This document shows positions 1-58,252 of a stretch of DNA of 58,252 nt, in pieces. The DNA is taken from IMG/VR virus record IMGVR_UViG_3300044802_000092, positions 1 through 58,252 of that record. One strand, given 5' to 3'. A program made the position numbers and the translations under genes. This DNA comes from a virus. Below the pieces are notes generated by a model. That model was not told the origin of the DNA, did not search any database, and was given only the letters and a program-made list of their open reading frames with translations. Position 1 is the stretch's first letter. Each line of letters starts with the position of its first letter.

Positions 1-23
1 CCCCCGGCGTCACGCGTCGGGGG
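1..23 (-). terminator. GC-rich hairpin at end of late unit
   Basis: Arms CCCCCG (1-6) and CGGGGG (18-23) pair around an 11-nt loop that contains the stop codon of the last minus-strand gene. It lies where the late transcript should end, but there is no clear U-tract on the minus strand, so a termination role is inferred from position only. Confidence 0.3.
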
Positions 24-252
24 CGGGGGCGGGGGGCTTAGGTGGGGTGTACAGTGGACCGCTTTGAGGACTGGACATACCGTGCATGCCCACATTAGCC
101 GCAGCCACAATGGACGTAATGAGAATTGCCCAGTTGCCCAGTTGATGGGATACCTCAGGGCCAAACACGTTGGTGAATGAAATAGTGCCCGCGCCGATAG
201 CCGCAATTACCACCAGCCCGACGTTTATCCACATACTGAGGGAAGGAGTCAC
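10..252 (-). CDS. Holin-like small membrane protein (80 aa)
   Basis: Two hydrophobic segments are visible, about residues 8-25 and 39-55, separated by a short polar stretch, followed by a Pro-rich hydrophilic tail ending in PAPAPDA. Size, two membrane spans, polar C-terminus and position as the last gene of the late unit fit a class II holin, which would open the inner membrane for lysis. The start is GTG and overlaps the stop of the upstream gene as GTGA, with GGAGG about 8 nt before it, so translation is probably coupled. No holin family signature was recognised, so the function rests on topology and position; an uncharacterised membrane protein is the alternative. Confidence 0.55.
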   Translation of the reverse strand: MTPSLSMWINVGLVVIAAIGAGTISFTNVFGPEVSHQLGNWAILITSIVAAANVGMHGMSSPQSGPLYTPPKPPAPAPDA

Positions 253-428
253 TGTTGAGCCTCCTTGGTTTCAGCTGCTCGCATGGCTAAGTACACTTCA
301 GCCAGGGTCGAAGTTATCTCATCTTCTGAAATCATATCTAACGCCCAACTGTCGCCTTTGTCTTCGGCTAGTTGTTTAACCTTTGCCATCCCGGCGCCTA
401 ACACATTCTTTGATACTGTTTTCACCAT
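249..428 (-). CDS. Small hypothetical protein (59 aa)
   Basis: Short ORF starting ATG at 428 with the strong ribosome site AGGAGG 4-9 nt upstream (complement of 435-440) and ending TGA at 249-251, overlapping the GTG of the holin-like gene by two bases. The product begins MVKTVSKNVLGAGMAK and is soluble, helical and acidic toward its middle. No family was recognised. The good ribosome site, tight packing and coupling to the next gene support it being real; proximity to the holin-like gene suggests a lysis or virion accessory role, which is a guess. Confidence 0.6.
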   Translation of the reverse strand: MVKTVSKNVLGAGMAKVKQLAEDKGDSWALDMISEDEITSTLAEVYLAMRAAETKEAQQ

Positions 429-450
429 TTATTGCCTCCTTTAAGTTAGT

Positions 451-1668
451 TTAACCCCGGTACTCAGCGAACACCCCGGAATAGGTCTCAGTTCCATATC
501 CCGTGTTACCCGAAGAGTACTCTAGCAAAGTAGCCGCATTTATTCCGAAAGCGGGGGCGGCGTACCGGGCCACGAGCGGGTGTCCGGCACCGTACTGGAC
601 TTGGCTATGATATCCCACCGTACCCGAAGGGGCACTCGTACTGTTCCACCCGATGCCACATTGAGTAGTGCTACCATCGTTACCTGGGGCTATACGCATC
701 TGAGCGGTTACATCCGCCGATTCTTCCGGAAGTCCGGTGAAAAGATAGATGGTATTGTTTGCTGAAGAGTTCTGCGGTTGCCAAGAGGACCCCGTAATGG
801 CCCAACTGACCGCACCATCTCCCCCCTTTAGGAAAATCGGCACGCGGTGATAAGCATTCCATACCCCCCACTTACGGAGCGTCCCGAAGGAAGTATAGCA
901 AGAGGTATGCCCGGCAGAACTATCCCCATAAACAGACCCCAGATATGTGGCTTGGCCCGCAGATATTCCCGAGTACGTAGTAGATCCATTGTACAGCGTA
1001 ATTGAAACGGCGTTAGTCCAAATCCCTCCGGTACGGGCTAACTGAGTAGTGCCTGCCCCCGTGCCGCGCGAACCCGATCCGGGGGTGTAATTCGCCCAGT
1101 TAGGTCCGAACCCCAAAGTAAGAGTTCCGCCGTTAGAGAAACCCCAAACATCCACAATTCCGTTGGAATTGAGGGCAGAAGTCAGGTTAAGAGTTAAATC
1201 TGAGGCGAAAACCAAGTTGATAAACTGGCTGCCGTTCCACACCGGAACGTAGTTCCCGGTATACGCGGTGTAATATACGGCAGAAGACCCTGTTACGGTG
1301 CTGGACAAAACGGGGGTACCCGAGGCCAGCGTTAACCGGCCTTGAGGCGTGATCGGCGGAACCGAGGTAGATGCCGCAGCCGAGATCAGGCCTAAAATCT
1401 GGGCGGTCAACGCGGTGACTGCCGAGGGTCCCCCCGAATCCAGAACGTTTTCGTTCAGAGTGTTAGCGATGGCATTGGCCAACGCCGCAGACATTACCGA
1501 GGACTGCCGCCAAACTTTGTTTAGGTAGGAGGAATTAGCAATGCCTGCCGTAAACCCGACATCCCCCCACAGGCCTGTGGACTGGGCGGCCACATAGCTA
1601 AGCTGGCTAAGAACATTGGGGGAATCCGTACCATTAGCAAACGGTAGAAAGTCAACTTCGATAGTCAT
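451..1668 (-). CDS. Tail fibre / receptor-binding protein candidate (405 aa)
   Basis: Follows the DUF2612-like baseplate gene with its ATG directly after that gene's TAA. The first 110 residues are Ala/Ser/Asn-rich and helical, as in fibre attachment regions; from about residue 115 the chain is beta-rich with many Gly, Thr, Tyr and Trp residues, typical of trimeric fibre or collar domains. It is the distal gene of the baseplate cluster, the usual place for a fibre in Bcep781-like phages. No catalytic motif was seen. It could also be a tail spike or baseplate decoration. A host-recognition role is inferred from composition and gene order. Confidence 0.55.
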   Translation of the reverse strand: MTIEVDFLPFANGTDSPNVLSQLSYVAAQSTGLWGDVGFTAGIANSSYLNKVWRQSSVMSAALANAIANTLNENVLDSGGPSAVTALTAQILGLISAAASTSVPPITPQGRLTLASGTPVLSSTVTGSSAVYYTAYTGNYVPVWNGSQFINLVFASDLTLNLTSALNSNGIVDVWGFSNGGTLTLGFGPNWANYTPGSGSRGTGAGTTQLARTGGIWTNAVSITLYNGSTTYSGISAGQATYLGSVYGDSSAGHTSCYTSFGTLRKWGVWNAYHRVPIFLKGGDGAVSWAITGSSWQPQNSSANNTIYLFTGLPEESADVTAQMRIAPGNDGSTTQCGIGWNSTSAPSGTVGYHSQVQYGAGHPLVARYAAPAFGINAATLLEYSSGNTGYGTETYSGVFAEYRG

Positions 1669-2442
1669 TTAAGCTCCCTCATATACTGTACCCCAAGCGC
1701 CCGTGTCGAAACCTGCCACGGCCGTGTTTTGAGCGTCGAACCCAAAATATGGCGCAGATGGTACAGAGGGCACTAGATAAGCGTCTATTTGAACCCCGGA
1801 GGGCTTCAAGGCCAGATACCCCCCGGTGAACAGCGCCAGCGTGAGGGCGTCAGGCAGGGAACCAAGCAGGGCGTACTGCATGTGCATGCCCCCCAGGTCC
1901 TCAATCAACACCGTGAAAGCCGACGCCGGGAACAGGTCCGCCCACGCGGCATACGCCGAGGGCACTGTGCCGTCCCAATGGTTGGCTGCAATTTTCGCGT
2001 AAAGCAGCAACCGGTAAGTGTTATCATCAAGTTGAGTCACCCCAGTTGAGGGGTTGTAGGGGCCAAACCACGATCCCTGATCGAAACCCACCCCCGAGGT
2101 GTCAAAGGCGAAGTAAACCCCCACTAAAGGCGTTTGGATAAATCGGGTTACCCCAATCCATTCCCCTACCCAGTCCAGCTGTTGCCCAACAGCGGTGTCC
2201 AGATCGAACAATGAAGGAATCTTGGACAACTGCGTGACGAGGTCCGCCAACGGCTGAACGGTTGCAGCCACCATATTCATAAACTTGGGCTTGGTAGCAA
2301 ACTTAGACGTAATCAGCCCCGCCCACGTGGCCACGGTACCCACAGCGGGGCCGACGCCGTTTGCCCAATTAACGGGGACCTGCCATAGGTCGTTTTCGGT
2401 TACGCCGGGTTCTTCCCAGTAACCGATGAAATCGCCGCTCAT
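1669..2442 (-). CDS. DUF2612-type baseplate/tail protein (257 aa)
   Basis: The N-terminal half has the pattern of the DUF2612 phage family, including LFDLDTAVGQQLDWVGEWIG near residues 78-97, followed by repeated FDxG elements (FAFDTSGVGFDQGSW). In related myoviruses this family lies between the J-like baseplate protein and the fibre, and is thought to link fibre to baseplate, like P2 gpI. ATG overlaps the stop of the J-like gene as ATGA. The C-terminal end repeats the FDA/FDTG element (YFGFDAQNTAVAGFDTGAWG), perhaps a small repeat that contacts the fibre. Family call fairly sure; the exact structural role is inferred. Confidence 0.75.
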   Translation of the reverse strand: MSGDFIGYWEEPGVTENDLWQVPVNWANGVGPAVGTVATWAGLITSKFATKPKFMNMVAATVQPLADLVTQLSKIPSLFDLDTAVGQQLDWVGEWIGVTRFIQTPLVGVYFAFDTSGVGFDQGSWFGPYNPSTGVTQLDDNTYRLLLYAKIAANHWDGTVPSAYAAWADLFPASAFTVLIEDLGGMHMQYALLGSLPDALTLALFTGGYLALKPSGVQIDAYLVPSVPSAPYFGFDAQNTAVAGFDTGAWGTVYEGA

Positions 2443-3653
2443 GGTGTCAGCACCGTAATATTCGCAATCGGGGACGTGAACACTTCATAATAGCTGGCCG
2501 CCACGTCCGAGGCGGCGGGTGGCCCCGACCGTGATTGTAAGATCGAGTTGATGGAGTAGGTAGACGCAAGCGCGTCAAGCTGCACCTGGGTCAACCCGGT
2601 TCCAACCGTCGCTTCGTCCCCCTTCAACTGCGCGGGACTGTAAAGGCGACTCAGGTAGGAGTTGTCCCCAATGCCGTATTCAGATATGAACTGTGAAACG
2701 GCCTGTTTAATGTAATCCTCAGTGTTGGCGTTAAACCCCAGCAGGGCATTTACGTGCACTACAACGGTGAGGGGAATGATACTGAGGGGGTACCAGTTGA
2801 TGACTTTCGGCAGCCCGTTCTGATCGGTTACCGCCAGAGAAGAAGTGCCGTAGGTACTGCACCCGATTGATTTCGTGTTCTGAATCGTTTGGGCTATCTG
2901 TGAAGAAATGCCCCCCTCAACCACGGCAGAAACGCAGTGTGGGGGAATTCCTAGAGAATTAATGCTGTCAGTGTCGTTTTCATATACCTGTACCCGCCCC
3001 ACACCGGCTAGACGCAAAAGGTTGGCTTTTATCGAACCGACCGGCGTAACTGAGGGGGCAGCCACGCTGGCCTGTTGCCGGGCCAGCAACTGGGGGTCAG
3101 TCTCCACCGGGTTCCCGGATGTTGCAACTGTTGGGTTGGTGGCGGTTTGCCACCCCAATTGTGGGTTTAGTATCTGGGCAATATCACCTATTCCCGCATT
3201 GGTTGCCCCCGCCACGGTACAGGTAGCTGTAACCGTAATGCTTCCCCCGGAGGGTATCGTAACCGAGGGGGGAAGCGCCCATTGAGTACCAAGTCCGAGG
3301 GTGTCACCCACGAGGCCGTTGACGATTGTCGTGTTCACCGTTCCGCCAATGGTTACGGGGACGGTGCTCTGACTGGCTGATTTGCGTCTGATGCCGGATA
3401 ACTTAACGGCCAGGGAGAGCGCCGCGCCTTGGGCCGAACCCGGCGCGTAGGAGCTGTACACCGCCAGGCCCATTTGATTCGCATCGTTGACCGCCTGGGC
3501 GAAAGTGGCTACATGCTGGCCGTCCTGAGATGCGGGGGTGAGATCGGCGTCCGACCCGTACAGGCTATAGTAAGTGTTTTGATAATAGGTGAGAATGTCC
3601 GAGTATGCAGGCACGGAGGCGCCGTTTGGACCTATCGTCAATGCCATTGTCAT
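2439..3653 (-). CDS. Baseplate J-like wedge protein (404 aa)
   Basis: Residues from about 75 onward resemble the baseplate J family: a segment asking for the layer LAVKLSGIRRKSASQSTVPV, a beta domain with T/V/G repeats, and VETDPQLLARQQAS, the usual helix before the second domain. It would form the wedge that connects the central hub to fibres. It sits between the gp25/W-like gene upstream and the DUF2612-like gene downstream, the standard J-cluster order. Start MTMALTIG; a second ATG at residue 3 is possible. Overlaps the next gene by four bases. Confidence 0.8.
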   Translation of the reverse strand: MTMALTIGPNGASVPAYSDILTYYQNTYYSLYGSDADLTPASQDGQHVATFAQAVNDANQMGLAVYSSYAPGSAQGAALSLAVKLSGIRRKSASQSTVPVTIGGTVNTTIVNGLVGDTLGLGTQWALPPSVTIPSGGSITVTATCTVAGATNAGIGDIAQILNPQLGWQTATNPTVATSGNPVETDPQLLARQQASVAAPSVTPVGSIKANLLRLAGVGRVQVYENDTDSINSLGIPPHCVSAVVEGGISSQIAQTIQNTKSIGCSTYGTSSLAVTDQNGLPKVINWYPLSIIPLTVVVHVNALLGFNANTEDYIKQAVSQFISEYGIGDNSYLSRLYSPAQLKGDEATVGTGLTQVQLDALASTYSINSILQSRSGPPAASDVAASYYEVFTSPIANITVLTP

Positions 3654-3663
3654 TGGGTGTACC

Positions 3664-4014
3664 TCACGGCAGGATGGTAGAAACGGAGGTTTGACCGTAC
3701 GCGGTATCGATGTTAGAAGTTACGGTAAGCTTGCGGGTAGCCGGGTCAACGGTGCTGGAATAGTTGGGAAGCCCGGTGACGCCGGGAACTGCCAATATCG
3801 TGCCTTGAAGGGCTGTGTCGTAATTCCCTCCGTAATCAAGGATTTCCTGCCACCAGGGAGTACCAAAGGTGTTATCCAGGAACCATTCACCCTCACTTAT
3901 GTCCAGGGTGTTTTGCACTAGCTGTCCGACAGCAGCCGGTACGTTCACTAAGAAATCTGCATTTCCGTGTCCGAAGACGTAGTCCCCGTTCGCGTCCTGT
4001 TTCCGTACTCTCAT
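3664..4014 (-). CDS. gp25/W-like baseplate wedge protein (116 aa)
   Basis: Small protein with the features of the T4 gp25 / P2 gpW family or of Mu gp46-like proteins: an N-terminal beta strand, a helix AAVGQLVQNTLDISEGEWFLD, then a C-terminal beta strand that begins after an Asp/Pro-rich turn (VDPATRKLTVTS). These proteins join the wedge to the tube-sheath start. ATG overlaps the spike gene stop as ATGA, indicating coupled translation. The position between spike and J-like gene supports the call. Confidence 0.7.
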   Translation of the reverse strand: MRVRKQDANGDYVFGHGNADFLVNVPAAVGQLVQNTLDISEGEWFLDNTFGTPWWQEILDYGGNYDTALQGTILAVPGVTGLPNYSSTVDPATRKLTVTSNIDTAYGQTSVSTILP

Positions 4015-4667
4015 GTTCCCGCCGTTGGACTTGTGTTATTTCCAGGGTGCTTGTGTGTCTGCAATCCTACTTGATCCGCTCCGCCGTTGCCCGCCGTAAC
4101 CGAACCTGTAACTTGCAAGTTTCCGTTGATGACCACCCCAGCGGGGGCCGTGATGTACACCTGGCCTAAGGGGTTAATGCCAATTACGGCAGTGCCTGCG
4201 ACGTTTCGCAACTGGAAGTCTGTGGTTGAGATGCTGGCGGGGACGCGCGGAACGGAAAACAGACCCGGAATGAACATGCCGTCTGAAAGATCGTGCATGC
4301 GAATTTCAGCTTGCTTTTGCACCCCACCCGACTGCCACCAAGAGTCAATGCACCGCGCCGAAAAGAGCACGCCGCCCTCATCCCCTACTTTGAGGGGAAA
4401 GGTTGCTACGAAACCCCCGCCGCCCGGAAAGAATACTGGGCAGTCCACCAACACCGGCAGCTTTACGTCTACCCATTTCTCGTCAACGTTAGCCCCGTTT
4501 TGCTGGCGGAACTGCGCCATGATCGCGGGCTGCACAGACACGGTGTTGGCCGCCGGATTGTAGGACTGCACAATGCTAGGAAGGGAGGTCCAAATATCCG
4601 CCCGCTCCTGATGCAGCAGCGCCTTTACCGAAACCAGCAGATTTCCAAAACGCTCGCGCCGGTCCAC
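4011..4667 (-). CDS. gp138-like membrane-piercing spike (218 aa)
   Basis: An OB-like N-terminal domain (about 15-140) contains LPSIVQSYNPAANTVSVQP and the DCPVFFPGGGGF turn typical of phi92 gp138-type spikes. A repetitive beta segment follows (about 150-195), and the C-terminus carries THKHPG: the HxH motif that binds iron at the tip of gp138 and P2 gpV spikes. It would sit under the hub and pierce the outer membrane during contraction. The start is GTG directly after the TAG of the upstream hub gene. High confidence in the family because tip motif, domain order and context agree. Confidence 0.85.
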   Translation of the reverse strand: MDRRERFGNLLVSVKALLHQERADIWTSLPSIVQSYNPAANTVSVQPAIMAQFRQQNGANVDEKWVDVKLPVLVDCPVFFPGGGGFVATFPLKVGDEGGVLFSARCIDSWWQSGGVQKQAEIRMHDLSDGMFIPGLFSVPRVPASISTTDFQLRNVAGTAVIGINPLGQVYITAPAGVVINGNLQVTGSVTAGNGGADQVGLQTHKHPGNNTSPTAGT

Positions 4668-5603
4668 CTAATAAGCCCGCGTCGTGTTAGAGGTTTTGTC
4701 CAGAGCTAGGCAAATTACGTGAGATTGCCAGTCATTGCCCCTTATGCTCCCCTGATGCTCCACGACCAGCGTTTGGTAGATTCCGTCGTCGGCGGTTGAG
4801 GCGAAGAAGTTCAAGTCCGTCCATCCCGGATACAGCCCCCCGAACTGCCGCTGGGTGGTCTGGTTAATTGAGGCGTTGTCTAACTTTACTTGAGTGCCCA
4901 CGTTTATTAGTGGGTTGAGCAGACACGTGACCTCGATTCCCTGATTGGTGGCCTCCGGAATCAAGATCATTCCGGTTTTGGCTGTTAATACTACAGCCTG
5001 GCCGGGCAGGTAACCGGTAAGAGGTTTTAGAATCAGCTGCCCGTCTTTGATATACCACGACATGGCCTTCGACGCGGTGAGCTTGTCCAACTGATACTTG
5101 GCTAACCCGAACAACACCTTGCCTCGAGGCAGCACGCCCCCTGTCGCGGCCAGCGCGGTATTATTATTTGGGTGGGGGTTCACCCCCACACCCGAAGCCA
5201 CCTTTTGGATGGCCGCATATTGACTGGCCGCCCCGGTATTGCCCGCAGACAGCGTTGTATTGATGAAGCCAAAATGGTGAAACAAATCCCCATCGCTGGC
5301 CATGATGTCGACGTAACTATCGACGGCGCTCAACCGGCCCCGCTTCACCTGCATAATCTGACCGTTGAAAATCTGCGCGTAGTTGCCGTTCACATACCCG
5401 GCCTGAAGGGATACGGTCTGGAACTCGTTTTGAACGGCCTTGGCAGTAGAATCCTTCAGATTAAAAATTCGAATGTGTGCGGTATTCGGGGCAGTCTGAT
5501 CCGCTTGTTGTGTTGCAAACTGAATCTGCATGTTCGACAAGTCGAGACCCGACTGCCCCGTGGCCACCACCAAACCTATTTTACGGAGGTATTGGTCACT
5601 CAT
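4668..5603 (-). CDS. Baseplate hub protein (311 aa)
   Basis: Located between the lysozyme and the spike, where a gp27/gpD-like hub is expected. The protein is rich in beta strands, with hub-like features such as HIRIFNLKDSTAKAV, a segment common in phage hub proteins in which the T-A-x-x-V helix packs on the barrel, and FNGQIMQVKRGR. It has no enzyme motif. The ATG immediately follows the TAA of the lysozyme gene. Hub function is inferred from family resemblance and order. Confidence 0.7.
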   Translation of the reverse strand: MSDQYLRKIGLVVATGQSGLDLSNMQIQFATQQADQTAPNTAHIRIFNLKDSTAKAVQNEFQTVSLQAGYVNGNYAQIFNGQIMQVKRGRLSAVDSYVDIMASDGDLFHHFGFINTTLSAGNTGAASQYAAIQKVASGVGVNPHPNNNTALAATGGVLPRGKVLFGLAKYQLDKLTASKAMSWYIKDGQLILKPLTGYLPGQAVVLTAKTGMILIPEATNQGIEVTCLLNPLINVGTQVKLDNASINQTTQRQFGGLYPGWTDLNFFASTADDGIYQTLVVEHQGSIRGNDWQSHVICLALDKTSNTTRAY

Positions 5604-6197
5604 TTAGGCGGCGCGTTGTTCCGGAATCGAAACGCCGGCCAGTCCTAACCTTTGCAGGGTGGACATAAGCACCGCAACACCCAGCTGCTTGTCTACCTCG
5701 TTCGGGTCGAACACCCCGTCTCCGACGTATTTACCGCAGGTATAGATATTGCTGCCTGCCCACACGTAAGGGGAGAGGATGGTCCGATGGTAAAGATGGT
5801 AGCCCTCGCCGTTGTATTCTTCGGCGTGAAACAAAATAGAACCCAAACTCCAATCGGTTACCCGATGGAACCCCTCATGTTCAAGTGCGGCTACTGCCCC
5901 GTCTTCAAAGGTCTTGAACGGTCCCATATGGGCCGGAACGTTGATAGTGGCCCGGCTCAAAGGTTCGCCGTCACCCAGAAACTTGGTAAAGTTCAAAGAG
6001 GCTTCCCGGTAGTGAAGACACCCAATTAAAAACCAGGGCACACCGTTTGTGCGAATAGAAACCGCGCCGTACCGCGCCTCATTTTGAGCAATGTTGTGTG
6101 CGGCTTTCTCAGCCTCGGCGATTCGGGCCGGATGCACTACCATTTCCGCGAAGTTGTGCTCATATTGTTTCCGCCATGTGTCGGTCAACTTAACCAT
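5604..6197 (-). CDS. Lysozyme-like peptidoglycan hydrolase (197 aa)
   Basis: Matches a phage lysozyme family whose conserved core reads HYREASLNF (Glu65 as probable catalytic acid), LGDGEPLSRATINVPA, YNGEGYH, SPYVWAGSN and GKYVGDG; all are present in order. It would cleave the glycan strand. There is no signal peptide or membrane segment. Its place inside the baseplate cluster, between the plug-like and hub genes, suggests it is either the endolysin or part of the virion that opens the wall during entry; sequence alone does not decide. Strong ribosome site GGAGG and ATG start. Confidence 0.8.
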   Translation of the reverse strand: MVKLTDTWRKQYEHNFAEMVVHPARIAEAEKAAHNIAQNEARYGAVSIRTNGVPWFLIGCLHYREASLNFTKFLGDGEPLSRATINVPAHMGPFKTFEDGAVAALEHEGFHRVTDWSLGSILFHAEEYNGEGYHLYHRTILSPYVWAGSNIYTCGKYVGDGVFDPNEVDKQLGVAVLMSTLQRLGLAGVSIPEQRAA

Positions 6198-6216
6198 TGT
6201 TTCCTCCGTCTAGTGT

Positions 6217-6525
6217 TTATGGGAACACTGCGTACAGGTGTGACGTGTTACCCAGATTTTCATATGTCGGCGCCGCAAATGTGTTAAAGTCGGTTTGAAC
6301 GATCAGTTCAAACCCGAAGCCCAAATAAGAATAGGGGTCTAGCAGGTCCGCCCCTGTGATGAGAGCAACCCCCTGCACAAGAGGGGTGTTGTTTTGATCA
6401 GCAATATCAATGAACCAAACCCCTGCAAAAGTATTCCAGTGTACGTTAAAGTTGTACACAATCGCGCCCAGGGTTATGTTGAACGCCTGGGCTTCAGCTT
6501 TCAGAGGAATTTCGTAGGCCGTCAT
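6217..6525 (-). CDS. Baseplate plug-like protein (102 aa)
   Basis: A short, almost all-beta protein beginning MTAYEIPLKAEAQAFNITLG, followed by YNFNVHWN and WFIDIAD. This pattern is typical of the small baseplate plug proteins (cyanophage Pam3 gp18-like family) that close the tube below the hub. It is coupled to the upstream Dit-like gene by an ATGA overlap. Family call moderately confident; role taken from the family. Confidence 0.65.
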   Translation of the reverse strand: MTAYEIPLKAEAQAFNITLGAIVYNFNVHWNTFAGVWFIDIADQNNTPLVQGVALITGADLLDPYSYLGFGFELIVQTDFNTFAAPTYENLGNTSHLYAVFP

Positions 6526-7094
6526 GGTTTGGCCGTTGGGTTAAAGCTAGGCGCGGGTCCCGCAGCAACGCTTCCATTCTGGCCGGTGGCCCCGTTCACC
6601 TTGGGATTAGACTGCTGACTTGAAGGAGGAACAGAGACCACCTGGGTAGTGGCCATCAAGATTTCTTGACACTCAAGCACCAGGAACAAGGCGTTTTCAT
6701 ATTTCTCGTCTGTAACCTGCATAAGCGACACGATTAGCATGTTTTTGTATAATCGCTTACCGGTTTGAATGCCAAATGGCTGGCGGGAAGCCTGCAGAGA
6801 CAGGAAGTTTTGGTACTGTGTGTCGATGTATTTGGGGTTGAAGGCCGCTTTGAGTCCGGAATTGGAAAAACCAACGGTCAATGTAAGCCGCGCAGGCATT
6901 TTGTAGGCATGATCTGTAATGTTTGCGCCCATCTCAACCGGGTGTTCGGTGAGACGCATCTGGTCAACGCCCCGTTCCTCAATGGTTACATCCGCAACAA
7001 ACCCCGCAATTTTGCGGGGCCGAATGAAGACGGAGCCGAAGAACAGCGAAAGGCCAAGCTCGACGGCCGAGACGCCCAGGGCCGGAATGCTCAT
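6522..7094 (-). CDS. Dit-like tail protein (190 aa)
   Basis: Residues about 15-150 resemble Dit-like distal tail proteins: FIRPRKIAGFVADVTIEE, followed by DHAYKMPARLTLTVGFSN and a helix with YQNFLSLQASRQPF, then IVSLMQVTDEKYENALFLVL. These proteins begin the baseplate at the tube end and often hold the hub. The C-terminal 40 residues are Pro/Ser/Gly-rich and probably disordered. ATG overlaps the tape-measure stop as ATGA. Confidence 0.7.
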   Translation of the reverse strand: MSIPALGVSAVELGLSLFFGSVFIRPRKIAGFVADVTIEERGVDQMRLTEHPVEMGANITDHAYKMPARLTLTVGFSNSGLKAAFNPKYIDTQYQNFLSLQASRQPFGIQTGKRLYKNMLIVSLMQVTDEKYENALFLVLECQEILMATTQVVSVPPSSQQSNPKVNGATGQNGSVAAGPAPSFNPTAKP

Positions 7095-8581
7095 CTTACC
7101 GTGTCACCTCTAATCATCTGGCGCAGCTGTTGGTTTTGTGCGGCTATTCCCTTCGCCACAGCGGAAGCAGCCGCAGCGGGGTCCCCCACTCCGTGTACGG
7201 TGATGTTGTTAGTCTGCGCAATGTTTGATGTCCCGCCCCCTCCGCCCTGCGCCCCCCAATGTGCGGCCAGTTGCCGCCGCTGCTGAGCGATAGCGTCCCC
7301 CGCTATGTCAGGGCGCTCGTAAAAGTGTCCGACCGCGTAACCCGCGTCCCCAGCGGTGCGGGTGTCACGCAACCTGCGGCCCGCCCCCTGTTCTTTTCCC
7401 TGTGTCAATTCGTACTGGACGAAAGCCAGCTGCTCCTGGAGGGACGAACCAACAATTGAATGTCCGGACCATGCCTCAAAGTCCTTGCGCCGCTGCGTAT
7501 CCCATTGCGCGACACCGTACATACCATTACTGTTGCGGGCCGCTGGATTGAAACCGCTTTCAGCCTGAAGGTTGGCAGCAATGCCCACAGCCTGTTCGCG
7601 TGACCAGCCTTGCGCCACAAAATAATCAACTATCCCGGATGCTCCACCCCTACCCCCACCGCCACCGGCGGACCCCGCACCCCCACCGCCACCGGCGGAC
7701 CCCGCACCCCCGCTATTTGCCCGGCCATAAATCTGATCGACAGCAAGGCCGACAGCAATGCCGCCCGGGCCAAGCATGCCGCCCAGGCCAATCCAAGGTG
7801 TGTCTGCCCCTGCGGGGGCTTTGTTTTGACTGAGGCTATCAATGAACTTGGTCCAGATGTCAACGCTTTTCTGTACCGGCTCAACAAAGTTGAGAGCAAT
7901 TTTTGTTCCCAACACCTCGAAGGCCTGCCCCAGGCTGTTCATGGACCGGGCAAAACTCGTAAACTTCTTCGCCGCGTCGTCCGCGTCGACACCCGCCCGG
8001 CGGAACCGGTCCGCACTTTCTTCCTGTCGGGCCTTCAGTTGATCGAGATTCATCCACAACTGGCGGAACGTTTGCTCATCCATTCCGAACATGCCCGCAA
8101 CCTGAGCTGCAGCAAAATACCCCTTTTCGCCAAACTGGCCCTTCAGCTTCTCCACCAGCTGCTGCATGCGGGCAATCGGATCGCCCCCGCCGACGCCCAA
8201 GTTGGTCAGCAACCCTTGCAGGCCAGGATTGAGGCGGAGAGCTTGCGTGAACGCCTCAACTGAGTGGCGGGAGGCCTCCGCAGTGAGGCCGATCTGAGTT
8301 GCGGCAAATGAGTAGTTGAGTAGCGTTCCCGCGCCCGCCCCGGTGCGCTGGGAGGTGTAATAAAGCAGTTCGTACTGGCGGGCTATGACGTCTACGGCAT
8401 GCACAACCCGTTGCGCGGCCTCGGCCGCACGTTGGCCAATGCTGTAAACGGCCAACGCCCCTTTCTTGGTAGCGGCCATGAAATTCTTGAACGAGGTATC
8501 CTCGATCTTGAACCCCAGTTTTACTAGATATTCATCGAGAACTTGCATGGCGTTGCGTCCATTCTTGGTGGCGGCGCTCAT
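7091..8581 (-). CDS. Short tape measure protein with tail lysozyme domain (496 aa)
   Basis: The N-terminal 285 residues are mostly helical and Ala-rich, as in tape measure proteins. A Gly/Ala/Ser linker (about 290-315) with a duplicated GGAGSAGGGG element joins a C-terminal phage tail lysozyme domain: VDYFVAQGWSREQAVGIAAN, then LQAESGFNP with Glu341 as probable catalytic residue, and GVAQWD. At about 0.15 nm per residue the helical part implies a short tail. The start at 8581 lies inside the -1 frame of the chaperone; ATG at 8548 (residue 12) is a possible alternative. The lysozyme would help the tube through peptidoglycan. Confidence 0.8.
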   Translation of the reverse strand: MSAATKNGRNAMQVLDEYLVKLGFKIEDTSFKNFMAATKKGALAVYSIGQRAAEAAQRVVHAVDVIARQYELLYYTSQRTGAGAGTLLNYSFAATQIGLTAEASRHSVEAFTQALRLNPGLQGLLTNLGVGGGDPIARMQQLVEKLKGQFGEKGYFAAAQVAGMFGMDEQTFRQLWMNLDQLKARQEESADRFRRAGVDADDAAKKFTSFARSMNSLGQAFEVLGTKIALNFVEPVQKSVDIWTKFIDSLSQNKAPAGADTPWIGLGGMLGPGGIAVGLAVDQIYGRANSGGAGSAGGGGGAGSAGGGGGRGGASGIVDYFVAQGWSREQAVGIAANLQAESGFNPAARNSNGMYGVAQWDTQRRKDFEAWSGHSIVGSSLQEQLAFVQYELTQGKEQGAGRRLRDTRTAGDAGYAVGHFYERPDIAGDAIAQQRRQLAAHWGAQGGGGGTSNIAQTNNITVHGVGDPAAAASAVAKGIAAQNQQLRQMIRGDTVR

Positions 8582-9160
8582 TTTCCCGGCTGACAGCTAG
8601 ATGATCGTGCATCAAACACAAATCAAATAGGTCGACCTCTCCGCGCTTCAGCCACAAGTAGTCACACAGTCCTTCAGAACACGGCACCAGCAGCCAGCTG
8701 TATTTGGACGTTGCCCAGTTTACAGCCGGAGGCTCTCCAAACTGCTGAGGCTTCCAGTAAAAAAATCCGGCAACCGGTGGGCGTCCAACACCGCCCAGAT
8801 CAACTCCAGCATCCCCTGCATGTCGATGTCGTTGAAGGCCAGCATTCCGCTGACGTAAACGGGAACAAAATGTCCCTGCTGTTCCCTCAATACGGCGCCG
8901 AACACTAGCCGGTTAATCCGCTCAATATCAGCGGGGTCCAGGCCCGCAGTCAACGCGCAGTATGCCTGAGGGAAGTGCTCGGCAAGCTTGTTTTTGTCGG
9001 TCTGCATGGCAAGCATGGCTAATACCGGCGACAGCTTGCGGGCGATTTCAAACTGCTCAAACGTATTGAGGCGTTTGATAAGGTACTTGTTGCCACCGAC
9101 CGTGACTTGACTGTCGGGGTTTGAGGGAACAGGGGGGGTTGCGGTTTTAGGTTGCGCCAT
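8532..9160 (-). CDS. Tail assembly chaperone, -1 frameshift product
   Basis: If ribosomes slip -1 at the T7 run (8759-8765) of the upstream chaperone, reading continues for about 75 codons to TGA at 8532-8534, beyond the zero-frame stop at 8720. The extension starts YWKPQQFGEPPAVNW and contains VDLFDLCLMHDHLAV followed by a charged Glu/Arg helix, much like extensions of lambda gpGT-type proteins. There is no independent start with a ribosome site for it. It overlaps the start of the tape measure by 50 nt. Such long forms recruit tail tube subunits to the tape measure. This frame is clearly coding-like, and no other gene covers 8582-8719. Confidence 0.8.
8720..9160 (-). CDS. Tail assembly chaperone, unshifted form (146 aa)
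   Basis: Small helical protein between tube and tape-measure genes, the standard location of the lambda gpG-like chaperone. Residues 18-35 form a short beta element (VTVGGNKYLIKRLNTFEQF), followed by an amphipathic helical core. Ends in zero frame at TAA 8720-8722, soon after the slippery site that makes the longer form. The ribosome site GGAGG lies before the ATG at 9160. It would coat the tape measure during tail assembly and is not expected in the virion. Confidence 0.8.
   Translation of the reverse strand: MAQPKTATPPVPSNPDSQVTVGGNKYLIKRLNTFEQFEIARKLSPVLAMLAMQTDKNKLAEHFPQAYCALTAGLDPADIERINRLVFGAVLREQQGHFVPVYVSGMLAFNDIDMQGMLELIWAVLDAHRLPDFFTGSLSSLESLRL
8759..8765 (-). other. Slippery site for -1 frameshift
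   Basis: On the coding strand the sequence is GAT TTT TTT AC, which gives a perfect T_TTT_TTT heptamer in the zero frame of the chaperone gene, 13 codons before its stop. The -1 frame is open for 75 codons after it and looks like the extension of known tail chaperones. No strong downstream stem-loop was identified by eye. Confidence 0.8.
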
Positions 9161-9183
9161 CTTTTCCTCCTATGGTACACTTA

Positions 9184-9639
9184 CTAAACGTTAATGTCCG
9201 GCACGCCGTAGCCAAGAATGGGGATAACGTTTCCGTAAAACAACCACTCATTGTGATTCGCGTCTTCGCTGTACGTAATCGCCGCGTGTTTAGCGAAGGC
9301 AATCGTGTCGCCGGTCAAGATATCCCCCCGATAAACGTCCGAAACTGCCAAAACGTTCACGCCCCATCCGGAAATAGTGAGACGCTGAAGGTTGTACATG
9401 GCGTTCAGCAGAAAATTGGTGGGAGAAATCTTAAGCAGCCGCACATGGATGCGGGAAGCGTTCGAGGCACGCAGGCTGTGCATGAGGGCACCGTCTGCGC
9501 CAACGTCCATCCTGTCCTTCTCGTCAAGGGGTTCGTAACTTATCCCCTCTTTGGCGGAAGCGGCACCATAGCCGAGAGACACGGCCCCGCCCAGCCCGAT
9601 CAGGGTGGCATTCACCGACATGAAAGAATAGGTGGCCAT
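9184..9639 (-). CDS. Tail tube protein, DUF3277 type (151 aa)
   Basis: Begins MATYSFMSVNATLIGLGGAV and has SYEPLDEKDRMDVGADGALMHSL-type core elements (residues about 34-56) and KISPTNFLLNAMYNLQ, which are characteristic of the DUF3277 / PhiTE-type tube family of contractile phages. It lies just after the sheath gene and before the chaperone, as expected. It would polymerise into the inner tube. Confidence high from family plus context. Confidence 0.85.
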   Translation of the reverse strand: MATYSFMSVNATLIGLGGAVSLGYGAASAKEGISYEPLDEKDRMDVGADGALMHSLRASNASRIHVRLLKISPTNFLLNAMYNLQRLTISGWGVNVLAVSDVYRGDILTGDTIAFAKHAAITYSEDANHNEWLFYGNVIPILGYGVPDINV

Positions 9640-9652
9640 GTTTCAGAACTCC

Positions 9653-11137
9653 TTAGAAGCTGATGTTCAGCGTTACGCTAACGTTTTGAACCGCCCCTGC
9701 CATCCGGGCTGCGGCCTGGAACGCCACGGCCTGGCGTTCCTGTCGAACCGCTTCTGTCAGAGAGGAAATTGGCGGAATGTATAGGTAGAACCCCTGATGC
9801 AGGTAATCGCCGGTCTGTATCTGCCCAAAACTGGCCCCGTCCCACGGCCCCGGCGCCAACAGCCCGTTAGTCACCCCAGACTGCAATGCTGAGATGATTG
9901 CAGTTCCGATGGTGTGCATACCCGCGTCGGTTTCGGGTATTTTCGTCGACGTTCCGGTGTATAGATTGAAAACGTTGGTCTGCAGGGTCGCCACCAGCCA
10001 GTCGAGCCCCACAATGGTGTCGATAAACTGACCGGAGGCGCAGACGCCCGGTTCGATTATCGCACTTCCGTTGTTGTATGTGACATATACGTTGCAGTTT
10101 TTCCCCTCAACTGCGTTAGCCTGTGTTGTGGTGAGCGTTTCGGCTGCCACCCCCGGCTCGACCTTACCGAACAGGGTAATTGCCGAGTTTTGACTGCCCC
10201 AGTTCGTAGGCAGAATGCGGCCCAGCATTGAGGCCGCGGCATATTTCGACGAGGACGAGTATTGGGTGGCTGTGCGGTTGTACTTCAGCTGCTGCACCGC
10301 GTAAGGTAGAGAGCTGGTGTCCCCCGGCACGAGCACCGCAGCCTCTTGAGTCGTAACTCCATAGAAATGCGGGTTAGTGGCGGCCTCGACGTAGCCAGCC
10401 ACAGCCTCGTGATCGGCGTCCGAAGCTGAGGGAACGACTAACCCATACCATTGGGAAGAAAACTGGTTATCGAAATTCGCCACCGCACTCACTGCGGTTT
10501 CGGCGGCAACGCCGTTAGCCTCGTACGCGCCGGAGGTAGCTGCCAGTCCCGTCTGCGTCGACATGTCTGTGCCCGAACCCAAAGCCGAGGCAAAGGATAC
10601 GCTGGAATTGACCCCAGTTGAGGCGGAAGTCACAACCAGTCGTTGGAAGCTGGGGTCCCAGGCGCACGACGCGCCGGGTATAGCCGCACCGATGACCGCC
10701 GCCACCCCGGTCATACTAGTAACAGGGGGCGAGGTAAAGTTGAGGGCAATGTTCTGTGCCACACCGCCGTCGATGGTTATTACGAATGTACCGTTTGAAA
10801 TGCTAGACCACGCGCTGGCCACCTGATTGGCCGCAGGTAGAGGGGCGCCAACGAGCTGGCCCGCCGCAGCCGTTTTCGCCCATCGACCAATTAGACATTG
10901 CGAGGGCTGGGGTTTTTGGCTAAACCATAACAGGGCGGCGTAGTATTCCTCTGAGGTTGTGCCGAACTGCGCCGCAACTTCATCAATTGTGGAATAGGAA
11001 CGCATCTGGGAAACGGTGTCGATAACCGCTGAAGTCCCCATAATGAGGAAAGTGTTGAAGTTGGGAACCGAAGAAGGCGGAGCCGCAAGGTTTACGTTTG
11101 TATTAATGACGCGGTTAATTGAAAGGCCAGCGGTCAT
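9653..11137 (-). CDS. Tail sheath protein, DUF3383 type (494 aa)
   Basis: Starts MTAGLSINRVINTNVNLAAP and has the DUF3383 pattern: FNTFLIMGTSAVIDTVSQMR, FGTTSEEYYAALLWFSQ, QCLIGRW, and in the C-terminal part KNCNVYVTYNNG and FIDTIVGLDWLV. This family is the contractile sheath of Bcep781-like myoviruses. An in-frame extension up to 11284 exists but lies inside the upstream gene; the ATG at 11135-11137 has AAGGAAA before it and comes right after the upstream stop, so it is chosen. Tail contraction makes this phage a myovirus. Confidence 0.85.
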   Translation of the reverse strand: MTAGLSINRVINTNVNLAAPPSSVPNFNTFLIMGTSAVIDTVSQMRSYSTIDEVAAQFGTTSEEYYAALLWFSQKPQPSQCLIGRWAKTAAAGQLVGAPLPAANQVASAWSSISNGTFVITIDGGVAQNIALNFTSPPVTSMTGVAAVIGAAIPGASCAWDPSFQRLVVTSASTGVNSSVSFASALGSGTDMSTQTGLAATSGAYEANGVAAETAVSAVANFDNQFSSQWYGLVVPSASDADHEAVAGYVEAATNPHFYGVTTQEAAVLVPGDTSSLPYAVQQLKYNRTATQYSSSSKYAAASMLGRILPTNWGSQNSAITLFGKVEPGVAAETLTTTQANAVEGKNCNVYVTYNNGSAIIEPGVCASGQFIDTIVGLDWLVATLQTNVFNLYTGTSTKIPETDAGMHTIGTAIISALQSGVTNGLLAPGPWDGASFGQIQTGDYLHQGFYLYIPPISSLTEAVRQERQAVAFQAAARMAGAVQNVSVTLNISF

Positions 11138-11139
11138 AG

Positions 11140-11739
11140 CTAGTTTCCTTTTGAAACTGTAAACGTTCGGGTGGGGGCTGTGTCCGGAATTATGGTTATC
11201 GGAACCGCCAGAATTGAAGGTATCGGATAGGTGCGCTGTATTTCCCGTCTGAGCACAAACGGGAAGTCTATCCGATACTGCCACCTAGACTTGATAACAA
11301 GCGGAACAGGCTGCAGATCACCAACGCCAGCCATCCCCATACCATAGTCCCGTAGATATTCCACATTTTGGGCGACCGCCATATTATCCCGCATAAGCGT
11401 CACCAACGCTTCCGCCCGGCCGCTTACCCCCAGGTCGTAAAGCGAACAAAGCAGATGGATTTCTTCATGCCGCTGCATTCCCATTGCCCCAATTCCCCCG
11501 TTTCCAGCGGGGTCGAACCCCAGGTACGGGTAAGCATCAGCGGGCCGCATCGAATGGCGGAAGGCCATCCAGGCCTCCCCTGCATCCGGAATATCCGGGG
11601 GTTCTGACTGAAACGCGGGGCGAACGAGCGGGCCGGGAAGGGTGGAAAGGGCCACGAGCCAGGGCTGCAAAATAGCGTTCAGGGCCGCACCTGTCGGCGG
11701 CGGGACGCTGTCTATCGGTTGAATGACAGGCCCTGACAT
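11140..11739 (-). CDS. Neck/tail terminator-like protein (199 aa)
   Basis: Directly upstream of the sheath, where the tail terminator or neck protein is encoded. The middle has QSEPPDIPDAGEAWMAFRH, RHEEIHLLCSLYDLG and RAEALVTLMRDNMAVAQN, a combination seen in the gp12-like neck terminator family, and the C-terminus is beta-rich. It would cap the sheath-tube end and join tail to head. Family recognition moderate. Confidence 0.65.
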   Translation of the reverse strand: MSGPVIQPIDSVPPPTGAALNAILQPWLVALSTLPGPLVRPAFQSEPPDIPDAGEAWMAFRHSMRPADAYPYLGFDPAGNGGIGAMGMQRHEEIHLLCSLYDLGVSGRAEALVTLMRDNMAVAQNVEYLRDYGMGMAGVGDLQPVPLVIKSRWQYRIDFPFVLRREIQRTYPIPSILAVPITIIPDTAPTRTFTVSKGN

Positions 11740-11743
11740 TGTT

Positions 11744-12319
11744 TTAGCTGCTCCTAATTACGTACTTGATTGCGTTGCGCAACTGGCCGGTATCGATCAA
11801 AGGCTTGGCATTAGTTATTCCGGCAGTCAATGCCTCAGATGAAACTGGTTGCGGAAGGTCCGCACGCCGCGCTAATTCTACCGCCGCACCTTTTCGCCCC
11901 TTCTTGCCCCGGCGCGCCCGCGCTCTGAGGGTAGCGTCCGACAGGGCAGGAGGAATTCCTGAGTTGATTTTTGCCCTCACCTTGTTTTGGACCATGAGGC
12001 CCAACCGGTGGAACCCCCGATCCACCGCGTCCGTGTCGCCCTTCAATGCGTTCCGGCCAATTCCAAGCAACCGAGTGGTTATGTCGTACTTGGCCTCCTC
12101 AATGGAGGGTTTCAAAAACGGCCGGGGCGGAACATGTGCGGCAGGACAGCCGTTTTCGTGGATATAGGCCAGGAAGGCGTTATTGACAACACCCTTCTCG
12201 CCGGGCTCAGGCTTGCGTAAGGCCTGTTCCGCCGGGACGCCTACAAGAACATGTTGCTTGGTCAGCCGCTCCAGGGTCTGCATCAACTTGGGCAGCCTGG
12301 AATTGCGGGCAACTGTCAC
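11744..12319 (-). CDS. HK97 gp10-like tail completion/neck protein
   Basis: Contains the small basic fold of gp10-like/Mu gpG-like virion morphogenesis proteins: VLVGVPAEQA, NAFLAYIHENG, HVPPRPFLKPSIEEAK, then a basic helix and PLIDTGQLRNAIKYV at the C-terminus, the family hallmark. A longer ATG start at 12379 would overlap the upstream gene by 64 nt; GTG at 12317-12319 overlaps its stop as GTGA and is preferred, giving 191 residues, but ATG 12283 is also possible. Probably acts in the head-tail neck. Confidence 0.7.
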   Translation of the reverse strand: MTVARNSRLPKLMQTLERLTKQHVLVGVPAEQALRKPEPGEKGVVNNAFLAYIHENGCPAAHVPPRPFLKPSIEEAKYDITTRLLGIGRNALKGDTDAVDRGFHRLGLMVQNKVRAKINSGIPPALSDATLRARARRGKKGRKGAAVELARRADLPQPVSSEALTAGITNAKPLIDTGQLRNAIKYVIRSS

Positions 12320-12819
12320 GGGCCGGACAATCCAAAGAACGGCGGACCGGGCCAAGCGGGACCAGAGAATGTTGACCAATCGTTGGGTACCATATTACCC
12401 GTAATGGTATATGGCACCGCCCCGAACTGCTTGGCCAGACGAATAAAGCGTATTCCGTAAGTGGTTAAATTCCAATGGGATGCGTCGGCCTCGACACCGG
12501 AAGCGGTGTCATAAGAAATGGAAACCCCGCCCACACTTTTACTGGAGACCACACCTGTCATAATGCCGGGCGCCGCGCCGTTGTTTGATGCTTTAATCTG
12601 CTGCAGCTCTAAAGCGAGGTTGTGGGCAATGAACAACTCAACCCCAATGTCAAACATTGTGGTGGGAGGGTTTGTGGTGGTGAGGGCTGGAGGTCCCCAG
12701 AGGTTTTGGTTAAGTAACAGCCCAGCCATAGCGGCGTAAAGCTGTACGCCCGAATCCGGATATTTCCCCTGATCCCGGAACTCGGGATAGTCAACACGGA
12801 AAGATTCGGGCGTTATCAT
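12316..12819 (-). CDS. DUF4054-type head-tail connector protein (167 aa)
   Basis: The sequence MITPESFRVDYPEF, then VQLYAAMAGLLLNQ, FDIGVELFIAHNLALELQQ and a C-terminal YGIRFIRLAKQFG match the DUF4054 phage family, encoded between capsid and tail genes and believed to be an adaptor attached to the portal. ATG at 12817-12819 overlaps the upstream stop as ATGA, so it is preferred over an in-frame ATG at 12849. Confidence 0.7.
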   Translation of the reverse strand: MITPESFRVDYPEFRDQGKYPDSGVQLYAAMAGLLLNQNLWGPPALTTTNPPTTMFDIGVELFIAHNLALELQQIKASNNGAAPGIMTGVVSSKSVGGVSISYDTASGVEADASHWNLTTYGIRFIRLAKQFGAVPYTITGNMVPNDWSTFSGPAWPGPPFFGLSGP

Positions 12820-13169
12820 CAGCTTTGTTCTCCGCCCGCCGATCGCCAAAGCAGGCGATTGGCTTCGTTGATGGAGGCTACACTTACGTTGTCAGGCAAC
12901 ACCTGGATGATTTCCCCCGCAAGCTCGCCCGTCCCTTGGACGAGGTTGTCTTGCATTTGCTCCGGATCAATCAAGTTTTGCCCAGCGCGGGGACTGAACG
13001 GCCCGAAGAGCGCCACCGCGTTCGGGTCGTCCGTGTCATCAGACTTGCCATGCACGTTGGTGATGTTGCCCTTGTTAGCCGAGGCGTAGAACACGGACTC
13101 ACCCTTTTTATGTCCGTATTCCTCTTCCATGTGCTTCTTGATCTTTTCACCTTTTCCTGTCAAGGGCAT
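12819..13169 (-). CDS. Conserved phage protein with KGEKIKKHM motif (116 aa)
   Basis: Begins MPLTGKGEKIKKHMEEEYG and continues KKGESVFYASANKGNI, a motif recurring in many phage and plasmid proteins where a short helix-turn precedes variable sequence; its function is unknown. The remaining residues are acidic and helical. It sits among connector genes and is coupled to the next gene, so a minor head or neck role is likely but unproven. Confidence 0.55.
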   Translation of the reverse strand: MPLTGKGEKIKKHMEEEYGHKKGESVFYASANKGNITNVHGKSDDTDDPNAVALFGPFSPRAGQNLIDPEQMQDNLVQGTGELAGEIIQVLPDNVSVASINEANRLLWRSAGGEQS

Positions 13170-13180
13170 GACACCACCTC

Positions 13181-13531
13181 TTACGCTTTGACCAGGAATT
13201 TAGTCGATTTGGGCTTGGCCTCTACCTCAGGCTGCGGGGTTTCCAGGATCGCTACATTTTCGAGGGTTGGTGTCTGCGACTTGGCGTACCGCTGCGCGCC
13301 TGCGGCCTTGAGGTACCAATGGTCCGCCAGGTGGGCAGGAACCTCTTGGACGCCGGGCTTGAACAGAACGCGGGACAGGTCCTGCTGGGTGACAATGACC
13401 ATTTCAGGAATGACCATCGTTTCCGTGGCCTCGTCCAGAGACAGTTTCGCGTCGAGTGGGGACAGCATATTCTGAGGCGCCGGTCCCTGCGTTTGCCACT
13501 GGAGTTTTGCAGCGGCGGTAAGATTCGTCAT
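13181..13531 (-). CDS. Hypothetical head-region protein (116 aa)
   Basis: No family recognised with confidence. The middle segment LFKPGVQEVPAHLADHWYLK AAGA resembles small proteins encoded between capsid and connector genes in several phages, where the PxxLADHWYL helix is conserved. The C-terminal 25 residues are Pro/Lys-rich and probably flexible. Preceded by a purine-rich site (GAGGAA) before the ATG at 13531. Likely a minor structural or assembly protein. Confidence 0.5.
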   Translation of the reverse strand: MTNLTAAAKLQWQTQGPAPQNMLSPLDAKLSLDEATETMVIPEMVIVTQQDLSRVLFKPGVQEVPAHLADHWYLKAAGAQRYAKSQTPTLENVAILETPQPEVEAKPKSTKFLVKA

Positions 13532-13542
13532 GTGTTCCTCCG

Positions 13543-14541
13543 TTATTTAGTCGCCGATACGGCGGCAAGAATGGCTTCGAGGTCTACCACGATTTTCTGT
13601 CCGTTTGCCTCAATGTTGGCAAGCATCTTCATTAAGTCGAGCTGAAGCTGCTCAAACAGAGCGGCCGGAACGGGCGGGGTTGGGGTTGGACTTGGAGTTG
13701 GCGCCGGGGTTGGAGGCGTTACAACGCTTCCAAGTGCCTGAAAATCTGCCGTGAGCTGCACCCAGTCGAAACCGTTCGGGGCAAGACCCGAGGCGATGTT
13801 CAACTGGTCCTGGCTGATGGCGGTGTACAGCTCGCCCTGGGCAGAAGCGGCGGCGTATTCGGCGATCGCCGCGTACGTGATCTTACCCAACATGGCCCAG
13901 GTCGAAATGGTGATACCCGTAGCGTCGTACGCCACGCCGGGAAAACAGTGGCCGTTGTACGGATCAGGTGCCCCCGCCACATCCCACACGAAGCCGGAGC
14001 TTGAGGGGAAGGGAGAAATCCAGGCATCAGGCAGCGCAATTCCGAAGATGAGGTTTTCGAACAGCCAGAGTGCTGTTTGCATCTCCGTAGCATCCGCCGG
14101 ATTGACCGCAAGCCAGCCGACAATCTTGTGGTTTGAGGGGTTGGGTACGCCCCCGCTCTGCCAATATCCTAGTGTTTGCTGAATATCGCAGCCGTTGTCC
14201 GTGGCGGGGTACCCCGGAACATAGCCGCAGGCACCGGAATACGTGGCGAGGGTCTGGTCTTGGGTATACTCGAACGGCGTGCCCCCATCAGCGTTACCCG
14301 TAAATACCCCAACGATATGTTCGATCGCGGCCACCACACAATCGCCCAACGTGTCGTTGTTATACATCTGGGCCAGGGAAGCGGCGGCTTCGGTTGTGTA
14401 GTCGCACATGGCAGGCGGCGTGGGCAGTGCCTCCGCCGCCGTGTAGTTTCGCATACTCAGAACAGGCAGCCGGGAAACCGGGGGCTTTCTGCCGAACTTG
14501 AACGTTTGGCCTTGTAGCCCGATTATAGTCTTGACTGCCAT
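13543..14541 (-). CDS. Papain-like cysteine peptidase-fold protein (332 aa)
   Basis: Residues 60-75 read YNNDTLGDCVVAAIEHI, with Cys68 at the start of a helix as in papain-like or C39-like peptidases, and residues 194-205 (PYNGHCFPGVAYD) carry His198 before a beta strand, the expected position of the catalytic His. A Pro/Thr-rich linker (about 283-300) leads to a C-terminal amphipathic helix. It lies between capsid and neck genes. Known relatives are phage and bacterial proteins of unknown role. It may be a virion-bound peptidase or a peptidase fold used structurally. The separate DUF2213-like protease makes it unlikely to be the main prohead protease. Confidence 0.55.
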   Translation of the reverse strand: MAVKTIIGLQGQTFKFGRKPPVSRLPVLSMRNYTAAEALPTPPAMCDYTTEAAASLAQMYNNDTLGDCVVAAIEHIVGVFTGNADGGTPFEYTQDQTLATYSGACGYVPGYPATDNGCDIQQTLGYWQSGGVPNPSNHKIVGWLAVNPADATEMQTALWLFENLIFGIALPDAWISPFPSSSGFVWDVAGAPDPYNGHCFPGVAYDATGITISTWAMLGKITYAAIAEYAAASAQGELYTAISQDQLNIASGLAPNGFDWVQLTADFQALGSVVTPPTPAPTPSPTPTPPVPAALFEQLQLDLMKMLANIEANGQKIVVDLEAILAAVSATK

Positions 14542-14574
14542 ACTCTGTCACCTCAAAGGTTATGGGTCCACCAC

Positions 14575-15015
14575 TTAAAGGGTTGCGGGAGTGCCCTGTG
14601 TGTACCAGAAATGGGCGTGAGTGAGGTTGCTGAAAATGCCAGAGCCTTCAGACGCAATCTGGGAGTGTAGCTCCGACGTGAGGGAACGGACGAGCTGCTG
14701 CTGGGACGCAAGCACTAGGCTCTCCAGACCAGGAGAAACGGCCATGTCCGTGGATTTTGCCGCGGTGCGGGCAGCCGTGTTGAGGGAACTGACGATGTCG
14801 CGTGAAGTTTGGCTGAGGGAAGGGAGCATCTGCAAGTCGTTGGCCAGGACCGAAACCTGCGCCCAGTCGCCCTGAGTGGCGGCGTTGTTAATACTGGCAA
14901 TTAAACCATCCGCCTGGGTAGCGGAGCTGCTCCAGCCCCCGAGCGAAGGGCCAAGTGAGCCGAGCACGTTTCCAATGCTTGTGATGATAGATGCGGTGTT
15001 GGACGAAGAAGCCAT
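14575..15015 (-). CDS. Hypothetical helical head-region protein (146 aa)
   Basis: Almost entirely helical and rich in Ser, Ala and Leu, starting MASSSNTASIITSIGNVLG. No domain recognised. The ATG has a GGAGG site 6-10 nt upstream. Encoded directly after the major capsid gene and before the peptidase-like protein, which suggests a minor virion protein, perhaps packed in the head. Nothing else can be said from sequence. Confidence 0.5.
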   Translation of the reverse strand: MASSSNTASIITSIGNVLGSLGPSLGGWSSSATQADGLIASINNAATQGDWAQVSVLANDLQMLPSLSQTSRDIVSSLNTAARTAAKSTDMAVSPGLESLVLASQQQLVRSLTSELHSQIASEGSGIFSNLTHAHFWYTQGTPATL

Positions 15016-15118
15016 AATATTCCTCCATTGAAGTTTAACTGGCGGGCTCGCACCGCCTCCGCCGCCCGTCAGCGGCTCCCTTAGTTTAACGCCCCTAGGA
15101 TTTATATGGGCGATTTAT
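15016..15118 (-). other. Intergenic gap after the capsid gene
   Basis: About 100 bp follow the capsid stop codon. They contain a GC-rich stretch that can form weak hairpins and two direct copies of the octamer GTTAAACT/AGTTAAAC-like sequence flanking it. No promoter of the phage consensus was found. It may modulate downstream expression relative to capsid, but nothing decisive is visible. Confidence 0.3.
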
Positions 15119-16279
15119 TCAGAGCCCGTCCGCGTAGGATATGGTCTCTGGGTATACGACTTCCACCACACCCAGACGGCAGAAGTATGTTGTCTTGTGG
15201 TAAATACTATCATACTGGATGGGCGTCCGCTGAAGGAGCGTCATCGGGTAGCGGACGCGGTCTTTCTCTTTCGTATAGGCCACCATCCTGTCGACGGTTC
15301 CGGCGGTTCCCAGCGTGCCGCTGAGGCCTGCGCCAACCAGCCACTTGAGGGGATAGATTTCGAGCTTGCCCCGGCCCGAAGTGGTCAGCAGGTTGTTTTC
15401 CTGAATATACTTCAGGATGGAGACGTTGCCCGCCTGAGACACCTTCGCCGTGCTGATGTAGCCGAACTGGGTGGGCGGCAACAATAGCCGGGACGGAATA
15501 ACCGCATAACCGGAATTGGCCCAGGTCGTTGACAGCGTGTAGTTGACATCCGATAGGATTTCATCTGGAGTTTTCAACGCCCAGGTTGTGGACCCAGATA
15601 CACCTGCCGGAAGATTGAAACGGGACGTCACCAATGAATTGTTAAGGAGTCCCGTATCGCCTGTGACGGTGTCGCCGATGTAAATCTGCTCGTCGATATC
15701 CATCTGGTGCTTGAGCTGGAGGCCCGCATATTTCTGGGCGTCGACTGGCCGCCCGAGTTTCGCTGCGGATTCCAGCTCAAGGATGGTGAACGCAATTTCC
15801 AGACCCCAGGGCCGCAAAGGATGGGGAATCTTCGCAATGTCAACGCCAACGCCCGCGATCTGGTCTGTGGACTTACCGATCCAGGCCTTACCATTGCCAA
15901 TCCCGCTTCCCGTTCCGAGCGAACCCGGCGAGCCGTAGGTACTGAGCGTAAAGCTCGACACCTCGTCGGCGATGGTAACATCATCCCTCAGGTCAATATC
16001 TCGGCCCCAGGTCACAGCCACAAGCGGGTTATGGAGTGTCATGTCCAGGCGTTCGAGTTCGCCCACCAGGAACGCGCCGGTAGAGTCTACCGTGCGGCCG
16101 TCGTGTGTCCTGAAGCTGTTTCCCAGCTTCACACCCATTGCGTTACCTGAGGCGTCATGGGTTCTCTGGTTTGCCCAGCCGTATGTCATAAGCCCGTCGT
16201 GGGTCCGGCTTCGGCCCACGACCCGCCCCGGAAACCTGATAATCGCCGGGGCGGGAAAAGAAGACTGAACGTGTAACAT
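15119..16279 (-). CDS. Major capsid protein, DUF2184 type (386 aa)
   Basis: From about residue 70 the protein matches the DUF2184 HK97-fold capsid family: ELERLDMTLHNPLVAVTWGR, DIDLRDDVTIADEVSSF, then GLEIAFTILELESAAKLGRP, DEQIYIGD and a C-terminal YPMTLLQRTPIQYDSIYHKT. The N-terminal 60 residues are unusual and contain three RTHD motifs (residues about 24, 39 and 57). It is preceded by a cement-like protein and the prohead protease, the normal order. ATG at 16279; the leader region is compatible with cleavage by the DUF2213-like protease. Confidence 0.85.
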   Translation of the reverse strand: MLHVQSSFPAPAIIRFPGRVVGRSRTHDGLMTYGWANQRTHDASGNAMGVKLGNSFRTHDGRTVDSTGAFLVGELERLDMTLHNPLVAVTWGRDIDLRDDVTIADEVSSFTLSTYGSPGSLGTGSGIGNGKAWIGKSTDQIAGVGVDIAKIPHPLRPWGLEIAFTILELESAAKLGRPVDAQKYAGLQLKHQMDIDEQIYIGDTVTGDTGLLNNSLVTSRFNLPAGVSGSTTWALKTPDEILSDVNYTLSTTWANSGYAVIPSRLLLPPTQFGYISTAKVSQAGNVSILKYIQENNLLTTSGRGKLEIYPLKWLVGAGLSGTLGTAGTVDRMVAYTKEKDRVRYPMTLLQRTPIQYDSIYHKTTYFCRLGVVEVVYPETISYADGL

Positions 16280-16305
16280 GTTTCGCGGTTATCCTCTAGC
16301 AAATG

Positions 16306-16935
16306 TTAGATGTTGAAGGCCAGCTCGACGAGCCCGGTTGTGGCATCGACCGGCCCCATGTACGTCACGGTCCCCGGATAACCACTCAACGCCATGGTGT
16401 TGGCGCCTGTGGCCCCCTCAAATCCCCCCTGAAGGTGTGCGCCGCTGTTAGTGTTGCAATACACAAACGCCTCACCGCCACTTGTGGGCGAGCCGTAGGT
16501 TGTGCAGAGTGGAACCATGACGTAGCCAGAGCGGAGGATGTCCACCACCTGACCTGCTTGGATGGGGGCTGGAGTGGCAGAGGTGGCGAACGCTGCCCCG
16601 CCGTAGGCTGAATCCCCGGCCGAGGCTTGGAAGGGGTAAGGCCGCACGGCAATGCCGTAAATGAGGGTAGTTCCACTGTCGCCCGCGGCGGGGATGCGCA
16701 CCGTTCCAGTTGAAGCATCCAATATTACTGCCGAGCCGTAAAATACCGGGGGTGTGGTCGCGTGTAGCGGCCGGGGCTCAAGGTTAACAGGGTGAGTGCG
16801 TGTGACTTGACCGGCAAACCCCGCACCCATCCGGTAGTTGAAGGCCACATCGCGGGTGGAAACTCGCCTGTGGATTTTCGGCCGGAGGATCGCTGGGGTT
16901 GCCAGGTCCGACCGATATTTGCAATTAATCGTCAT
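16306..16935 (-). CDS. Head decoration / structural cement protein (209 aa)
   Basis: After a basic N-terminus the chain is beta-rich: PPVFYGSAVILDASTGTVR, LIYGIAVRPYPFQ, QAGQVVDILRSGYVMVPL and FVYCNTNSG. This is the pattern of phage structural cement proteins (DUF2190-like and Gp24-like) that stabilise the capsid surface. It lies between protease/scaffold and capsid gene, as is usual. It contains RTHP at about residue 46, resembling the RTHD motifs of the capsid N-terminus. Confidence 0.7.
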   Translation of the reverse strand: MTINCKYRSDLATPAILRPKIHRRVSTRDVAFNYRMGAGFAGQVTRTHPVNLEPRPLHATTPPVFYGSAVILDASTGTVRIPAAGDSGTTLIYGIAVRPYPFQASAGDSAYGGAAFATSATPAPIQAGQVVDILRSGYVMVPLCTTYGSPTSGGEAFVYCNTNSGAHLQGGFEGATGANTMALSGYPGTVTYMGPVDATTGLVELAFNI

Positions 16936-16956
16936 GTTCGTTGTCTCCTATCGGTC

Positions 16957-18543
16957 TTAACCCTGCGAACTGTAAAACTTGCGGTTCAGCTCATTGAGGT
17001 CCGCAGCGGACCGGACCTTGCCCTTTATTCCCATTCCGCCTCCAGCCACGGTAAGCGCCGGGGCATCCACGGTGCGACGAACCCCGCCGTTATTGACAAG
17101 CCGCTTGGCGTTGGCGACCGCCCGAAATATTGTAGCGATTTGGCTGGCGCGGTAGGCTGAAGTGTCGAAGTTGAACTTTCCAGTAACATCCTCGATGATT
17201 CCACGCGTCCCTACGTCGGCCATGGCCGCGTCCAACACGCGACACCGGAAGTCATGTAGCCGCTGCCTTGGAAGCCGGGATTGAGCCACGCTGTCAAACG
17301 TTGGCATGCGGCAACCGGGAACGATGATCTCGGCCATGGCCACCACATCCTGGTAGGTTTCTGGCAGAGCATCATCCGACCGGTGGCGGCGGTCGCCGTG
17401 GGAGCGATGACCATCCGAGCCAGGAGGGGCCTCAAACTCAAGGTTGCCCAGAATCTTGCGATCCGAATGGTGGCGGCGGTCCGAATGGTGGCGGCGGTCG
17501 CTGTGGTGGCGGCGATGGCGGTCGCCGTGCGTAATCTGCAACGTGCCGTCATCGTCATCATCATCGTCCGACCGGGAGCGAGCACGGCGGCGGTCGCTGT
17601 GGTGGCGGCGGCGGTGCGCATCGTCATCATCGTCGTCATCCGACCGGGAGCGGGCGCGGCGGCGGTCTTCGAGGCCGACCTCTTCCGTCTCCTCGTATTC
17701 CTCTTCCGGGTCCTCCTCCGAATGGTGGCGGCGCCGGTCGTCGCTACGGGCTTTGCGATGGAGGTCACTTACCATGCGGTGCATGTGATGTAAGGAATCT
17801 TCGAGCGCCCCTATGCGCCCCTCAAGCCCTTCCGGCCCTTCTGTCTCTTCCGAGTCACGTCTACGGCGTCTCATTCTGTCTCCTTCAACTGCGTGACCAC
17901 CCGACCCAACATGCACGTGAACGTGGCCTGCTGTGTCCGTTAACCCTTCCTCGGACCCCAATCCCTCAATGTCGATGGTCCTAATGTCAATAGTTCTCAT
18001 GTCCTTTTCCTTCGCGTCCTTGATAGCACATCTCGGCCCGGCTCTTCCTTCATCAACTAGCGCGACGTGGTTGAATGTCACATTGAAATGCCGGGCTATC
18101 CCCGGAGCTAGTTCCTCGTAGTCTACATCATAGCCGCAGGATAGTTCCATTTTACCGCTAAGAATCAGCCTGATGGCCTCTTCGTCGGTTATCACTAAAT
18201 CTGCCACTAAACAGTCATGGTATTCCCCCTCTCCCCGGCGAGGATGTAGCACCGTCCCAACAGCCAAATCCTTCCAATTTGAGGGGTCGACATCGACAGG
18301 AGGATGGTTGTTGGTGACGGGTTTCCCTACCACGCTGGCAACAGCCTCCGCCCGGAACACCTCGTCTTCGTTGCGAAACACTACAACAGTACCATCTGGG
18401 CCAGGAGTTACGGGAACTTCGTCGGCGTTGTATTTGAGGGTACCCGTCCGCGTCAGCGCACACCCAACGCAAACAAGGAAACCCTCGTTGGTGAAGTAGC
18501 GGTTGGCGCTTACTTGTTCGGTAACGAAAAAGGGTTGAACCAT
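16957..18543 (-). CDS. DUF2213 prohead protease fused to scaffold (528 aa)
   Basis: Residues 1-175 match DUF2213 phage proteases: NNHPPVDVD with His80, LSCGYDVDYEE with Ser135, and FNHVALVDEGRAGP with His159, likely the catalytic set. A disordered segment (about 225-390) holds runs of seven Asp, Arg/Ser stretches and repeats of RRHHSDR, then a conserved C-terminal helical region (from about 395). The enzyme would release itself from the scaffold and trim the capsid N-terminus. The His/Arg/Asp repeat is unusual and the DNA coding for it is repeated, so it may vary by slippage. Starts TGATG overlapping the exported-protein gene. Confidence 0.8.
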   Translation of the reverse strand: MVQPFFVTEQVSANRYFTNEGFLVCVGCALTRTGTLKYNADEVPVTPGPDGTVVVFRNEDEVFRAEAVASVVGKPVTNNHPPVDVDPSNWKDLAVGTVLHPRRGEGEYHDCLVADLVITDEEAIRLILSGKMELSCGYDVDYEELAPGIARHFNVTFNHVALVDEGRAGPRCAIKDAKEKDMRTIDIRTIDIEGLGSEEGLTDTAGHVHVHVGSGGHAVEGDRMRRRRRDSEETEGPEGLEGRIGALEDSLHHMHRMVSDLHRKARSDDRRRHHSEEDPEEEYEETEEVGLEDRRRARSRSDDDDDDDAHRRRHHSDRRRARSRSDDDDDDDGTLQITHGDRHRRHHSDRRHHSDRRHHSDRKILGNLEFEAPPGSDGHRSHGDRRHRSDDALPETYQDVVAMAEIIVPGCRMPTFDSVAQSRLPRQRLHDFRCRVLDAAMADVGTRGIIEDVTGKFNFDTSAYRASQIATIFRAVANAKRLVNNGGVRRTVDAPALTVAGGGMGIKGKVRSAADLNELNRKFYSSQG

Positions 18544-18938
18544 CAGTGTTTTCCGAAGTTACATACCAGAGCGGTTATCGGCGCGCTGCCGCCCGTAGCC
18601 GTGGTTGTGGCCGCCACGGAAATGGCCGTGTCGAACTGAACCCCCTCACCCGCAAAGGACATGCTAAGATGTGAAGCCCCCGCAATGCCGAAACTCAAAA
18701 CCGGCGGGGTCGTCCCCACCGAAACGCCTGTGGATACAACGTCAAACATCTGGATGTAGGCAACTGCAGCGTTCGCGTTATAGCACTCAATCCAACGCAG
18801 AGTGCCCTTCGCCGCCTTGAGGGCCACAGCCCCGTTAGTTAGTGCCGGGGCGGACACCGGCGTATCCCCCCGCACCGCCTGCGCTGCCGCCGGGCCGGAC
18901 AACAGCCCCGCAAGGGCCAAGATGAGCAATCTTTTCAT
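18543..18938 (-). CDS. Small protein with signal peptide in head operon (131 aa)
   Basis: MKRLLILALAGLLSGPAAAQ is a textbook signal peptide (basic start, Leu-rich core, AAA/AQ cleavage site). The rest is a compact beta-rich domain with WIECYNANAAVAYIQMFDV and a conserved Cys near each end (Cys53 and Cys127 approximately), which could form a disulphide in the periplasm. The same fold type is common in phage surface proteins. Export of a protein from a structural operon is unusual; it may act in the host envelope or attach to virions after lysis. AAAGGAC lies 5-11 nt upstream of the ATG. Confidence 0.6.
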   Translation of the reverse strand: MKRLLILALAGLLSGPAAAQAVRGDTPVSAPALTNGAVALKAAKGTLRWIECYNANAAVAYIQMFDVVSTGVSVGTTPPVLSFGIAGASHLSMSFAGEGVQFDTAISVAATTTATGGSAPITALVCNFGKH

Positions 18939-18956
18939 TTTTAGTGTCCTTTTGAA

Positions 18957-19054
18957 AGTGGGGCTGGCCGCCCCAGCATAAGGCTAGGCTCGCGGGGAGG
19001 GGGCCGCAAGCACGGCCCGCCCCTATGTTGCGGCGCTCGGCGGGGCGCCGCAAC
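18957..19054 (-). other. Cluster of intergenic hairpins
   Basis: Three GC-rich hairpins lie between the adhesin gene and the exported protein gene: GTTGCGGCGC/GCGCCGCAAC at 19027-19054 (10 bp, perfect), GGGCCG/CGGCCC around 19000-19022 and GGGGC/GCCCC around 18957-18975. No U-tract follows, so they look like transcript stabilisers or partial terminators that set relative expression. Confidence 0.5.
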
Positions 19055-19060
19055 AACTCG

Positions 19061-22000
19061 TTATTCCGGCGAAGCACAGGGAAGTCTTCCCCACAAAGAC
19101 AGACTCTGTCCATCACTAGTTGTGGCCACACATTGCAACTGGTAAAAGATGTCCGCCACGCAGTTCCCTACCATTTGACTGACAGCGGTTCTAGGTTCCC
19201 CCGTGTAAGGCGAAGAAATGAGGGTGGGACCGCCAATTAACCGCAACGCGGGCGTAGCGTCTGTACCTGAACCGGACTCTACCGAAATGGTCACCGCGGC
19301 CGAAACAATAAACACCCCGAGCGCCAGCCGGTTGCTAAAATCGAACTTAACGATTGCCTGTTCAACCCCCGCGTCAATTGGGGGCAATAGGTCTGGACAC
19401 GCAGACAATTCCGTGGCTCCCTTTTGCATTGACATCACCCAGTAGTGGCGCGGACTAAGCATTGTGTATTTCGGAACGGGCTGGCCCAGCTTGAATGTAA
19501 CGGTTAGTCCCCGGCCTTTAGCTGAGTGCCCGGCCCGTCCGGATAAAAAGGACCAGAATCCCCCCGTTCGGCTTTCTAATACTCCGGCAGTCCGCCCCGC
19601 CAGGTTTCTTAGCCGCAGTCCCGGTGCGGCTATTGTCCTCAGCGCCGCGTGGACTTTCGCCCCCACCACTATTTTTCCCGTGACTGCCAGCCCCGCGATT
19701 AGCTTAGTCCGGGTTTTACCGGTTAGCCGGACCAGCACTCGCCAGTAGTTGGACACTTGGACTGTTGACCCGGCCCGGCCCGAAAGGAACACATGTAGTT
19801 TCGGCGTCTCCTTAGTCTTGACCGCAGTAAGAACTATTCCCTTCAAATGTGCCAGCCCTGTAAACCGGGCGCCCCCGAAGGTCTGAGACGTAGCTTTCGC
19901 TTTAGTAATGGTCAGCTGCAACCTTGGACTTCCGGTTTCTGCAACCCGCGTCCTGGCCCCTCCTGACACCCGCAGCGGGTACCTGGACTTGCCCCATAGT
20001 TGCCCCATAAACCCTGCTGTGCCCGACATGAGCCGCAAAGCCGACCATCTACCGCGACTCTGCACCTGTGTGTCGACAGACCCTAGCAATCCTGCTGTTA
20101 GTTCTATTATTGTCCTTCCCGCCGCGAGGACTGCTGTGCGTGCGGCAACAGCTATCGAAAGTTGAGGGACATTGGCCCCCAGAGCAGACTGAAGAACATT
20201 TATTGCTGCTAGTGGGGCTTTGATAAACATATCAGCGGCCCCCTGAAGGTTGGCCGTCGTAGCCGCTGATACTGCGGTCTTTCCGAGATAACTCGTGTGT
20301 ACCCTTAGCGCTGCCAGTGCAGCTCCGCCCAACCGCATGTACCATGCGGGAATTGAGGGGGAAGAAACCGCCAGAGCTGTTTTGCCCGATACCCCCACCC
20401 TCAGATATGGGGTAATTTTCCCCCCTGCCGCGGTCCGAATTGCCGCGTAGATATTAAGCACCTCTGCGGCTAGGTTAGACATAGCACGTACAGCGGCCCT
20501 GGTCATAATCTGGGCGGGCATGTAAACCGGCAACCTGGGTGTGTTCGCTCTCAGGTTGCCGGTTGCCGTGGTTTGTCCTGAACAAAGCACGGCAGGAATA
20601 ACCGTGCTGGGGGCGAATATTGCGGCAAGCGCCCGGCCCAACAAGGGGCCTGACAAAAACGGCGAGGCGTTAAGCCTTCCGCCCGCCGCTGCTCTTCCGG
20701 ACAACCCGGAAACCAACGCCGTTAATCCTTTTCCGGTTCCGGCCGCCGCTGCTCTTCCGGACAACCCGGAAACCAACGCCGTTAATCCTTTTCCGGTTCC
20801 GGCCGTCCCGGCGTTCCCGGTCAGGCCGAGCCCAAGACGGGGAACTTCCTTCAAGAAGCCTGCCGCAAATACCACCGCCGCCGCTCGAATGGGGTAGCTC
20901 TCGTTTGGCCGCACGCTACTTGTACACCCCACAGTCCCATAAATGCTAGCAGGAAGCAAAGAGGTGTACGTAAGAATAATGATGCCCGGCCCCCCAGCCT
21001 GCATATGTGCGGTGTCCGATCCCCCCGACCCCCCACCATATGCCCCGGCGGTGGTAACCAGCCCTGCGGCTGAAAAGCCGATGTCCCCGCCCGCACATCC
21101 CCCGCTGCCCGAACCGGGACCGGCAGTCGCCCCTCCAACCGTAGCCGTCCACAGAGTTTCTGCGCTGTTGGCCCCGCCCGCATTCGTACCATTTGATGCC
21201 CCTGACCCGCCGCCACCGCCACCGCCACCGGCGGACCCCGCACCCCCCGCTGTCCCTGCCCCGCTACCGCTGCCCGCTGTGCCCGCCCCCGCACTAGACC
21301 TATTGGTTCCACCCACCCCGCCAGCCGCCGAGCTATGGTTGCCTCCTGTCCCCCCGCCGTCAGCGCCCCCGCCGCCTCCACCACCAGAATCGAAGCCTCC
21401 AGCGCCCCCGTTTGCGCCTGCCCCATGTGGGCCGCCCGCGCCGCCGCCGCCGCTATTGCAGTTACTACTTGTGTTATATGAGGGGCTATACCCCCCTGAA
21501 TATGCGGTGTCCCCGATACAAGACCCTGATGCCCCTCCGGGGGAGTTTCCTGAACTTGAGACCTGTCCCGCTTTCGCCAACACCCCAACTGAGGTGGATG
21601 CTGGCGGAACGTTGGCCGCTATATTTACCCAGGAATCTTGGCCATTGGAGGGCGCACCCACCCCCCCACCAATTCCCGAAGTTCCGTTCCCGCCTGAACC
21701 TGAACCATTGGTGGTGCCCGCACCCCCGGCACTGGCTGTTCCCCCGTTTGACCCGCCCCCGCCCCCCGCGCTGTACCCAATATTACTGCCGCTTCCGTAA
21801 AACCCCGCCCCGCCATTCTTACCCGCACCCGTTGGTCCAGCCGACCCGCCACCGCCCCCGCCCCCGCCCGCCGCACTTGATCCAGAGCTGCCCGCCCCGC
21901 CGGTGCCGCCCGAATATGTAACATTTCCAATGCAGCTGGCAGCCGCCCCTCCAGCCCCGCCCGTAAGATTTGAACCTGCGGTCCCCGCAACCGCCAAACA

Positions 22001-22783
22001 CCCCGATGCGGTACTGGTGGGGGCAGAATTGGCGTTGAAGTTTATCCAGGTTTGCGTCCCCGCCGCCCCAATCGAATAATAAACTGTTCCTCCGGCAGTT
22101 ACTGGGACAGCGTTGGTCCTAGAATATGCCCCTCCCCCGCCGCCCGCTCCACCGTTTGACTTCGTGCTGGCCAGGGCGCCCGCCGCACCCCCTCCAATAC
22201 ATTCGAACTGAGCCGCCGACACCCCGTTGGGTACCACTATCGACCCCGCCCCGGTAACCGTAAGGTAATTGGCTGTACCCCACGTAATAACCCCAAGACC
22301 TTGCGCCCCCGCACCCGCAGTGCCTCGACCGCCTGCACCATTATTTCCACCTACCCCGCCGCCCCCGCCTCCGTAATTTCCGGCGCTTCCCCCAGACAAA
22401 GTGGAACTACTACTGTAGTCACCCCCCGATCCGCCGCCCCCGCCGCCACACCCGACACTGCTGGACCACGTGGTGTCTGTCCCCCCGGCACCCGACACTA
22501 CTCCTGTTCCTGCGGCGAACCCCCCACCGCCCCCGCCGCCGCCGCCATATAACCCCGCCGCCCCCGCTGACGGCTTGATGCCTGCCCCAACATTCAGATA
22601 GATGGTCTGACCGGGCGTGACGGTAAGGCTGTTGGTTTTGGCATAGGCCCCGCCCCCGCCTCCACCTGTGAGAATGTTGCATCCCCCGCCTGGGCCAATA
22701 GCTTCTGCTTGAATCGCAGTCACACCTGCGGGCACAGTCCAAGTCTGAGGCCCGGCGGTAGTAAAAAGTGTTGTCGTTGACAC
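19061..22783 (-). CDS. Giant glycine-rich adhesin/tail fibre-like protein (1240 aa)
   Basis: The first 610 residues hold three copies of a beta-rich domain starting like TLFTTAGPQTWTVPAGVTAI, each followed by long Gly/Ala/Ser-rich loops, as in Gly-rich receptor-binding domains. Residues about 630-1110 are a repetitive region with many SGLSGRA/ SGKTA-type units and an exact 20-residue tandem duplication (GTGKGLTALVSGLSGRAAA, twice). The C-terminal 130 residues form a globular domain. Likely a surface fibre or adhesin; its place between protease and connector-like genes is unusual for a tail fibre. Gly codons give the strong C-rich plus strand. Confidence 0.6.
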   Translation of the reverse strand: MSTTTLFTTAGPQTWTVPAGVTAIQAEAIGPGGGCNILTGGGGGGAYAKTNSLTVTPGQTIYLNVGAGIKPSAGAAGLYGGGGGGGGGFAAGTGVVSGAGGTDTTWSSSVGCGGGGGGSGGDYSSSSTLSGGSAGNYGGGGGGVGGNNGAGGRGTAGAGAQGLGVITWGTANYLTVTGAGSIVVPNGVSAAQFECIGGGAAGALASTKSNGGAGGGGGAYSRTNAVPVTAGGTVYYSIGAAGTQTWINFNANSAPTSTASGCLAVAGTAGSNLTGGAGGAAASCIGNVTYSGGTGGAGSSGSSAAGGGGGGGGSAGPTGAGKNGGAGFYGSGSNIGYSAGGGGGSNGGTASAGGAGTTNGSGSGGNGTSGIGGGVGAPSNGQDSWVNIAANVPPASTSVGVLAKAGQVSSSGNSPGGASGSCIGDTAYSGGYSPSYNTSSNCNSGGGGAGGPHGAGANGGAGGFDSGGGGGGGADGGGTGGNHSSAAGGVGGTNRSSAGAGTAGSGSGAGTAGGAGSAGGGGGGGGSGASNGTNAGGANSAETLWTATVGGATAGPGSGSGGCAGGDIGFSAAGLVTTAGAYGGGSGGSDTAHMQAGGPGIIILTYTSLLPASIYGTVGCTSSVRPNESYPIRAAAVVFAAGFLKEVPRLGLGLTGNAGTAGTGKGLTALVSGLSGRAAAAGTGKGLTALVSGLSGRAAAGGRLNASPFLSGPLLGRALAAIFAPSTVIPAVLCSGQTTATGNLRANTPRLPVYMPAQIMTRAAVRAMSNLAAEVLNIYAAIRTAAGGKITPYLRVGVSGKTALAVSSPSIPAWYMRLGGAALAALRVHTSYLGKTAVSAATTANLQGAADMFIKAPLAAINVLQSALGANVPQLSIAVAARTAVLAAGRTIIELTAGLLGSVDTQVQSRGRWSALRLMSGTAGFMGQLWGKSRYPLRVSGGARTRVAETGSPRLQLTITKAKATSQTFGGARFTGLAHLKGIVLTAVKTKETPKLHVFLSGRAGSTVQVSNYWRVLVRLTGKTRTKLIAGLAVTGKIVVGAKVHAALRTIAAPGLRLRNLAGRTAGVLESRTGGFWSFLSGRAGHSAKGRGLTVTFKLGQPVPKYTMLSPRHYWVMSMQKGATELSACPDLLPPIDAGVEQAIVKFDFSNRLALGVFIVSAAVTISVESGSGTDATPALRLIGGPTLISSPYTGEPRTAVSQMVGNCVADIFYQLQCVATTSDGQSLSLWGRLPCASPE
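20683..20804 (-). repeat. 60-bp perfect tandem duplication in adhesin gene
   Basis: Two adjacent 60-bp copies (20683-20742 and 20743-20802) are identical or nearly so, plus a few bases of a third. Sixty bases keep frame and code for 20 residues. This indicates a very recent slippage or unequal exchange in the adhesin repeat region. Confidence 0.9.
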
Positions 22784-22813
22784 GCCAGCTGTGCCCGCGG
22801 GGGGGCTAAAACA

Positions 22814-23803
22814 CTACGCCGATGTAATCACCAGCGCCGAAGCGTTGAACGACGCCTGCGTATTGATTGGAATGGACTGCTGAAGTACCTTCCTCACCAT
22901 ACCCGAACCGGAAGCCGACGTGTTGACATTAGTGCTGGCATTCGACACCGAAAAAGCATCGGTAGCGAGATTAGCGGCTATGACTGCCAACAGCCCAGTA
23001 AAGTTGGACTGCGAGAATGTGGGCGCCGTGCCCCCGTATTCAGTGGAGAACACTACAGTGTCAGCAAGGGAATATCCGTGGGCCTTGACATCAAGAACCG
23101 CAGGGGACGCCGACGTGACGTATGCCGGAAGCCAGGCGTAGTTGCCCAGATAATCCCAGGCCAGCAAGTTGCCCGTAGAGGCCGCGTCATACATGCCAAA
23201 ACCAACCACCGTGCCCCAGCTTGCTGTGGCTTGAGGGAAAGTGACCACAGCAGAAGAGTTGGTGGCGGTTGAGGGGGCTGAACCGGAAGGGGCCGCGAAG
23301 GCTGAAAATATGATGTTATCGCCGTTCCCAACGCCCCCGCCCGTGGCGTTGGCACTCATGACAACCGTGGTGCCCGTGGTGGAAAGAACCGCGGTACCCG
23401 CCGGAATGACAGAGGCGGTTGTATCGTACACCGACATGCCCGCCACGATCCAAGAAGGCGTAGAGGAGAAGTGCAGCGTGGCGTTGCCGTTAGCCGTGGT
23501 GCCATTGGTGGCCGCGTTGCCCGCCACCTGCTGCCGGGCGTACGCCCCGCCGGACACCTCAGTGAAGCCCGTGCCTGCGTCCACGCCCGCTACCGTGAAC
23601 AGGGCCAGGTAAACGCTGGGTATCGCGGGAAACGACACCTGCCCGGTGGTCCAATTCAAAAGCGCCTTGGCGGTATAGTCAGAAAGGCCCGTATCGCGAG
23701 CCTTCGCCCGGCAACGGAAGGGATAAATGGGGCGAGCCGGGCGCGACTGAGGCAGAAGCAGTCCGGAACGGCTGTATTTGAGGTTCTGAAGACCGGTTAA
23801 CAT
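22814..23803 (-). CDS. Tail/head structural protein of phage fibre-like family (329 aa)
   Basis: Residues 40-95 read like a common phage structural family: DYTAKALLNWTTGQVSFPAI, then YLALFTVAGVDAGTGFTEVS and GGAYARQQVAG. The middle and C-terminal parts are beta-rich and Ser/Thr/Ala-rich. Next to the adhesin gene upstream in the same operon. It may be an adaptor or fibre-associated protein. The N-terminal 35 residues (LKYSRSGLLLPQSRPARPIYP) are basic. Function inferred only from family occurrence. Confidence 0.55.
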   Translation of the reverse strand: MLTGLQNLKYSRSGLLLPQSRPARPIYPFRCRAKARDTGLSDYTAKALLNWTTGQVSFPAIPSVYLALFTVAGVDAGTGFTEVSGGAYARQQVAGNAATNGTTANGNATLHFSSTPSWIVAGMSVYDTTASVIPAGTAVLSTTGTTVVMSANATGGGVGNGDNIIFSAFAAPSGSAPSTATNSSAVVTFPQATASWGTVVGFGMYDAASTGNLLAWDYLGNYAWLPAYVTSASPAVLDVKAHGYSLADTVVFSTEYGGTAPTFSQSNFTGLLAVIAANLATDAFSVSNASTNVNTSASGSGMVRKVLQQSIPINTQASFNASALVITSA

Positions 23804-23822
23804 TTCGCATTACTCCAGCGAA

Positions 23823-24221
23823 TTAGAGGGGGGCTTGATCAATCAAGTCAGTCGAGGTGCATTCGGCCTGCACAAATCCAGCCCCATAGCGGCTGAAATC
23901 GTCAACAGAACGTACAAGGTAGTAGTTGCCGTTCCAAACTACAATGTCTGGTTGATAATTAGCCCCAGCGGCGTCTTTTGAGGGACCACGGAGCCGGAAC
24001 TCGGTAATGACCAGCATCGTCTTGGCGGAGACCTGATAGGCTTCCTCACGTACCAAAGACTGATCACCTGTGGGGGTAACTGAGCCGATAACTTCAGGAA
24101 ACGTTAGCCATTCCCAAGAGGCAACACCTAGGTCGTTCACCGTCTCTTTGCGGCGAAGAACCGTAAAACGCTCACCGGCAATTGCCGGGTCGAGGAGAAC
24201 ATCGGTAACGTCGACATCCAT
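23823..24221 (-). CDS. Head-tail connector-like protein (132 aa)
   Basis: Short beta-rich protein: FTVLRRKETVNDLGVASWEW, GSVTPTGDQSLVREEAYQ, then DIVVWNGNYYLVRSVDDFSRYG and AECTSTDLI near the end. The final pattern (W-x-G-x-Y-Y-x-V) is typical of small head-closure proteins of phages. It lies after head morphogenesis. Moderately likely to be a stopper or adaptor at the portal. Confidence 0.55.
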   Translation of the reverse strand: MDVDVTDVLLDPAIAGERFTVLRRKETVNDLGVASWEWLTFPEVIGSVTPTGDQSLVREEAYQVSAKTMLVITEFRLRGPSKDAAGANYQPDIVVWNGNYYLVRSVDDFSRYGAGFVQAECTSTDLIDQAPL

Positions 24222-24223
24222 GA

Positions 24224-25420
24224 TTACACCTCATACTCATGTATCGCCTCCCATTTCTCATTGGCGGCGGATGTGAACGCCTTTAGCTTTTTCACCGTGT
24301 TCCTATATTCAGCTTTCGCCAAGTTGAGCGCCCTCTTGTCCCCCGACAGATATGCGGCCTTCAACCCCTCCGCACTCAACAACAGCTCTCTCAACACTAT
24401 GCGTCTAGGGTCGAAGTCCCGCCCCTCTTGCCCCGCTGTGACCCCGAACTGCTTGGCCAAGGACGTAGCTCTCTGACTAATGTACGCCGCCGCCTGGTCG
24501 CCCTTCTTACCCCCCTCGCTTAGCCGTTTGAAGAAGCGGGTCGCCTTCACCACATCTTTTGCCAGCGACCATTGACCCCCCCATGCGGGTACGAATTCTT
24601 TTTCCTTGGGCAGTAGCTCGATTCCCATCGAGGCTTGCTTTTTCGCGGGCGCCGCGCGGGGGGGCAACGGCTCATCTCTTTCTTCCGGTACGACCGGCTC
24701 GGCGTAACAACGGCAGTTGTAGATGCAGCCCGCGTGGGCGCGCTCCCCCTTTTCACCCGAGACCGGCGGAGTATCCCATCGGATAAACTTCCCGTTCAGT
24801 TTCCGATGGAGCGGCCGGACATCAAGGTCTCCTGAACTCCGCCAGATATACCCCTCAGACCCAACATATTCCGCTCGGGCCTGCGTCAAATTAGACGACA
24901 CGCGGGCCGTTTCGGTTCGGGCTATGGTGCTAGCCTTGGCCGCCGACACCTTTTCCGACTTCAGTATCTCTCTGGTAATCTCATCTGCCCGGCCCGCAGT
25001 AGTCACCATTCGTTCGGCCGCCAGTTTGTGCACTCTGTCGGCCGCCGCCTCGGGAATTGAGGTGATCAGCTTCACTTGTTCTTGCTGTAGCTCTTGGAGC
25101 CGGTGCCCGATAGGGGCGCCCTTTATTTCCTGGGCCAGCCCCCGGCTCATTGTTTTACTGAGCTTATTCCAGGCTGCCTCGTCCTGGCGGGACGCATCAA
25201 GCAACATTCGGGACGAAACTGCCCGCGCCCAGGGAACCAGCATCCGGGCATAAGACCGGAGCATGTCTTCCAGCTGGTCCGGCTGACCCGCCAACTCTTT
25301 GGTAATTACCCCAATCTGGCGAGCCACGGCCCGTAACCGGCTGGAATAAGACCGTTCAGAACGCTTGACGTGCGCCCAAATCTTCCGCTGTTTGGCTACG
25401 TCGGGCGCAACACGAGGCAT
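24224..25420 (-). CDS. Mu gpF / SPP1 gp7-like head morphogenesis protein (398 aa)
   Basis: Residues about 175-245 carry the family signature: ASTIARTETARVSSNLTQAR, YIWRSSGDLDVRPLHRKLNG, then AHAGCIYNCRCYAEPVV with the Cys-x-Cys-like metal site (Cys231, 235, 237 approx.). The N-terminal part is helical. Such minor head proteins bind the portal and may help DNA ejection. Gene follows the portal in the late unit. The 25420 start overlaps the previous gene by 25 nt. Confidence 0.8.
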   Translation of the reverse strand: MPRVAPDVAKQRKIWAHVKRSERSYSSRLRAVARQIGVITKELAGQPDQLEDMLRSYARMLVPWARAVSSRMLLDASRQDEAAWNKLSKTMSRGLAQEIKGAPIGHRLQELQQEQVKLITSIPEAAADRVHKLAAERMVTTAGRADEITREILKSEKVSAAKASTIARTETARVSSNLTQARAEYVGSEGYIWRSSGDLDVRPLHRKLNGKFIRWDTPPVSGEKGERAHAGCIYNCRCYAEPVVPEERDEPLPPRAAPAKKQASMGIELLPKEKEFVPAWGGQWSLAKDVVKATRFFKRLSEGGKKGDQAAAYISQRATSLAKQFGVTAGQEGRDFDPRRIVLRELLLSAEGLKAAYLSGDKRALNLAKAEYRNTVKKLKAFTSAANEKWEAIHEYEV

Positions 25421-25899
25421 CCATCATCCCTCCGGGGGTGCTCTTCCTCTTTCCACTCGGAATCGGCCGTGCCGTGCCGCAGATACCACTCCCGCCAAAG
25501 AAGCCCCACAGCCTGTTTGGTGCTCTTCTCTTTCGTACCCGTCACCCGGCGCGCGATCTCAATCACGTCTTCCTTGCGGGCCGTCTCCAATTCAGACAAC
25601 ACCTGACGCAACGTCGCGTGAGTCTTTGCGCCTTTTATGCGGGCAACGACATCATCAAAATTGGCAATGGGAGATTCCGCAAACCGGCTATCTTCCTCAA
25701 CCGGAAAAGTGCTCCTACCCGGCGCAACCTTCTTGGATTGCGGGTCTGGAAACCCGCCCCACTCATCGCGGCGGCGCCGGTCTAAAAGACGAATGCGAAG
25801 AACCTCAGCCATCTTATTCTTCTCGCCAGTAATTGGTGTAGCAACATGTCGAACCTGTCCGGTATCCCGCACCCTGTCAACAAACACGTGTACTGCCAT
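25396..25899 (-). CDS. Hypothetical protein (167 aa)
   Basis: No family recognised. N-terminus begins MAVHVFVDRVRDTGQVRH with a beta strand, followed by basic/acidic helices (RIRLLDRRRRDEWGG). The C-terminus is rich in charged residues. It is packed between the small late gene upstream and the head morphogenesis gene, with a 25-nt overlap, so it is likely translated. Could be a nucleic acid-binding or minor head protein; there is no decisive clue. Confidence 0.45.
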   Translation of the reverse strand: MAVHVFVDRVRDTGQVRHVATPITGEKNKMAEVLRIRLLDRRRRDEWGGFPDPQSKKVAPGRSTFPVEEDSRFAESPIANFDDVVARIKGAKTHATLRQVLSELETARKEDVIEIARRVTGTKEKSTKQAVGLLWREWYLRHGTADSEWKEEEHPRRDDGCLVLRPT

Positions 25900-26283
25900 T
25901 TACTTCACCATCGCGCTTCGAATGGTCCAACCTAGTCCTTCAAGCTTTGTTTTGACGTAAGCCAGGTCTTCGTTGTTCGATTTATGCCGTCCGTGGTACA
26001 AGGTAACGGAGCTAAGCCCTCGGCTCCCCTGCCACTCCACCTGGCCGGTCTTCCGCACGCGCACCCACTTCGCCCCCTCATCCCTTGCCTGATCGTCTAT
26101 TACCGCAACGATCTGATCCAAATCCCGTTGGTTATACACTCCCCCGGCCGACTCAAACAACTCAAACCCCGCCGAGCGCGGAATTGAGGGTTGAGTATCA
26201 CCATGGGTAAGGAAGCCCGAAACACCATCGCTAGTGTCGTTGACGTGGATGTGAAGATGGTAAGACCGTGGCTTGCGTGACAT
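25900..26283 (-). CDS. Hypothetical protein with HLHIH motif (127 aa)
   Basis: Preferred start is ATG at 26281-26283 (MSRKPRSYHLHIHVNDTSDG); an in-frame ATG at 26424 would run across a promoter and a large inverted repeat. The protein is basic, with two likely alpha/beta units (LDQIVAVIDDQARDEGAKWVR). HLHIH and a TLYHGRH segment (three His) could bind metal. No family was recognised. It is the first gene after two tandem promoters, so it may be made at a time different from the rest of the late unit. Confidence 0.5.
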   Translation of the reverse strand: MSRKPRSYHLHIHVNDTSDGVSGFLTHGDTQPSIPRSAGFELFESAGGVYNQRDLDQIVAVIDDQARDEGAKWVRVRKTGQVEWQGSRGLSSVTLYHGRHKSNNEDLAYVKTKLEGLGWTIRSAMVK

Positions 26284-26327
26284 TGCTAGTTCTCTAGTAA
26301 GATGAGTTGCATCTTTGCCTGTTAGGT

Positions 26328-26388
26328 GGTACGGGCAGGCCCCGATGTCAAACTGCCCCGCTTCAGTTCTAACCTTCCTGCCCGTACC
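26328..26388 (-). other. 12-bp inverted repeat in late leader
   Basis: GGTACGGGCAGG (26328-26339) and CCTGCCCGTACC (26377-26388) are perfectly complementary with a 37-nt loop. They lie between the 26.4-kb promoter and the first gene, and the predicted start of transcription falls at or just before the outer arm, so the RNA would begin with this stem. It could be a transcript stabiliser, an attenuator or a protein site. Confidence 0.6.
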
Positions 26389-26395
26389 GAGGACA

Positions 26396-26424
26396 AGTAG
26401 ACCACACCTTGCAAGGCTTGTCAA
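26396..26424 (-). promoter_or_regulatory. Promoter, minus strand (TTGACA / TCTACT)
   Basis: Minus-strand -35 TTGACA (26419-26424), 17-nt spacer ending GGTGTGG, -10 TCTACT (26396-26401). It shares the GTGTGG spacer end with the other promoters in this genome. The -35 overlaps a half-site GATACTTGAC identical over nine bases to the operator arm at 54.6 kb. Expected to drive the genes from 26.3 kb leftward. Confidence 0.55.
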
Positions 26425-26556
26425 GTATCTTCGTTGGGAAAGGGTTGAGCAGGATACAGACCAGCCATATCCTGCCCTACTGTTACGCTACAAACGCAAC
26501 ATCTACTCAAGGACCTCGCGGGTGGCGGTTACTCCTCCCGGCCGTCCTGCCCTCAC

Positions 26557-26585
26557 ACCCTACCACACCCAGGTGTGGCTGTCAA
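26557..26585 (-). promoter_or_regulatory. Promoter, minus strand (TTGACA / TAGGGT)
   Basis: Minus-strand -35 TTGACA (26580-26585), 17-nt spacer, -10 TAGGGT (26557-26562) with the TGTGG extension. The spacer is a perfect palindrome CCACACC-TG-GGTGTGG, which may be an operator. The 26284-26599 interval contains no gene apart from these signals and the inverted repeat; another weaker promoter lies 160 bp downstream. Confidence 0.7.
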
Positions 26586-26599
26586 GATATAAATATCGG

Positions 26600-28681
26600 T
26601 TATGCCACGGTTTCCAACGAACCTGAGGGGCCGTCCACCGGCCAGGGTTCTAGAGGGTCGACGCTAGCCAGCGCCGCCATGAGCTGCCCGACCTGTAATT
26701 CCGCCGGTTTGAGGGACTTCCTGTTGTACGCCGCTTCATATTCCGCCTGTGCCTGCTTCGCCGTGTTGTACCCCAGCATCACCTTGTGTTCTTCGAAGCG
26801 TCCATCAGTGAAATGATTAATTATGAAAACCTTTTCGGACTGCCGGACTGGTCCAATAAAACAATCAACCGGCTCGTCCTTTCCCTCTGCGCTATGTGTA
26901 CCGCGAATGTACCCGTAATCCGCAGGCCACGCCGGGCCTCCCGCCCAGCGAGCTATCCCCGCCGGACACTCGATTACCACAGGTATCCCTAGGTACTCGG
27001 AAATCGGCAGATGCTGGTCTGAAACGCCCCGCTGTCTCTTCCGCGTGTCCTCCGCCCCCAGACGTCCCTCCCAATGCTCGTCACCCCGGCGGTCGCCCGT
27101 CCGCGCCCCTCCGGCCCCCGGCCGCTCCTCCCCGTCCTCCTCTGGCTCCTCGCCGTCCGGACTCGACCCGCCGGAGCCGCCGCCCTCCATCAACTCTTCG
27201 GCCTGCGGAGGCTCAATTGACTCATCCGCCGCCTCGATGTCTTCCTCACTAATATTAGTGAACCGGCCGGTAACAATAGATGACTGCTTCAACTCCAGCA
27301 TTGCCGTTCTTTGTGACACAAGCTTGCGTTCTTCAGCAGCATTCACGGTCTGCACGTCAGTTAAAGCAATCTTGGACTTCTCTTCTTCAGTCATCTGCCA
27401 AAGGGGCACAAACTCGAACCCCCAACTTTTCGGAAGATTGACCCCCAACGAACGGGCCAGCACCCTTATGATCTTAGTCAGCGGCACGCGCAGCTTCTGG
27501 TTTTGTTGAAGCCGAATGCCGTCGTAGTACATCCGCAAGTCAGACTCGCCAGTAGAATTAAGACCCCCCGGCGACATACCAAACAGTCGCACCGCAGGAA
27601 TCTGTAACGCGCCGCAAAGCTGTTCACCTAATCGGGCCAGGGTGTCCGATATTCCCGAATTCACCGTCTGTTGATGCGGAACATAATCGTCCTCCGCATC
27701 AATCATCGTGATTCCCTCATTTGACTGCGCCCGGCGCATAATCTGAAGATAGGCAAGCAGCCCCTTCAGCGCGGGGGAGTTACTGGAGGCTATTTCACGA
27801 AGACCCTTAATCTTGAAAATTCGCAGAAACATCTTATGAACAAGCTGCGCCGCCCCCTGAGTGGCCGCATCAAACGCAATCATCCGGTCGTAAAGCCGTT
27901 CAAGGACCGAAATGCCCCATAAATTTTCCATCACCCTTTGCCAGTAAGGCAACTTGATGCCGTCCACCCTCAGGCATCGGGAATAATGGAGAACCTTAAG
28001 ATTGAGAGCCGGGGCATCCGAAGTTACTCGGTAGTATTTCGGCATCCCAATTGAGGGGCCATAATCGGTAACAAGATTAATCAGGTCCGGCTCAACCATC
28101 CACCGGTCGAGCGACAACATCCCCCTAAACTGACCTTCCCGAATGGTGTCAATGCGCAACGGGGTGGACAAATCCTGACCGTCAATGAGCATGCATCCCA
28201 GAGCCCCGCCGTACAGCCTGCCCCATTTCACGGTATCGCAGATCGCGTCCCATACCCCGTGTTCGATTAGCCCTTTTTGCAACGTCTGGATATCATCCGG
28301 AGGAATTTCTCCCGTGAACTGGATACCCATTTTGACCATGTCTTCCGCAACAAGATCAATCGCTACACCCCCCAACCATGACCCTCGATGTATCCACTCA
28401 AGAAGCGTGCGGATACGGGTAATCGGGTTAAAGCCGTAAGTAGATGCGGCAAGCGCGTTATCAGTGTCATTCCCAAGCTGAAGAATGTAGTTATTAAAGG
28501 AATCCAACGTGCGTTGGTCAAGCGCCTTCGCTGGGTCTCCGTCCAGAAAGGCCTTGACCTCTGGAGGCATTTCTGGCTCAGCAGCGCCCGCCGCCCTCAA
28601 CAGGTTGCGGGCGCGCGTTTCGTCCCGCTTAGCGCGGGTTGCCGCCTTCTTTACTGGGGAAGATGGGGGGGATTTGGCCAC
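26600..28681 (-). CDS. Portal (DUF1073 type) fused to InPase-like domain (693 aa)
   Basis: Residues about 55-460 match the DUF1073 portal-type family: NPITRIRTLLEWIHRGSWLG, WGRLYGGALGCMLIDGQDLS, MPKYYRVTSDAP, GISVLERLYDRM, and IPAVRLFGMSPGGLNSTGES. After an acidic Gly/Glu-rich linker (about 490-545) comes a phage InPase-like domain: YLGIPVVIECPAG, ADYGYIRGTHSAEGKDEPVD, CFIGPVRQSEKVFIINHFTD, GRFEEHKVMLGY. The first part would form the DNA gate of the head; the second may be an enzyme or a scaffold element. A portal with this tail domain is notable. Confidence 0.8.
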   Translation of the reverse strand: MAKSPPSSPVKKAATRAKRDETRARNLLRAAGAAEPEMPPEVKAFLDGDPAKALDQRTLDSFNNYILQLGNDTDNALAASTYGFNPITRIRTLLEWIHRGSWLGGVAIDLVAEDMVKMGIQFTGEIPPDDIQTLQKGLIEHGVWDAICDTVKWGRLYGGALGCMLIDGQDLSTPLRIDTIREGQFRGMLSLDRWMVEPDLINLVTDYGPSIGMPKYYRVTSDAPALNLKVLHYSRCLRVDGIKLPYWQRVMENLWGISVLERLYDRMIAFDAATQGAAQLVHKMFLRIFKIKGLREIASSNSPALKGLLAYLQIMRRAQSNEGITMIDAEDDYVPHQQTVNSGISDTLARLGEQLCGALQIPAVRLFGMSPGGLNSTGESDLRMYYDGIRLQQNQKLRVPLTKIIRVLARSLGVNLPKSWGFEFVPLWQMTEEEKSKIALTDVQTVNAAEERKLVSQRTAMLELKQSSIVTGRFTNISEEDIEAADESIEPPQAEELMEGGGSGGSSPDGEEPEEDGEERPGAGGARTGDRRGDEHWEGRLGAEDTRKRQRGVSDQHLPISEYLGIPVVIECPAGIARWAGGPAWPADYGYIRGTHSAEGKDEPVDCFIGPVRQSEKVFIINHFTDGRFEEHKVMLGYNTAKQAQAEYEAAYNRKSLKPAELQVGQLMAALASVDPLEPWPVDGPSGSLETVA

Positions 28682-28920
28682 TATTTAACTGGATCGGGAA
28701 CTGGACTAAAATCGACGTAATATTGCTGGCCGATTACCATTTGTGCTATGGCCTCCGGGTTATCGACTTGCATTTCGATGACACCAGCCGGGGTAGCTTT
28801 CGCAAAGCTGACATCCTCCGGGGATTTATCAGGGTCATAGGTACAGCGATAAATCGCCTTACACCCCCCGTAAATCTGAGGGATCACCGACTCCAGTTGC
28901 ATCTTAGCTCGAATGGCCAT
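28681..28920 (-). CDS. Conserved phage small protein (79 aa)
   Basis: Starts ATG at 28918-28920 with GAAGG upstream; residues KAIYRCTYDPDKSPEDVSFA, KATPAGVIEMQVDNPEAIA and a final YYVDFSPV match a small beta-rich protein family common beside terminase genes in phages. Role unknown, possibly a head accessory or a regulator. The longer ATG at 29079 would run through the upstream gene. Confidence 0.65.
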   Translation of the reverse strand: MAIRAKMQLESVIPQIYGGCKAIYRCTYDPDKSPEDVSFAKATPAGVIEMQVDNPEAIAQMVIGQQYYVDFSPVPDPVK

Positions 28921-28921
28921 T

Positions 28922-29215
28922 TTAACCTTCAACCGGTCCGGTTTTAGCGTAACCAATAACCTCGTAGGGCATCCACTCGCAGTGCCCGCCGGGGTGTTCA
29001 GGGGGCAACGCATCCTTTGGCTGGCGCAACGTGACGCTGTTTCGGCTCCAATGCCCGCCACTGTGATCATGTATCGCAAGATTTACACAACGGTCACCCC
29101 AAACATGCACCACCGTAGCCGCAAACGGCAAAGGTGAGTGTTGAGCCATTAGCCTATCGTACTCTGGGTGCGGCCAATACCAAACAATGTGGCCGATAGT
29201 AGGTTCAATCATCAT
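28922..29215 (-). CDS. Conserved phage small protein (97 aa)
   Basis: Contains TIGHIVWYWPHPE, TVVHVWGDRCVNLAIHDHSG and a C-terminal CEWMPYEVIG, which together match a small phage family of unknown role (the VWGDRLVNLA core is typical). Encoded in tandem with the 79-aa protein and the terminase large subunit. GGAGG lies before its ATG. Confidence 0.65.
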   Translation of the reverse strand: MMIEPTIGHIVWYWPHPEYDRLMAQHSPLPFAATVVHVWGDRCVNLAIHDHSGGHWSRNSVTLRQPKDALPPEHPGGHCEWMPYEVIGYAKTGPVEG

Positions 29216-29229
29216 ATTTTTCCTCCAGT

Positions 29230-30855
29230 TTAGTTAGCTGCACCTAGAGCTTCCCACATCTCCAAGTTTGAAGTCTCGGCATACGTCAATATCAAGGCGT
29301 CCGCGTAATCCGGTGACGCGATGCCCCGCAGCGCTAAATGGGCCTTGGACTCAATCTGAATCTTGCCTTTTTCATCCCGCCCCCACTTCACCAGAGATAG
29401 CTGCCCGGAAAGCGCCATTGCTTCAGGTCCCTCATTATCTGAGGGAAGAGATATCAGGGTGGAAGGTTCGTGCTCTTCGCCCCCCGGCTCTTTCCTGATA
29501 AACAACAACATCTCGTGGGTGCGCTTGAAGGCATCCCGTGTTTTCCACCACGCCTCAGCCTTCAGGTTTGAAAACTTCTTATCTGAAGTATCCCCATCAG
29601 ACCACAGGGTTTTGGTTGGGGGCTGTCCAACATTGACACCCTTACAAAACAGTTTGTCCTGCCGAGTCAGTGCGTCCCCCGTCCCCCGGCCAACCCCGAC
29701 ATTGTCGTAAAGCAGCCTAGTAATCTCGCAATGCCACCCGTCGTCCCGAATAAACTTCTGTAGCAGAGCATACTCAACCATGCGGTGCGCCGTGTTTATC
29801 GTGTCCGGATCGCCCCAGGAACTGGGCATCTTCACAATTGGTCCAAATCGAGGTACGATCACCGACCGCGCCCTGCCTGCCCCAACGTCCCCTCCGGCAA
29901 TTCCCTTAATTGAGGGGACAAGGTCTAGGTGGTTTTTTATTTCCTTAGCCGCCTCCACCCACTTGGCCAGGATGCAGATGCCCTCAACCGAGGCCGAGTA
30001 ATCCAGCTCATATTCCGAGGCCCAGACGTGGGGTTCTAGCGCCCGTTTCTTCTTCGCGACCCATTCCGGCGTTTTGCGGGGATCATCAGAATAGTGATAC
30101 CGGAATATCTGCCGGGGGAGCAGGCTGCCCCCAAATCGCTTCCGGGCAAACAGATTGCCCATACCATTTACCGAACTTCCCCAGATACGAATGTCGGTAT
30201 TTGCTGACGTAGAAGCCTCAACCCTGTCCGCCCGCTCGATAAACGCCGCCTCGTCAACCACATAAAGTGTCGAGCGACCCCCCCGCCCCATCTGGTCTCC
30301 CGCTTCCCCGCGAATAAGGTTGTCGTTATCCGGGTTGAACAACCGCATGAAGTTATCATGCTTTGCTGGGTCCCAAGCGCGAGGCAGCATCCAGCGGGGC
30401 AGCCCCCGCATTAACATGCGAATTTTTTCCAATATTGAGTCGGGGTCGCCGATCTTGTCGACGTACTCTTCTTTACGTGATCCGAAGGTGGTCTTGAACC
30501 CCGAAACGAACAACCACTTGTGTAAAGCAACACCCCCTGCAACCCAAGTAAACCCGATGTCCCGGCTTTTCTCGCAAAGCCCGTCCTCGGCAAGAGATAT
30601 CCGCTCTTCCAACCAGGCCACTAACTCTCGCTGACGGGCAAACAAGTCGAGCGGGATATGGGCAATGCCCTTTTCAGTAACTAACCCCTGACCGGCCACC
30701 CGGCGAGGGTCGTAGGTCCAACACCAATTGGCGAACCAATGAAAAACATCTCTACGGCACTGTTCAAGCTCTACCGCAATTGCGGTGGGGTTTGCACCAA
30801 CGGCCTGCAACAGTTGAAACCGGCGGATAATGGAGGCATGAAGTGGCGCTGACAT
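29230..30855 (-). CDS. Terminase large subunit (541 aa)
   Basis: ATPase half: a Walker A-like CEKSRDIGFTW (about residue 93), Walker B LYVVDEAAFIE (about 197-206) and coupling motif GSSVNGMGN. Nuclease half: GGDVGAGRA, DNVGVGRGTGDA and the closing SPDYADALILTYA acidic motif. It would cut concatemers and pump DNA into the head with the small subunit and portal. Start ATG 30855 has only a weak ribosome site. The Walker A variant is known in this terminase group. Confidence 0.9.
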   Translation of the reverse strand: MSAPLHASIIRRFQLLQAVGANPTAIAVELEQCRRDVFHWFANWCWTYDPRRVAGQGLVTEKGIAHIPLDLFARQRELVAWLEERISLAEDGLCEKSRDIGFTWVAGGVALHKWLFVSGFKTTFGSRKEEYVDKIGDPDSILEKIRMLMRGLPRWMLPRAWDPAKHDNFMRLFNPDNDNLIRGEAGDQMGRGGRSTLYVVDEAAFIERADRVEASTSANTDIRIWGSSVNGMGNLFARKRFGGSLLPRQIFRYHYSDDPRKTPEWVAKKKRALEPHVWASEYELDYSASVEGICILAKWVEAAKEIKNHLDLVPSIKGIAGGDVGAGRARSVIVPRFGPIVKMPSSWGDPDTINTAHRMVEYALLQKFIRDDGWHCEITRLLYDNVGVGRGTGDALTRQDKLFCKGVNVGQPPTKTLWSDGDTSDKKFSNLKAEAWWKTRDAFKRTHEMLLFIRKEPGGEEHEPSTLISLPSDNEGPEAMALSGQLSLVKWGRDEKGKIQIESKAHLALRGIASPDYADALILTYAETSNLEMWEALGAAN

Positions 30856-30943
30856 CTAGGATAGAAAAAACGCCCACTCGTTACCTAACAGACGGCGGCA
30901 AACCCATGACCACAGTCCTACCATGTCTCGACTCCCTGAAATC

Positions 30944-30986
30944 AGGCCCGGCGAACAGAGAACTCTACGTCCTATTCGCCGGGCCT
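30944..30986 (-). other. 12-bp hairpin upstream of terminase large subunit
   Basis: AGGCCCGGCGAA (30944-30955) and TTCGCCGGGCCT (30975-30986) are perfectly complementary with a 19-nt loop. It lies in the 170-bp gap between the exported repeat protein and the terminase large gene and has no U-tract, so it may stabilise an mRNA end or dampen read-through. No coding sequence is seen in this gap. Confidence 0.6.
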
Positions 30987-31027
30987 CACACCCTGCTTGG
31001 TTTACCTCAAGGGTTCAAGCAGGAGAA

Positions 31028-32623
31028 TTACTGCTGAACGTAAGTCACAAGCACCTGCGTGGCGCCAGTGTTAGATGTCACCGCGCACAATCCCGTCGTC
31101 GAAGGGGTAGTGATAATAGTTCCCCCGCCAAACCCGGCATTGAACGAAGTTATCGGAGCCGTATAAGTCGGCGTCAATGCGGTTCCCGCTCCGCTGCATG
31201 CCGCAGAGGCCCCACTATTTGACAAGTAAATCGTCTGGGTGGCCGCAGCAACGACCGAAATGCCGCACACATAGACGGCCTTCGTGCCTGAATATGCTAC
31301 CAGCGACGTGGTAGTTGCCGAGTTGATGTTGGCCAACACCGATGATTTCGCAACGTTGCGGCTTTGACAGGGGTCGAGAGCCACAACCGTGTCGTCACGA
31401 AGATTGATGGCAAGTGAGCCGTCACTGTCTAACTGCAACGCAACGCTCTGACCGTTAGTCAGCGAAACGCCGCCCGAGTTGTAAACACCGCCGCCCAGCT
31501 GCATCTTGGTTGGGGCAGTGGCTGCCGTAATTACGCCTTCGGTAGACGAATCCGAAACAATAAGTTGACCAGTCGACGTGCCCTGCAGCGCAACGCTCTG
31601 GCCTGTCGTCAGCGAAACGCCGCCCGAGTTGTAGACCAAACCCCCAACCTGCATGCTGGTAGGAGCAGTTGCCGCCGTGATTACGCCCTGTGACGCGGCA
31701 TCTATCGTAATGAGCTGGCCTGTGGAGTTAACCTGCAAAGCCACGGTCTGACCAGTAGTCAAACTCACGCCGCCCGAATTGTACTGTGCCCCCGTAATTG
31801 CCATTTTTGAAGGGGCGGTGCCTGCTGTCAATCCGGCCTCAAGATTCGGAAGCGTAACGATCTGTTGCCCAGTAGAGTTTACCTGCAGCGCAACCGACTG
31901 ACCCGTTGAAAGCGAAACGCCCGCCGCCGTGTACACCGCACCCGCCACTTGCATCTTGGTTGGCGAGGTTGCCGCTGTAATCACGCCTTCTGTGCTGGCG
32001 TCGGAAACAATAAGCTGGCCCGCAGAAGTGAGCTGGAGTGCCCCAGCCTGGGTGTTGGTAAACGTCGGCGCGGCACTGTTGTAAACACCGCCAGCCAACA
32101 GAGAATTAGCTGGCGCCGTGCCGGGGGCAACAGGGGCCTCGACATCGGTAAGAACTACAGACCCGGCGGAGTAAGTTACCGCCCCGCCGTTGGTTCCCGC
32201 CATATTGATGGTGACATACCCGGATCCGGAAAGCGCCGAGAGATTAACGCGAAGCCGCGTAAGACCGCTGGCATTGACCGTCCAGGTGCTGGCCGTGGAG
32301 ACCGAATTCACCGTAGATCCGCCGTTGATCGGCGTCATTTTGAGGGTGGTCCAGGTGGCGCTGGCGTTTGCAACTGAGGGGGCTTCGTTAGTGCCCTGAA
32401 CGGATGCCGTAAATGTGCCTGACAGGCCGGTAAACTGGACAGAAACCGTGTTTTCGCCCTGCACCGTGAAATACAGATATCCGGTGGAGGTCAGCGTAAC
32501 CGGCTGCAACACTGCGGTGGGAATGTACACGGGGGTCTGAGTGGGGTAGGTCTGGGCATGCAACGGTGCTGGAATAAACAGCGCCAGCGCAACTGCGGCC
32601 ATCAACCGGCCTAGAAGTCTCAT
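31028..32623 (-). CDS. Exported repeat protein (531 aa)
   Basis: Start at ATG 32621-32623 with GAGGAGAA upstream; an upstream in-frame ATG at 32653 has no ribosome site. MRLLGRLMAAVALALFIPAP LHAQ is a signal peptide. The body has five tandem units of about 50 residues, each with GGVYNSGGVSLTTGQSVALQ, STGQLI and a GVITAATAPTKM segment, typical of phage/metagenomic beta-repeat proteins. The C-terminal 110 residues contain Cys pairs and a beta-sandwich-like sequence. Export suggests host surface or secreted virion decoration. It lies between the terminase subunits, an unusual place. Confidence 0.65.
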   Translation of the reverse strand: MRLLGRLMAAVALALFIPAPLHAQTYPTQTPVYIPTAVLQPVTLTSTGYLYFTVQGENTVSVQFTGLSGTFTASVQGTNEAPSVANASATWTTLKMTPINGGSTVNSVSTASTWTVNASGLTRLRVNLSALSGSGYVTINMAGTNGGAVTYSAGSVVLTDVEAPVAPGTAPANSLLAGGVYNSAAPTFTNTQAGALQLTSAGQLIVSDASTEGVITAATSPTKMQVAGAVYTAAGVSLSTGQSVALQVNSTGQQIVTLPNLEAGLTAGTAPSKMAITGAQYNSGGVSLTTGQTVALQVNSTGQLITIDAASQGVITAATAPTSMQVGGLVYNSGGVSLTTGQSVALQGTSTGQLIVSDSSTEGVITAATAPTKMQLGGGVYNSGGVSLTNGQSVALQLDSDGSLAINLRDDTVVALDPCQSRNVAKSSVLANINSATTTSLVAYSGTKAVYVCGISVVAAATQTIYLSNSGASAACSGAGTALTPTYTAPITSFNAGFGGGTIITTPSTTGLCAVTSNTGATQVLVTYVQQ

Positions 32624-32654
32624 TGTGGTATTCTCCTCAGCGATGTGAAGCAAG

Positions 32655-33392
32655 TTATGTGGCGTTTATTGTTCCCAGCGTCTCGCGGTAAAGTAGGGCC
32701 AATTCCTCGGCCGACAGTTTTGACAAATCAACCGTAACATTGAGGGGGGTTGAAGAAGTTGCAGGGTTGTTATCCTGGAACCTCTTAAACTTCCAGGGGC
32801 GCCGGGCTTGAAGCAAGGTGGTCAACAACCCGTCACTGTATTCTCTAGTCTCGTCTATTTTCTCACCCTTGTAGTAGACAGGCTTGGCCACCCCGTCAAC
32901 CGCCCGGCGGCGGGCTTCGTCTTCCAGGCCATCAGTTCCCTCATCGACGGCGTCATCCCACAACACGGCGAAATCCGGATCTGTCTGTCTCCACCGTTTG
33001 ACCGCAGGGTACGTCACGCCAGAACCCCTAGCCGCAGCTGAAGGGGACCGCCCTTCCCTCAACAGTGATAAAAACATATCTCGCACTTCCGGCGTGTCTT
33101 TACGCTCGAAGGGATTCGAAAAATCCCGGCGGCGGGCGGCCCAAGCCTTGTCAAAATCTGGATCGGTCACACGGAAATTGGCCACTGTGGCCGCGTCGAA
33201 CCGAGGGTTGCGGTACACCGCAGCGGCGCAACCATCGCAGTGCTCCAGTTCCTCCAGCAGCGCCCGTTTGAGGGAGGCCAGCACCAGCGGGTCAAACACC
33301 TCCCGAATGATAATCCGGCGCCCGCCAACTATTTCAGTACGGACGCGTTTACCATTGGGGCTGAACGTCCCGTATTTGCGAACCTTCTTCAC
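32655..33392 (-). CDS. Terminase small subunit-like (245 aa)
   Basis: The core has SPSAAARGSGVTYPAVKRWR (a DNA-binding helix-turn-helix, about residue 117-136), then TDGLEDEARRRAVDGVAKPV, YYKGEKIDETREYSDGLLTT and LQARRPWKFK, which are hallmarks of phage terminase small subunits of this kind. The N-terminal 100 residues are basic and may be a second DNA-binding module. It would recognise the packaging site and load the large subunit. Encoded right after the NusG-like gene, with a four-base overlap, which is consistent with a packaging unit opening the late operon. Confidence 0.75.
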   Translation of the reverse strand: MKKVRKYGTFSPNGKRVRTEIVGGRRIIIREVFDPLVLASLKRALLEELEHCDGCAAAVYRNPRFDAATVANFRVTDPDFDKAWAARRRDFSNPFERKDTPEVRDMFLSLLREGRSPSAAARGSGVTYPAVKRWRQTDPDFAVLWDDAVDEGTDGLEDEARRRAVDGVAKPVYYKGEKIDETREYSDGLLTTLLQARRPWKFKRFQDNNPATSSTPLNVTVDLSKLSAEELALLYRETLGTINAT

Positions 33393-33895
33393 GCCAACAC
33401 CAAACTACTCAAACCTATCTCTGCCCTGGTTGTCCGGCCAAACCATCGCAAAAACAACAGTGCTCGTTGCTCTCCAGATCGACGATAAAACACCCCGCCA
33501 ATCCCTTGATATGCCCCCTCGGTTATCTTTACCCGCTGTCCCGGCCTGAACAAACAAGGCGTCTGGGCGGGTTCTTCAAGTTTAATGTATCCGGCTATTT
33601 CGCGACTTCGGATTTCATCAATAACTTCTCCCGCAATCAATGCGGGTATTTCACCAATTCGAACAACAGCAGTGATACTAGAATGACGCCGGATGCCGCT
33701 GATGCTGCCAACCCCAGCATTCTCCAGAAAAATATACCGGGCCAAGAACGCCCTTTCGACCATCGTAACTTTACGGCCATGGGTTCTCTTGATTCGCACC
33801 TTAGGACAGTAGGTGGTAGCCCCGGCAGCGGTAAGAACATCAGACGCCAACCCCTCTTGGTTCGGTTTCGTTTGTATGATCAACCATTCTGACAC
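33389..33895 (-). CDS. NusG/RfaH-like transcription elongation factor (168 aa)
   Basis: Residues 3-100 form a NusG N-terminal domain (WLIIQTKPNQEGLASDVL, TYCPKVRIKRTHGRKV, RYIFLE), and residues 108-165 a KOW domain (FRPGQRVKITEGAYQGIGG, ALLFLRWFGRTTRAEIG). This is a phage paralogue of the antiterminators RfaH/NusG and would bind RNA polymerase to let it read the whole late unit. It is the first gene after the late promoter; a long stem in its leader may be its loading element. Start is GTG 33895 with AGGGAG upstream. Strong context and domain evidence. Confidence 0.8.
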   Translation of the reverse strand: MSEWLIIQTKPNQEGLASDVLTAAGATTYCPKVRIKRTHGRKVTMVERAFLARYIFLENAGVGSISGIRRHSSITAVVRIGEIPALIAGEVIDEIRSREIAGYIKLEEPAQTPCLFRPGQRVKITEGAYQGIGGVFYRRSGEQRALLFLRWFGRTTRAEIGLSSLVLA

Positions 33896-33936
33896 CTGTC
33901 TCCCTCAAGGCATTTTCCAGTCAGAAACACTATGCG

Positions 33937-34004
33937 CCGCAGCCTGGGTGAATTTGCCAGGGTATAACGGGCTGCCCAACTCAGCTGGAATTCACCCTTG
34001 CGGC
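33937..34004 (-). promoter_or_regulatory. Structured late leader
   Basis: GGGTGAATT (33946-33954) pairs with AATTCACCC (33989-33997), and outside this GCCGCA pairs with TGCGGC (33937-33942/33999-34004), giving a two-part stem of 15 bp in the leader of the NusG-like mRNA. It may be a loading or recoding element for the NusG-like protein or a translation control hairpin. The leader 33896-34090 holds no ORF. Confidence 0.55.
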
Positions 34005-34090
34005 CAGCTGTGCTCTGTAAAAGAGCCTGTCAAACAACTCAAACGAAAACAAGACACACTAAGTGGTGCAACCTATCCGATCCGAGAGAC

Positions 34091-34119
34091 ACTATAGCAC
34101 ACCCCGAGGCCGCTGTCTA
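34091..34119 (-). promoter_or_regulatory. Late promoter, minus strand (TAGACA / TATAGT)
   Basis: Minus-strand -35 TAGACA (34114-34119), 17-nt spacer ending TGTGC, -10 TATAGT (34091-34096). It has the same TGTG-x-TA extension as other promoters here and lies 190 bp before the NusG-like gene. The -35 overlaps an inverted repeat TCTAGTAT/ATACTAGA (34116-34123/34135-34142), which may be an operator. It should drive the late unit. Confidence 0.7.
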
Positions 34120-34180
34120 GTATGAACCCGCGAAATACTAGAATGCGGGAATGCGGCGAAACCCAGAAACACGAGAATGT

Positions 34181-34210
34181 GGCGAAACACGACGAAACAC
34201 GACGAAACGA
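34181..34210 (+). repeat. Three tandem 10-mers (GACGAAACAC)
   Basis: GGCGAAACAC, GACGAAACAC and GACGAAACGA follow one another. The exact reverse complement GTGTTTCGTC occurs four times at the unit junctions of the 34-bp array at 34.82-34.96 kb. More degenerate CGAAAC copies precede it from 34154. Together they form two inverted blocks across a non-coding region. Confidence 0.7.
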
Positions 34211-34790
34211 GAATAGAGACGGAATACTGAATAACGCAAGGGCCTTGCTGAGGTACTTTCTTTGACGGCACGGGGGTTGGAATACTGGCGCCCGCCTCCC
34301 CCAGGAGGGACTATGAATGCCCGCCGGACGGGGCTCGAGAGGGGGTCGAGACTAGCAAGTACTTGCCAGCAGCTAGAAGCAACACCTTGCGTTGATTAAC
34401 TGAAATATCGCGATTAACTTGAGGCCCGTCCGACGGGGGCTGAAATACTCGTTTTCGGAAACATGAGGGGCACTGGCACGGGTAGTAGGTCCCTCCGCCC
34501 CCCGGGGGCGATAAAAACTTAACTTTGGTAAACATGCAGCCAAGGGGTGTCATGGAACATGCGTCTTGCTTCGGTCGAGGGCCTCTCGATGCCCGTCCCG
34601 CCGAAGTCTGTCTCGCCCCGGGGATCGCCCCGTGGCGCCTTGTCAACGTACCCCGAGTCTGCTAACCGTGGGCCTACTTTAGGGGGCCTCTTGGGGTGCA
34701 AGTTGGGGTCTCAGCAATAAATCGTTGGTTGTAATGGTGGCCCTCTACATCATCGCCTGGGGCCTGAAAATATGCTCGTATTCTGCTCTG
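34211..34790. other. Hairpin-rich non-coding interval
   Basis: This stretch has no supported gene. It contains many GC-rich short hairpins, for example CCCG-CCGGA-CGGG near 34320, CCCG-TCCGA-CGGG near 34425, CGCCCCC-GGGGGCG near 34500, GCAAGTACTTGC (34355-34366, a 12-bp palindrome) and several copies of similar stems. It lies between divergent early and late regions, so a replication origin or regulatory site is possible, but no iteron consensus beyond the neighbouring arrays is evident. Confidence 0.5.
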
Positions 34791-34990
34791 TTTCGTCTAG
34801 TTCCCGGCGACTGTTCCGGGGGTGTTTCGTCTATTTCCCGCTGCGGGTTTCGTCGATTTCCCTCCGTCTATTCCGGAGGTGTTTCGTCTAGTTCCCTCCG
34901 TCTATTCCGGAGGTGTTTCGTCTAGTTCCCTCCGTCTATTCCGGAGGTGTTTCGTCTAGTTCCCGTCTCGGGTCTCGTCTGTTTCATCCA
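34791..34990 (+). repeat. 34-bp tandem array with hairpin in each unit
   Basis: Units at 34791-34824, 34825-34847 (short), 34848-34881, 34882-34915, 34916-34949, 34950-34972 (short) and a degenerate one to about 34990. Each begins TTTCGTCTAGTT or close, then a stem: CCTCCG/CGGAGG in three units, CCCGG/CCGGG in the first, CCCG/CGGG in the short ones. The arms change but stay complementary, so the hairpin itself is kept. Non-coding, upstream of the early operon. Confidence 0.85.
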
Positions 34991-35047
34991 GTTCCCGGCT
35001 CCAGTGCCTTTTCGGCCCTCCCGCCCCTCATTTCGGGCGGTTCGGCC

Positions 35048-35077
35048 TTGACAGCACTAGAGCCGGTGTGGTAGACT
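35048..35077 (+). promoter_or_regulatory. Early promoter (TTGACA / TAGACT)
   Basis: TTGACA (35048-35053), 18-nt spacer ending CCGGTGTGG, then TAGACT (35072-35077). It has the TGTGG extension. It lies 119 bp upstream of the primase gene and follows the hairpin array. Confidence 0.65.
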
Positions 35078-35195
35078 GAGCGATGGTGGCGCCCCGGTCC
35101 AATGTTAACGGCGACATCAGTGATCAACTATACGCCGTCCGGCCTAGTGTACCACATCTCCGGCCCCGGCGCAATCCCCCTCAGGAGGCGGCCGT

Positions 35196-37448
35196 ATGTC
35201 CAACTCTTCTTCGCCTGACGTATTGGAAACCGTGCAGTGGGCACACCATAATGCTTTTACAATGGTCCCCCTTCTCCCTCGCACCAAGACCCCAATCTCT
35301 GGCGAGTACGCAAAACCCGGATACCTCTCTCCTCCCCCTTCTTATTGGTCCACTCACGACTGCGGCGTGGGGCTCGTCACCGGTCCGCAGTGTTCCTCTC
35401 CCGTGGACATCGACATAGACGGGGGGGATGCCGCCCGGCACTTTGCACGGCTGTTTCTTCCCTCAACTACGGCCGTGTTCGGCCGCAAGTCCAACCCGGC
35501 GTCCCATTGCCTCTACCTCGTGAAAGAACCGGCCTTCTCCAAGTTTGCTTTGTCTGACCCGGTCGACCGCTCTTGCATCATTGAGGCCCGAGGCGATGGC
35601 GGGCACCAAACCGCGCTCCCAGGCTCTATCCACCCCTCAGGTGAACAGATAGCGTGGGCGGCTTCTCCCCCTTCCTCTTTATCTCTTGTCGCCTCAGAGG
35701 CCCTCATCCGCGCTGTGCGCAAGGTGGCTCTCGCGGTCATCGTTTGCCGCCATATCTGGCAGCCGGGCTACCACAATGAGCCCTGTAAACACCTGTCCGG
35801 CATGTTCTACTACTCCGATTGGCCTGAGGCGGAGGCCGTGTCGTTCGTTCAAGCCGTTACCGAGTACCTCGGCGATACGGACTCTTCCCGCCTCCCCACC
35901 GTCCACCTCGCGTATGCGCGGGCAGAAAAAGGTCGCAAGATTACGGCGGGAGGAAAACTGCGCGAGCAGGTGGGCGAGCAGCTAGTGTCGGCCATTTTTT
36001 CCCTGATGGCCAGCCCCGGCCAGGAAGCTTTCACCAACAAACTGGCCGCGTACAACGAGCGTTTTGCTATTGTGAACTATGATGGCAACTTTCTCGTTGC
36101 TCAAACCGACACCCGGCCCGGCACTTTGCCTCAATTCATCCGCCGGAGCGACTTTCTTGCGTTCAACGCCCGCGACACGGTGTCCGGTCCGGACGGCAAG
36201 CTCCGGCGCTTCCCGGAGCTGTGGCTGGCTTCCCCTCGCGCCTGCAGATACCCGGTCGTCGACATGTTGCCGGGCGACGACGGGGCTTCCGGGGTGTTCA
36301 ACCTGTGGACAGGGTTCGCCATTCCCCCCGGCGAAGGTGAGTGTACGGCCTGGTTACAACTATGCCGTGTGGTGTGCGGAACGTCTGAGGGAATGGAGTG
36401 GCTGTTGGCCTGGCTGGCGGACATCGTGAACTCCCCTCAAGTAAAGCCGGGCACGGCGCCCGTGATAGTCGGCGAGCCGGGAGCAGGAAAGACCTCGCTG
36501 GTGGAGTATTTCGGTGAAATACTGGGAGAATATTACGTCCCGGTCACCCAGGACACCCATCTGGTAGGCAACTTCAACGCCCATCGGGCTACGGCCCTCC
36601 TCATTCACTCTGAAGAGGCCCTGTACGGCGGCGAGAAGAAACACCGGGGCATCATTAAGTCTCTCATCACCGACCGGTACCAGATGCTTGAGCGCAAGGG
36701 GGTAGACGCCAAGCGCATCAACAGCTTCTCGCGCCTCATTCTGTCATCTAACAACGCCAACCCCGCCCCAATTGAGCCGGGGGACAGGCGCTTTACCATT
36801 TTCGACATGGGTAAACTCAAGGCTTCCGAGGCGCTTCTTGCCGCTGTGCGGGACGAGCGGGCCAATAAAAACGGGCAGGCCGCACTACACCAGTTCCTAT
36901 CCCGGCTGTCCGCCCTTCCCGATTTATCCAGGGTTTCCCTCAAGACCGAAGCGGGGTTGGGCATAGCCGCCCGCAACTTAGAACCGCTTGATGTATTATG
37001 GTTGAACCTTCTCAACCAGGGCGAAGTGTTCCCAATGGAACTTAAGTGGTGCCAGCGCCCGGCGCCCACCGACGCCTCCGGGGACGAAGAAGAATTTCGC
37101 TGGCCTGAAGTTATCTCTACCGTTGCGCTGTACCGAATGTTTGAGATAAAACTAAAGAATCGGTGCCCCCCCGCTTGGGTGGCCATCGACATAGTCAAAA
37201 AACATTACTTCGGCGGGGGGGCCAAAGAAAAACACGCCCGTTTCGCGGTCCCTCCCTATGATGACATTACCATCGACAAGGCATGGCGGCAGGGACTGGG
37301 CGTCCGCCAGCGGGCGGTGGAGATCCCTCCGCTAGTGGCGTGCCGCCGCATGTTTGAAGAGTACGTCGGACAACCCGTCAATTGGGGTTCGGACGAACTA
37401 ATGCCAGACCTTCCACCTGCGAAAACCAACTACAAGCCGTCGTACTGA
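35196..37448 (+). CDS. Primase-polymerase and SF3-like helicase fusion (750 aa)
   Basis: Start ATG with AGGAGG 9-14 nt upstream. N-terminal primase-polymerase domain (about 1-190): VDIDIDGGDA with the acidic DxD at 71-75, PASHCLYLV with His104, and IIEARGDGGHQTALPGS. After a central linker, the C-terminal half has Walker A GEPGAGKTSLVEYF (about 426-439), then DTHLVGNFNAHRATALL and NANPAPIEPGDRRFT, the pattern of DUF5906-type phage helicases. It would prime and unwind DNA. Such fusions are common in plasmids and phages. The downstream genes follow in the same direction. Confidence 0.85.
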   Translation: MSNSSSPDVLETVQWAHHNAFTMVPLLPRTKTPISGEYAKPGYLSPPPSYWSTHDCGVGLVTGPQCSSPVDIDIDGGDAARHFARLFLPSTTAVFGRKSNPASHCLYLVKEPAFSKFALSDPVDRSCIIEARGDGGHQTALPGSIHPSGEQIAWAASPPSSLSLVASEALIRAVRKVALAVIVCRHIWQPGYHNEPCKHLSGMFYYSDWPEAEAVSFVQAVTEYLGDTDSSRLPTVHLAYARAEKGRKITAGGKLREQVGEQLVSAIFSLMASPGQEAFTNKLAAYNERFAIVNYDGNFLVAQTDTRPGTLPQFIRRSDFLAFNARDTVSGPDGKLRRFPELWLASPRACRYPVVDMLPGDDGASGVFNLWTGFAIPPGEGECTAWLQLCRVVCGTSEGMEWLLAWLADIVNSPQVKPGTAPVIVGEPGAGKTSLVEYFGEILGEYYVPVTQDTHLVGNFNAHRATALLIHSEEALYGGEKKHRGIIKSLITDRYQMLERKGVDAKRINSFSRLILSSNNANPAPIEPGDRRFTIFDMGKLKASEALLAAVRDERANKNGQAALHQFLSRLSALPDLSRVSLKTEAGLGIAARNLEPLDVLWLNLLNQGEVFPMELKWCQRPAPTDASGDEEEFRWPEVISTVALYRMFEIKLKNRCPPAWVAIDIVKKHYFGGGAKEKHARFAVPPYDDITIDKAWRQGLGVRQRAVEIPPLVACRRMFEEYVGQPVNWGSDELMPDLPPAKTNYKPSY

Positions 37449-37462
37449 ACAGGGGTAAACAA

Positions 37463-37684
37463 ATGGAAGAACACAACTTTATTACAACAACACTTGACAT
37501 GAATAAACGCGGTGTGACCATAATGATGTCAGATTTTTTGAGGCGAATAGCCGTACTTTTATGTGTCCTGGTGGCCGTAGCAGGAGGGCAGGTGCTAGAA
37601 ACCGGGAACGCGATGTTTTTAGCTGTGGTGTGTGTGATAGTCATTGTGTGGTTGATCGGCATGCCAACGAACGAGGACACTTGA
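37463..37684 (+). CDS. Small membrane protein (73 aa)
   Basis: Start at ATG 37463 is preferred over 37382, which would overlap the primase; AGGGG lies upstream. The C-terminal half has two hydrophobic segments: LRRIAVLLCVLVAVAGGQV and AMFLAVVCVIVIVWLIG, each long enough to cross the membrane. No family recognised. Could be a superinfection-exclusion or replication-anchor protein. The stop overlaps the next promoter. Confidence 0.5.
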   Translation: MEEHNFITTTLDMNKRGVTIMMSDFLRRIAVLLCVLVAVAGGQVLETGNAMFLAVVCVIVIVWLIGMPTNEDT

Positions 37685-37710
37685 CAAACCCCCGCTTCGT
37701 GTGTTAGGTT
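37681..37710 (+). promoter_or_regulatory. Promoter (TTGACA / TAGGTT)
   Basis: TTGACA (37681-37686) then an 18-nt spacer ending TGTGT and TAGGTT (37705-37710). It overlaps the stop codon of the membrane protein gene. Drives the 172-aa protein. Confidence 0.6.
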
Positions 37711-37746
37711 GTTGATTGTCAATAACTGTCAACACGGGAAAACGAC

Positions 37747-38265
37747 ATGGCAATCAAGATACACCACACACAGCGTGCACGGGCAAAGAAGTTCGGCATC
37801 GAGTTGAAGATCGAAGAAAATGAGGTGGTTGCTTACCGCAGAAGCAGGCCGCAGGCTTCGGGCGTCAATGCAAAGGCCGTACTGGAGGAAGCTATTAGTA
37901 TGATACCTTCTGCCGCCGTGGCTAAGCTCATCCGGCCCGCCCCAAAGAAAGAGGGAGAGGCCGAAGAAAACGAAAGCGACGGCGACAGCGGCAAGTCTAT
38001 CATTTCGAACCGGTATAAGGAGAAATACCGGTCCCACGAGATGAGCTGCGGAGACGACCTGTCAAATGCGATGGCGGAGCGGTTCACGGTTTTGGACTCT
38101 GAAGCCGGAGAAAGGCGGGTCGACCGGGCGGCGCTGCAGAGGTTTGCAGAAGCCAACGACATCTGGAAACCAGGCTATGTCCGCCTCAATTCCGGCCAGC
38201 TGAGGATGACGATTGGAAATCGGGTGCGCGGTTTGATGCGTAAAGACCTTGAAGTCAAGTGGTAG
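37747..38265 (+). CDS. Phage protein with conserved C-terminal DNA-binding-like domain (172 aa)
   Basis: N-terminal basic region, acidic linker (EGEAEENESDGDSG), then a C-terminal domain from about residue 82 (SIISNRYKEKYRSHEMSCGD) through RFAEANDIWKPGYVRLNSGQ to RMTIGNRVRGLMR. This domain occurs in many phage and plasmid proteins of unknown role. A second, shorter member is encoded at 40346-40693. A role in replication or regulation is a guess. Confidence 0.6.
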   Translation: MAIKIHHTQRARAKKFGIELKIEENEVVAYRRSRPQASGVNAKAVLEEAISMIPSAAVAKLIRPAPKKEGEAEENESDGDSGKSIISNRYKEKYRSHEMSCGDDLSNAMAERFTVLDSEAGERRVDRAALQRFAEANDIWKPGYVRLNSGQLRMTIGNRVRGLMRKDLEVKW

Positions 38266-38292
38266 TGGCTTGGGGCACGTTGCACCAAGCTT

Positions 38293-38331
38293 TGAGGGGG
38301 AGGGGACAGGACGTTCCTTCCCCCTCAGTTT
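38293..38331 (+). terminator. Terminator-like hairpin after the 172-aa gene
   Basis: TGAGGGGG (38293-38300) pairs with CCCCCTCA (38320-38327) and is followed by GTTTT. The loop of 19 nt contains further G/C that can pair. It lies between the 172-aa gene and the methyltransferase gene. Confidence 0.5.
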
Positions 38332-38346
38332 TAAGGGAAGGTTGGC

Positions 38347-39444
38347 ATGCAGTACGCAGCAGGCAAGGTTATTCAGGGCAAAAAGTGGCGAAAGACCATG
38401 TCCGGCATGGGCGATAGGTGGGTGGAACCCTTCGCCGGGGGACTGGGGGCATATCAACAAATAGCGCCGTCGTACGGGCGCGCTTTGATTTCCGACCTTT
38501 CGCCCGTTATACTAATGTGGGAGGCGGTGAGGAACGGGTGGCGGCCGGATGTAAGCACTCCTTTGACCAAAGAGTCCCACGCCGTTTACAAGCAGATCGC
38601 ATTCGGGGATGACCCGACACCTCAAGCGGTTTATGCTGTACACACTGGAAGTTTTAGGGGCAGCGCTACTGGAAGCTGGAGCCCGTCCGGCCCCCGGAGG
38701 GGAAGCAATTCCGGGTTGGCTAGACTGGAGGCGGTTGCGGATGTATTGCGCTCCGTGCCCACCGAAATCCGCCAGTGTGACTACAAAGATACACTATCTG
38801 ACTGTGGGCAGGGGGATGTAGTCTATTTGGACCCCCCATATTCTGCTTTAAATTATTGGATTAGGCCGCCGCTCTGTTCAGGCTTTGACGTTAACGAGAT
38901 GTTAAATATGGCTGAGGCCGCTGTGCTCCGGGGGGCGGTTGTGTTCATCAGCCACTACAACAATGAACTGGATACCAATAAGTGGCGGGCGGTTGAGTTA
39001 CACCTAGACCAGAGCCCCATGTTTGACGGGCAGAACCTTTCGGCCAAGCGCATTAACGAGTATTTGTACGTGGACATCCGCACCTTTTACCGGTTTGATT
39101 TTCGAGGCGACGATTCCCGCGTGAAAACGAACCGCCGGGCGGCGCAAACCTCTGTTAGACAAGATTTGTTGGCCCTCACCGGCGGGCGGTGTGAGGCCAC
39201 GGGGGAACTGTATCCCAAGTACCAGTTGGATTTGGTACACGGGCCGGGGTTTGAGTTTGTTAAAATGGGGGATTCCGATCCGGACTACTGTTATCTTGTA
39301 AACAAACTATTCCACGCAGCGCTGGACGCCCCGGAATCAGGAGTCACAATGTTGGACGGGATGTGGGTTGTACCAGAATGTTTTCGAGATCAAGAATGGG
39401 CGAAGAATACTCACGGAATGCGGGCGAAACGGTGCCGGAAATAG
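38347..39444 (+). CDS. D12-class DNA adenine methyltransferase (365 aa)
   Basis: Motif I EPFAGGLGAY near residues 27-36 (AdoMet binding) and motif IV YLDPPYSALNYW (about residue 160-171) define an N6-adenine methyltransferase of the Dam/D12 type. The final 110 residues are additional: RGDDSRVKTNRRAAQTSVRQ then GGRCEATGELYPKYQLDLVH, faintly like a small HNH module lacking some cysteines. Usual job is to methylate adenine against restriction or in regulation. In a genome where adenine may be replaced by 2-aminoadenine, its target is uncertain. Confidence 0.75.
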   Translation: MQYAAGKVIQGKKWRKTMSGMGDRWVEPFAGGLGAYQQIAPSYGRALISDLSPVILMWEAVRNGWRPDVSTPLTKESHAVYKQIAFGDDPTPQAVYAVHTGSFRGSATGSWSPSGPRRGSNSGLARLEAVADVLRSVPTEIRQCDYKDTLSDCGQGDVVYLDPPYSALNYWIRPPLCSGFDVNEMLNMAEAAVLRGAVVFISHYNNELDTNKWRAVELHLDQSPMFDGQNLSAKRINEYLYVDIRTFYRFDFRGDDSRVKTNRRAAQTSVRQDLLALTGGRCEATGELYPKYQLDLVHGPGFEFVKMGDSDPDYCYLVNKLFHAALDAPESGVTMLDGMWVVPECFRDQEWAKNTHGMRAKRCRK

Positions 39445-39566
39445 CTGAAACATTCGAGTAATACCCAGAGAATATTCGGGGAACGTAATTGTGTTTCCCG
39501 TTTTCCTTTCGGTTTCAGGCGGAGAAATCAAAAGGTCCTTCAACCCTCCGTCAACTGAGGTTCCAA

Positions 39567-40268
39567 ATGCGTTCTTGGGCAGTGGCGATTTTCCTGTCGG
39601 TCTTGGGCGGAACTAGTTTCCCCGCTCGCGCCGACTACAGACCGAGCTGGACAGAACCCGCACCGAAAACTCATAAAAAGCACCGCACACACAAGGTTGC
39701 CCGGCACAGCCGCAAAAAGCACCGCACACATAAGGCCACCCGGCACAGCCATAAAAAGCACCGCAGGTCTCGCGGGCGGCACGTTTCCTCTGCCCCCTAC
39801 TCCCACGTTCGTTCCCCTCAAGTTCCGCCCCCCTCCGGCGGCATGGTGACTATACCGACCGTGGCGGGGCGAATTACCGTTGCGCGCAGCCAGGCTCCCC
39901 ATTGGCAGGCCCTGATTGCGGACCTTGCCGCCGCAGGCTATCGCCCGCACCGTCTTGGCTGCTATGCTTCGGGTGGCCATGTGACCTATTCCCGCCATTA
40001 TGTGGGTGCGGCATGCGATTTTGATGGTTCTCTTTCTCGCAGCGCCTTCATGCGGAGCCAGACCGCCCATCGCATTATCGTCGCCCACGGTTTTCGCAAC
40101 GGTTGCAGCTTTGCCGTTCACGGGGTGCGCGATTGTGGCCACGTCGACGACGGGCGCGCCGGGCACCGGCACAACTGGTACACTCTCGGAATAAGAATGC
40201 CTCGCTTTGGCCACCGGCGGCGCGGCGTGCCTGATACCGGAATGGGGCTGGGAATGTGGCCCTTTTAG
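39567..40268 (+). CDS. Exported M15-type peptidase with basic repeats (233 aa)
   Basis: ATG at 39567 (MRSWAVAIFLSVLGGTSFPA) gives a signal peptide with cleavage near ARA-DY; GAGG is upstream. Residues about 28-75 hold three repeats of KKHRTHK/ARHSRKKHRTHK type. Then a peptidase domain: APHWQALIADLAAAGYRPHR, SRHYVGAACDFDG and HGVRDCGHVDDG; the His in HYVGAACDF and DCGH residues match the zinc site of D-Ala-D-Ala peptidases. It would cut peptidoglycan in the periplasm or form part of lysis, although it is in the early half. An in-frame ATG at 39489 lacks a good site. Confidence 0.65.
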   Translation: MRSWAVAIFLSVLGGTSFPARADYRPSWTEPAPKTHKKHRTHKVARHSRKKHRTHKATRHSHKKHRRSRGRHVSSAPYSHVRSPQVPPPSGGMVTIPTVAGRITVARSQAPHWQALIADLAAAGYRPHRLGCYASGGHVTYSRHYVGAACDFDGSLSRSAFMRSQTAHRIIVAHGFRNGCSFAVHGVRDCGHVDDGRAGHRHNWYTLGIRMPRFGHRRRGVPDTGMGLGMWPF

Positions 40269-40280
40269 GTTGTGTATTCC

Positions 40281-40320
40281 AGCCCGTGCCCTTGACGCCG
40301 GGCACGGGCTGTGTTTTTTT
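40281..40320 (+). terminator. Strong intrinsic terminator
   Basis: Perfect 11-bp stem AGCCCGTGCCC (40281-40291) with GGGCACGGGCT (40300-40310), 8-nt loop, followed by GTG and seven T (40314-40320). Ends the transcript of the exported peptidase. Confidence 0.9.
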
Positions 40321-40345
40321 GTATTAACACTCACAGGAGGTCCCC

Positions 40346-40693
40346 ATGACCAGCGAAGATTCTACATCCAGCACCATCATCGCCGATAAATATAGAGGCA
40401 ACTACCAGGCAGTCAAGTTCGCAAAGGGCGGCAAAAACTACACTTCCCGTATCTCTAGCGATTCCGTTGCCTACGGCCTGCTTGGGGCCGACGACGGGGA
40501 ATTGAGGGATGTGCTGGAAGAGAACGGTGCCATCGGGCAAATCGAAGGCAAGACATATCCGAATCAGGGCATGTTTCGCATGGCCGCCGGGGCAATTCTG
40601 CGCGGAAAACTTCGGCGTGGCGAGTCCATTAAGATCAAGGGCAAGATCGTCAAGACCCTCGACCAGCAAGTGAAGTCCCCGTTCATCGACTAA
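40346..40693 (+). CDS. Short paralogue of the 172-aa phage domain (115 aa)
   Basis: AGGAGG precedes the ATG. After a short Ser/Thr start comes STIIADKYRGNYQAVKF, a YGLLGADDGELRDVL segment and PNQGMFRMAAGAILRGKLRR, parallel to the C-terminal domain of the 37747-38265 protein. It lacks the basic N-terminus. It lies between two strong hairpins, so it is a separate unit. Role unknown. Confidence 0.6.
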   Translation: MTSEDSTSSTIIADKYRGNYQAVKFAKGGKNYTSRISSDSVAYGLLGADDGELRDVLEENGAIGQIEGKTYPNQGMFRMAAGAILRGKLRRGESIKIKGKIVKTLDQQVKSPFID

Positions 40694-40726
40694 GTTTCGT
40701 TCGATCTGCCGGTTGAATGAAATTAG

Positions 40727-40765
40727 GGCCGCTGGAATATACAGGTTTCGCCTGTTCCAGCGGCC
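40727..40765 (+). terminator. Terminator-like hairpin
   Basis: GGCCGCTGGAA (40727-40737) pairs with TTCCAGCGGCC (40755-40765), and inside it CAGG pairs with CCTG. The sequence after it is U/A-rich (TCTATATATTT). Probably ends the 115-aa gene's transcript. Confidence 0.65.
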
Positions 40766-40780
40766 TCTATATATTTGGGC

Positions 40781-40809
40781 TTGACGGCCGGACGCCGGTG
40801 TGGTAGAGT
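40781..40809 (+). promoter_or_regulatory. Promoter (TTGACG / TAGAGT)
   Basis: TTGACG (40781-40786), 17-nt spacer, TAGAGT (40804-40809) with TGTGG extension. Same consensus as the other phage promoters. It transcribes the hairpin leader at 40816-41148. Confidence 0.7.
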
Positions 40810-40817
40810 GTCCTTAA

Positions 40818-41125
40818 GGTCAGGGAGGCACGGATAGAGCCCCAGTCCAAGAAGCCGACCCTGACCGGCATATCGATTTTCGTGTTAGGGATTTCCTTGA
40901 ACACGAAAAGGTGTGGACCTGAGCTTCCTTGTTCCCTCAGGTCCACACTTCCCGTTTTCCGGTGCGGTGTTTTGACAGTTGACACCGCACAAACCGCCGG
41001 GCCAAGTATAGGCGCAGGCCCGGCGGCACTTATAGTTTGGCTGGCCCCGTATTCGGTCCCCCCGCTCGGAGCCAGTCTCAGGGCAGCTAGGTCTCTCGCG
41101 CCCCCGTGCCTCGGCCTAGCTGCCC
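40818..41125 (+). ncRNA. Candidate structured leader RNA with six or more hairpins
   Basis: Perfect arms in order: GGTCAGGG/CCCTGACC (40818-25/40859-66), TTTTCGTGTT/AACACGAAAA (40877-86/40900-09), 13-bp GTGTGGACCTGAG/CTCAGGTCCACAC (40911-23/40936-48), GTGCGGTGT/ACACCGCAC (40962-70/40982-90), CCGCCGGGCC/GGCCCGGCGG (40994-41003/41017-26), then GGGCAGCTAGG/CCTAGCTGCCC (41081-91/41115-25); a weaker CTGGC/GCCAG (41041-45/41071-75) lies between. Promoter just before, gene just after. No similar known RNA was recognised. Confidence 0.75.
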
Positions 41126-41148
41126 GCCCCCTTGATAGGACAGTTTGC

Positions 41149-41478
41149 GTGCCCATCGTGTATGTCCCCCACCCTGTAAAAAACGACATCAGCGCGGCCA
41201 AGCTGTGGGGCTCTCTAGTTTTCATAAATAAGGGGTACGTTTACCCGGATGCAATAGATGATATAACCGATTCCATAGCCAGCGAGGTTTTTGACAACCT
41301 CGCAAAAGCCGCAAATTCTTTTACCCCCTCAGATTACCTGCTCATTGCGGGCGACCACCTCCAGATCGTTCAGTTTAGCGCCTTGTTGGGTGCCCGGTTT
41401 CCCTCCTTTTGGGCACTTCGGTACTTGCCCCACGTATCCGCGTACATGTCAGTTAGGATTCACACCGTTTCCAGATAA
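41149..41478 (+). CDS. Conserved phage hypothetical protein (109 aa)
   Basis: An open frame extends back to 40882, but this part lies in the hairpin leader and reads as Pro/Ala/Ser-rich non-protein-like sequence. The preferred start is GTG 41149 (VPIVYVPHPVKNDISAAKLW), with AGGA upstream. KLWGSLVFINKGYVYPDAID and DYLLIAGDHLQIVQFSALLG resemble phage proteins encoded near DNA-replication genes. Function unknown. Confidence 0.6.
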   Translation: MPIVYVPHPVKNDISAAKLWGSLVFINKGYVYPDAIDDITDSIASEVFDNLAKAANSFTPSDYLLIAGDHLQIVQFSALLGARFPSFWALRYLPHVSAYMSVRIHTVSR

Positions 41479-41494
41479 ACAACAGGGTTGCGTC

Positions 41495-41523
41495 TTGACA
41501 GCCCTGTCGGGCTGTGCTACGGT
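41495..41523 (+). promoter_or_regulatory. Promoter (TTGACA / TACGGT)
   Basis: TTGACA (41495-41500), 17-nt spacer, TACGGT (41518-41523) with TGTGC extension. The spacer carries an inverted repeat AGCCC-TGTC-GGGCT (41500-41513). It is 45 bp before the next gene. Confidence 0.7.
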
Positions 41524-41567
41524 AAGGGTTAAGAGAGTCTTAACGGCGGCAAGTAAGGAGTACGGCG

Positions 41568-42125
41568 ATGGCAAAAAAACCCTCTACTCTGATAGATTTC
41601 AACACTTTACCCCAAAGTTTATTCGAGCGAAATAATCCCACCAAAAACATAGCGGCCGAACTCCTAGAACTGTCTAGACACCTTCAAGTTCTGCGCGCTC
41701 ACATGTTTGAGGCTGCCCGGTCAGGCTCCAACTCGTTAGCCCGGTCTTTCGTGACGCTCCATCAACTTAACGAAAACATGCAACTTCTTGTTAAGCAATT
41801 CAACAAGTTGATGGAACACTACAAAACCGTAGCCGTTCCGGACGTGCTTGACATGGCGGGGGTGACAAACGTGCCGTTGGCCGAGGGCTTCCGGGTGGGA
41901 ACTTCCAGCCGGTTGTGGGCTTCATTTCAGGTCGAAAATCAAGATGAAGGCTTTGAGTGGCTACGGCGCAATGGGATGGGAGACCTTATCAAGTTAACCG
42001 TAAACACTCAAACCTTATCCAGTGCAATCTCGCAACACCTAGACGAATATAGTGAGGAGCCGCCCCCTGAACTAATAAAAGTAACAGTCACGCAAAACAC
42101 TTCAGTAACTCGTACAAAGAAATAG
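41568..42125 (+). CDS. Conserved phage protein of replication region (185 aa)
   Basis: N-terminal helical and coiled-coil-like region (about 25-85), then VPDVLDMAGVTNVPLAEGFR, VENQDEGFEWLRRNGMGDLI and KLTVNTQTLSSAI, which are conserved in a phage family that usually precedes a DNA-binding protein gene. It ends with a basic Thr-rich tail. The promoter is just upstream. Role unknown; a nucleoprotein or recombination role is possible. Confidence 0.6.
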   Translation: MAKKPSTLIDFNTLPQSLFERNNPTKNIAAELLELSRHLQVLRAHMFEAARSGSNSLARSFVTLHQLNENMQLLVKQFNKLMEHYKTVAVPDVLDMAGVTNVPLAEGFRVGTSSRLWASFQVENQDEGFEWLRRNGMGDLIKLTVNTQTLSSAISQHLDEYSEEPPPELIKVTVTQNTSVTRTKK

Positions 42126-42134
42126 GCAAACCCC

Positions 42135-43016
42135 ATGGCAAAGTCCCCCACAGCAGCTGCCCGCAGCACTCCAAACCTTCCCGCCACAACGGCCCCCTCA
42201 CACCTGGCACTGACCGACGAGGTGCCCGAGTTCATGTCAGGTGATGCGGGAAAAGGCCTGGAATCGGTCGGGGCTGAAGACGTTTCAGTTCCTCGTATCA
42301 AACTGATGCAAGGAACCTCCCCAGAACTGACGACGTTTGATGACTTACGGCAGGGCGATTTCTGGCATACGGCTAACGAAGTGAACCTGGGCCAAAAGTT
42401 CCTTGCCGTGCCCGTATACCGCGACAAGCGTTACATCCTGTGGCGGCCTCAAGATTCCGGCGGGGGCATCCTGGCCCGCGCGGACGACGGCAAAACTTGG
42501 ATTCCGGCCAACACTTCATTTGAAGTAAAGTTGGATGCAAAACAGGGAGGAAAAACTGTTACTTGGACCACCGGGGACACCGTGGAAAACTCCGGGCTAG
42601 CCCTGTGGGGAACCTCCGACCCTGAAGACTCTTCGTCCCCGCCCGCCGCCACTCTCATGTACAACTTCGTTCTGGTCTTTCCAGAGCACCCTGAGCTGGC
42701 CCCGGCAATTCTGACATTTCAGCGCTCAACCGTGGGGGTTGCTCGAAAGTTCTTAGGTACCCTCAAAACCCGCAACCGCCCGATCTTTGGTCAGGTTTAC
42801 GAGTTTTGCTCAGTAGGAGCGACCAACAAAGACGGGAAGCCGTTTAGGTCGATCGTTCCGCGCGCTGCGGGCCTGATTGCGGATAAGGCCCTTTACGACA
42901 GGTATAAGGGGATGTACGAAACCTTCGCAAAATCGGCACTTCAAATCCGTGACGTCGAAAGCTTGCAGGTGGAAGCCGAAGAAGAAACCGCAACCGTTGG
43001 CCGGCCGGAGTATTGA
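42135..43016 (+). CDS. Conserved phage protein, possible DNA-binding (293 aa)
   Basis: VSVPRIKLMQGTSPELTTFD near residue 51-70, GDFWHTANEVNLGQKFLAVP, YRDKRYILWRPQDSGGGILA and a C-terminal PFRSIVPRAAGLIADKALY are signatures of a phage family found next to replication and recombination genes. An acidic C-terminus (EAEEETATV) would suit a single-stranded DNA-binding or RecT-like role, but this is not certain. RBS before the ATG is weak. It forms one unit with the upstream 185-aa gene. Confidence 0.55.
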   Translation: MAKSPTAAARSTPNLPATTAPSHLALTDEVPEFMSGDAGKGLESVGAEDVSVPRIKLMQGTSPELTTFDDLRQGDFWHTANEVNLGQKFLAVPVYRDKRYILWRPQDSGGGILARADDGKTWIPANTSFEVKLDAKQGGKTVTWTTGDTVENSGLALWGTSDPEDSSSPPAATLMYNFVLVFPEHPELAPAILTFQRSTVGVARKFLGTLKTRNRPIFGQVYEFCSVGATNKDGKPFRSIVPRAAGLIADKALYDRYKGMYETFAKSALQIRDVESLQVEAEEETATVGRPEY

Positions 43017-43018
43017 GC

Positions 43019-43366
43019 ATGACAAACGAACCCGTTCCAACGCAAGGCGCGGCGCTGGCCGCACTAGAAGAACTGAAGCAAGTGGTGTTGGACCCGTTAA
43101 ACACCCTTACTTCAGCGCAGAAAGAACCGGGTTCCCGCCCGCCTTTGAAACTGCGGGTAGGGCCGGGGGTCCACCCTCTCTTTGCCAATACTTTTTCCGT
43201 CTGGAAAAGGGATGGAGTGCTGCGGTTGCTCGCTTGCGATAGCGCAAGCGAGGGATTAACCTCACCGGTCCACACCTTTTTGGTAATGACAGAGGCTGAC
43301 GCCGTGGCCCTATGCCGGTTAATCCTGAACCTGCCAGAGGAAAAGACAGATGGCTCTGAAAGATGA
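43019..43366 (+). CDS. Small hypothetical protein (115 aa)
   Basis: Start ATG 43019 is preferred; a TTG at 43013 is the longer alternative. Composition is soluble with KLRVGPGVHPLFANTFSVWK and FLVMTEADAVALCRLILNLP as the conserved-looking parts. No family recognised. Overlaps the next gene by 17 nt, so translation is coupled. Confidence 0.5.
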   Translation: MTNEPVPTQGAALAALEELKQVVLDPLNTLTSAQKEPGSRPPLKLRVGPGVHPLFANTFSVWKRDGVLRLLACDSASEGLTSPVHTFLVMTEADAVALCRLILNLPEEKTDGSER

Positions 43367-43559
43367 TGAAATAAAAAAGCTAGAAGCAGTGCTGCTGGCG
43401 TTGGACGGCGTGGAACTCAAAGGCCGGTCCGAACAATTCGTGACAGACCAGCGCGCGCGCTACGGGCAATACGGGACAAATATGCTTCTTTCGCTGAAAC
43501 AGTGGGAGTGGCTGAAGAACCTCTACGAAGAACACGTAGGGAAGTGGGACGAAATCTAA
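43350..43559 (+). CDS. Small helical protein (69 aa)
   Basis: MALKDDEIKKLEAVLLALDG begins a largely helical protein, closing with YGTNMLLSLKQWEWLKNLYE. This helix-rich pattern is common in small proteins of phage replication operons. Overlaps the previous gene. Unknown role. Confidence 0.5.
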   Translation: MALKDDEIKKLEAVLLALDGVELKGRSEQFVTDQRARYGQYGTNMLLSLKQWEWLKNLYEEHVGKWDEI

Positions 43560-43574
43560 CTAAACAGGTGAAAA

Positions 43575-43817
43575 ATGGTTGAAAAGGTTGATCTAGAGAA
43601 GTTCTCCACGTATGCCGGGTTTCTCGGATATCTTCGCCTTGCGCGGGTAAACTTGGTTGTGGCGGGTGAACGGGCAGTACGGCTGAAAACGGTGGATGTG
43701 CCGGAGCCTTACCGGCACATCACAGCTGGCCGCGACATCGAAGAACTGATCACTGAGCTTGACGATTTACTGAGGGAAATAGACCCTCTGATTGAGCTTA
43801 TGCAAGAAAGAAGGTAG
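43575..43817 (+). CDS. Small helical protein (80 aa)
   Basis: MVEKVDLEKFSTYAGFLGYL then an amphipathic helix and an acidic C-terminal helix (DIEELITELDDLLREIDPLI). No family recognised. AGGTGAAAA precedes ATG 43575. Stop lies two bases before the polymerase gene start, so it may be co-translated with it. Confidence 0.5.
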   Translation: MVEKVDLEKFSTYAGFLGYLRLARVNLVVAGERAVRLKTVDVPEPYRHITAGRDIEELITELDDLLREIDPLIELMQERR

Positions 43818-43819
43818 CA

Positions 43820-45670
43820 ATGTCAAGCCGGTTTGACTACAGTGATGTGTTAGTTGAGGTGTTTAACCGGCTTGACCGGGCGTCTGAGGTGGTGGTTGAC
43901 GTTGAGACTTCTGGGTTAAGCCCATTGCGCAATCACATCGTGGGGTATGCGCTGTGTTTCGGCCCCGCCCCTCAAGATTCCTACTACTTGCCCGTGCGGC
44001 ATGCGCCGGGCGGCAACTTTACCGATATCCCCGCCCCCCAAACCGCAGATGGGTGGGATGGTACAACCCCGCTGTGGGAAAGACAGCTGCTGGACAGACT
44101 AAACCGGCAAAACCTCAGGGTTGTGGGCCACAACTTGAATTTCGACTTGAAGATGATGTGGCGGGCTGGATACCAGTGTCTGCGCTCTAGATATGAAGAC
44201 ACACAGCTCAACGCGGCTCTGCTCAACGAATGGCAGGGCAAGTTTTCCCTAAAGGCCTGCGCTGGCATAGCGGGGGTACAGGCAAAACTATCAGACGAAA
44301 TCTCGGCCCACATCCAAGCCCAGTTCCCCGACGAAAATCTCCCTGAGAAGGGAATAATGGCCCACTACTGGCGGCTAAACGGGGCGGACCCCGTGGCGGT
44401 CGACTACGCAAGGGGAGACGGTACGACCACGTGGCAGCTAGCTCAGTGGCAACGGGAAAGACTCGAAAAAGAGCAGCTATTAAAGGTTTGGGATATTGAG
44501 TGCCGGTTGATTCCCGTGCTAGTTCGACAAACCATGTTCGGGGTGCGGATCGACGAGGAGCGGCTGCACGGGCTGCAGACGGAGATAACTGCCAAGATCG
44601 ACGGGTTGATGTCAAAGTTTCCGGAAGGGTTCAACGTGCGGTCCCCCGGATGTGTCCGGGCCTGGTGTGAAGCCCACGGCAACACGGATTGGCCCCTTAC
44701 CCCCAAGAAACAACAGCCTTCGTTTCCGGAGAGCTGGCTAGAAACCCATGATGCGGGCCGGGCGATAGTAGAACTCCGGCAGATGCAGACTTTAATGAGC
44801 AGTTTCATCCGGCCGATGATGGAAACCCACCTGTTTAAAGGTAGAGTCCACACAACGTTCAATCAACTGAGAGGGGACGACTACGGCACTATTACAGGAA
44901 GGTTGTCGTCCAGTGACCCCAACCTTCAACAAATTCCGCACCATTCCAACCCGGCTTTGGGAGCGCTTTTCCGTTCCATATTCGTCCCCGACGAGGGGAA
45001 GATGTGGGCGGAGCGGGACTACAGCCAGGCTGAGCCCAGGCTACTTGCTTATTATTCCCGGTGTGCCGTTTTGTTAGACGATTATCGAAACAACCCGAAG
45101 GCCGACGCTCACGCCGCTGTAGCGCGGGCCACGGGCCTGGACAGGCAAACCGGTAAGCGCGTCAATCAAACGCTGCTCACCGGGGGAGGAAAGGGCGTTC
45201 TAACAACCAAATACAAGATAACCCCGGAAGACGCAAAAAAGGTGTGGAACGACTATTTCGAACGGCTCCCCGAAATTAAAACGCTCCAAACCGAATCCCG
45301 GCTAAAAATGCGTCGGCGGGGTTACGTGCGCACCCTGCTCGGCCGGAAGTGCCGGTTGCTTGACTTCAACAAAGCTTACGTGTCCATGAACCGGTTGTTA
45401 CAGGGGGGCAACGCGGACATAACCAAGTACAAGATGGTTCAGGTTGACGAGTATCTGGCCAGCGAGGGGCGGCCAATCGAGGTACTGCTCAGCATTCATG
45501 ACTCCCTCAACTTCCAGTTTTCTGAAGAATATAGACACATTTACGAGCGGTGCGGCGAGATCATGGCCGACTTCTCCTCCGGCCAGTTGATCGAGCTGGA
45601 TGTACCGATGAAAACCGATGCGGGTGAGGGGAAGAACTGGGCGGAAGCCACCTACGGAGAAAAGAAGTAA
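43820..45670 (+). CDS. Family A DNA polymerase with 3'-5' exonuclease (616 aa)
   Basis: Exonuclease: VVDVETSG with Asp27/Glu29, NLNFDLKM with Asp109, and YARGDGTTTW with Asp200. Polymerase: motif A ERDYSQAEPRL with Asp400 and Glu405, motif B R442 and K446 but with Gln450 and Thr454 where Phe and Tyr are usual, and motif C SIHDSLNF with His560, Asp561. There is no 5'-3' exonuclease domain. As the only complete polymerase of this type, and with PurZ nearby, it is a candidate for the aminoadenine-selective DpoZ. The altered O-helix residues are unusual. Confidence 0.85.
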   Translation: MSSRFDYSDVLVEVFNRLDRASEVVVDVETSGLSPLRNHIVGYALCFGPAPQDSYYLPVRHAPGGNFTDIPAPQTADGWDGTTPLWERQLLDRLNRQNLRVVGHNLNFDLKMMWRAGYQCLRSRYEDTQLNAALLNEWQGKFSLKACAGIAGVQAKLSDEISAHIQAQFPDENLPEKGIMAHYWRLNGADPVAVDYARGDGTTTWQLAQWQRERLEKEQLLKVWDIECRLIPVLVRQTMFGVRIDEERLHGLQTEITAKIDGLMSKFPEGFNVRSPGCVRAWCEAHGNTDWPLTPKKQQPSFPESWLETHDAGRAIVELRQMQTLMSSFIRPMMETHLFKGRVHTTFNQLRGDDYGTITGRLSSSDPNLQQIPHHSNPALGALFRSIFVPDEGKMWAERDYSQAEPRLLAYYSRCAVLLDDYRNNPKADAHAAVARATGLDRQTGKRVNQTLLTGGGKGVLTTKYKITPEDAKKVWNDYFERLPEIKTLQTESRLKMRRRGYVRTLLGRKCRLLDFNKAYVSMNRLLQGGNADITKYKMVQVDEYLASEGRPIEVLLSIHDSLNFQFSEEYRHIYERCGEIMADFSSGQLIELDVPMKTDAGEGKNWAEATYGEKK

Positions 45671-45674
45671 TCCC

Positions 45675-46172
45675 ATGCTCGAAACAGACCTGCAGTCGGC
45701 CGTTGTAAAGTCCGTAATAACCGCAGGCGGGTCCGCACACAAGTTGAGCAACCGGTTTATTACCGGAGTGGCGGACCTGTTAATCAAGATTCCGGAGTTT
45801 GAGGCCTTCTGCCTGGAGGTGAAGTTTGGGCGGTACACCCCACCCCTCAGGGTTAAGGACGTGTCTGTGCCCCTCAAGACCCCCCAGTGGCGGTTCTTGA
45901 GGAATTACTGGCGGGCGGGCATGCCTACGGGGGTGTTGAGCTTTGCGGGACATAACTGTCAAAGCATGTGGGTTACGGTCCTGTGGGCCAACGACTTCCG
46001 CCGTTTTCGGACGGCGGACACGGAACCAGATTGGCTGTTTAAGATTCCGGCAGAGCGGTACGTCAAACTAGACCCCCGAACCCCGGAGTTCGTCGCTCTT
46101 CTCAAACAATCCCTCACCGCCCTTAATCAAACAACAGGAGGCCTGCACAATGTCCGTGATGGAGCTGATTGA
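45675..46172 (+). CDS. VRR-NUC-like nuclease (165 aa)
   Basis: Preferred start ATG 45675 (MLETDLQSAVVKSVITAGGS). NRFITGVADLLIKIPEFEAF followed by CLEVKFGRY is the PD-(D/E)xK core: Asp33-ish of GVADL, then Glu-x-Lys. Such VRR-NUC or resolvase-like enzymes cut branched DNA. The gene is next to the polymerase; a role in recombination or replication is likely. An in-frame ATG at 45618 would overlap polymerase. Confidence 0.65.
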   Translation: MLETDLQSAVVKSVITAGGSAHKLSNRFITGVADLLIKIPEFEAFCLEVKFGRYTPPLRVKDVSVPLKTPQWRFLRNYWRAGMPTGVLSFAGHNCQSMWVTVLWANDFRRFRTADTEPDWLFKIPAERYVKLDPRTPEFVALLKQSLTALNQTTGGLHNVRDGAD

Positions 46173-46494
46173 AGAAAAAGCTAAAACACACGGGGACTTC
46201 ACCGACCAAGCTCAAATGGCGCAGGGCCTGAAGTCTGTCTTACATGCCTCCCGCCGTTGGGACGGCATGACCGCTGTCCAGCGGGAGGCGGCAGAAATGA
46301 TTTTACACAAGCTGGCGCGGGCATGCAGTGGGGACCCCTGGGCGCGGGACCATTGGCAGGACATCGCGGGGTACGCTACGATGGTGGCCGACCGCAGTCC
46401 ATGCGCGCACGCCGCAGAGATATACGGCGGCAGCGGCGGCGGCACAGCGGTGTGTCAGGGATGCGCCTCTCAGGGTGATGGAGTAAAGTTATGA
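46150..46494 (+). CDS. DUF6378-like protein (114 aa)
   Basis: MSVMELIEEKAKTHGDFTDQ, then SRRWDGMTAVQREAAEMILH and GDPWARDHWQDIAGYATMVA match a small phage family (DUF6378-like). The core is helical. The C-terminal 30 residues are Gly-rich with Cys89, Cys106 and Cys109 and may bind a metal. Overlaps the upstream gene by 23 nt and the next one by four, so coupled to purZ. Confidence 0.6.
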   Translation: MSVMELIEEKAKTHGDFTDQAQMAQGLKSVLHASRRWDGMTAVQREAAEMILHKLARACSGDPWARDHWQDIAGYATMVADRSPCAHAAEIYGGSGGGTAVCQGCASQGDGVKL

Positions 46495-47564
46495 GTGTGT
46501 TAACTGACCTGTGTATCCCCGGTCGAGCATCGTTTATCGTCGGCGGGCAGTTTGGCAGTGAAGGAAAAGGGGCGGCGGCGGCGTTTTTGGCAACACGCCT
46601 AGCCACAGCCGGGATGAAATTCAACCTGCACACCACTAACGCCGGAGCGCAGGCTGGACATACTAGCATTCATATGGGGAAAACCCGAGTCACCAACTTC
46701 TTGCCTACCGCAGCAATTGTTGCGGCGGATCACGGTCCAGAGTTCCTGTCAACAATCTATCTCAACGCCGGGGCAATCATCAACCCAGACGCGTTGCTGG
46801 CAGAAGCGAGGGAGTTTATACCTCAATTTATGGATGGGAAGTTTTTTATTCACCCCAACGCCGCCGTTATTACCGAGGATTGTGTTGCGGTCGAAAGGAG
46901 TTCTACGTCTCCTGCAACAGCCATTTCTTCAACCCGCAAGGGGGTGGGTGAGGCCCTGGTCCGCAAGGTTTCCCGATGTGGGAATATTGCCAGCAATGTC
47001 GAAAGTTTGAAGCCGTTCATAGCAAACATAGACCTTAATCGGCAGCTGCGGGCCTGGACCTCCGTTTTAATTGAGGTCCCCCAGGGTCTGGGTTTGAGCC
47101 TAGATTCCCAGTTCTACCCCTACTGCACCAGCAGAAACTGTACGGTAGAAAAGGGGATGGACGACGCCCACATTCACCCCCACTTTTACGGGAACACCAT
47201 GCTCGTTCTTCGAACTTACCCCATCCGAGTTGGTAGTTTGGAAGGGCACTCTTCGGGAGGTTGTTACCCAGATCAGCGCGAAATATCCTGGGAGGAACTC
47301 GGTAGAAAGCCGGAATTGACTACAGTGACAAAGCGACAGCGGCGGGTCTTCACGTTTTCTATGACACAGGCCCGCGAGGCGATACGGCGGCTGCGCCCCA
47401 CCGTGATTTTTCTGACTTTTTGCGACTATCTGAAGGACAAGGTGGAGGCATATCGAATGGCTAAATCCTTGGCCCTTATGATTCAAACCGAGGGGCTGCC
47501 CGAGGCGGAAATCTATGGGGCATGGGGGCCAACAACCACGGACGTAACTGGGCTTGCTGTGTAA
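46491..47564 (+). CDS. purZ: PurZ-type adenylosuccinate synthetase homologue (357 aa)
   Basis: P-loop IVGGQFGSEGKGAAA: Ser23 occupies the position where PurA has the catalytic Asp (GxQWGDEGKG), the known PurZ signature that fits dGMP. TTNAGAQAGHTSIHM and EVPQGLGLSLDSQFYPYCTS follow, as in the PurA fold, with SSGGCYPDQREISWEELG and SMTQAREAIRRLRPTVIFLT later. At 357 residues it is shorter than PurA (about 430). It would make the succinyl adduct of dGMP in 2-aminoadenine synthesis; host PurB then yields dZMP. ATG overlaps the upstream stop. Confidence 0.85.
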   Translation: MSVLTDLCIPGRASFIVGGQFGSEGKGAAAAFLATRLATAGMKFNLHTTNAGAQAGHTSIHMGKTRVTNFLPTAAIVAADHGPEFLSTIYLNAGAIINPDALLAEAREFIPQFMDGKFFIHPNAAVITEDCVAVERSSTSPATAISSTRKGVGEALVRKVSRCGNIASNVESLKPFIANIDLNRQLRAWTSVLIEVPQGLGLSLDSQFYPYCTSRNCTVEKGMDDAHIHPHFYGNTMLVLRTYPIRVGSLEGHSSGGCYPDQREISWEELGRKPELTTVTKRQRRVFTFSMTQAREAIRRLRPTVIFLTFCDYLKDKVEAYRMAKSLALMIQTEGLPEAEIYGAWGPTTTDVTGLAV

Positions 47565-47567
47565 GAC

Positions 47568-47596
47568 TTGACAAGAACGGGCTTGCGTGGTAGGGT
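47568..47596 (+). promoter_or_regulatory. Promoter (TTGACA / TAGGGT)
   Basis: TTGACA (47568-47573), 17-nt spacer ending GCGTGG, TAGGGT (47591-47596). It starts four bases after the purZ stop and drives the two MazG-like genes. Confidence 0.75.
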
Positions 47597-47629
47597 GGAC
47601 GCTGTCTAAACTGTCAACATAGGTGAACC

Positions 47630-47956
47630 ATGTCAGACATAGGGTACAATGTTCCCACCTTTACCATAACGACCGAAGTTCCCGAAAGTGTTATACATTA
47701 TCGGGAAGGACTACAAAAGTTCTTTGCCGGGATGGCCTTCAAGTTGCACGTAAATGCACACAAGCCTCCGCCGAAGATCGAAGAGCTTCCCACCCTGATG
47801 CTGCGCCTAATGGGCGAGGTGGGGGAGTTGATCGAACAGCTGATGAAAGACGACCGGAGCCCGAACGCCGCACATGAGGCGTTCGACACCGCCAATTTCG
47901 CGTTCTTGGTCTATTTGGCCCTGTTGACGCGGGATAACCCAGTCAAACTTCCATAA
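47630..47956 (+). CDS. MazG-like nucleotide pyrophosphohydrolase, MazZ candidate (108 aa)
   Basis: The metal-binding pattern of MazG-like enzymes is visible: GEVGELIEQL (ExxE) followed about 20 residues later by HEAFDTANFAFL (ExxD). Small all-helical protein. Next to purZ, this would hydrolyse dGTP (and perhaps dATP) to supply dGMP and deplete dATP, as MazZ/DUF550-type proteins do. ATG with AGGTGAACC upstream. A close relative follows at 48025. Confidence 0.7.
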   Translation: MSDIGYNVPTFTITTEVPESVIHYREGLQKFFAGMAFKLHVNAHKPPPKIEELPTLMLRLMGEVGELIEQLMKDDRSPNAAHEAFDTANFAFLVYLALLTRDNPVKLP

Positions 47957-47966
47957 CTCTTTGGTG

Positions 47967-47984
47967 GGGGCGACGTTTCGCCCC
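47967..47984 (+). terminator. Hairpin between the two MazG-like genes
   Basis: GGGGCGA (47967-47973) pairs with TCGCCCC (47978-47984) around a 4-nt loop, followed by TTCCCCTTT. Possible terminator or stabiliser. Confidence 0.5.
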
Positions 47985-48024
47985 TTCCCCTTTGTGTCGC
48001 TGATTTAACCAACGGAGTAGTTCT

Positions 48025-48381
48025 GTGTTGAATAAGACCCTCTCCCGGCCCTTAGCCGTCAACCTGCCTGTTTCAATCGAACACTACCGGCCCGAATTGG
48101 AGTCGTTTATAGCAGGCATGTTTCACAAACTTGCCGTGAACAGCCATAAGGATGCCCCCGCAAAACCCCAAATTCCAGAGTTGATGTTTCGAATGATGGG
48201 GGAAATCGGTGAACTGGTACAGCAAATACTTGCTGACAAATTTGATCCTAACTCCCTTCAAGAAGCCTTCGACGTTTCAAACTTCGCTTTCCTCACATAT
48301 TTGGCCCTGTTGAGGGACGGCGTAAAAGACCTCCGGACAACAGACCTCTTGCCAAACCTCCAAGCCAAGACGAGCACCTGA
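48025..48381 (+). CDS. Second MazG-like pyrophosphohydrolase (118 aa)
   Basis: Shows the same motif set: GEIGELVQQI (ExxE) and LQEAFDVSNFAFLTYLALL (ExxD-type). It is a paralogue of the 108-aa protein with a similar N-terminal VNLPVSIEHYRPELESF. Start is a TTG or ATG near 48025; TTG with GGAGTAG upstream is likely. Two copies side by side may differ in substrate (dGTP versus dATP). Confidence 0.65.
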   Translation: MLNKTLSRPLAVNLPVSIEHYRPELESFIAGMFHKLAVNSHKDAPAKPQIPELMFRMMGEIGELVQQILADKFDPNSLQEAFDVSNFAFLTYLALLRDGVKDLRTTDLLPNLQAKTST

Positions 48382-48445
48382 TGGCTGACCTTTTCGACAG
48401 CCACTAACCCTTTCATTCTTTCCCCTCACCCCGTAGGTTCCAACC

Positions 48446-50116
48446 ATGCCTTCTCTCAAACTTTCTGAACAACTCCATGCAGACAAATATAGGCAAACCG
48501 GCGAGACCTTTCGCAGCGCCTGTAGCCGGGTAGCCGATGCTCTCAAAGACGATGAGGGACACTATTTTGCGTTTCGGGAAATATTGAGGGAAGGCAGGTT
48601 TTCACCTCCCGGCCGAGTGTGGTCCGCCATCGGGGCGGCTAGAACTGCGACGGCCTACAACTGTTTTGTATCAAGGACCATCCCAGACAGCATAGCGGGA
48701 ATTATGGGGGCAGCCGTGGAGGCGGCCGAGACCCTCAGACTCGGTGGAGGCATTGGTTACGACTTTTCTACGCTGCGCCCTGCGGGGGAACGCATTGCCA
48801 GCCTGGATAGCAAGGCCAGCGGCCCAGTTTCGTTTATGGGTGTGTTCCATGCAGTGAATTCCACCATTCTCGGGGCAGGAAACCGCTCGGCTGCCCAAAT
48901 GGGGGTCTTGAGGGTGGGCCATCCAGACATTCTGGAGTTTGTACGGGCCAAACAGAACACCTCCGCTCTGTCCACCTTTAATCTGTCGGTAGCTGTAACA
49001 GATGCATTTATGGTGGCGGTAAAAGAAGACTTGCCGTTTCAGCTGACGTGGGGGGGCCGCACCTTCGGCACCGTTTCCGCCCGTAATCTGTGGGTGGAAA
49101 TCATGAGAGCCACTTGGGATTATGGGGAACCGGGAGTTTTGTTTATTGATACCATAAACAAAATGAACAACCTGTGGTACTGCGAGACGATCGATGCGAC
49201 TAATCCTTGCGGTGAACAGCCCTTGCCCTCGCACGGTGCGTGCCTCTTGGGAAGCTTCAACCTACCTGCCTACCTAGGATGGGCCAACAACACGTGGGTG
49301 TTCGATTTTACGCAGTTTAAAGCCGACATTCCCGTTGTAGTGCGCGCCATGGATAACGTGGTTGACCGTTCCCGATACCCCCTTCCTGAGCAGGAGAAAG
49401 AAGCTAAATCCAAGCGCCGAATGGGCCTCGGCGTGATGGGTTTAGCCAATGCGGTTGAAGCGTTGGGTCACCCTTACGGCTCTGAACTGTTCAAGGTTAT
49501 GACAGCTAGCATATTGACGGTTCTCCGGGATGGTTGCTATGACACCAGTACAGCCTTGGCTAAAGAAAAAGGTCCGTTCGAACTGTGGGATAAAGACAAC
49601 TATTGTAAGGGAGAGTTCATCCGGACACTTCCTCCGGAAATTCTTGAAAAGATGCGGGATTGCGGAATGAGGAACTCACATCTCCTTTCAATTGCCCCCA
49701 CCGGCTCAATCAGCCTAGTGAGCGATAATATATCTAGCGGCATCGAGCCGGTGTATGCGCTGGTCCAACGCCGAAAGGTGCGCATGGTAGAAGGCACAGT
49801 CTCGGCAGAGGTGGTGGACTATGGTAAGGCTCGGCTGGGAGTTGAGGGCAAGACGGCCGATCAATGTACTCTCGACGACCACTTGGGGGTGCTATTATTA
49901 GCACAAAAGTACACCGACAGCGCCATATCCAAGACAATAAATGTGGGGGACGACATAGGTTGGGAGGAATTCCAAAATGTGTACATGCGGGCTTGGGAAG
50001 GTGGCGCGAAGGGATGCACCACGTTCAGGGCCGCTGGAAAACGTGAAGGCATTATCAAAGACGCCGGAACGCCTGAACCCAAGAGTTGTGCAATAGATGG
50101 AAGTTGTGCGGACTGA
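48446..50116 (+). CDS. Class II-like ribonucleotide reductase (556 aa)
   Basis: Catalytic elements: AYNCFVSR with the N-terminal active-site Cys, TLRLGGGIGYDFSTLRPAGE, NPCGEQPLP (Cys255), GACLLGSFNLP, and APTGSISLVSDNISSGIEP. The C-terminus SCAIDGSCAD holds a Cx5C pair which may act in reduction. Absence of a B subunit gene and size suggest the adenosylcobalamin (class II, NrdJ-type) enzyme. It would convert ribonucleotides to dNTPs for phage DNA, including the dGTP used for Z. Confidence 0.85.
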   Translation: MPSLKLSEQLHADKYRQTGETFRSACSRVADALKDDEGHYFAFREILREGRFSPPGRVWSAIGAARTATAYNCFVSRTIPDSIAGIMGAAVEAAETLRLGGGIGYDFSTLRPAGERIASLDSKASGPVSFMGVFHAVNSTILGAGNRSAAQMGVLRVGHPDILEFVRAKQNTSALSTFNLSVAVTDAFMVAVKEDLPFQLTWGGRTFGTVSARNLWVEIMRATWDYGEPGVLFIDTINKMNNLWYCETIDATNPCGEQPLPSHGACLLGSFNLPAYLGWANNTWVFDFTQFKADIPVVVRAMDNVVDRSRYPLPEQEKEAKSKRRMGLGVMGLANAVEALGHPYGSELFKVMTASILTVLRDGCYDTSTALAKEKGPFELWDKDNYCKGEFIRTLPPEILEKMRDCGMRNSHLLSIAPTGSISLVSDNISSGIEPVYALVQRRKVRMVEGTVSAEVVDYGKARLGVEGKTADQCTLDDHLGVLLLAQKYTDSAISKTINVGDDIGWEEFQNVYMRAWEGGAKGCTTFRAAGKREGIIKDAGTPEPKSCAIDGSCAD

Positions 50117-50117
50117 C

Positions 50118-51527
50118 ATGGCCGACTGGCAGAAGTGGAACCTGAGACACCGAAAGTACGGCCCGCTTCCGTGGGCCGTACAAGCCGAAGCCATGCGGCA
50201 AGCCAACGGCCGGAAAAAATATGGGTTCTGGCTGGAACAGGGCCTAGGGAAAACCCCCCTCGCTCTCAACGAATGGATAAACTCTGGGGTGGACACCCTG
50301 GTGGTGGTCGCCCCTCAATCCTTCAAGATTGACTGGACACAGGCGCCCGCCGAGTGGGGGTTGGAAGGTGTACATACCGGGTATTGGCCGAAGCACCCAT
50401 TACCGAAGCCGGGCCAGCGCAGCGTCTATGCTATCAACTATGAGGCTATCCGATCCAGCGGATTTGAGGCGATATCCGCGCTGATGTCCCGGCAATCCTG
50501 TTTCCTGGTGTTCGACGAAACGAGCAGTATTTCCAATTTCCTATCTCAAACTTCCAATGCAGCTATCCGGCTGGCTCAATATGCGAAGTTCGTGAGGGGG
50601 TTGAACGGGACGCCGATTACCCGCAATGCCTCAGACTTATGGGCACAGCTGCGTGTTCTGGGGGCGCTGAATGGGTATAACGCCTATGCGTTTAAGACCA
50701 AATATTGTAAAATGGGCGGATTCATGGGGCGCCAGGTAGTCGGCATTCAATATGAAGACCAACTATCCGAAATAGTCAATAAGTACGCATTTAGGGCACT
50801 TAAAACCGACTGGCGGGCCGACCTTCCCCTTCAAATATTCCACGCCCCTGTAATGATTGAAATGACTAAACATCAAAAACAGTTATATAACCGAATGTTG
50901 GAGGAGTTTGGAATTGAGGTAAACGGCCGTGAAATCAGTGTTAGTCTAATCCTAAACCGGGCGGCGAAACTTCAGCAGCTGGCTTCGGGAATTATTACAG
51001 ACGGCAGTGTTACCGAGGTTGTCGTCCCATACAAACAAAACCCGAAAATCCATGCGGTGCGGACCATCCACGATTCTGGTCCTAATAAAACCCTTGTCAC
51101 ATATACCTATCGGGAGTCTGGGAGCCAGCTTTTTGCTGCGGCAACGGAATGGGGCTTAAACCCTGCGTGGTTTAAGGGGGGACTAACCAGCGAAGAACAG
51201 TCCAAAGAGAAGCGCCGGTTCAATGAAGACCCCGAGTGCCGGATGTTAATCGGGCAACAGTCAGCGTGCTGCATGGGTCACACACTGTTGGGTGGTGAGG
51301 GGGATGACCGCTGTTGCCGCACGATTTTCTATGAAAACAGCTATAGCCTGCGTGACCGGCTCCAAATGCAGGATAGAATACATCGGGGCGAGGCGGACTT
51401 GCCCTGCAGCTACTTCGACCTTTGCGCCGCACCCATCGATTTGATCCCGATATCGGCACTGAGGGCGAAGAAACAGGTAGCTGATCTTGTCGATGAAATG
51501 GTAGTAGCTTTACAACAGCGCGTATGA
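50118..51527 (+). CDS. SNF2-type helicase (469 aa)
   Basis: Motif I FWLEQGLGKTPLALN, motif II LVFDETSSISN, motif III LNGTPITRNASDLW, and C-terminal GLTSEEQSKEKRRFNEDPEC, FYENSYSLRDRLQMQDRIHR (motif VI, QxxxRxxR). The family remodels DNA-protein complexes. ATG 50118 directly after the RNR stop is preferred; an in-frame ATG at 50097 overlaps it. Common in phage replication modules. Confidence 0.8.
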   Translation: MADWQKWNLRHRKYGPLPWAVQAEAMRQANGRKKYGFWLEQGLGKTPLALNEWINSGVDTLVVVAPQSFKIDWTQAPAEWGLEGVHTGYWPKHPLPKPGQRSVYAINYEAIRSSGFEAISALMSRQSCFLVFDETSSISNFLSQTSNAAIRLAQYAKFVRGLNGTPITRNASDLWAQLRVLGALNGYNAYAFKTKYCKMGGFMGRQVVGIQYEDQLSEIVNKYAFRALKTDWRADLPLQIFHAPVMIEMTKHQKQLYNRMLEEFGIEVNGREISVSLILNRAAKLQQLASGIITDGSVTEVVVPYKQNPKIHAVRTIHDSGPNKTLVTYTYRESGSQLFAAATEWGLNPAWFKGGLTSEEQSKEKRRFNEDPECRMLIGQQSACCMGHTLLGGEGDDRCCRTIFYENSYSLRDRLQMQDRIHRGEADLPCSYFDLCAAPIDLIPISALRAKKQVADLVDEMVVALQQRV

Positions 51528-51541
51528 AAGAGGGGAAACCG

Positions 51542-52102
51542 ATGACAGATTTTATTGACAGTGAAGGGACAGTAAGGACATACCCAGTCCCGGCCCGTAA
51601 TTATCTCAAGTTTGACGAGGCTCTAGAAATACTTCGTATTGCCGCGTTGAAAAGGGACAACGAACTGCAAAGTCTTAAACAGCCTTACACCGAAGTAGCA
51701 AAATATCTGGAGGAGCAGAATTTCCCACATGAAGTGCGGTTGTCAATATCTCCTAAACGCATTTATGCCGTAATAACAGGCATGCCTTCGGATGTTATGG
51801 GTTTCTACGAAGGCCTAGCTACAGGGTTGGGTAGAAGGTTACTAGAAAAAGCCATACATAGAGACGGGGTGCCTAGCGTGGCGCGGGGGGGTTACTCCGA
51901 GTCACTGAGCTGGACATGGGAGAGGTGTGGGGCGAATTCACATACAACGATAGGTCTAATTGTTACTTTTCCAAGAAATGGTATATCCGACGCCTTAATG
52001 TTGCCCGTGCCCCGAGTACATACAGACTATGAGTATAAGTTCATGTTGCGAGAGCAATATAACACCCTGACAGACAAAGACGAAGGGGGCGTGACAGCCT
52101 GA
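51542..52102 (+). CDS. Hypothetical protein (186 aa)
   Basis: Start ATG 51542 has GAGGGG upstream (51524 is another possible start). MTDFIDSEGTVRTYPVPARN leads into a helix, then a central YAVITGMPSDVMGFYEGLAT segment. No family recognised. No HD motif was found, so it is not an obvious DatZ. It ends two bases before the next promoter. Confidence 0.5.
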   Translation: MTDFIDSEGTVRTYPVPARNYLKFDEALEILRIAALKRDNELQSLKQPYTEVAKYLEEQNFPHEVRLSISPKRIYAVITGMPSDVMGFYEGLATGLGRRLLEKAIHRDGVPSVARGGYSESLSWTWERCGANSHTTIGLIVTFPRNGISDALMLPVPRVHTDYEYKFMLREQYNTLTDKDEGGVTA

Positions 52103-52103
52103 C

Positions 52104-52132
52104 TTGACAAGTGCCTTCGCCTGTGCTAAGGT
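52104..52132 (+). promoter_or_regulatory. Promoter (TTGACA / TAAGGT)
   Basis: TTGACA (52104-52109), 17-nt spacer ending TGTGC, TAAGGT (52127-52132). Drives the 84-aa gene and the UvrD-like helicase. Confidence 0.75.
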
Positions 52133-52169
52133 GGGCTACAGATCAGCGTGCGACCAAAGGAGAATTACC

Positions 52170-52424
52170 ATGCTGAAGACCTTGATAGACTGGGGCCGGA
52201 CATGGTTTGACCGGTCATACACCCACACCGAAGAAGAACATCTAGTGGAGTTATGGCTAGGGCGGGGGTGGATAATTGCGGGCGTTTACTCCTCTATCCT
52301 TGAGGCAACGGCGGCGTTTAAGCGGCTGGCGGCGAAAAATCCTGGGGACAGACTTAGAATAAGCAGCACCAAAGTGGTATACCGGGTGCTGCATGTGGAA
52401 AAACATGAATATAGGATGGCGTAA
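52170..52424 (+). CDS. Small hypothetical protein (84 aa)
   Basis: ATG 52170 has AAAGGAG 8-14 nt upstream. MLKTLIDWGRTWFDRSYTHT then GWIIAGVYSSILEATAAFKR and a C-terminal VVYRVLHVEKHEYR; alpha/beta, no family recognised. An in-frame ATG at 52104 lies in the promoter. Overlaps the helicase ATG. Confidence 0.55.
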   Translation: MLKTLIDWGRTWFDRSYTHTEEEHLVELWLGRGWIIAGVYSSILEATAAFKRLAAKNPGDRLRISSTKVVYRVLHVEKHEYRMA

Positions 52425-53962
52425 TGTCACGGCCCGTGTGGAGTCCCCAGCAGCTAGCAATCTTTGACTGGGTAAAGAAAGGTAGGGGCAACGCCTTTGT
52501 GGAGGCGGTGGCGGGGGCGGGAAAGACCACCACGTTGGTAGAGGTGTGTGCGTTGTTGCAAGGGCAAAGCGCGGCTTTTGCGGCGTTCAACAAAAACATT
52601 GCTGACGAAATCGGTGAACGCGTGCGGGCGCGGGGATGTTCAAGGGTGTTCACTGGCACTTTTCATAAGTTTGGGTTGGCCATTTGGCGCGGCACCTATC
52701 CGAAAGTCCAAGCCGGACCGGAAGCGGCCAAAGAAAAATCAAAGCTAGTCAACACCAAACTAAACACCCCCAAAAATCTTGTGTCCGTACTTGACAACCT
52801 AGTGGGCCAGGCCAAGCAGCGCGGCATAGGGACTCCGGGGCTGCCAATTGAGGATGCCGCATTGTGGCTGGCCATAATCGAGCATTTCGGGATAGATGAG
52901 GACCTTCCCGCATCTGTAAACGTAGACACCGTAATAGAAAGGGCCATGGCCGCCCTCAGACTGCACGTTGAAATGAAAGAATTGTTAGATTTCAACGATA
53001 TGGTATATATGCCCGTGCATGACGATATGCGGGGATTTCAAAACGATTGGCTGATGGTCGACGAGTGTCAAGACCTTAACGGATCGCGGCGCATGCTAGC
53101 TCGTCAGATGTTGCGTCCGGGGGGCCGGGCGATATTCGTTGGAGATAGATTTCAGGCGATTTTTGGGTTCAACGGAGCCGACGCCGACGCGGTCAACCAG
53201 CTTACTGCAGATTTTAATTGCGCCCGGCTGCCTCTCACCATTACTTACCGCTGCCCGAAAAAGGTCGTGGAGCAGGCCCAGGCGTACGTCCCTCACATTG
53301 AGGCCGCCAAATCCGCCCCTGAGGGAAAGGTGTCAGTTATCTCTCAGGCTGAACTATATAAGACTCAATTCGTCCCTGGGGAAGACGCCGTTCTTTGCCG
53401 CAATACGCGGCCCCTGGTGCGATTGGCTTATATTCTCATCGGGCGAGGGGTGCCCGCTTATGTTGAGGGAAGGGACATTGGTAAAGGTCTGCTAAAACTT
53501 GTCGCTAGGTTCGACCAGCCCTCATCCCTCAACGCAATGCTGGTCCGTCTAAGTGCATATTTAAGCCAGGAAACGGTAAAATTGCGGGCCGCAAATAAAG
53601 AAATGCAGGCCGCAGCGTTGGAAGACCGCGTGGAAACCCTTGAGGCAATCGCAGAAGAGTGTACCACAGTCGGGGGCCTCAAGGATCGCATTACCTCTTT
53701 GTTTGAGGATGGAGACCGGGCTTTGGGCCAGCGGCCGGTGCTTTCGACCGTACACAAGGCAAAGGGCCGCGAATGGTCGCGGGTGTTCGTGTTAGGTTAC
53801 GATCTATATATGCCGAGTTGTTACGCAACTAAAGACTGGGAAAAAGAGCAGGAAAACAACCTCGTATATGTAGCGTACACACGAGCTAAACGGGAACTGG
53901 TACTGGTAGAGGGGGAGAGGAAAAATGGTCACGGGGAAAATCTACGGAAAGTCAACCATTAA
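52424..53962 (+). CDS. UvrD/Rep-like superfamily 1 helicase (512 aa)
   Basis: Motif I VAGAGKTTTLVEV (about residues 30-42), motif II LMVDECQDLNG, motif III FVGDRFQAIFGFNGAD, motif IV TITYRCP, motif V STVHKAKGREWSRVFV and motif VI VYVAYTRAKREL are all present in order. It would unwind DNA in replication or recombination. Shares a 38-nt overlap with the next small gene. Confidence 0.85.
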   Translation: MSRPVWSPQQLAIFDWVKKGRGNAFVEAVAGAGKTTTLVEVCALLQGQSAAFAAFNKNIADEIGERVRARGCSRVFTGTFHKFGLAIWRGTYPKVQAGPEAAKEKSKLVNTKLNTPKNLVSVLDNLVGQAKQRGIGTPGLPIEDAALWLAIIEHFGIDEDLPASVNVDTVIERAMAALRLHVEMKELLDFNDMVYMPVHDDMRGFQNDWLMVDECQDLNGSRRMLARQMLRPGGRAIFVGDRFQAIFGFNGADADAVNQLTADFNCARLPLTITYRCPKKVVEQAQAYVPHIEAAKSAPEGKVSVISQAELYKTQFVPGEDAVLCRNTRPLVRLAYILIGRGVPAYVEGRDIGKGLLKLVARFDQPSSLNAMLVRLSAYLSQETVKLRAANKEMQAAALEDRVETLEAIAEECTTVGGLKDRITSLFEDGDRALGQRPVLSTVHKAKGREWSRVFVLGYDLYMPSCYATKDWEKEQENNLVYVAYTRAKRELVLVEGERKNGHGENLRKVNH

Positions 53963-54140
53963 ATTGGTGCAGCGATGGAGGCGAAACGACGAAATATACG
54001 GTGAGTATCTGAGGGGCCGCACCCATAGGCAGTTGGCGGCGAAGTTTCGACTTTCGCGAAGCCGCATCGTCCAAATCATACAGGGGGAAGAATTAAATGG
54101 AAGAGGCACCCAAACTGAGCCTGGACGGGTACCTGACTGA
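53925..54140 (+). CDS. Small helix-turn-helix protein (71 aa)
   Basis: Residues 31-53 (GRTHRQLAAKFRLSRSRIVQ) form a helix-turn-helix like sigma region 4 or a resolvase-type domain. Strong ribosome site AGAGGAAAA. A small regulator or DNA-binding accessory is likely; target unknown. Overlaps both neighbours. Confidence 0.6.
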   Translation: MVTGKIYGKSTIKLVQRWRRNDEIYGEYLRGRTHRQLAAKFRLSRSRIVQIIQGEELNGRGTQTEPGRVPD

Positions 54141-54354
54141 AGCCGAGCTATATCACATTTTAAAGCGGCGGCTAAAACCCCGCGAGGTATATTTAGCCGC
54201 CCGTGAACTGGGAATCAGCAGCTGCGTGTTGCATAGGATGTACAAACGTCAAATGGGAATATCGGTACGGGTGGCATGGTGGCTTGGGTACCGGTGTTTT
54301 AGGCCCATACCCAAGTTGAAAATCTACGTGCCTGTGCCGAAGGACGAGCTATGA
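54097..54354 (+). CDS. Small helix-turn-helix protein (85 aa)
   Basis: LTEAELYHILKRRLKPREVY followed by AARELGISSCVLHRMYKRQM reads as a helix-turn-helix. The C-terminus has basic and Pro residues (FRPIPKLKIYVPVP). It may be a regulator of the cassette array that follows. Overlaps the previous gene by 44 nt and the next one as ATGA. No family recognised. Confidence 0.55.
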   Translation: MEEAPKLSLDGYLTEAELYHILKRRLKPREVYLAARELGISSCVLHRMYKRQMGISVRVAWWLGYRCFRPIPKLKIYVPVPKDEL

Positions 54355-54652
54355 CCTATGAGTGCTATTGTGATGGGGACCTCCCGGGTGTTTCCAAACC
54401 TACTGCACCTGCCGCCGATGTCTGGATCTGAGGAATTGGGCGAAAATTTCCGCGCCTTGTTTCTGTTGGGCCTACGGTGATCTGCATGACGCGGTACGGG
54501 AACTGGTGGCGCAGGTTGCGCCGGACGTGCCAGGGGTCGCGCAAGAATGGGAGGCACTAATGATGGAAATCCGAAGGGCTAAAAACGTACCCAAAGCAAT
54601 ATGCGACACCGTGTCACATCAAGCGGTGTTTCCGAACAAAGCAAATACTTGA
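54351..54652 (+). pseudogene. Zinc-binding phage protein, split by -1 frame change
   Basis: ATG 54351 (MTYECYCDGDLPG) begins like a common phage Cys-rich protein. This frame stops at 54429. From C_CCG_GGT (54383-54389) the -1 frame continues open as CFQTYCTCRRCLDLRNWAK and later PCFCWAYGDLHDAVREL, with the expected Cys pairs of the same family, to TGA 54650-54652. The family normally has about 40 more residues between the two halves, so a deletion likely brought them together out of frame. C_CCG_GGT also fits a slippery heptamer, so programmed frameshifting cannot be excluded. Confidence 0.6.
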
Positions 54653-54677
54653 CAAACCCGGTCAAGTATGATAAAAT
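54645..54677 (+). promoter_or_regulatory. Promoter with overlapping operator palindrome
   Basis: TTGACA (54649-54654), 17-nt spacer, TAAAAT (54672-54677), the best -10 in the window. The -35 is inside an exact inverted repeat ATACTTGAC (54645-54653) and GTCAAGTAT (54661-54669), 7-nt centre. A half copy ATACTTGAC occurs at the 26.4-kb promoter. This suggests repression by one regulator, perhaps a small helix-turn-helix protein encoded just upstream. Confidence 0.75.
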
Positions 54678-54781
54678 TAAAACATAGATAGGGCGGCGAG
54701 GGGAGCGGGGCAGGAGCCCACAAACCAGACCGGGAAGCCCAGGGTGAAACAGTCGAGCTGACCTCACCAGAAAACAACCAA

Positions 54782-54828
54782 TGTCGTGGGATGGGCGTCC
54801 CACCTGATGAGCCGAAAACGGCGAAACA
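54782..54828 (+). ncRNA. Hammerhead ribozyme, type III
   Basis: Order: stem III TGT (54782-84) and cleavage triplet GTC (cut after 54785), stem I GTGGGA/TCCCAC (54786-91/54798-803) with loop TGGGCG, core CTGATGA (54804-10), stem II GCCG-AAAA-CGGC (54811-22), core GAAA (54823-26), then ACA pairing back to TGT. All conserved core residues are present. Short 3-bp stem III is usual for this type. It lies in the leader between promoter and the 62-aa gene, 68 nt before its start, so cleavage would remove the 5' leader. Confidence 0.85.
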
Positions 54829-54852
54829 AACTGTCAAACATAGGAAACTAAC

Positions 54853-55041
54853 ATGACTAACTACATCGTCACAATGCGCTTCCAGTTCCCCGCGTGGGAC
54901 GAAAAAGACGGTATCGAATTCGAGGTGTCGGCTGCCAATAAGCGTGAGGCTAATGCAAAAGGCCGCCGCCAAGCGAAAGATGCCGGCCATGCGAGAGCAA
55001 ACCGCGGCCTCTACTGGTTCAAAGCAACTGAGGCGCGCTAA
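54853..55041 (+). CDS. Small protein of the array (62 aa)
   Basis: MTNYIVTMRFQFPAWDEKDG then IEFEVSAANKREANAKGRRQ and a basic C-terminus. It has a beta start and basic helix, similar to short phage proteins of unknown role. AGGAAA precedes its ATG; a conserved AAACTGTCAAACATAGG leader is between the ribozyme and the ATG. Its last 17 codons are inside the first of three 75-bp repeats, so the 3' end is duplicated downstream. Confidence 0.6.
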   Translation: MTNYIVTMRFQFPAWDEKDGIEFEVSAANKREANAKGRRQAKDAGHARANRGLYWFKATEAR

Positions 55042-55213
55042 GCGCCTCACCCCAAGAAAGGCAATGCGAGAGCAAACCGCGGCCTCTACTGGTTCAAAGC
55101 AACTGAGGCGCGCTAAGCGCCTCACCCCAAGAAAGGCAATGCGAGAGCAAACCGCGGCCTCTACTGGTTCAAAGCAACCGAGGCGCGCTAAGCGCCTCAC
55201 CCCAAGAAAGGCA
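54989..55213 (+). repeat. Three perfect 75-bp tandem repeats
   Basis: Copies 54989-55063, 55064-55138 and 55139-55213; the first two match exactly and the third differs by at least one base (T to C at the arm). Each holds the stop region of the 62-aa gene and the hairpin TGAGGCGC-gctaa-GCGCCTCA, which is weakened by one base in the third. Arose by duplication of the gene's 3' end. Could serve as terminator/stabiliser array. Confidence 0.9.
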
Positions 55214-55254
55214 ATGCGAATGTACAAATGGATTGGATCTCACCGAAAAACACT

Positions 55255-55300
55255 GTAGTAGGATGTATGTCCTACCTGATGAGCTGAAAATAGAAAGTAA
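55255..55300 (+). ncRNA. Degenerate second hammerhead
   Basis: Stem I GTAGGA/TCCTAC (55258-63/55270-75), core CTGATGA (55276-82) and triplet GTA (55255-57) are kept, with stem I changed by a compensatory pair (G-C to A-T) relative to the first copy. Stem II is disrupted (GCTGAAAATAG) and a CG before AAA appears deleted; stem III cannot form. So it is probably inactive. Followed by the same AAACTGTCAAA leader and the next gene. Confidence 0.65.
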
Positions 55301-55320
55301 ACTGTCAAAAGGAACTGAAC

Positions 55321-55692
55321 GTGAAAAAGTGCCTCACCCAAACAACTGCCGATACGGCTCCCGTCCACCTGGCGATTTGGTACTTCGAGCGCGGCGTCAA
55401 GATCTATAAAATTTCGCCCTGCGTGTGTGGCGACCTTTCCGGCGTGCGCGGCGATCTTACCGGCGTGAGCGGCTATCTTTCCGGCGTGCGCGGCGACCTT
55501 ACCGGCGTGCGCGGCGACCTTACCGGCGTGTATGGCGATCTTACCGGCGTGAGCGGCGACCTTACCGGCGTGTATGGCGATCTTACCGGCGTGAGCGGCT
55601 ATCTTTCCGGCGTGCGCGGCGATTTGGATGACGCCGAAATAACCAACGCCGATCGCGAACTTGGTGTTAACATTGCTGACCTAATTCAGTAA
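55321..55692 (+). CDS. Heptad-repeat protein (123 aa)
   Basis: GTG start, AGGAA upstream. Residues 37-101 are nine units of RGDLTGV/SGYLSGV, seven residues each, encoded by a 21-bp DNA repeat. This x-G-D-(L/V)-x-G-(V/L) heptad is common in phages and probably builds a beta-solenoid like pentapeptide repeats. Ends with an acidic helix. Unknown function; possibly DNA-mimic or protein-interaction. Confidence 0.7.
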   Translation: MKKCLTQTTADTAPVHLAIWYFERGVKIYKISPCVCGDLSGVRGDLTGVSGYLSGVRGDLTGVRGDLTGVYGDLTGVSGDLTGVYGDLTGVSGYLSGVRGDLDDAEITNADRELGVNIADLIQ

Positions 55693-55699
55693 TAAATTT

Positions 55700-55736
55700 G
55701 AGGGGCTTCGGCCCCTCATTAGTCCATTTTTAGGAC
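55700..55736 (+). terminator. Cassette boundary 1: hairpin GAGGGGC-TTCG-GCCCCTC
   Basis: Perfect 7-bp stem with a UUCG loop (55700-55717) then ATTAGTCCATTTTTAGGAC, a second small hairpin GTCC (55722-25)/GGAC (55733-36) with a U-rich loop. This ends the heptad-repeat gene and begins the leader of the next. Confidence 0.8.
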
Positions 55737-55761
55737 AAACCGTTAAACATAGGAGAATAAC

Positions 55762-56043
55762 ATGACTAAGACTATCGTTACTGCGGTTATCGTCACTGAA
55801 GACAGCACTGTTGGCTTCTCCACCTGCGTTGCGGAAGACGGATCGCTGGAATAGGTAATCGACGGTGCAATTGAAACGGCCATTGAGCAATACGAAGAGG
55901 GAACGAATTGCTCCGTTCCCTCCTTGCATCGGGTGATTGTTCACGTCGATACGGTACCCCCGTTAAAGCACCGTATCACTAGTGTCCACCATGTTTTACC
56001 TGAGCAGGACAACGACGAAGTAATTACAACGACCTTGTCATAG
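55762..56043 (+). pseudogene. Cassette gene interrupted by amber codon (94 codons)
   Basis: ATG 55762 with AGGAG upstream. Reading frame runs to TAG 55852-55854 (after MTKTIVTAVIVTEDSTVGF... GSLE) and then stays open as VIDGAIETAIEQYEEG to TAG 56041-56043, a length of 93 sense codons. A W codon TGG mutated to TAG is the simplest explanation. TAG is used as a normal stop elsewhere here, so read-through is not assumed. Both halves look like one small acidic protein. Confidence 0.65.
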
Positions 56044-56050
56044 CACATTA

Positions 56051-56104
56051 GGGGATTCGGGGCAAATCCCGAATCCCCCCCTTAGTCCCTTTGTAAAAAT
56101 GGAC
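56051..56104 (+). terminator. Cassette boundary 2
   Basis: GGGGATTCGGG (56051-56061) pairs with CCCGAATCCCC (56068-56078), 11 bp, followed by the GTCC (56085-88)/GGAC (56101-04) pair with a longer loop containing U and A runs. Confidence 0.8.
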
Positions 56105-56129
56105 ATTTAGTAAAACATAGGGGAATAAC

Positions 56130-56381
56130 ATGCGGAAGTACCTAACCCTCAACGTTCAGCTTACGGCTTCGGTTAATGATTCGGTCACCAGTCTGGATGC
56201 TGTCAACGCGTTCGTTAATTGGCTCAAATACTCGCTTGTTCAGGGTCAACCGCTGTCCCGGGACGACCGCATTGATCTTATATTCGAGAAGCTGGGTCAG
56301 ATTAAGCTGGAGGACCTGACATTTTATCCTTGGCCCGAAGCCTCGCTCCCGCCTAAACCGGAAGATCTCACCGGAGTCTAA
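56130..56381 (+). CDS. Small cassette protein (83 aa)
   Basis: MRKYLTLNVQLTASVNDSVT then FVNWLKYSLVQGQPLSRDDR and a Pro-rich C-terminus. The GQPL element recurs in the 64-aa cassette gene at 56944, suggesting a distant paralogue. ATG has AGGGGAATAAC upstream. No family recognised. Confidence 0.6.
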   Translation: MRKYLTLNVQLTASVNDSVTSLDAVNAFVNWLKYSLVQGQPLSRDDRIDLIFEKLGQIKLEDLTFYPWPEASLPPKPEDLTGV

Positions 56382-56391
56382 ATATTGCAAG

Positions 56392-56434
56392 GGAGGATGG
56401 GTCGCCCCATCCTCCTGTTAGTCCCTTTTCGGAC
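56392..56434 (+). terminator. Cassette boundary 3
   Basis: GGAGGATGGG (56392-56401) pairs with CCCATCCTCC (56406-56415), 10 bp, loop TCGC, followed by GTCC (56421-24)/GGAC (56431-34) with loop CTTTTC. Confidence 0.85.
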
Positions 56435-56458
56435 AGACTGTCAACAAAGGAGAACGTG

Positions 56459-56620
56459 ATGTTCAGATGTTGCGTAGCCACGTTACTAATACTGGTTTTC
56501 ACGCTTTCGGCCCGGGCCAACTATGGCAGCCGGTGCGGATACTGGCGGGCCACTTCTTCGCAGGTGTGGCACCCGCTGTGTGGGGGAAAACCGGTCTGGT
56601 CTCCCGCAGGTCTCAAATAA
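56459..56620 (+). CDS. Tiny secreted Cys-containing protein (53 aa)
   Basis: MFRCCVATLLILVFTLSARA is a signal peptide with likely cleavage before NYGSRC. The mature part is only about 33 residues with two cysteines and several Trp (GYWRATSSQVWHPLC). AAAGGAGAAC precedes the ATG. Too short for many gene finders. Likely exported to the periplasm; unknown target. Confidence 0.55.
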   Translation: MFRCCVATLLILVFTLSARANYGSRCGYWRATSSQVWHPLCGGKPVWSPAGLK

Positions 56621-56624
56621 ATTT

Positions 56625-56642
56625 GAGGGGCCGAAGCCCCTC
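56625..56642 (+). terminator. Cassette boundary 4: GAGGGGC-CGAA-GCCCCTC
   Basis: Perfect 7-bp stem with a 4-nt loop and short U-rich tail GTTTGCTT. This boundary lacks the GTCC/GGAC mini-hairpin. Confidence 0.75.
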
Positions 56643-56668
56643 GTTTGCTTAAACTAAAGGAGGTAATA

Positions 56669-56872
56669 ATGTTTAAGCTTGGTTGTGCAATATTGACACT
56701 AGGACTGCTATTGGGGGCGGCCCCAGCGGTGGCACAGTACCCGGACGTTTGTCCTAACCACTGTGCCCGTAAGTGCCTGCAGTGGGTGCAGACAGAGGCT
56801 TACGGCGCCCGGTGTGTGCGAGTTGCCTGTATCTGCTCGCCCCGCCCCTGGCGGCAGAATCCCCCATATTGA
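56669..56872 (+). CDS. Small secreted Cys-rich protein (67 aa)
   Basis: Start ATG 56669 with AAGGAGGT upstream. MFKLGCAILTLGLLLGAAPA VAQ is a signal peptide. Mature region has six cysteines in about 40 residues (DVCPNHCARKCL, ARCVRVACICS), suggesting disulphide bonds in the periplasm or outside. Next to another small secreted protein. No family recognised. Confidence 0.6.
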   Translation: MFKLGCAILTLGLLLGAAPAVAQYPDVCPNHCARKCLQWVQTEAYGARCVRVACICSPRPWRQNPPY

Positions 56873-56882
56873 GGTCTAATTT

Positions 56883-56921
56883 GAGGGGGTTTCGACCCCC
56901 TCGCTTGGTCCATTTTTGGAC
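56883..56921 (+). terminator. Cassette boundary 5: GAGGGGG-CCCCCTC
   Basis: GAGGGGG (56883-89) pairs with CCCCCTC (56896-902), loop TTTCGA, then GTCC (56908-11)/GGAC (56918-21) with six-base loop ATTTTT. Confidence 0.85.
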
Positions 56922-56943
56922 AAACTGTCAAAAGGAGATATCA

Positions 56944-57138
56944 ATGAAACTTACCATTGAAATGCAAATGGACACCCCGGCTTTTACTCGGGCAAGTAAT
57001 AATCTGGAAGTGGCCCGCATTTTGATCAATCTTGCCCAGATATTCATGATGGGGCAGCCCCTTGTCGAGGGAGACCACGACATTTTGAAGGACATTCAAG
57101 ACTTAAGAATCGGATATTACGAAGTGGAAGACATCTAA
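56944..57138 (+). CDS. Small cassette protein (64 aa)
   Basis: MKLTIEMQMDTPAFTRASNN then LINLAQIFMMGQPLVEGDHD. Start ATG 56944 with AAAGGAG upstream. The frame extends upstream to 56773 but this lies over the secreted protein gene and a terminator. GQPL recalls the 83-aa cassette protein. Unknown function. Confidence 0.6.
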   Translation: MKLTIEMQMDTPAFTRASNNLEVARILINLAQIFMMGQPLVEGDHDILKDIQDLRIGYYEVEDI

Positions 57139-57145
57139 GCGTTCT

Positions 57146-57169
57146 GGGCGGGGGCTGTAGCCCTCGCCC
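57146..57169 (+). terminator. Cassette boundary 6
   Basis: GGGCG-G-GGGCT (57146-56) pairs with AGCCC-T-CGCCC (57159-69) with one G-U pair; inner 4 bases may open. Separates the last two small genes. Confidence 0.6.
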
Positions 57170-57206
57170 TCTAATCTGTGTCTAACTTTACCCTTGAGGA
57201 GACAAA

Positions 57207-57563
57207 ATGTCCGACGAAACCACCCCTCCCGTTTCCGAGCCCGTAAATGGCAACCTGGCCAGCCCCAACGCTCTTTTTATGGGGCTTGTCAAACATTGCC
57301 ACGACCATCTGGGTGTATTGGTGAATGGTCTCAGCGTTGCAATGGCCACATACCCTAAGGAAGTGCAAGTGGCAGCGTTGGCTGCGGCGTGCGGTGAGGT
57401 GTTGAGTCAGGCTTCGCTTTTGTCCAACATTCAGCACACACTGGCCCTGCGGGCAAAAATACGGGGGATGTTCAAGCAGGCCCTAGCCCAGTATGCCCCC
57501 GCCATTCAGCCCGGCGGTCCCTTGGCGACCATGCCTCCCGTTCCTCCGGCCAACCGCAATTAG
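57207..57563 (+). CDS. Small hypothetical protein (118 aa)
   Basis: MSDETTPPVSEPVNGNLASP then a helical core with LFMGLVKHCHDHLGVLVNGL and a Pro-rich C-terminus. GAGGAGAC upstream. Convergent with the next gene (3' ends overlap by four bases). No family recognised. Confidence 0.5.
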   Translation: MSDETTPPVSEPVNGNLASPNALFMGLVKHCHDHLGVLVNGLSVAMATYPKEVQVAALAAACGEVLSQASLLSNIQHTLALRAKIRGMFKQALAQYAPAIQPGGPLATMPPVPPANRN

Positions 57564-57895
57564 TGGGGTTTATTACTAAACGTCCACGTGGCCTGATCCA
57601 GGCGGGATGTGAGTTTGGTGAGTTCCTGATTTATTGTGGAATGTAGCCGGTCATTCGCCTGGATGTTTTCCCTCAGCTCTCGATTAAGGTTTCCTAACTG
57701 TTGTTCGAGCCCTTCTACCCGCCGGACAATGTCGGCGGTTTTCAACTCGCACGCACTAATTCGGCCGCCAAAGCCAAACACCCCCATTTGACTCAGCAAC
57801 ATCAAGAGCACCACGGCGAAGTTTATGAGGCCGATAGTGGCCGCAATTTCCCCCCGAAGTTTGTAAACCCATTCTTTCATTTCGGTGCTTGACAT
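57560..57895 (-). CDS. Membrane-anchored coiled-coil protein (111 aa)
   Basis: One membrane span (IGLINFAVVLLMLLSQMGV, about residues 22-40), followed by a Cys and a long coiled-coil (VRRVEGLEQQLGNLNRELRE). This N-in topology plus periplasmic coiled coil resembles an inner spanin (Rz) or a small phage envelope protein. If the window is circular it is close to the holin-like gene. ATG 57895; a second ATG at residue 6 is possible. Lysis role is inferred. Confidence 0.5.
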   Translation of the reverse strand: MSSTEMKEWVYKLRGEIAATIGLINFAVVLLMLLSQMGVFGFGGRISACELKTADIVRRVEGLEQQLGNLNRELRENIQANDRLHSTINQELTKLTSRLDQATWTFSNKPH

Positions 57896-57931
57896 GGTCC
57901 CCGGCCTCTTAACTTAAGGAAGAATCTTAAC

Positions 57932-58225
57932 ATGGTAGACGTGTTGTTAGTTCGAAGAGCCGATGCCGGCCGCAGGGGATACATCTATGACATATATTTA
58001 GGCCCTGAAGTTTTGGCAAGCGGAGTCAGCCCCGAATACAAAACATGCCGGGGGCTGTTAGCCAGGGGTTATAACGGAAAAGTCAGATTTTGGAGGGCGG
58101 GCAGGAGGAGTCACGATTTTGAAATGGACATATCAAAATGTGCGGGTCGAACCCTTAGTGAGGGACAACACGGATTCAGCCTCGGCCGGTGGGCACCCTT
58201 CGAAGGGGTCTCAGGGGTTGGTTAA
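57932..58225 (+). CDS. Hypothetical protein (97 aa)
   Basis: MVDVLLVRRADAGRRGYIYD then a basic beta-rich domain (KVRFWRAGRRSHDFEMDISK). AAGGAAG upstream of ATG. Diverges from the membrane coiled-coil gene. The remaining 27 bases to the window end hold nothing recognisable. Unknown function. Confidence 0.5.
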   Translation: MVDVLLVRRADAGRRGYIYDIYLGPEVLASGVSPEYKTCRGLLARGYNGKVRFWRAGRRSHDFEMDISKCAGRTLSEGQHGFSLGRWAPFEGVSGVG

Positions 58226-58252
58226 CGCGCGCCGCCCCGCGATATCGGTCGA

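What the first reader, a model, noticed from the sequence alone, without database searches (positions are those of the whole stretch)
54782..54828. Complete hammerhead ribozyme in a phage leader
All core residues, three helices and a GUC cleavage site are present in type III order. It lies downstream of a strong promoter and 68 nt before the ATG of a small gene, so it would remove the leader and leave a 5'-OH end. Position suggests control of mRNA stability or translation.
Basis: seen in the sequence. Interest (0 to 1): 0.85.

Follow-up and report, generated by a model that had tools for sequence, protein, structure and literature searches.

The report
Type III hammerhead in phage leader
A virus of bacteria carries a small RNA motif just before one gene that very probably cuts its own messenger RNA; many other phage contigs carry the same kind of motif in the same place, so this is a good new example of something already known rather than a new kind of thing.

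Summary
Window 54782-54828 (+) is a type III hammerhead: U-G-U-C^, stem I of 6-7 bp, CUGAUGA, stem II of 4 bp, GAAA. Rfam Hammerhead_3 finds exactly these coordinates (34.2 bits, E 5.6e-5 in 2.4 kb), below the curated cut-off of 48.5, largely because stem III has only 3 bp. A covariance model built from 51 other phage type III hammerheads scores it 56.2 bits (E 2e-14), inside the range of those sequences. A second, related copy (55251-55300) before the next gene keeps stem I, a shortened stem II and CUGAUGA, but has lost G12 and C11.1 and is probably dead. Hammerheads flanking phage genes were reported in 2011 (PMC3088659). Best reading: co-transcriptional self-cleavage between 54785 and 54786 removes about 100 nt of leader and gives the mRNA a 5'-OH end with two hairpins. 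Predicted folds do not favour a ribosome-site switch. Activity is not shown; weak stem III and the dead sister copy leave real doubt. New member of a known kind.

The parts
54649..54677 (+). Sigma-70-like promoter TTGACA-17-TAAAAT; inferred transcription start near 54684
   Evidence: 11 of 12 matches; weaker 9-of-12 sites are expected by chance; start site inferred
54684..54785 (+). 5' leader fragment of about 102 nt that cleavage would release (2',3'-cyclic phosphate end); no known RNA family
   Evidence: no other family there; fold; function inferred
54782..54784 (+). Stem III, 5' strand (UGU), pairs with 54826-54828
54785..54786 (+). Cleavage site: C17 at 54785, N1.1 (G) at 54786
   Evidence: position in the Hammerhead_3 alignment; cleavage itself not tested
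54786..54803 (+). Stem I GUGGGA/UCCCAC closed by hexaloop UGGGCG (a seventh U-G pair is possible)
54804..54810 (+). Core CUGAUGA (C3-A9)
54811..54822 (+). Stem II GCCG-AAAA-CGGC
54823..54828 (+). G12 A13 A14 (54823-54825) and stem III 3' strand ACA (54826-54828)
54828..54838 (+). Leader tail AAACUGUCAAA shared with other leaders of this phage (also 55299, 56922; variants at 47608, 55737, 56435)
54853..55041 (+). 62-aa ORF behind the hammerhead, unknown function (phrog_13774)
55251..55300 (+). Second, degenerate hammerhead copy: CACUGUA, stem I GUAGGA/UCCUAC with loop UGUAUG, CUGAUGA, then a damaged 3' half (G12 and C11.1 missing)
55321..55692 (+). ORF (GTG start, 21-nt/7-aa repeats) behind the degenerate copy

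Best explanation
A type III hammerhead ribozyme of the phage-leader kind. RNA polymerase starts near 54684. Once about 145 nt have been made, stems I and II form and dock through their loops, the 3-bp stem III closes the junction, and the RNA cleaves between C54785 and G54786. This frees a leader of about 102 nt with a 2',3'-cyclic phosphate and leaves the mRNA of the 62-aa gene with a 5'-OH end, two stable hairpins and a 67-nt leader. The most likely use is to set a uniform, protected mRNA 5' end, without a triphosphate or monophosphate for end-dependent decay, rather than to switch the ribosome site. Shown: sequence, structure, family membership, position. Inferred: transcription start, cleavage, end chemistry, purpose.
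For: Rfam match at the exact coordinates. Independent phage-trained model, 56.2 bits, within the 38-68 bits of most phage type III hammerheads found with it. The sister copy has compensatory changes in stem I (G-C to A-U) and stem II (C-G to U-A), so these stems were probably kept by selection after duplication. The loop I hexamer UGGGCG (sister UGUAUG) resembles the recurring UGAGUG/UGUGUG of other phage examples, as expected for the stem I-stem II contact. The position matches the class: 46 of 54 type III hammerheads have an ATG within 60 nt, against 15 of 54 control points; here it is 24 nt. Published bacterial and prophage hammerheads, grouped around genes in this way, cleave in vitro and in E. 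coli (PMC3088659).
Against: Stem III is only 3 bp, and forming it costs about 2.0 kcal/mol in the nearest-neighbour model; only 3 of 53 comparison sequences pay more. Pairing probability of stem III is near zero without tertiary contacts. In the full leader stem I forms with probability of only about 0.5-0.7 because of upstream competitors. The sister copy is probably dead. No close relative with a conserved copy was found. The score lies below the Rfam gathering cut-off.
Confidence: 0.65

Rival explanations
1. A decaying hammerhead: it descends from an active phage hammerhead, but weak stem III now makes it slow or inactive, and the leader keeps only the 5' hairpins.
For: The sister copy 472 bp downstream has lost G12 and C11.1. 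Stem III is among the weakest of 54. The other leaders in 55690-56940 keep hairpins and the AAACUGUC tail but no hammerhead core.
Against: Every core residue and both closed stems of copy 1 are intact; decay would be expected to hit the core at random. L216, L217, L238 and L131 also show 3-bp stem III.
Confidence: 0.25
2. A translation switch: uncut leader hides the ribosome site, cleavage opens it (or a ligand steers folding of stem I against the upstream GAGCCCAC stretch).
For: In the full leader stem I competes with upstream sequence. AUG exposure rises from 0.36 to 0.61 for one fragment length.
Against: Shine-Dalgarno exposure does not change (0.50 to 0.51), and the AUG change vanishes with a slightly shorter fragment. 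The leader fold is not more stable than shuffled sequence (z -1.0).
Confidence: 0.07
3. Chance resemblance: an ordinary two-hairpin leader that happens to hold the hammerhead letters.
For: Other leaders of this phage also hold hairpins before the same tail.
Against: E 2.2e-14 with the phage model, E 3.3e-7 with Rfam, 13 looser motifs in 556 Mb of simulated sequence, and a covarying sister copy.
Confidence: 0.02

Closest known systems
Type III hammerhead ribozymes of phages and prophages (Rfam RF00008; PMC3088659, PMC6155905)
   Same: Strand order, core, closed stems I and II, open stem III, location beside small phage genes, more than one copy flanking a gene
   Different: Stem III shorter than most; this one follows a promoter with a roughly 100-nt leader instead of sitting between two genes behind a hairpin; neighbour copy is probably dead
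IMG/VR phage type III hammerheads found here (e.g. L207 593-645, L220 3821-3873, L072 2154-2206)
   Same: Length and layout of stem I with a UGnnnG-like loop, 4-bp stem II with A-rich loop, 20-30 nt to ATG
   Different: Those usually have 4-6 bp stem III and often a strong hairpin just upstream; GUCC/GGAC stem II is common there
Satellite RNA hammerhead of tobacco ringspot virus (sTRSV; from my own knowledge and PMC6155905)
   Same: 6-bp stem I, 4-bp stem II, loop-loop contact type
   Different: Acts in rolling-circle replication, longer stem III, RNA replicon
HDV-like theta ribozymes of gut phages (PMC10879173, title and abstract only)
   Same: Self-cleaving ribozyme in a phage genome
   Different: Unrelated fold; tied to tRNAs and recoding; no tRNA in this window

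Membership tests
Hammerhead ribozyme (type III) | Conserved core CUGANGA ... GAA with A15.1-U16.1 and H17 | tested here: met
Hammerhead ribozyme (type III) | Closed stem I and stem II, pairs next to the core intact | tested here: met
   stem I 6-7 bp, stem II 4 bp; compensatory changes against the sister copy
Hammerhead ribozyme (type III) | Open stem III of adequate length | tested here: inconclusive
   3 bp only, cost about 2.0 kcal/mol; at the lower edge of the phage range, most of which have 3-7 bp
Hammerhead ribozyme (type III) | Reaches Rfam gathering score (48.5 bits) | tested here: not met
   34.2 bits; a curation threshold, not a defining biochemical feature; the phage-trained model gives E 2.2e-14
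Hammerhead ribozyme (type III) | Self-cleavage 3' of H17 | not testable with these tools
   needs in vitro transcription and 5'-end mapping
Phage leader hammerheads | Directly upstream of a start codon on the same strand in a phage genome | tested here: met
   24 nt to ATG; class statistics; phage genes
Phage leader hammerheads | Strong hairpin just upstream of the cleavage site (frequent, not universal) | tested here: not met
   z -0.15 for the window, against 24 of 54 type III with z below -2 and 20 of 247 control points
Second copy (55251-55300) as a hammerhead | G12 and C11.1 present | tested here: not met
   lost in the alignment with copy 1; no Rfam match; 23.7 bits by homology

The most novel reading that the evidence does not exclude
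Phages use hammerheads as a general device for making mRNA ends, and the rule is that each cleavage leaves a hairpin on the 3' end of the upstream RNA: type I supplies its own stem III hairpin, type III is preceded by a separate hairpin. The window copy is a variant of this device moved behind a promoter, where only the 5' end of the mRNA matters and no upstream hairpin is needed.
Probability: 0.3. Interest if true: 0.65.

Novelty: new member of a known kind. Interest (0 to 1): 0.42.

Why it matters
What hammerheads do in phages is still described as open (PMC6155905, PMC3088659). A promoter-driven, single-gene leader with one intact and one naturally broken copy is a simple test case: cleavage, mRNA ends and protein output can be compared on one short transcript. 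The abundance and tight spacing before ATG in IMG/VR argue for a role in mRNA 5'-end formation across many phages.

Tried and rejected
L004 (GUC, 6-bp hairpin, CUGAUGAG, GAAAC and the same leader tail) looked like a homologue, but Rfam gives nothing, the phage model only 21.5 bits, and CUGAUGAG folds into a perfect 8-bp hairpin; left as doubtful. The other hits lack a stem I hairpin and look like coincidences. Relatives of the 62-aa protein and of the neighbouring helicase carry no hammerhead. The leader tail alone finds no relatives with the motif. Pam3, the nearest named phage in some genes, has none in its first 50 kb. No relative of the 62-aa protein in bacterial genomes. My first structure string for the model (R1) was in the wrong register and was discarded for R2. 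The covariation counts are partly built in, because the sequences were chosen for pairing; of stem III only the third and fourth pairs (51 and 48 of 51) were not demanded.

Full report
Check of the observation. The stretch 54782-54828 reads UGUC^GUGGGAUGGGCGUCCCAC CUGAUGA GCCGAAAACGGC GAA ACA. Rfam Hammerhead_3 aligns to exactly these coordinates with 34.2 bits (E 3.3e-7 for this family in the window). It misses the gathering score of 48.5: the match covers model positions 5-50 of 54, leaving out the outer stem III pairs. A motif finder with looser rules (stem I at least 5, stem II at least 3, UH before stem I, no stem III) finds only this site in the window and 13 in 556 Mb of second-order Markov sequence.

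Comparison set. Among 247 distinct motifs with pairing stem II, 182 fit type I best and 54 type III. From 51 type III sequences, none from the window, I built model R2. It scores the window site 56.2 bits, E 2.2e-14, and a second site at 55251-55295 23.7 bits, E 1.3e-4; the rest of the window stays at 12 bits or less with filters off. The comparison sequences themselves mostly score 38-68 bits, so the window site is a typical member.

The second copy. 55248-55290 is 79% identical to 54776-54818. Stem I differs by a G-C to A-U exchange and stem II by a C-G to U-A exchange, which argues that the folded RNA was selected. In the 3' half, C11.1 is deleted and G12 is replaced or deleted, depending on how the gap is placed. 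G12 is the general base in the accepted mechanism (own knowledge), so this copy is very probably inactive. Its GTG-started ORF begins at 55321. The arrangement, two hammerheads around one small gene, is that described for prophages (PMC3088659; also PMC6155905).

Weak point: stem III. Only UGU/ACA pair. Forcing stem III costs 2.0 kcal/mol, more than in 50 of 53 comparison sequences. Four of the 53 also have 3 bp. Stem II is stable (probability about 0.9 or more), stem I about 0.5-0.7 in the full leader because upstream GAGCCCAC-like sequence competes. Loop I (UGGGCG; sister UGUAUG) resembles the UGAGUG and UGUGUG loops that recur in the comparison set, so loop-loop docking, which the energy model ignores, may pay for the weak stem III. 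High-activity type III hammerheads need this contact (PMC6155905).

Position and mechanism. A promoter-like TTGACA-17-TAAAAT lies at 54649-54677; transcription would begin near 54684 (inferred). Cleavage would release 102 nt and leave 67 nt before the ATG at 54853. In the comparison set 46 of 54 type III hammerheads have an ATG opening an ORF of at least 40 codons within 60 nt, against 15 of 54 random points; the window fits at 24 nt. Fold predictions show no change of Shine-Dalgarno exposure on cleavage. I therefore favour mRNA 5'-end formation over a translation switch. End chemistry (5'-OH, 2',3'-cyclic phosphate) follows from the ribozyme class and was not tested.

What differs from the common layout. 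Type III hammerheads between phage genes tend to follow a strong hairpin: 24 of 54 have z below -2 in the 37 nt upstream, against 23 of 180 type I and 20 of 247 control points; clear cases are L072, L099, L207 and L220. In type I motifs the upstream product ends with the closed stem III hairpin of the ribozyme itself. So in both types the upstream RNA tends to end in a hairpin. The window copy has none (z -0.15) and lies behind its own promoter, so for it only the downstream product seems to matter. This pattern is suggestive, not tested further.

Kinship. The window is a virus record with phage replication, terminase and nucleotide genes and Pam3-like proteins. No relative carrying the same hammerhead was found, so conservation of this particular copy could not be examined beyond its sister copy.

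Verdict. A real type III hammerhead by sequence, structure and family statistics; probably active, not proved; a new member of a known kind.

Noticed in passing
L072, L099, L207, L063, L220 and others (coordinates): Phage gene junctions with a repeated cassette: stop codon, strong hairpin (often GUGUCUUCAAAGACAC), type III hammerhead, 20-30 nt, ATG; three or more copies per contig in several cases.
   Followed up: partly
window 55690-56940: Leaders of later small genes share a layout: GC hairpin, then GUCC...GGAC hairpin, then AAACUGUCAAA-like tail and ribosome site. CUCAUUAGUCC near 55715 differs from CUGAUGAGUCC at two positions, so they may be hammerhead leftovers, or an unrelated leader design.
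   Followed up: partly
window 54985-55219: Three tandem copies of a 75-nt unit, 98-99% identical, that repeat the end of the 62-aa gene including its stop codon.
   Followed up: no
window 54645-54669: Inverted repeat ATACTTGAC/GTCAAGTAT over the -35 box and spacer of the promoter, a likely operator; another inverted repeat at 54601-54619.
   Followed up: no
window 47560-47632: Promoter-like TTGACA...TAGGGT followed at once by GGACGCTGTCTAAACTGTCAACATAGGTGAACCATG: the same leader tail without any hammerhead.
   Followed up: no
window 46491-47561: Adenylosuccinate synthetase-like protein whose best phage family is named 2-aminooxy adenylosuccinate synthetase (phrog_1211); the phage might use 2-aminoadenine in its DNA.
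   Followed up: no
window 55321-55692: ORF built of a 7-residue repeat (GDLTGVS/R/Y) from 21-nt DNA repeats.
   Followed up: no
L004 140-260 (-): Leader with the same AAACAAACTGTCAAC tail and a hammerhead-like but stem II-defective element before a start codon in a seemingly unrelated contig.
   Followed up: partly
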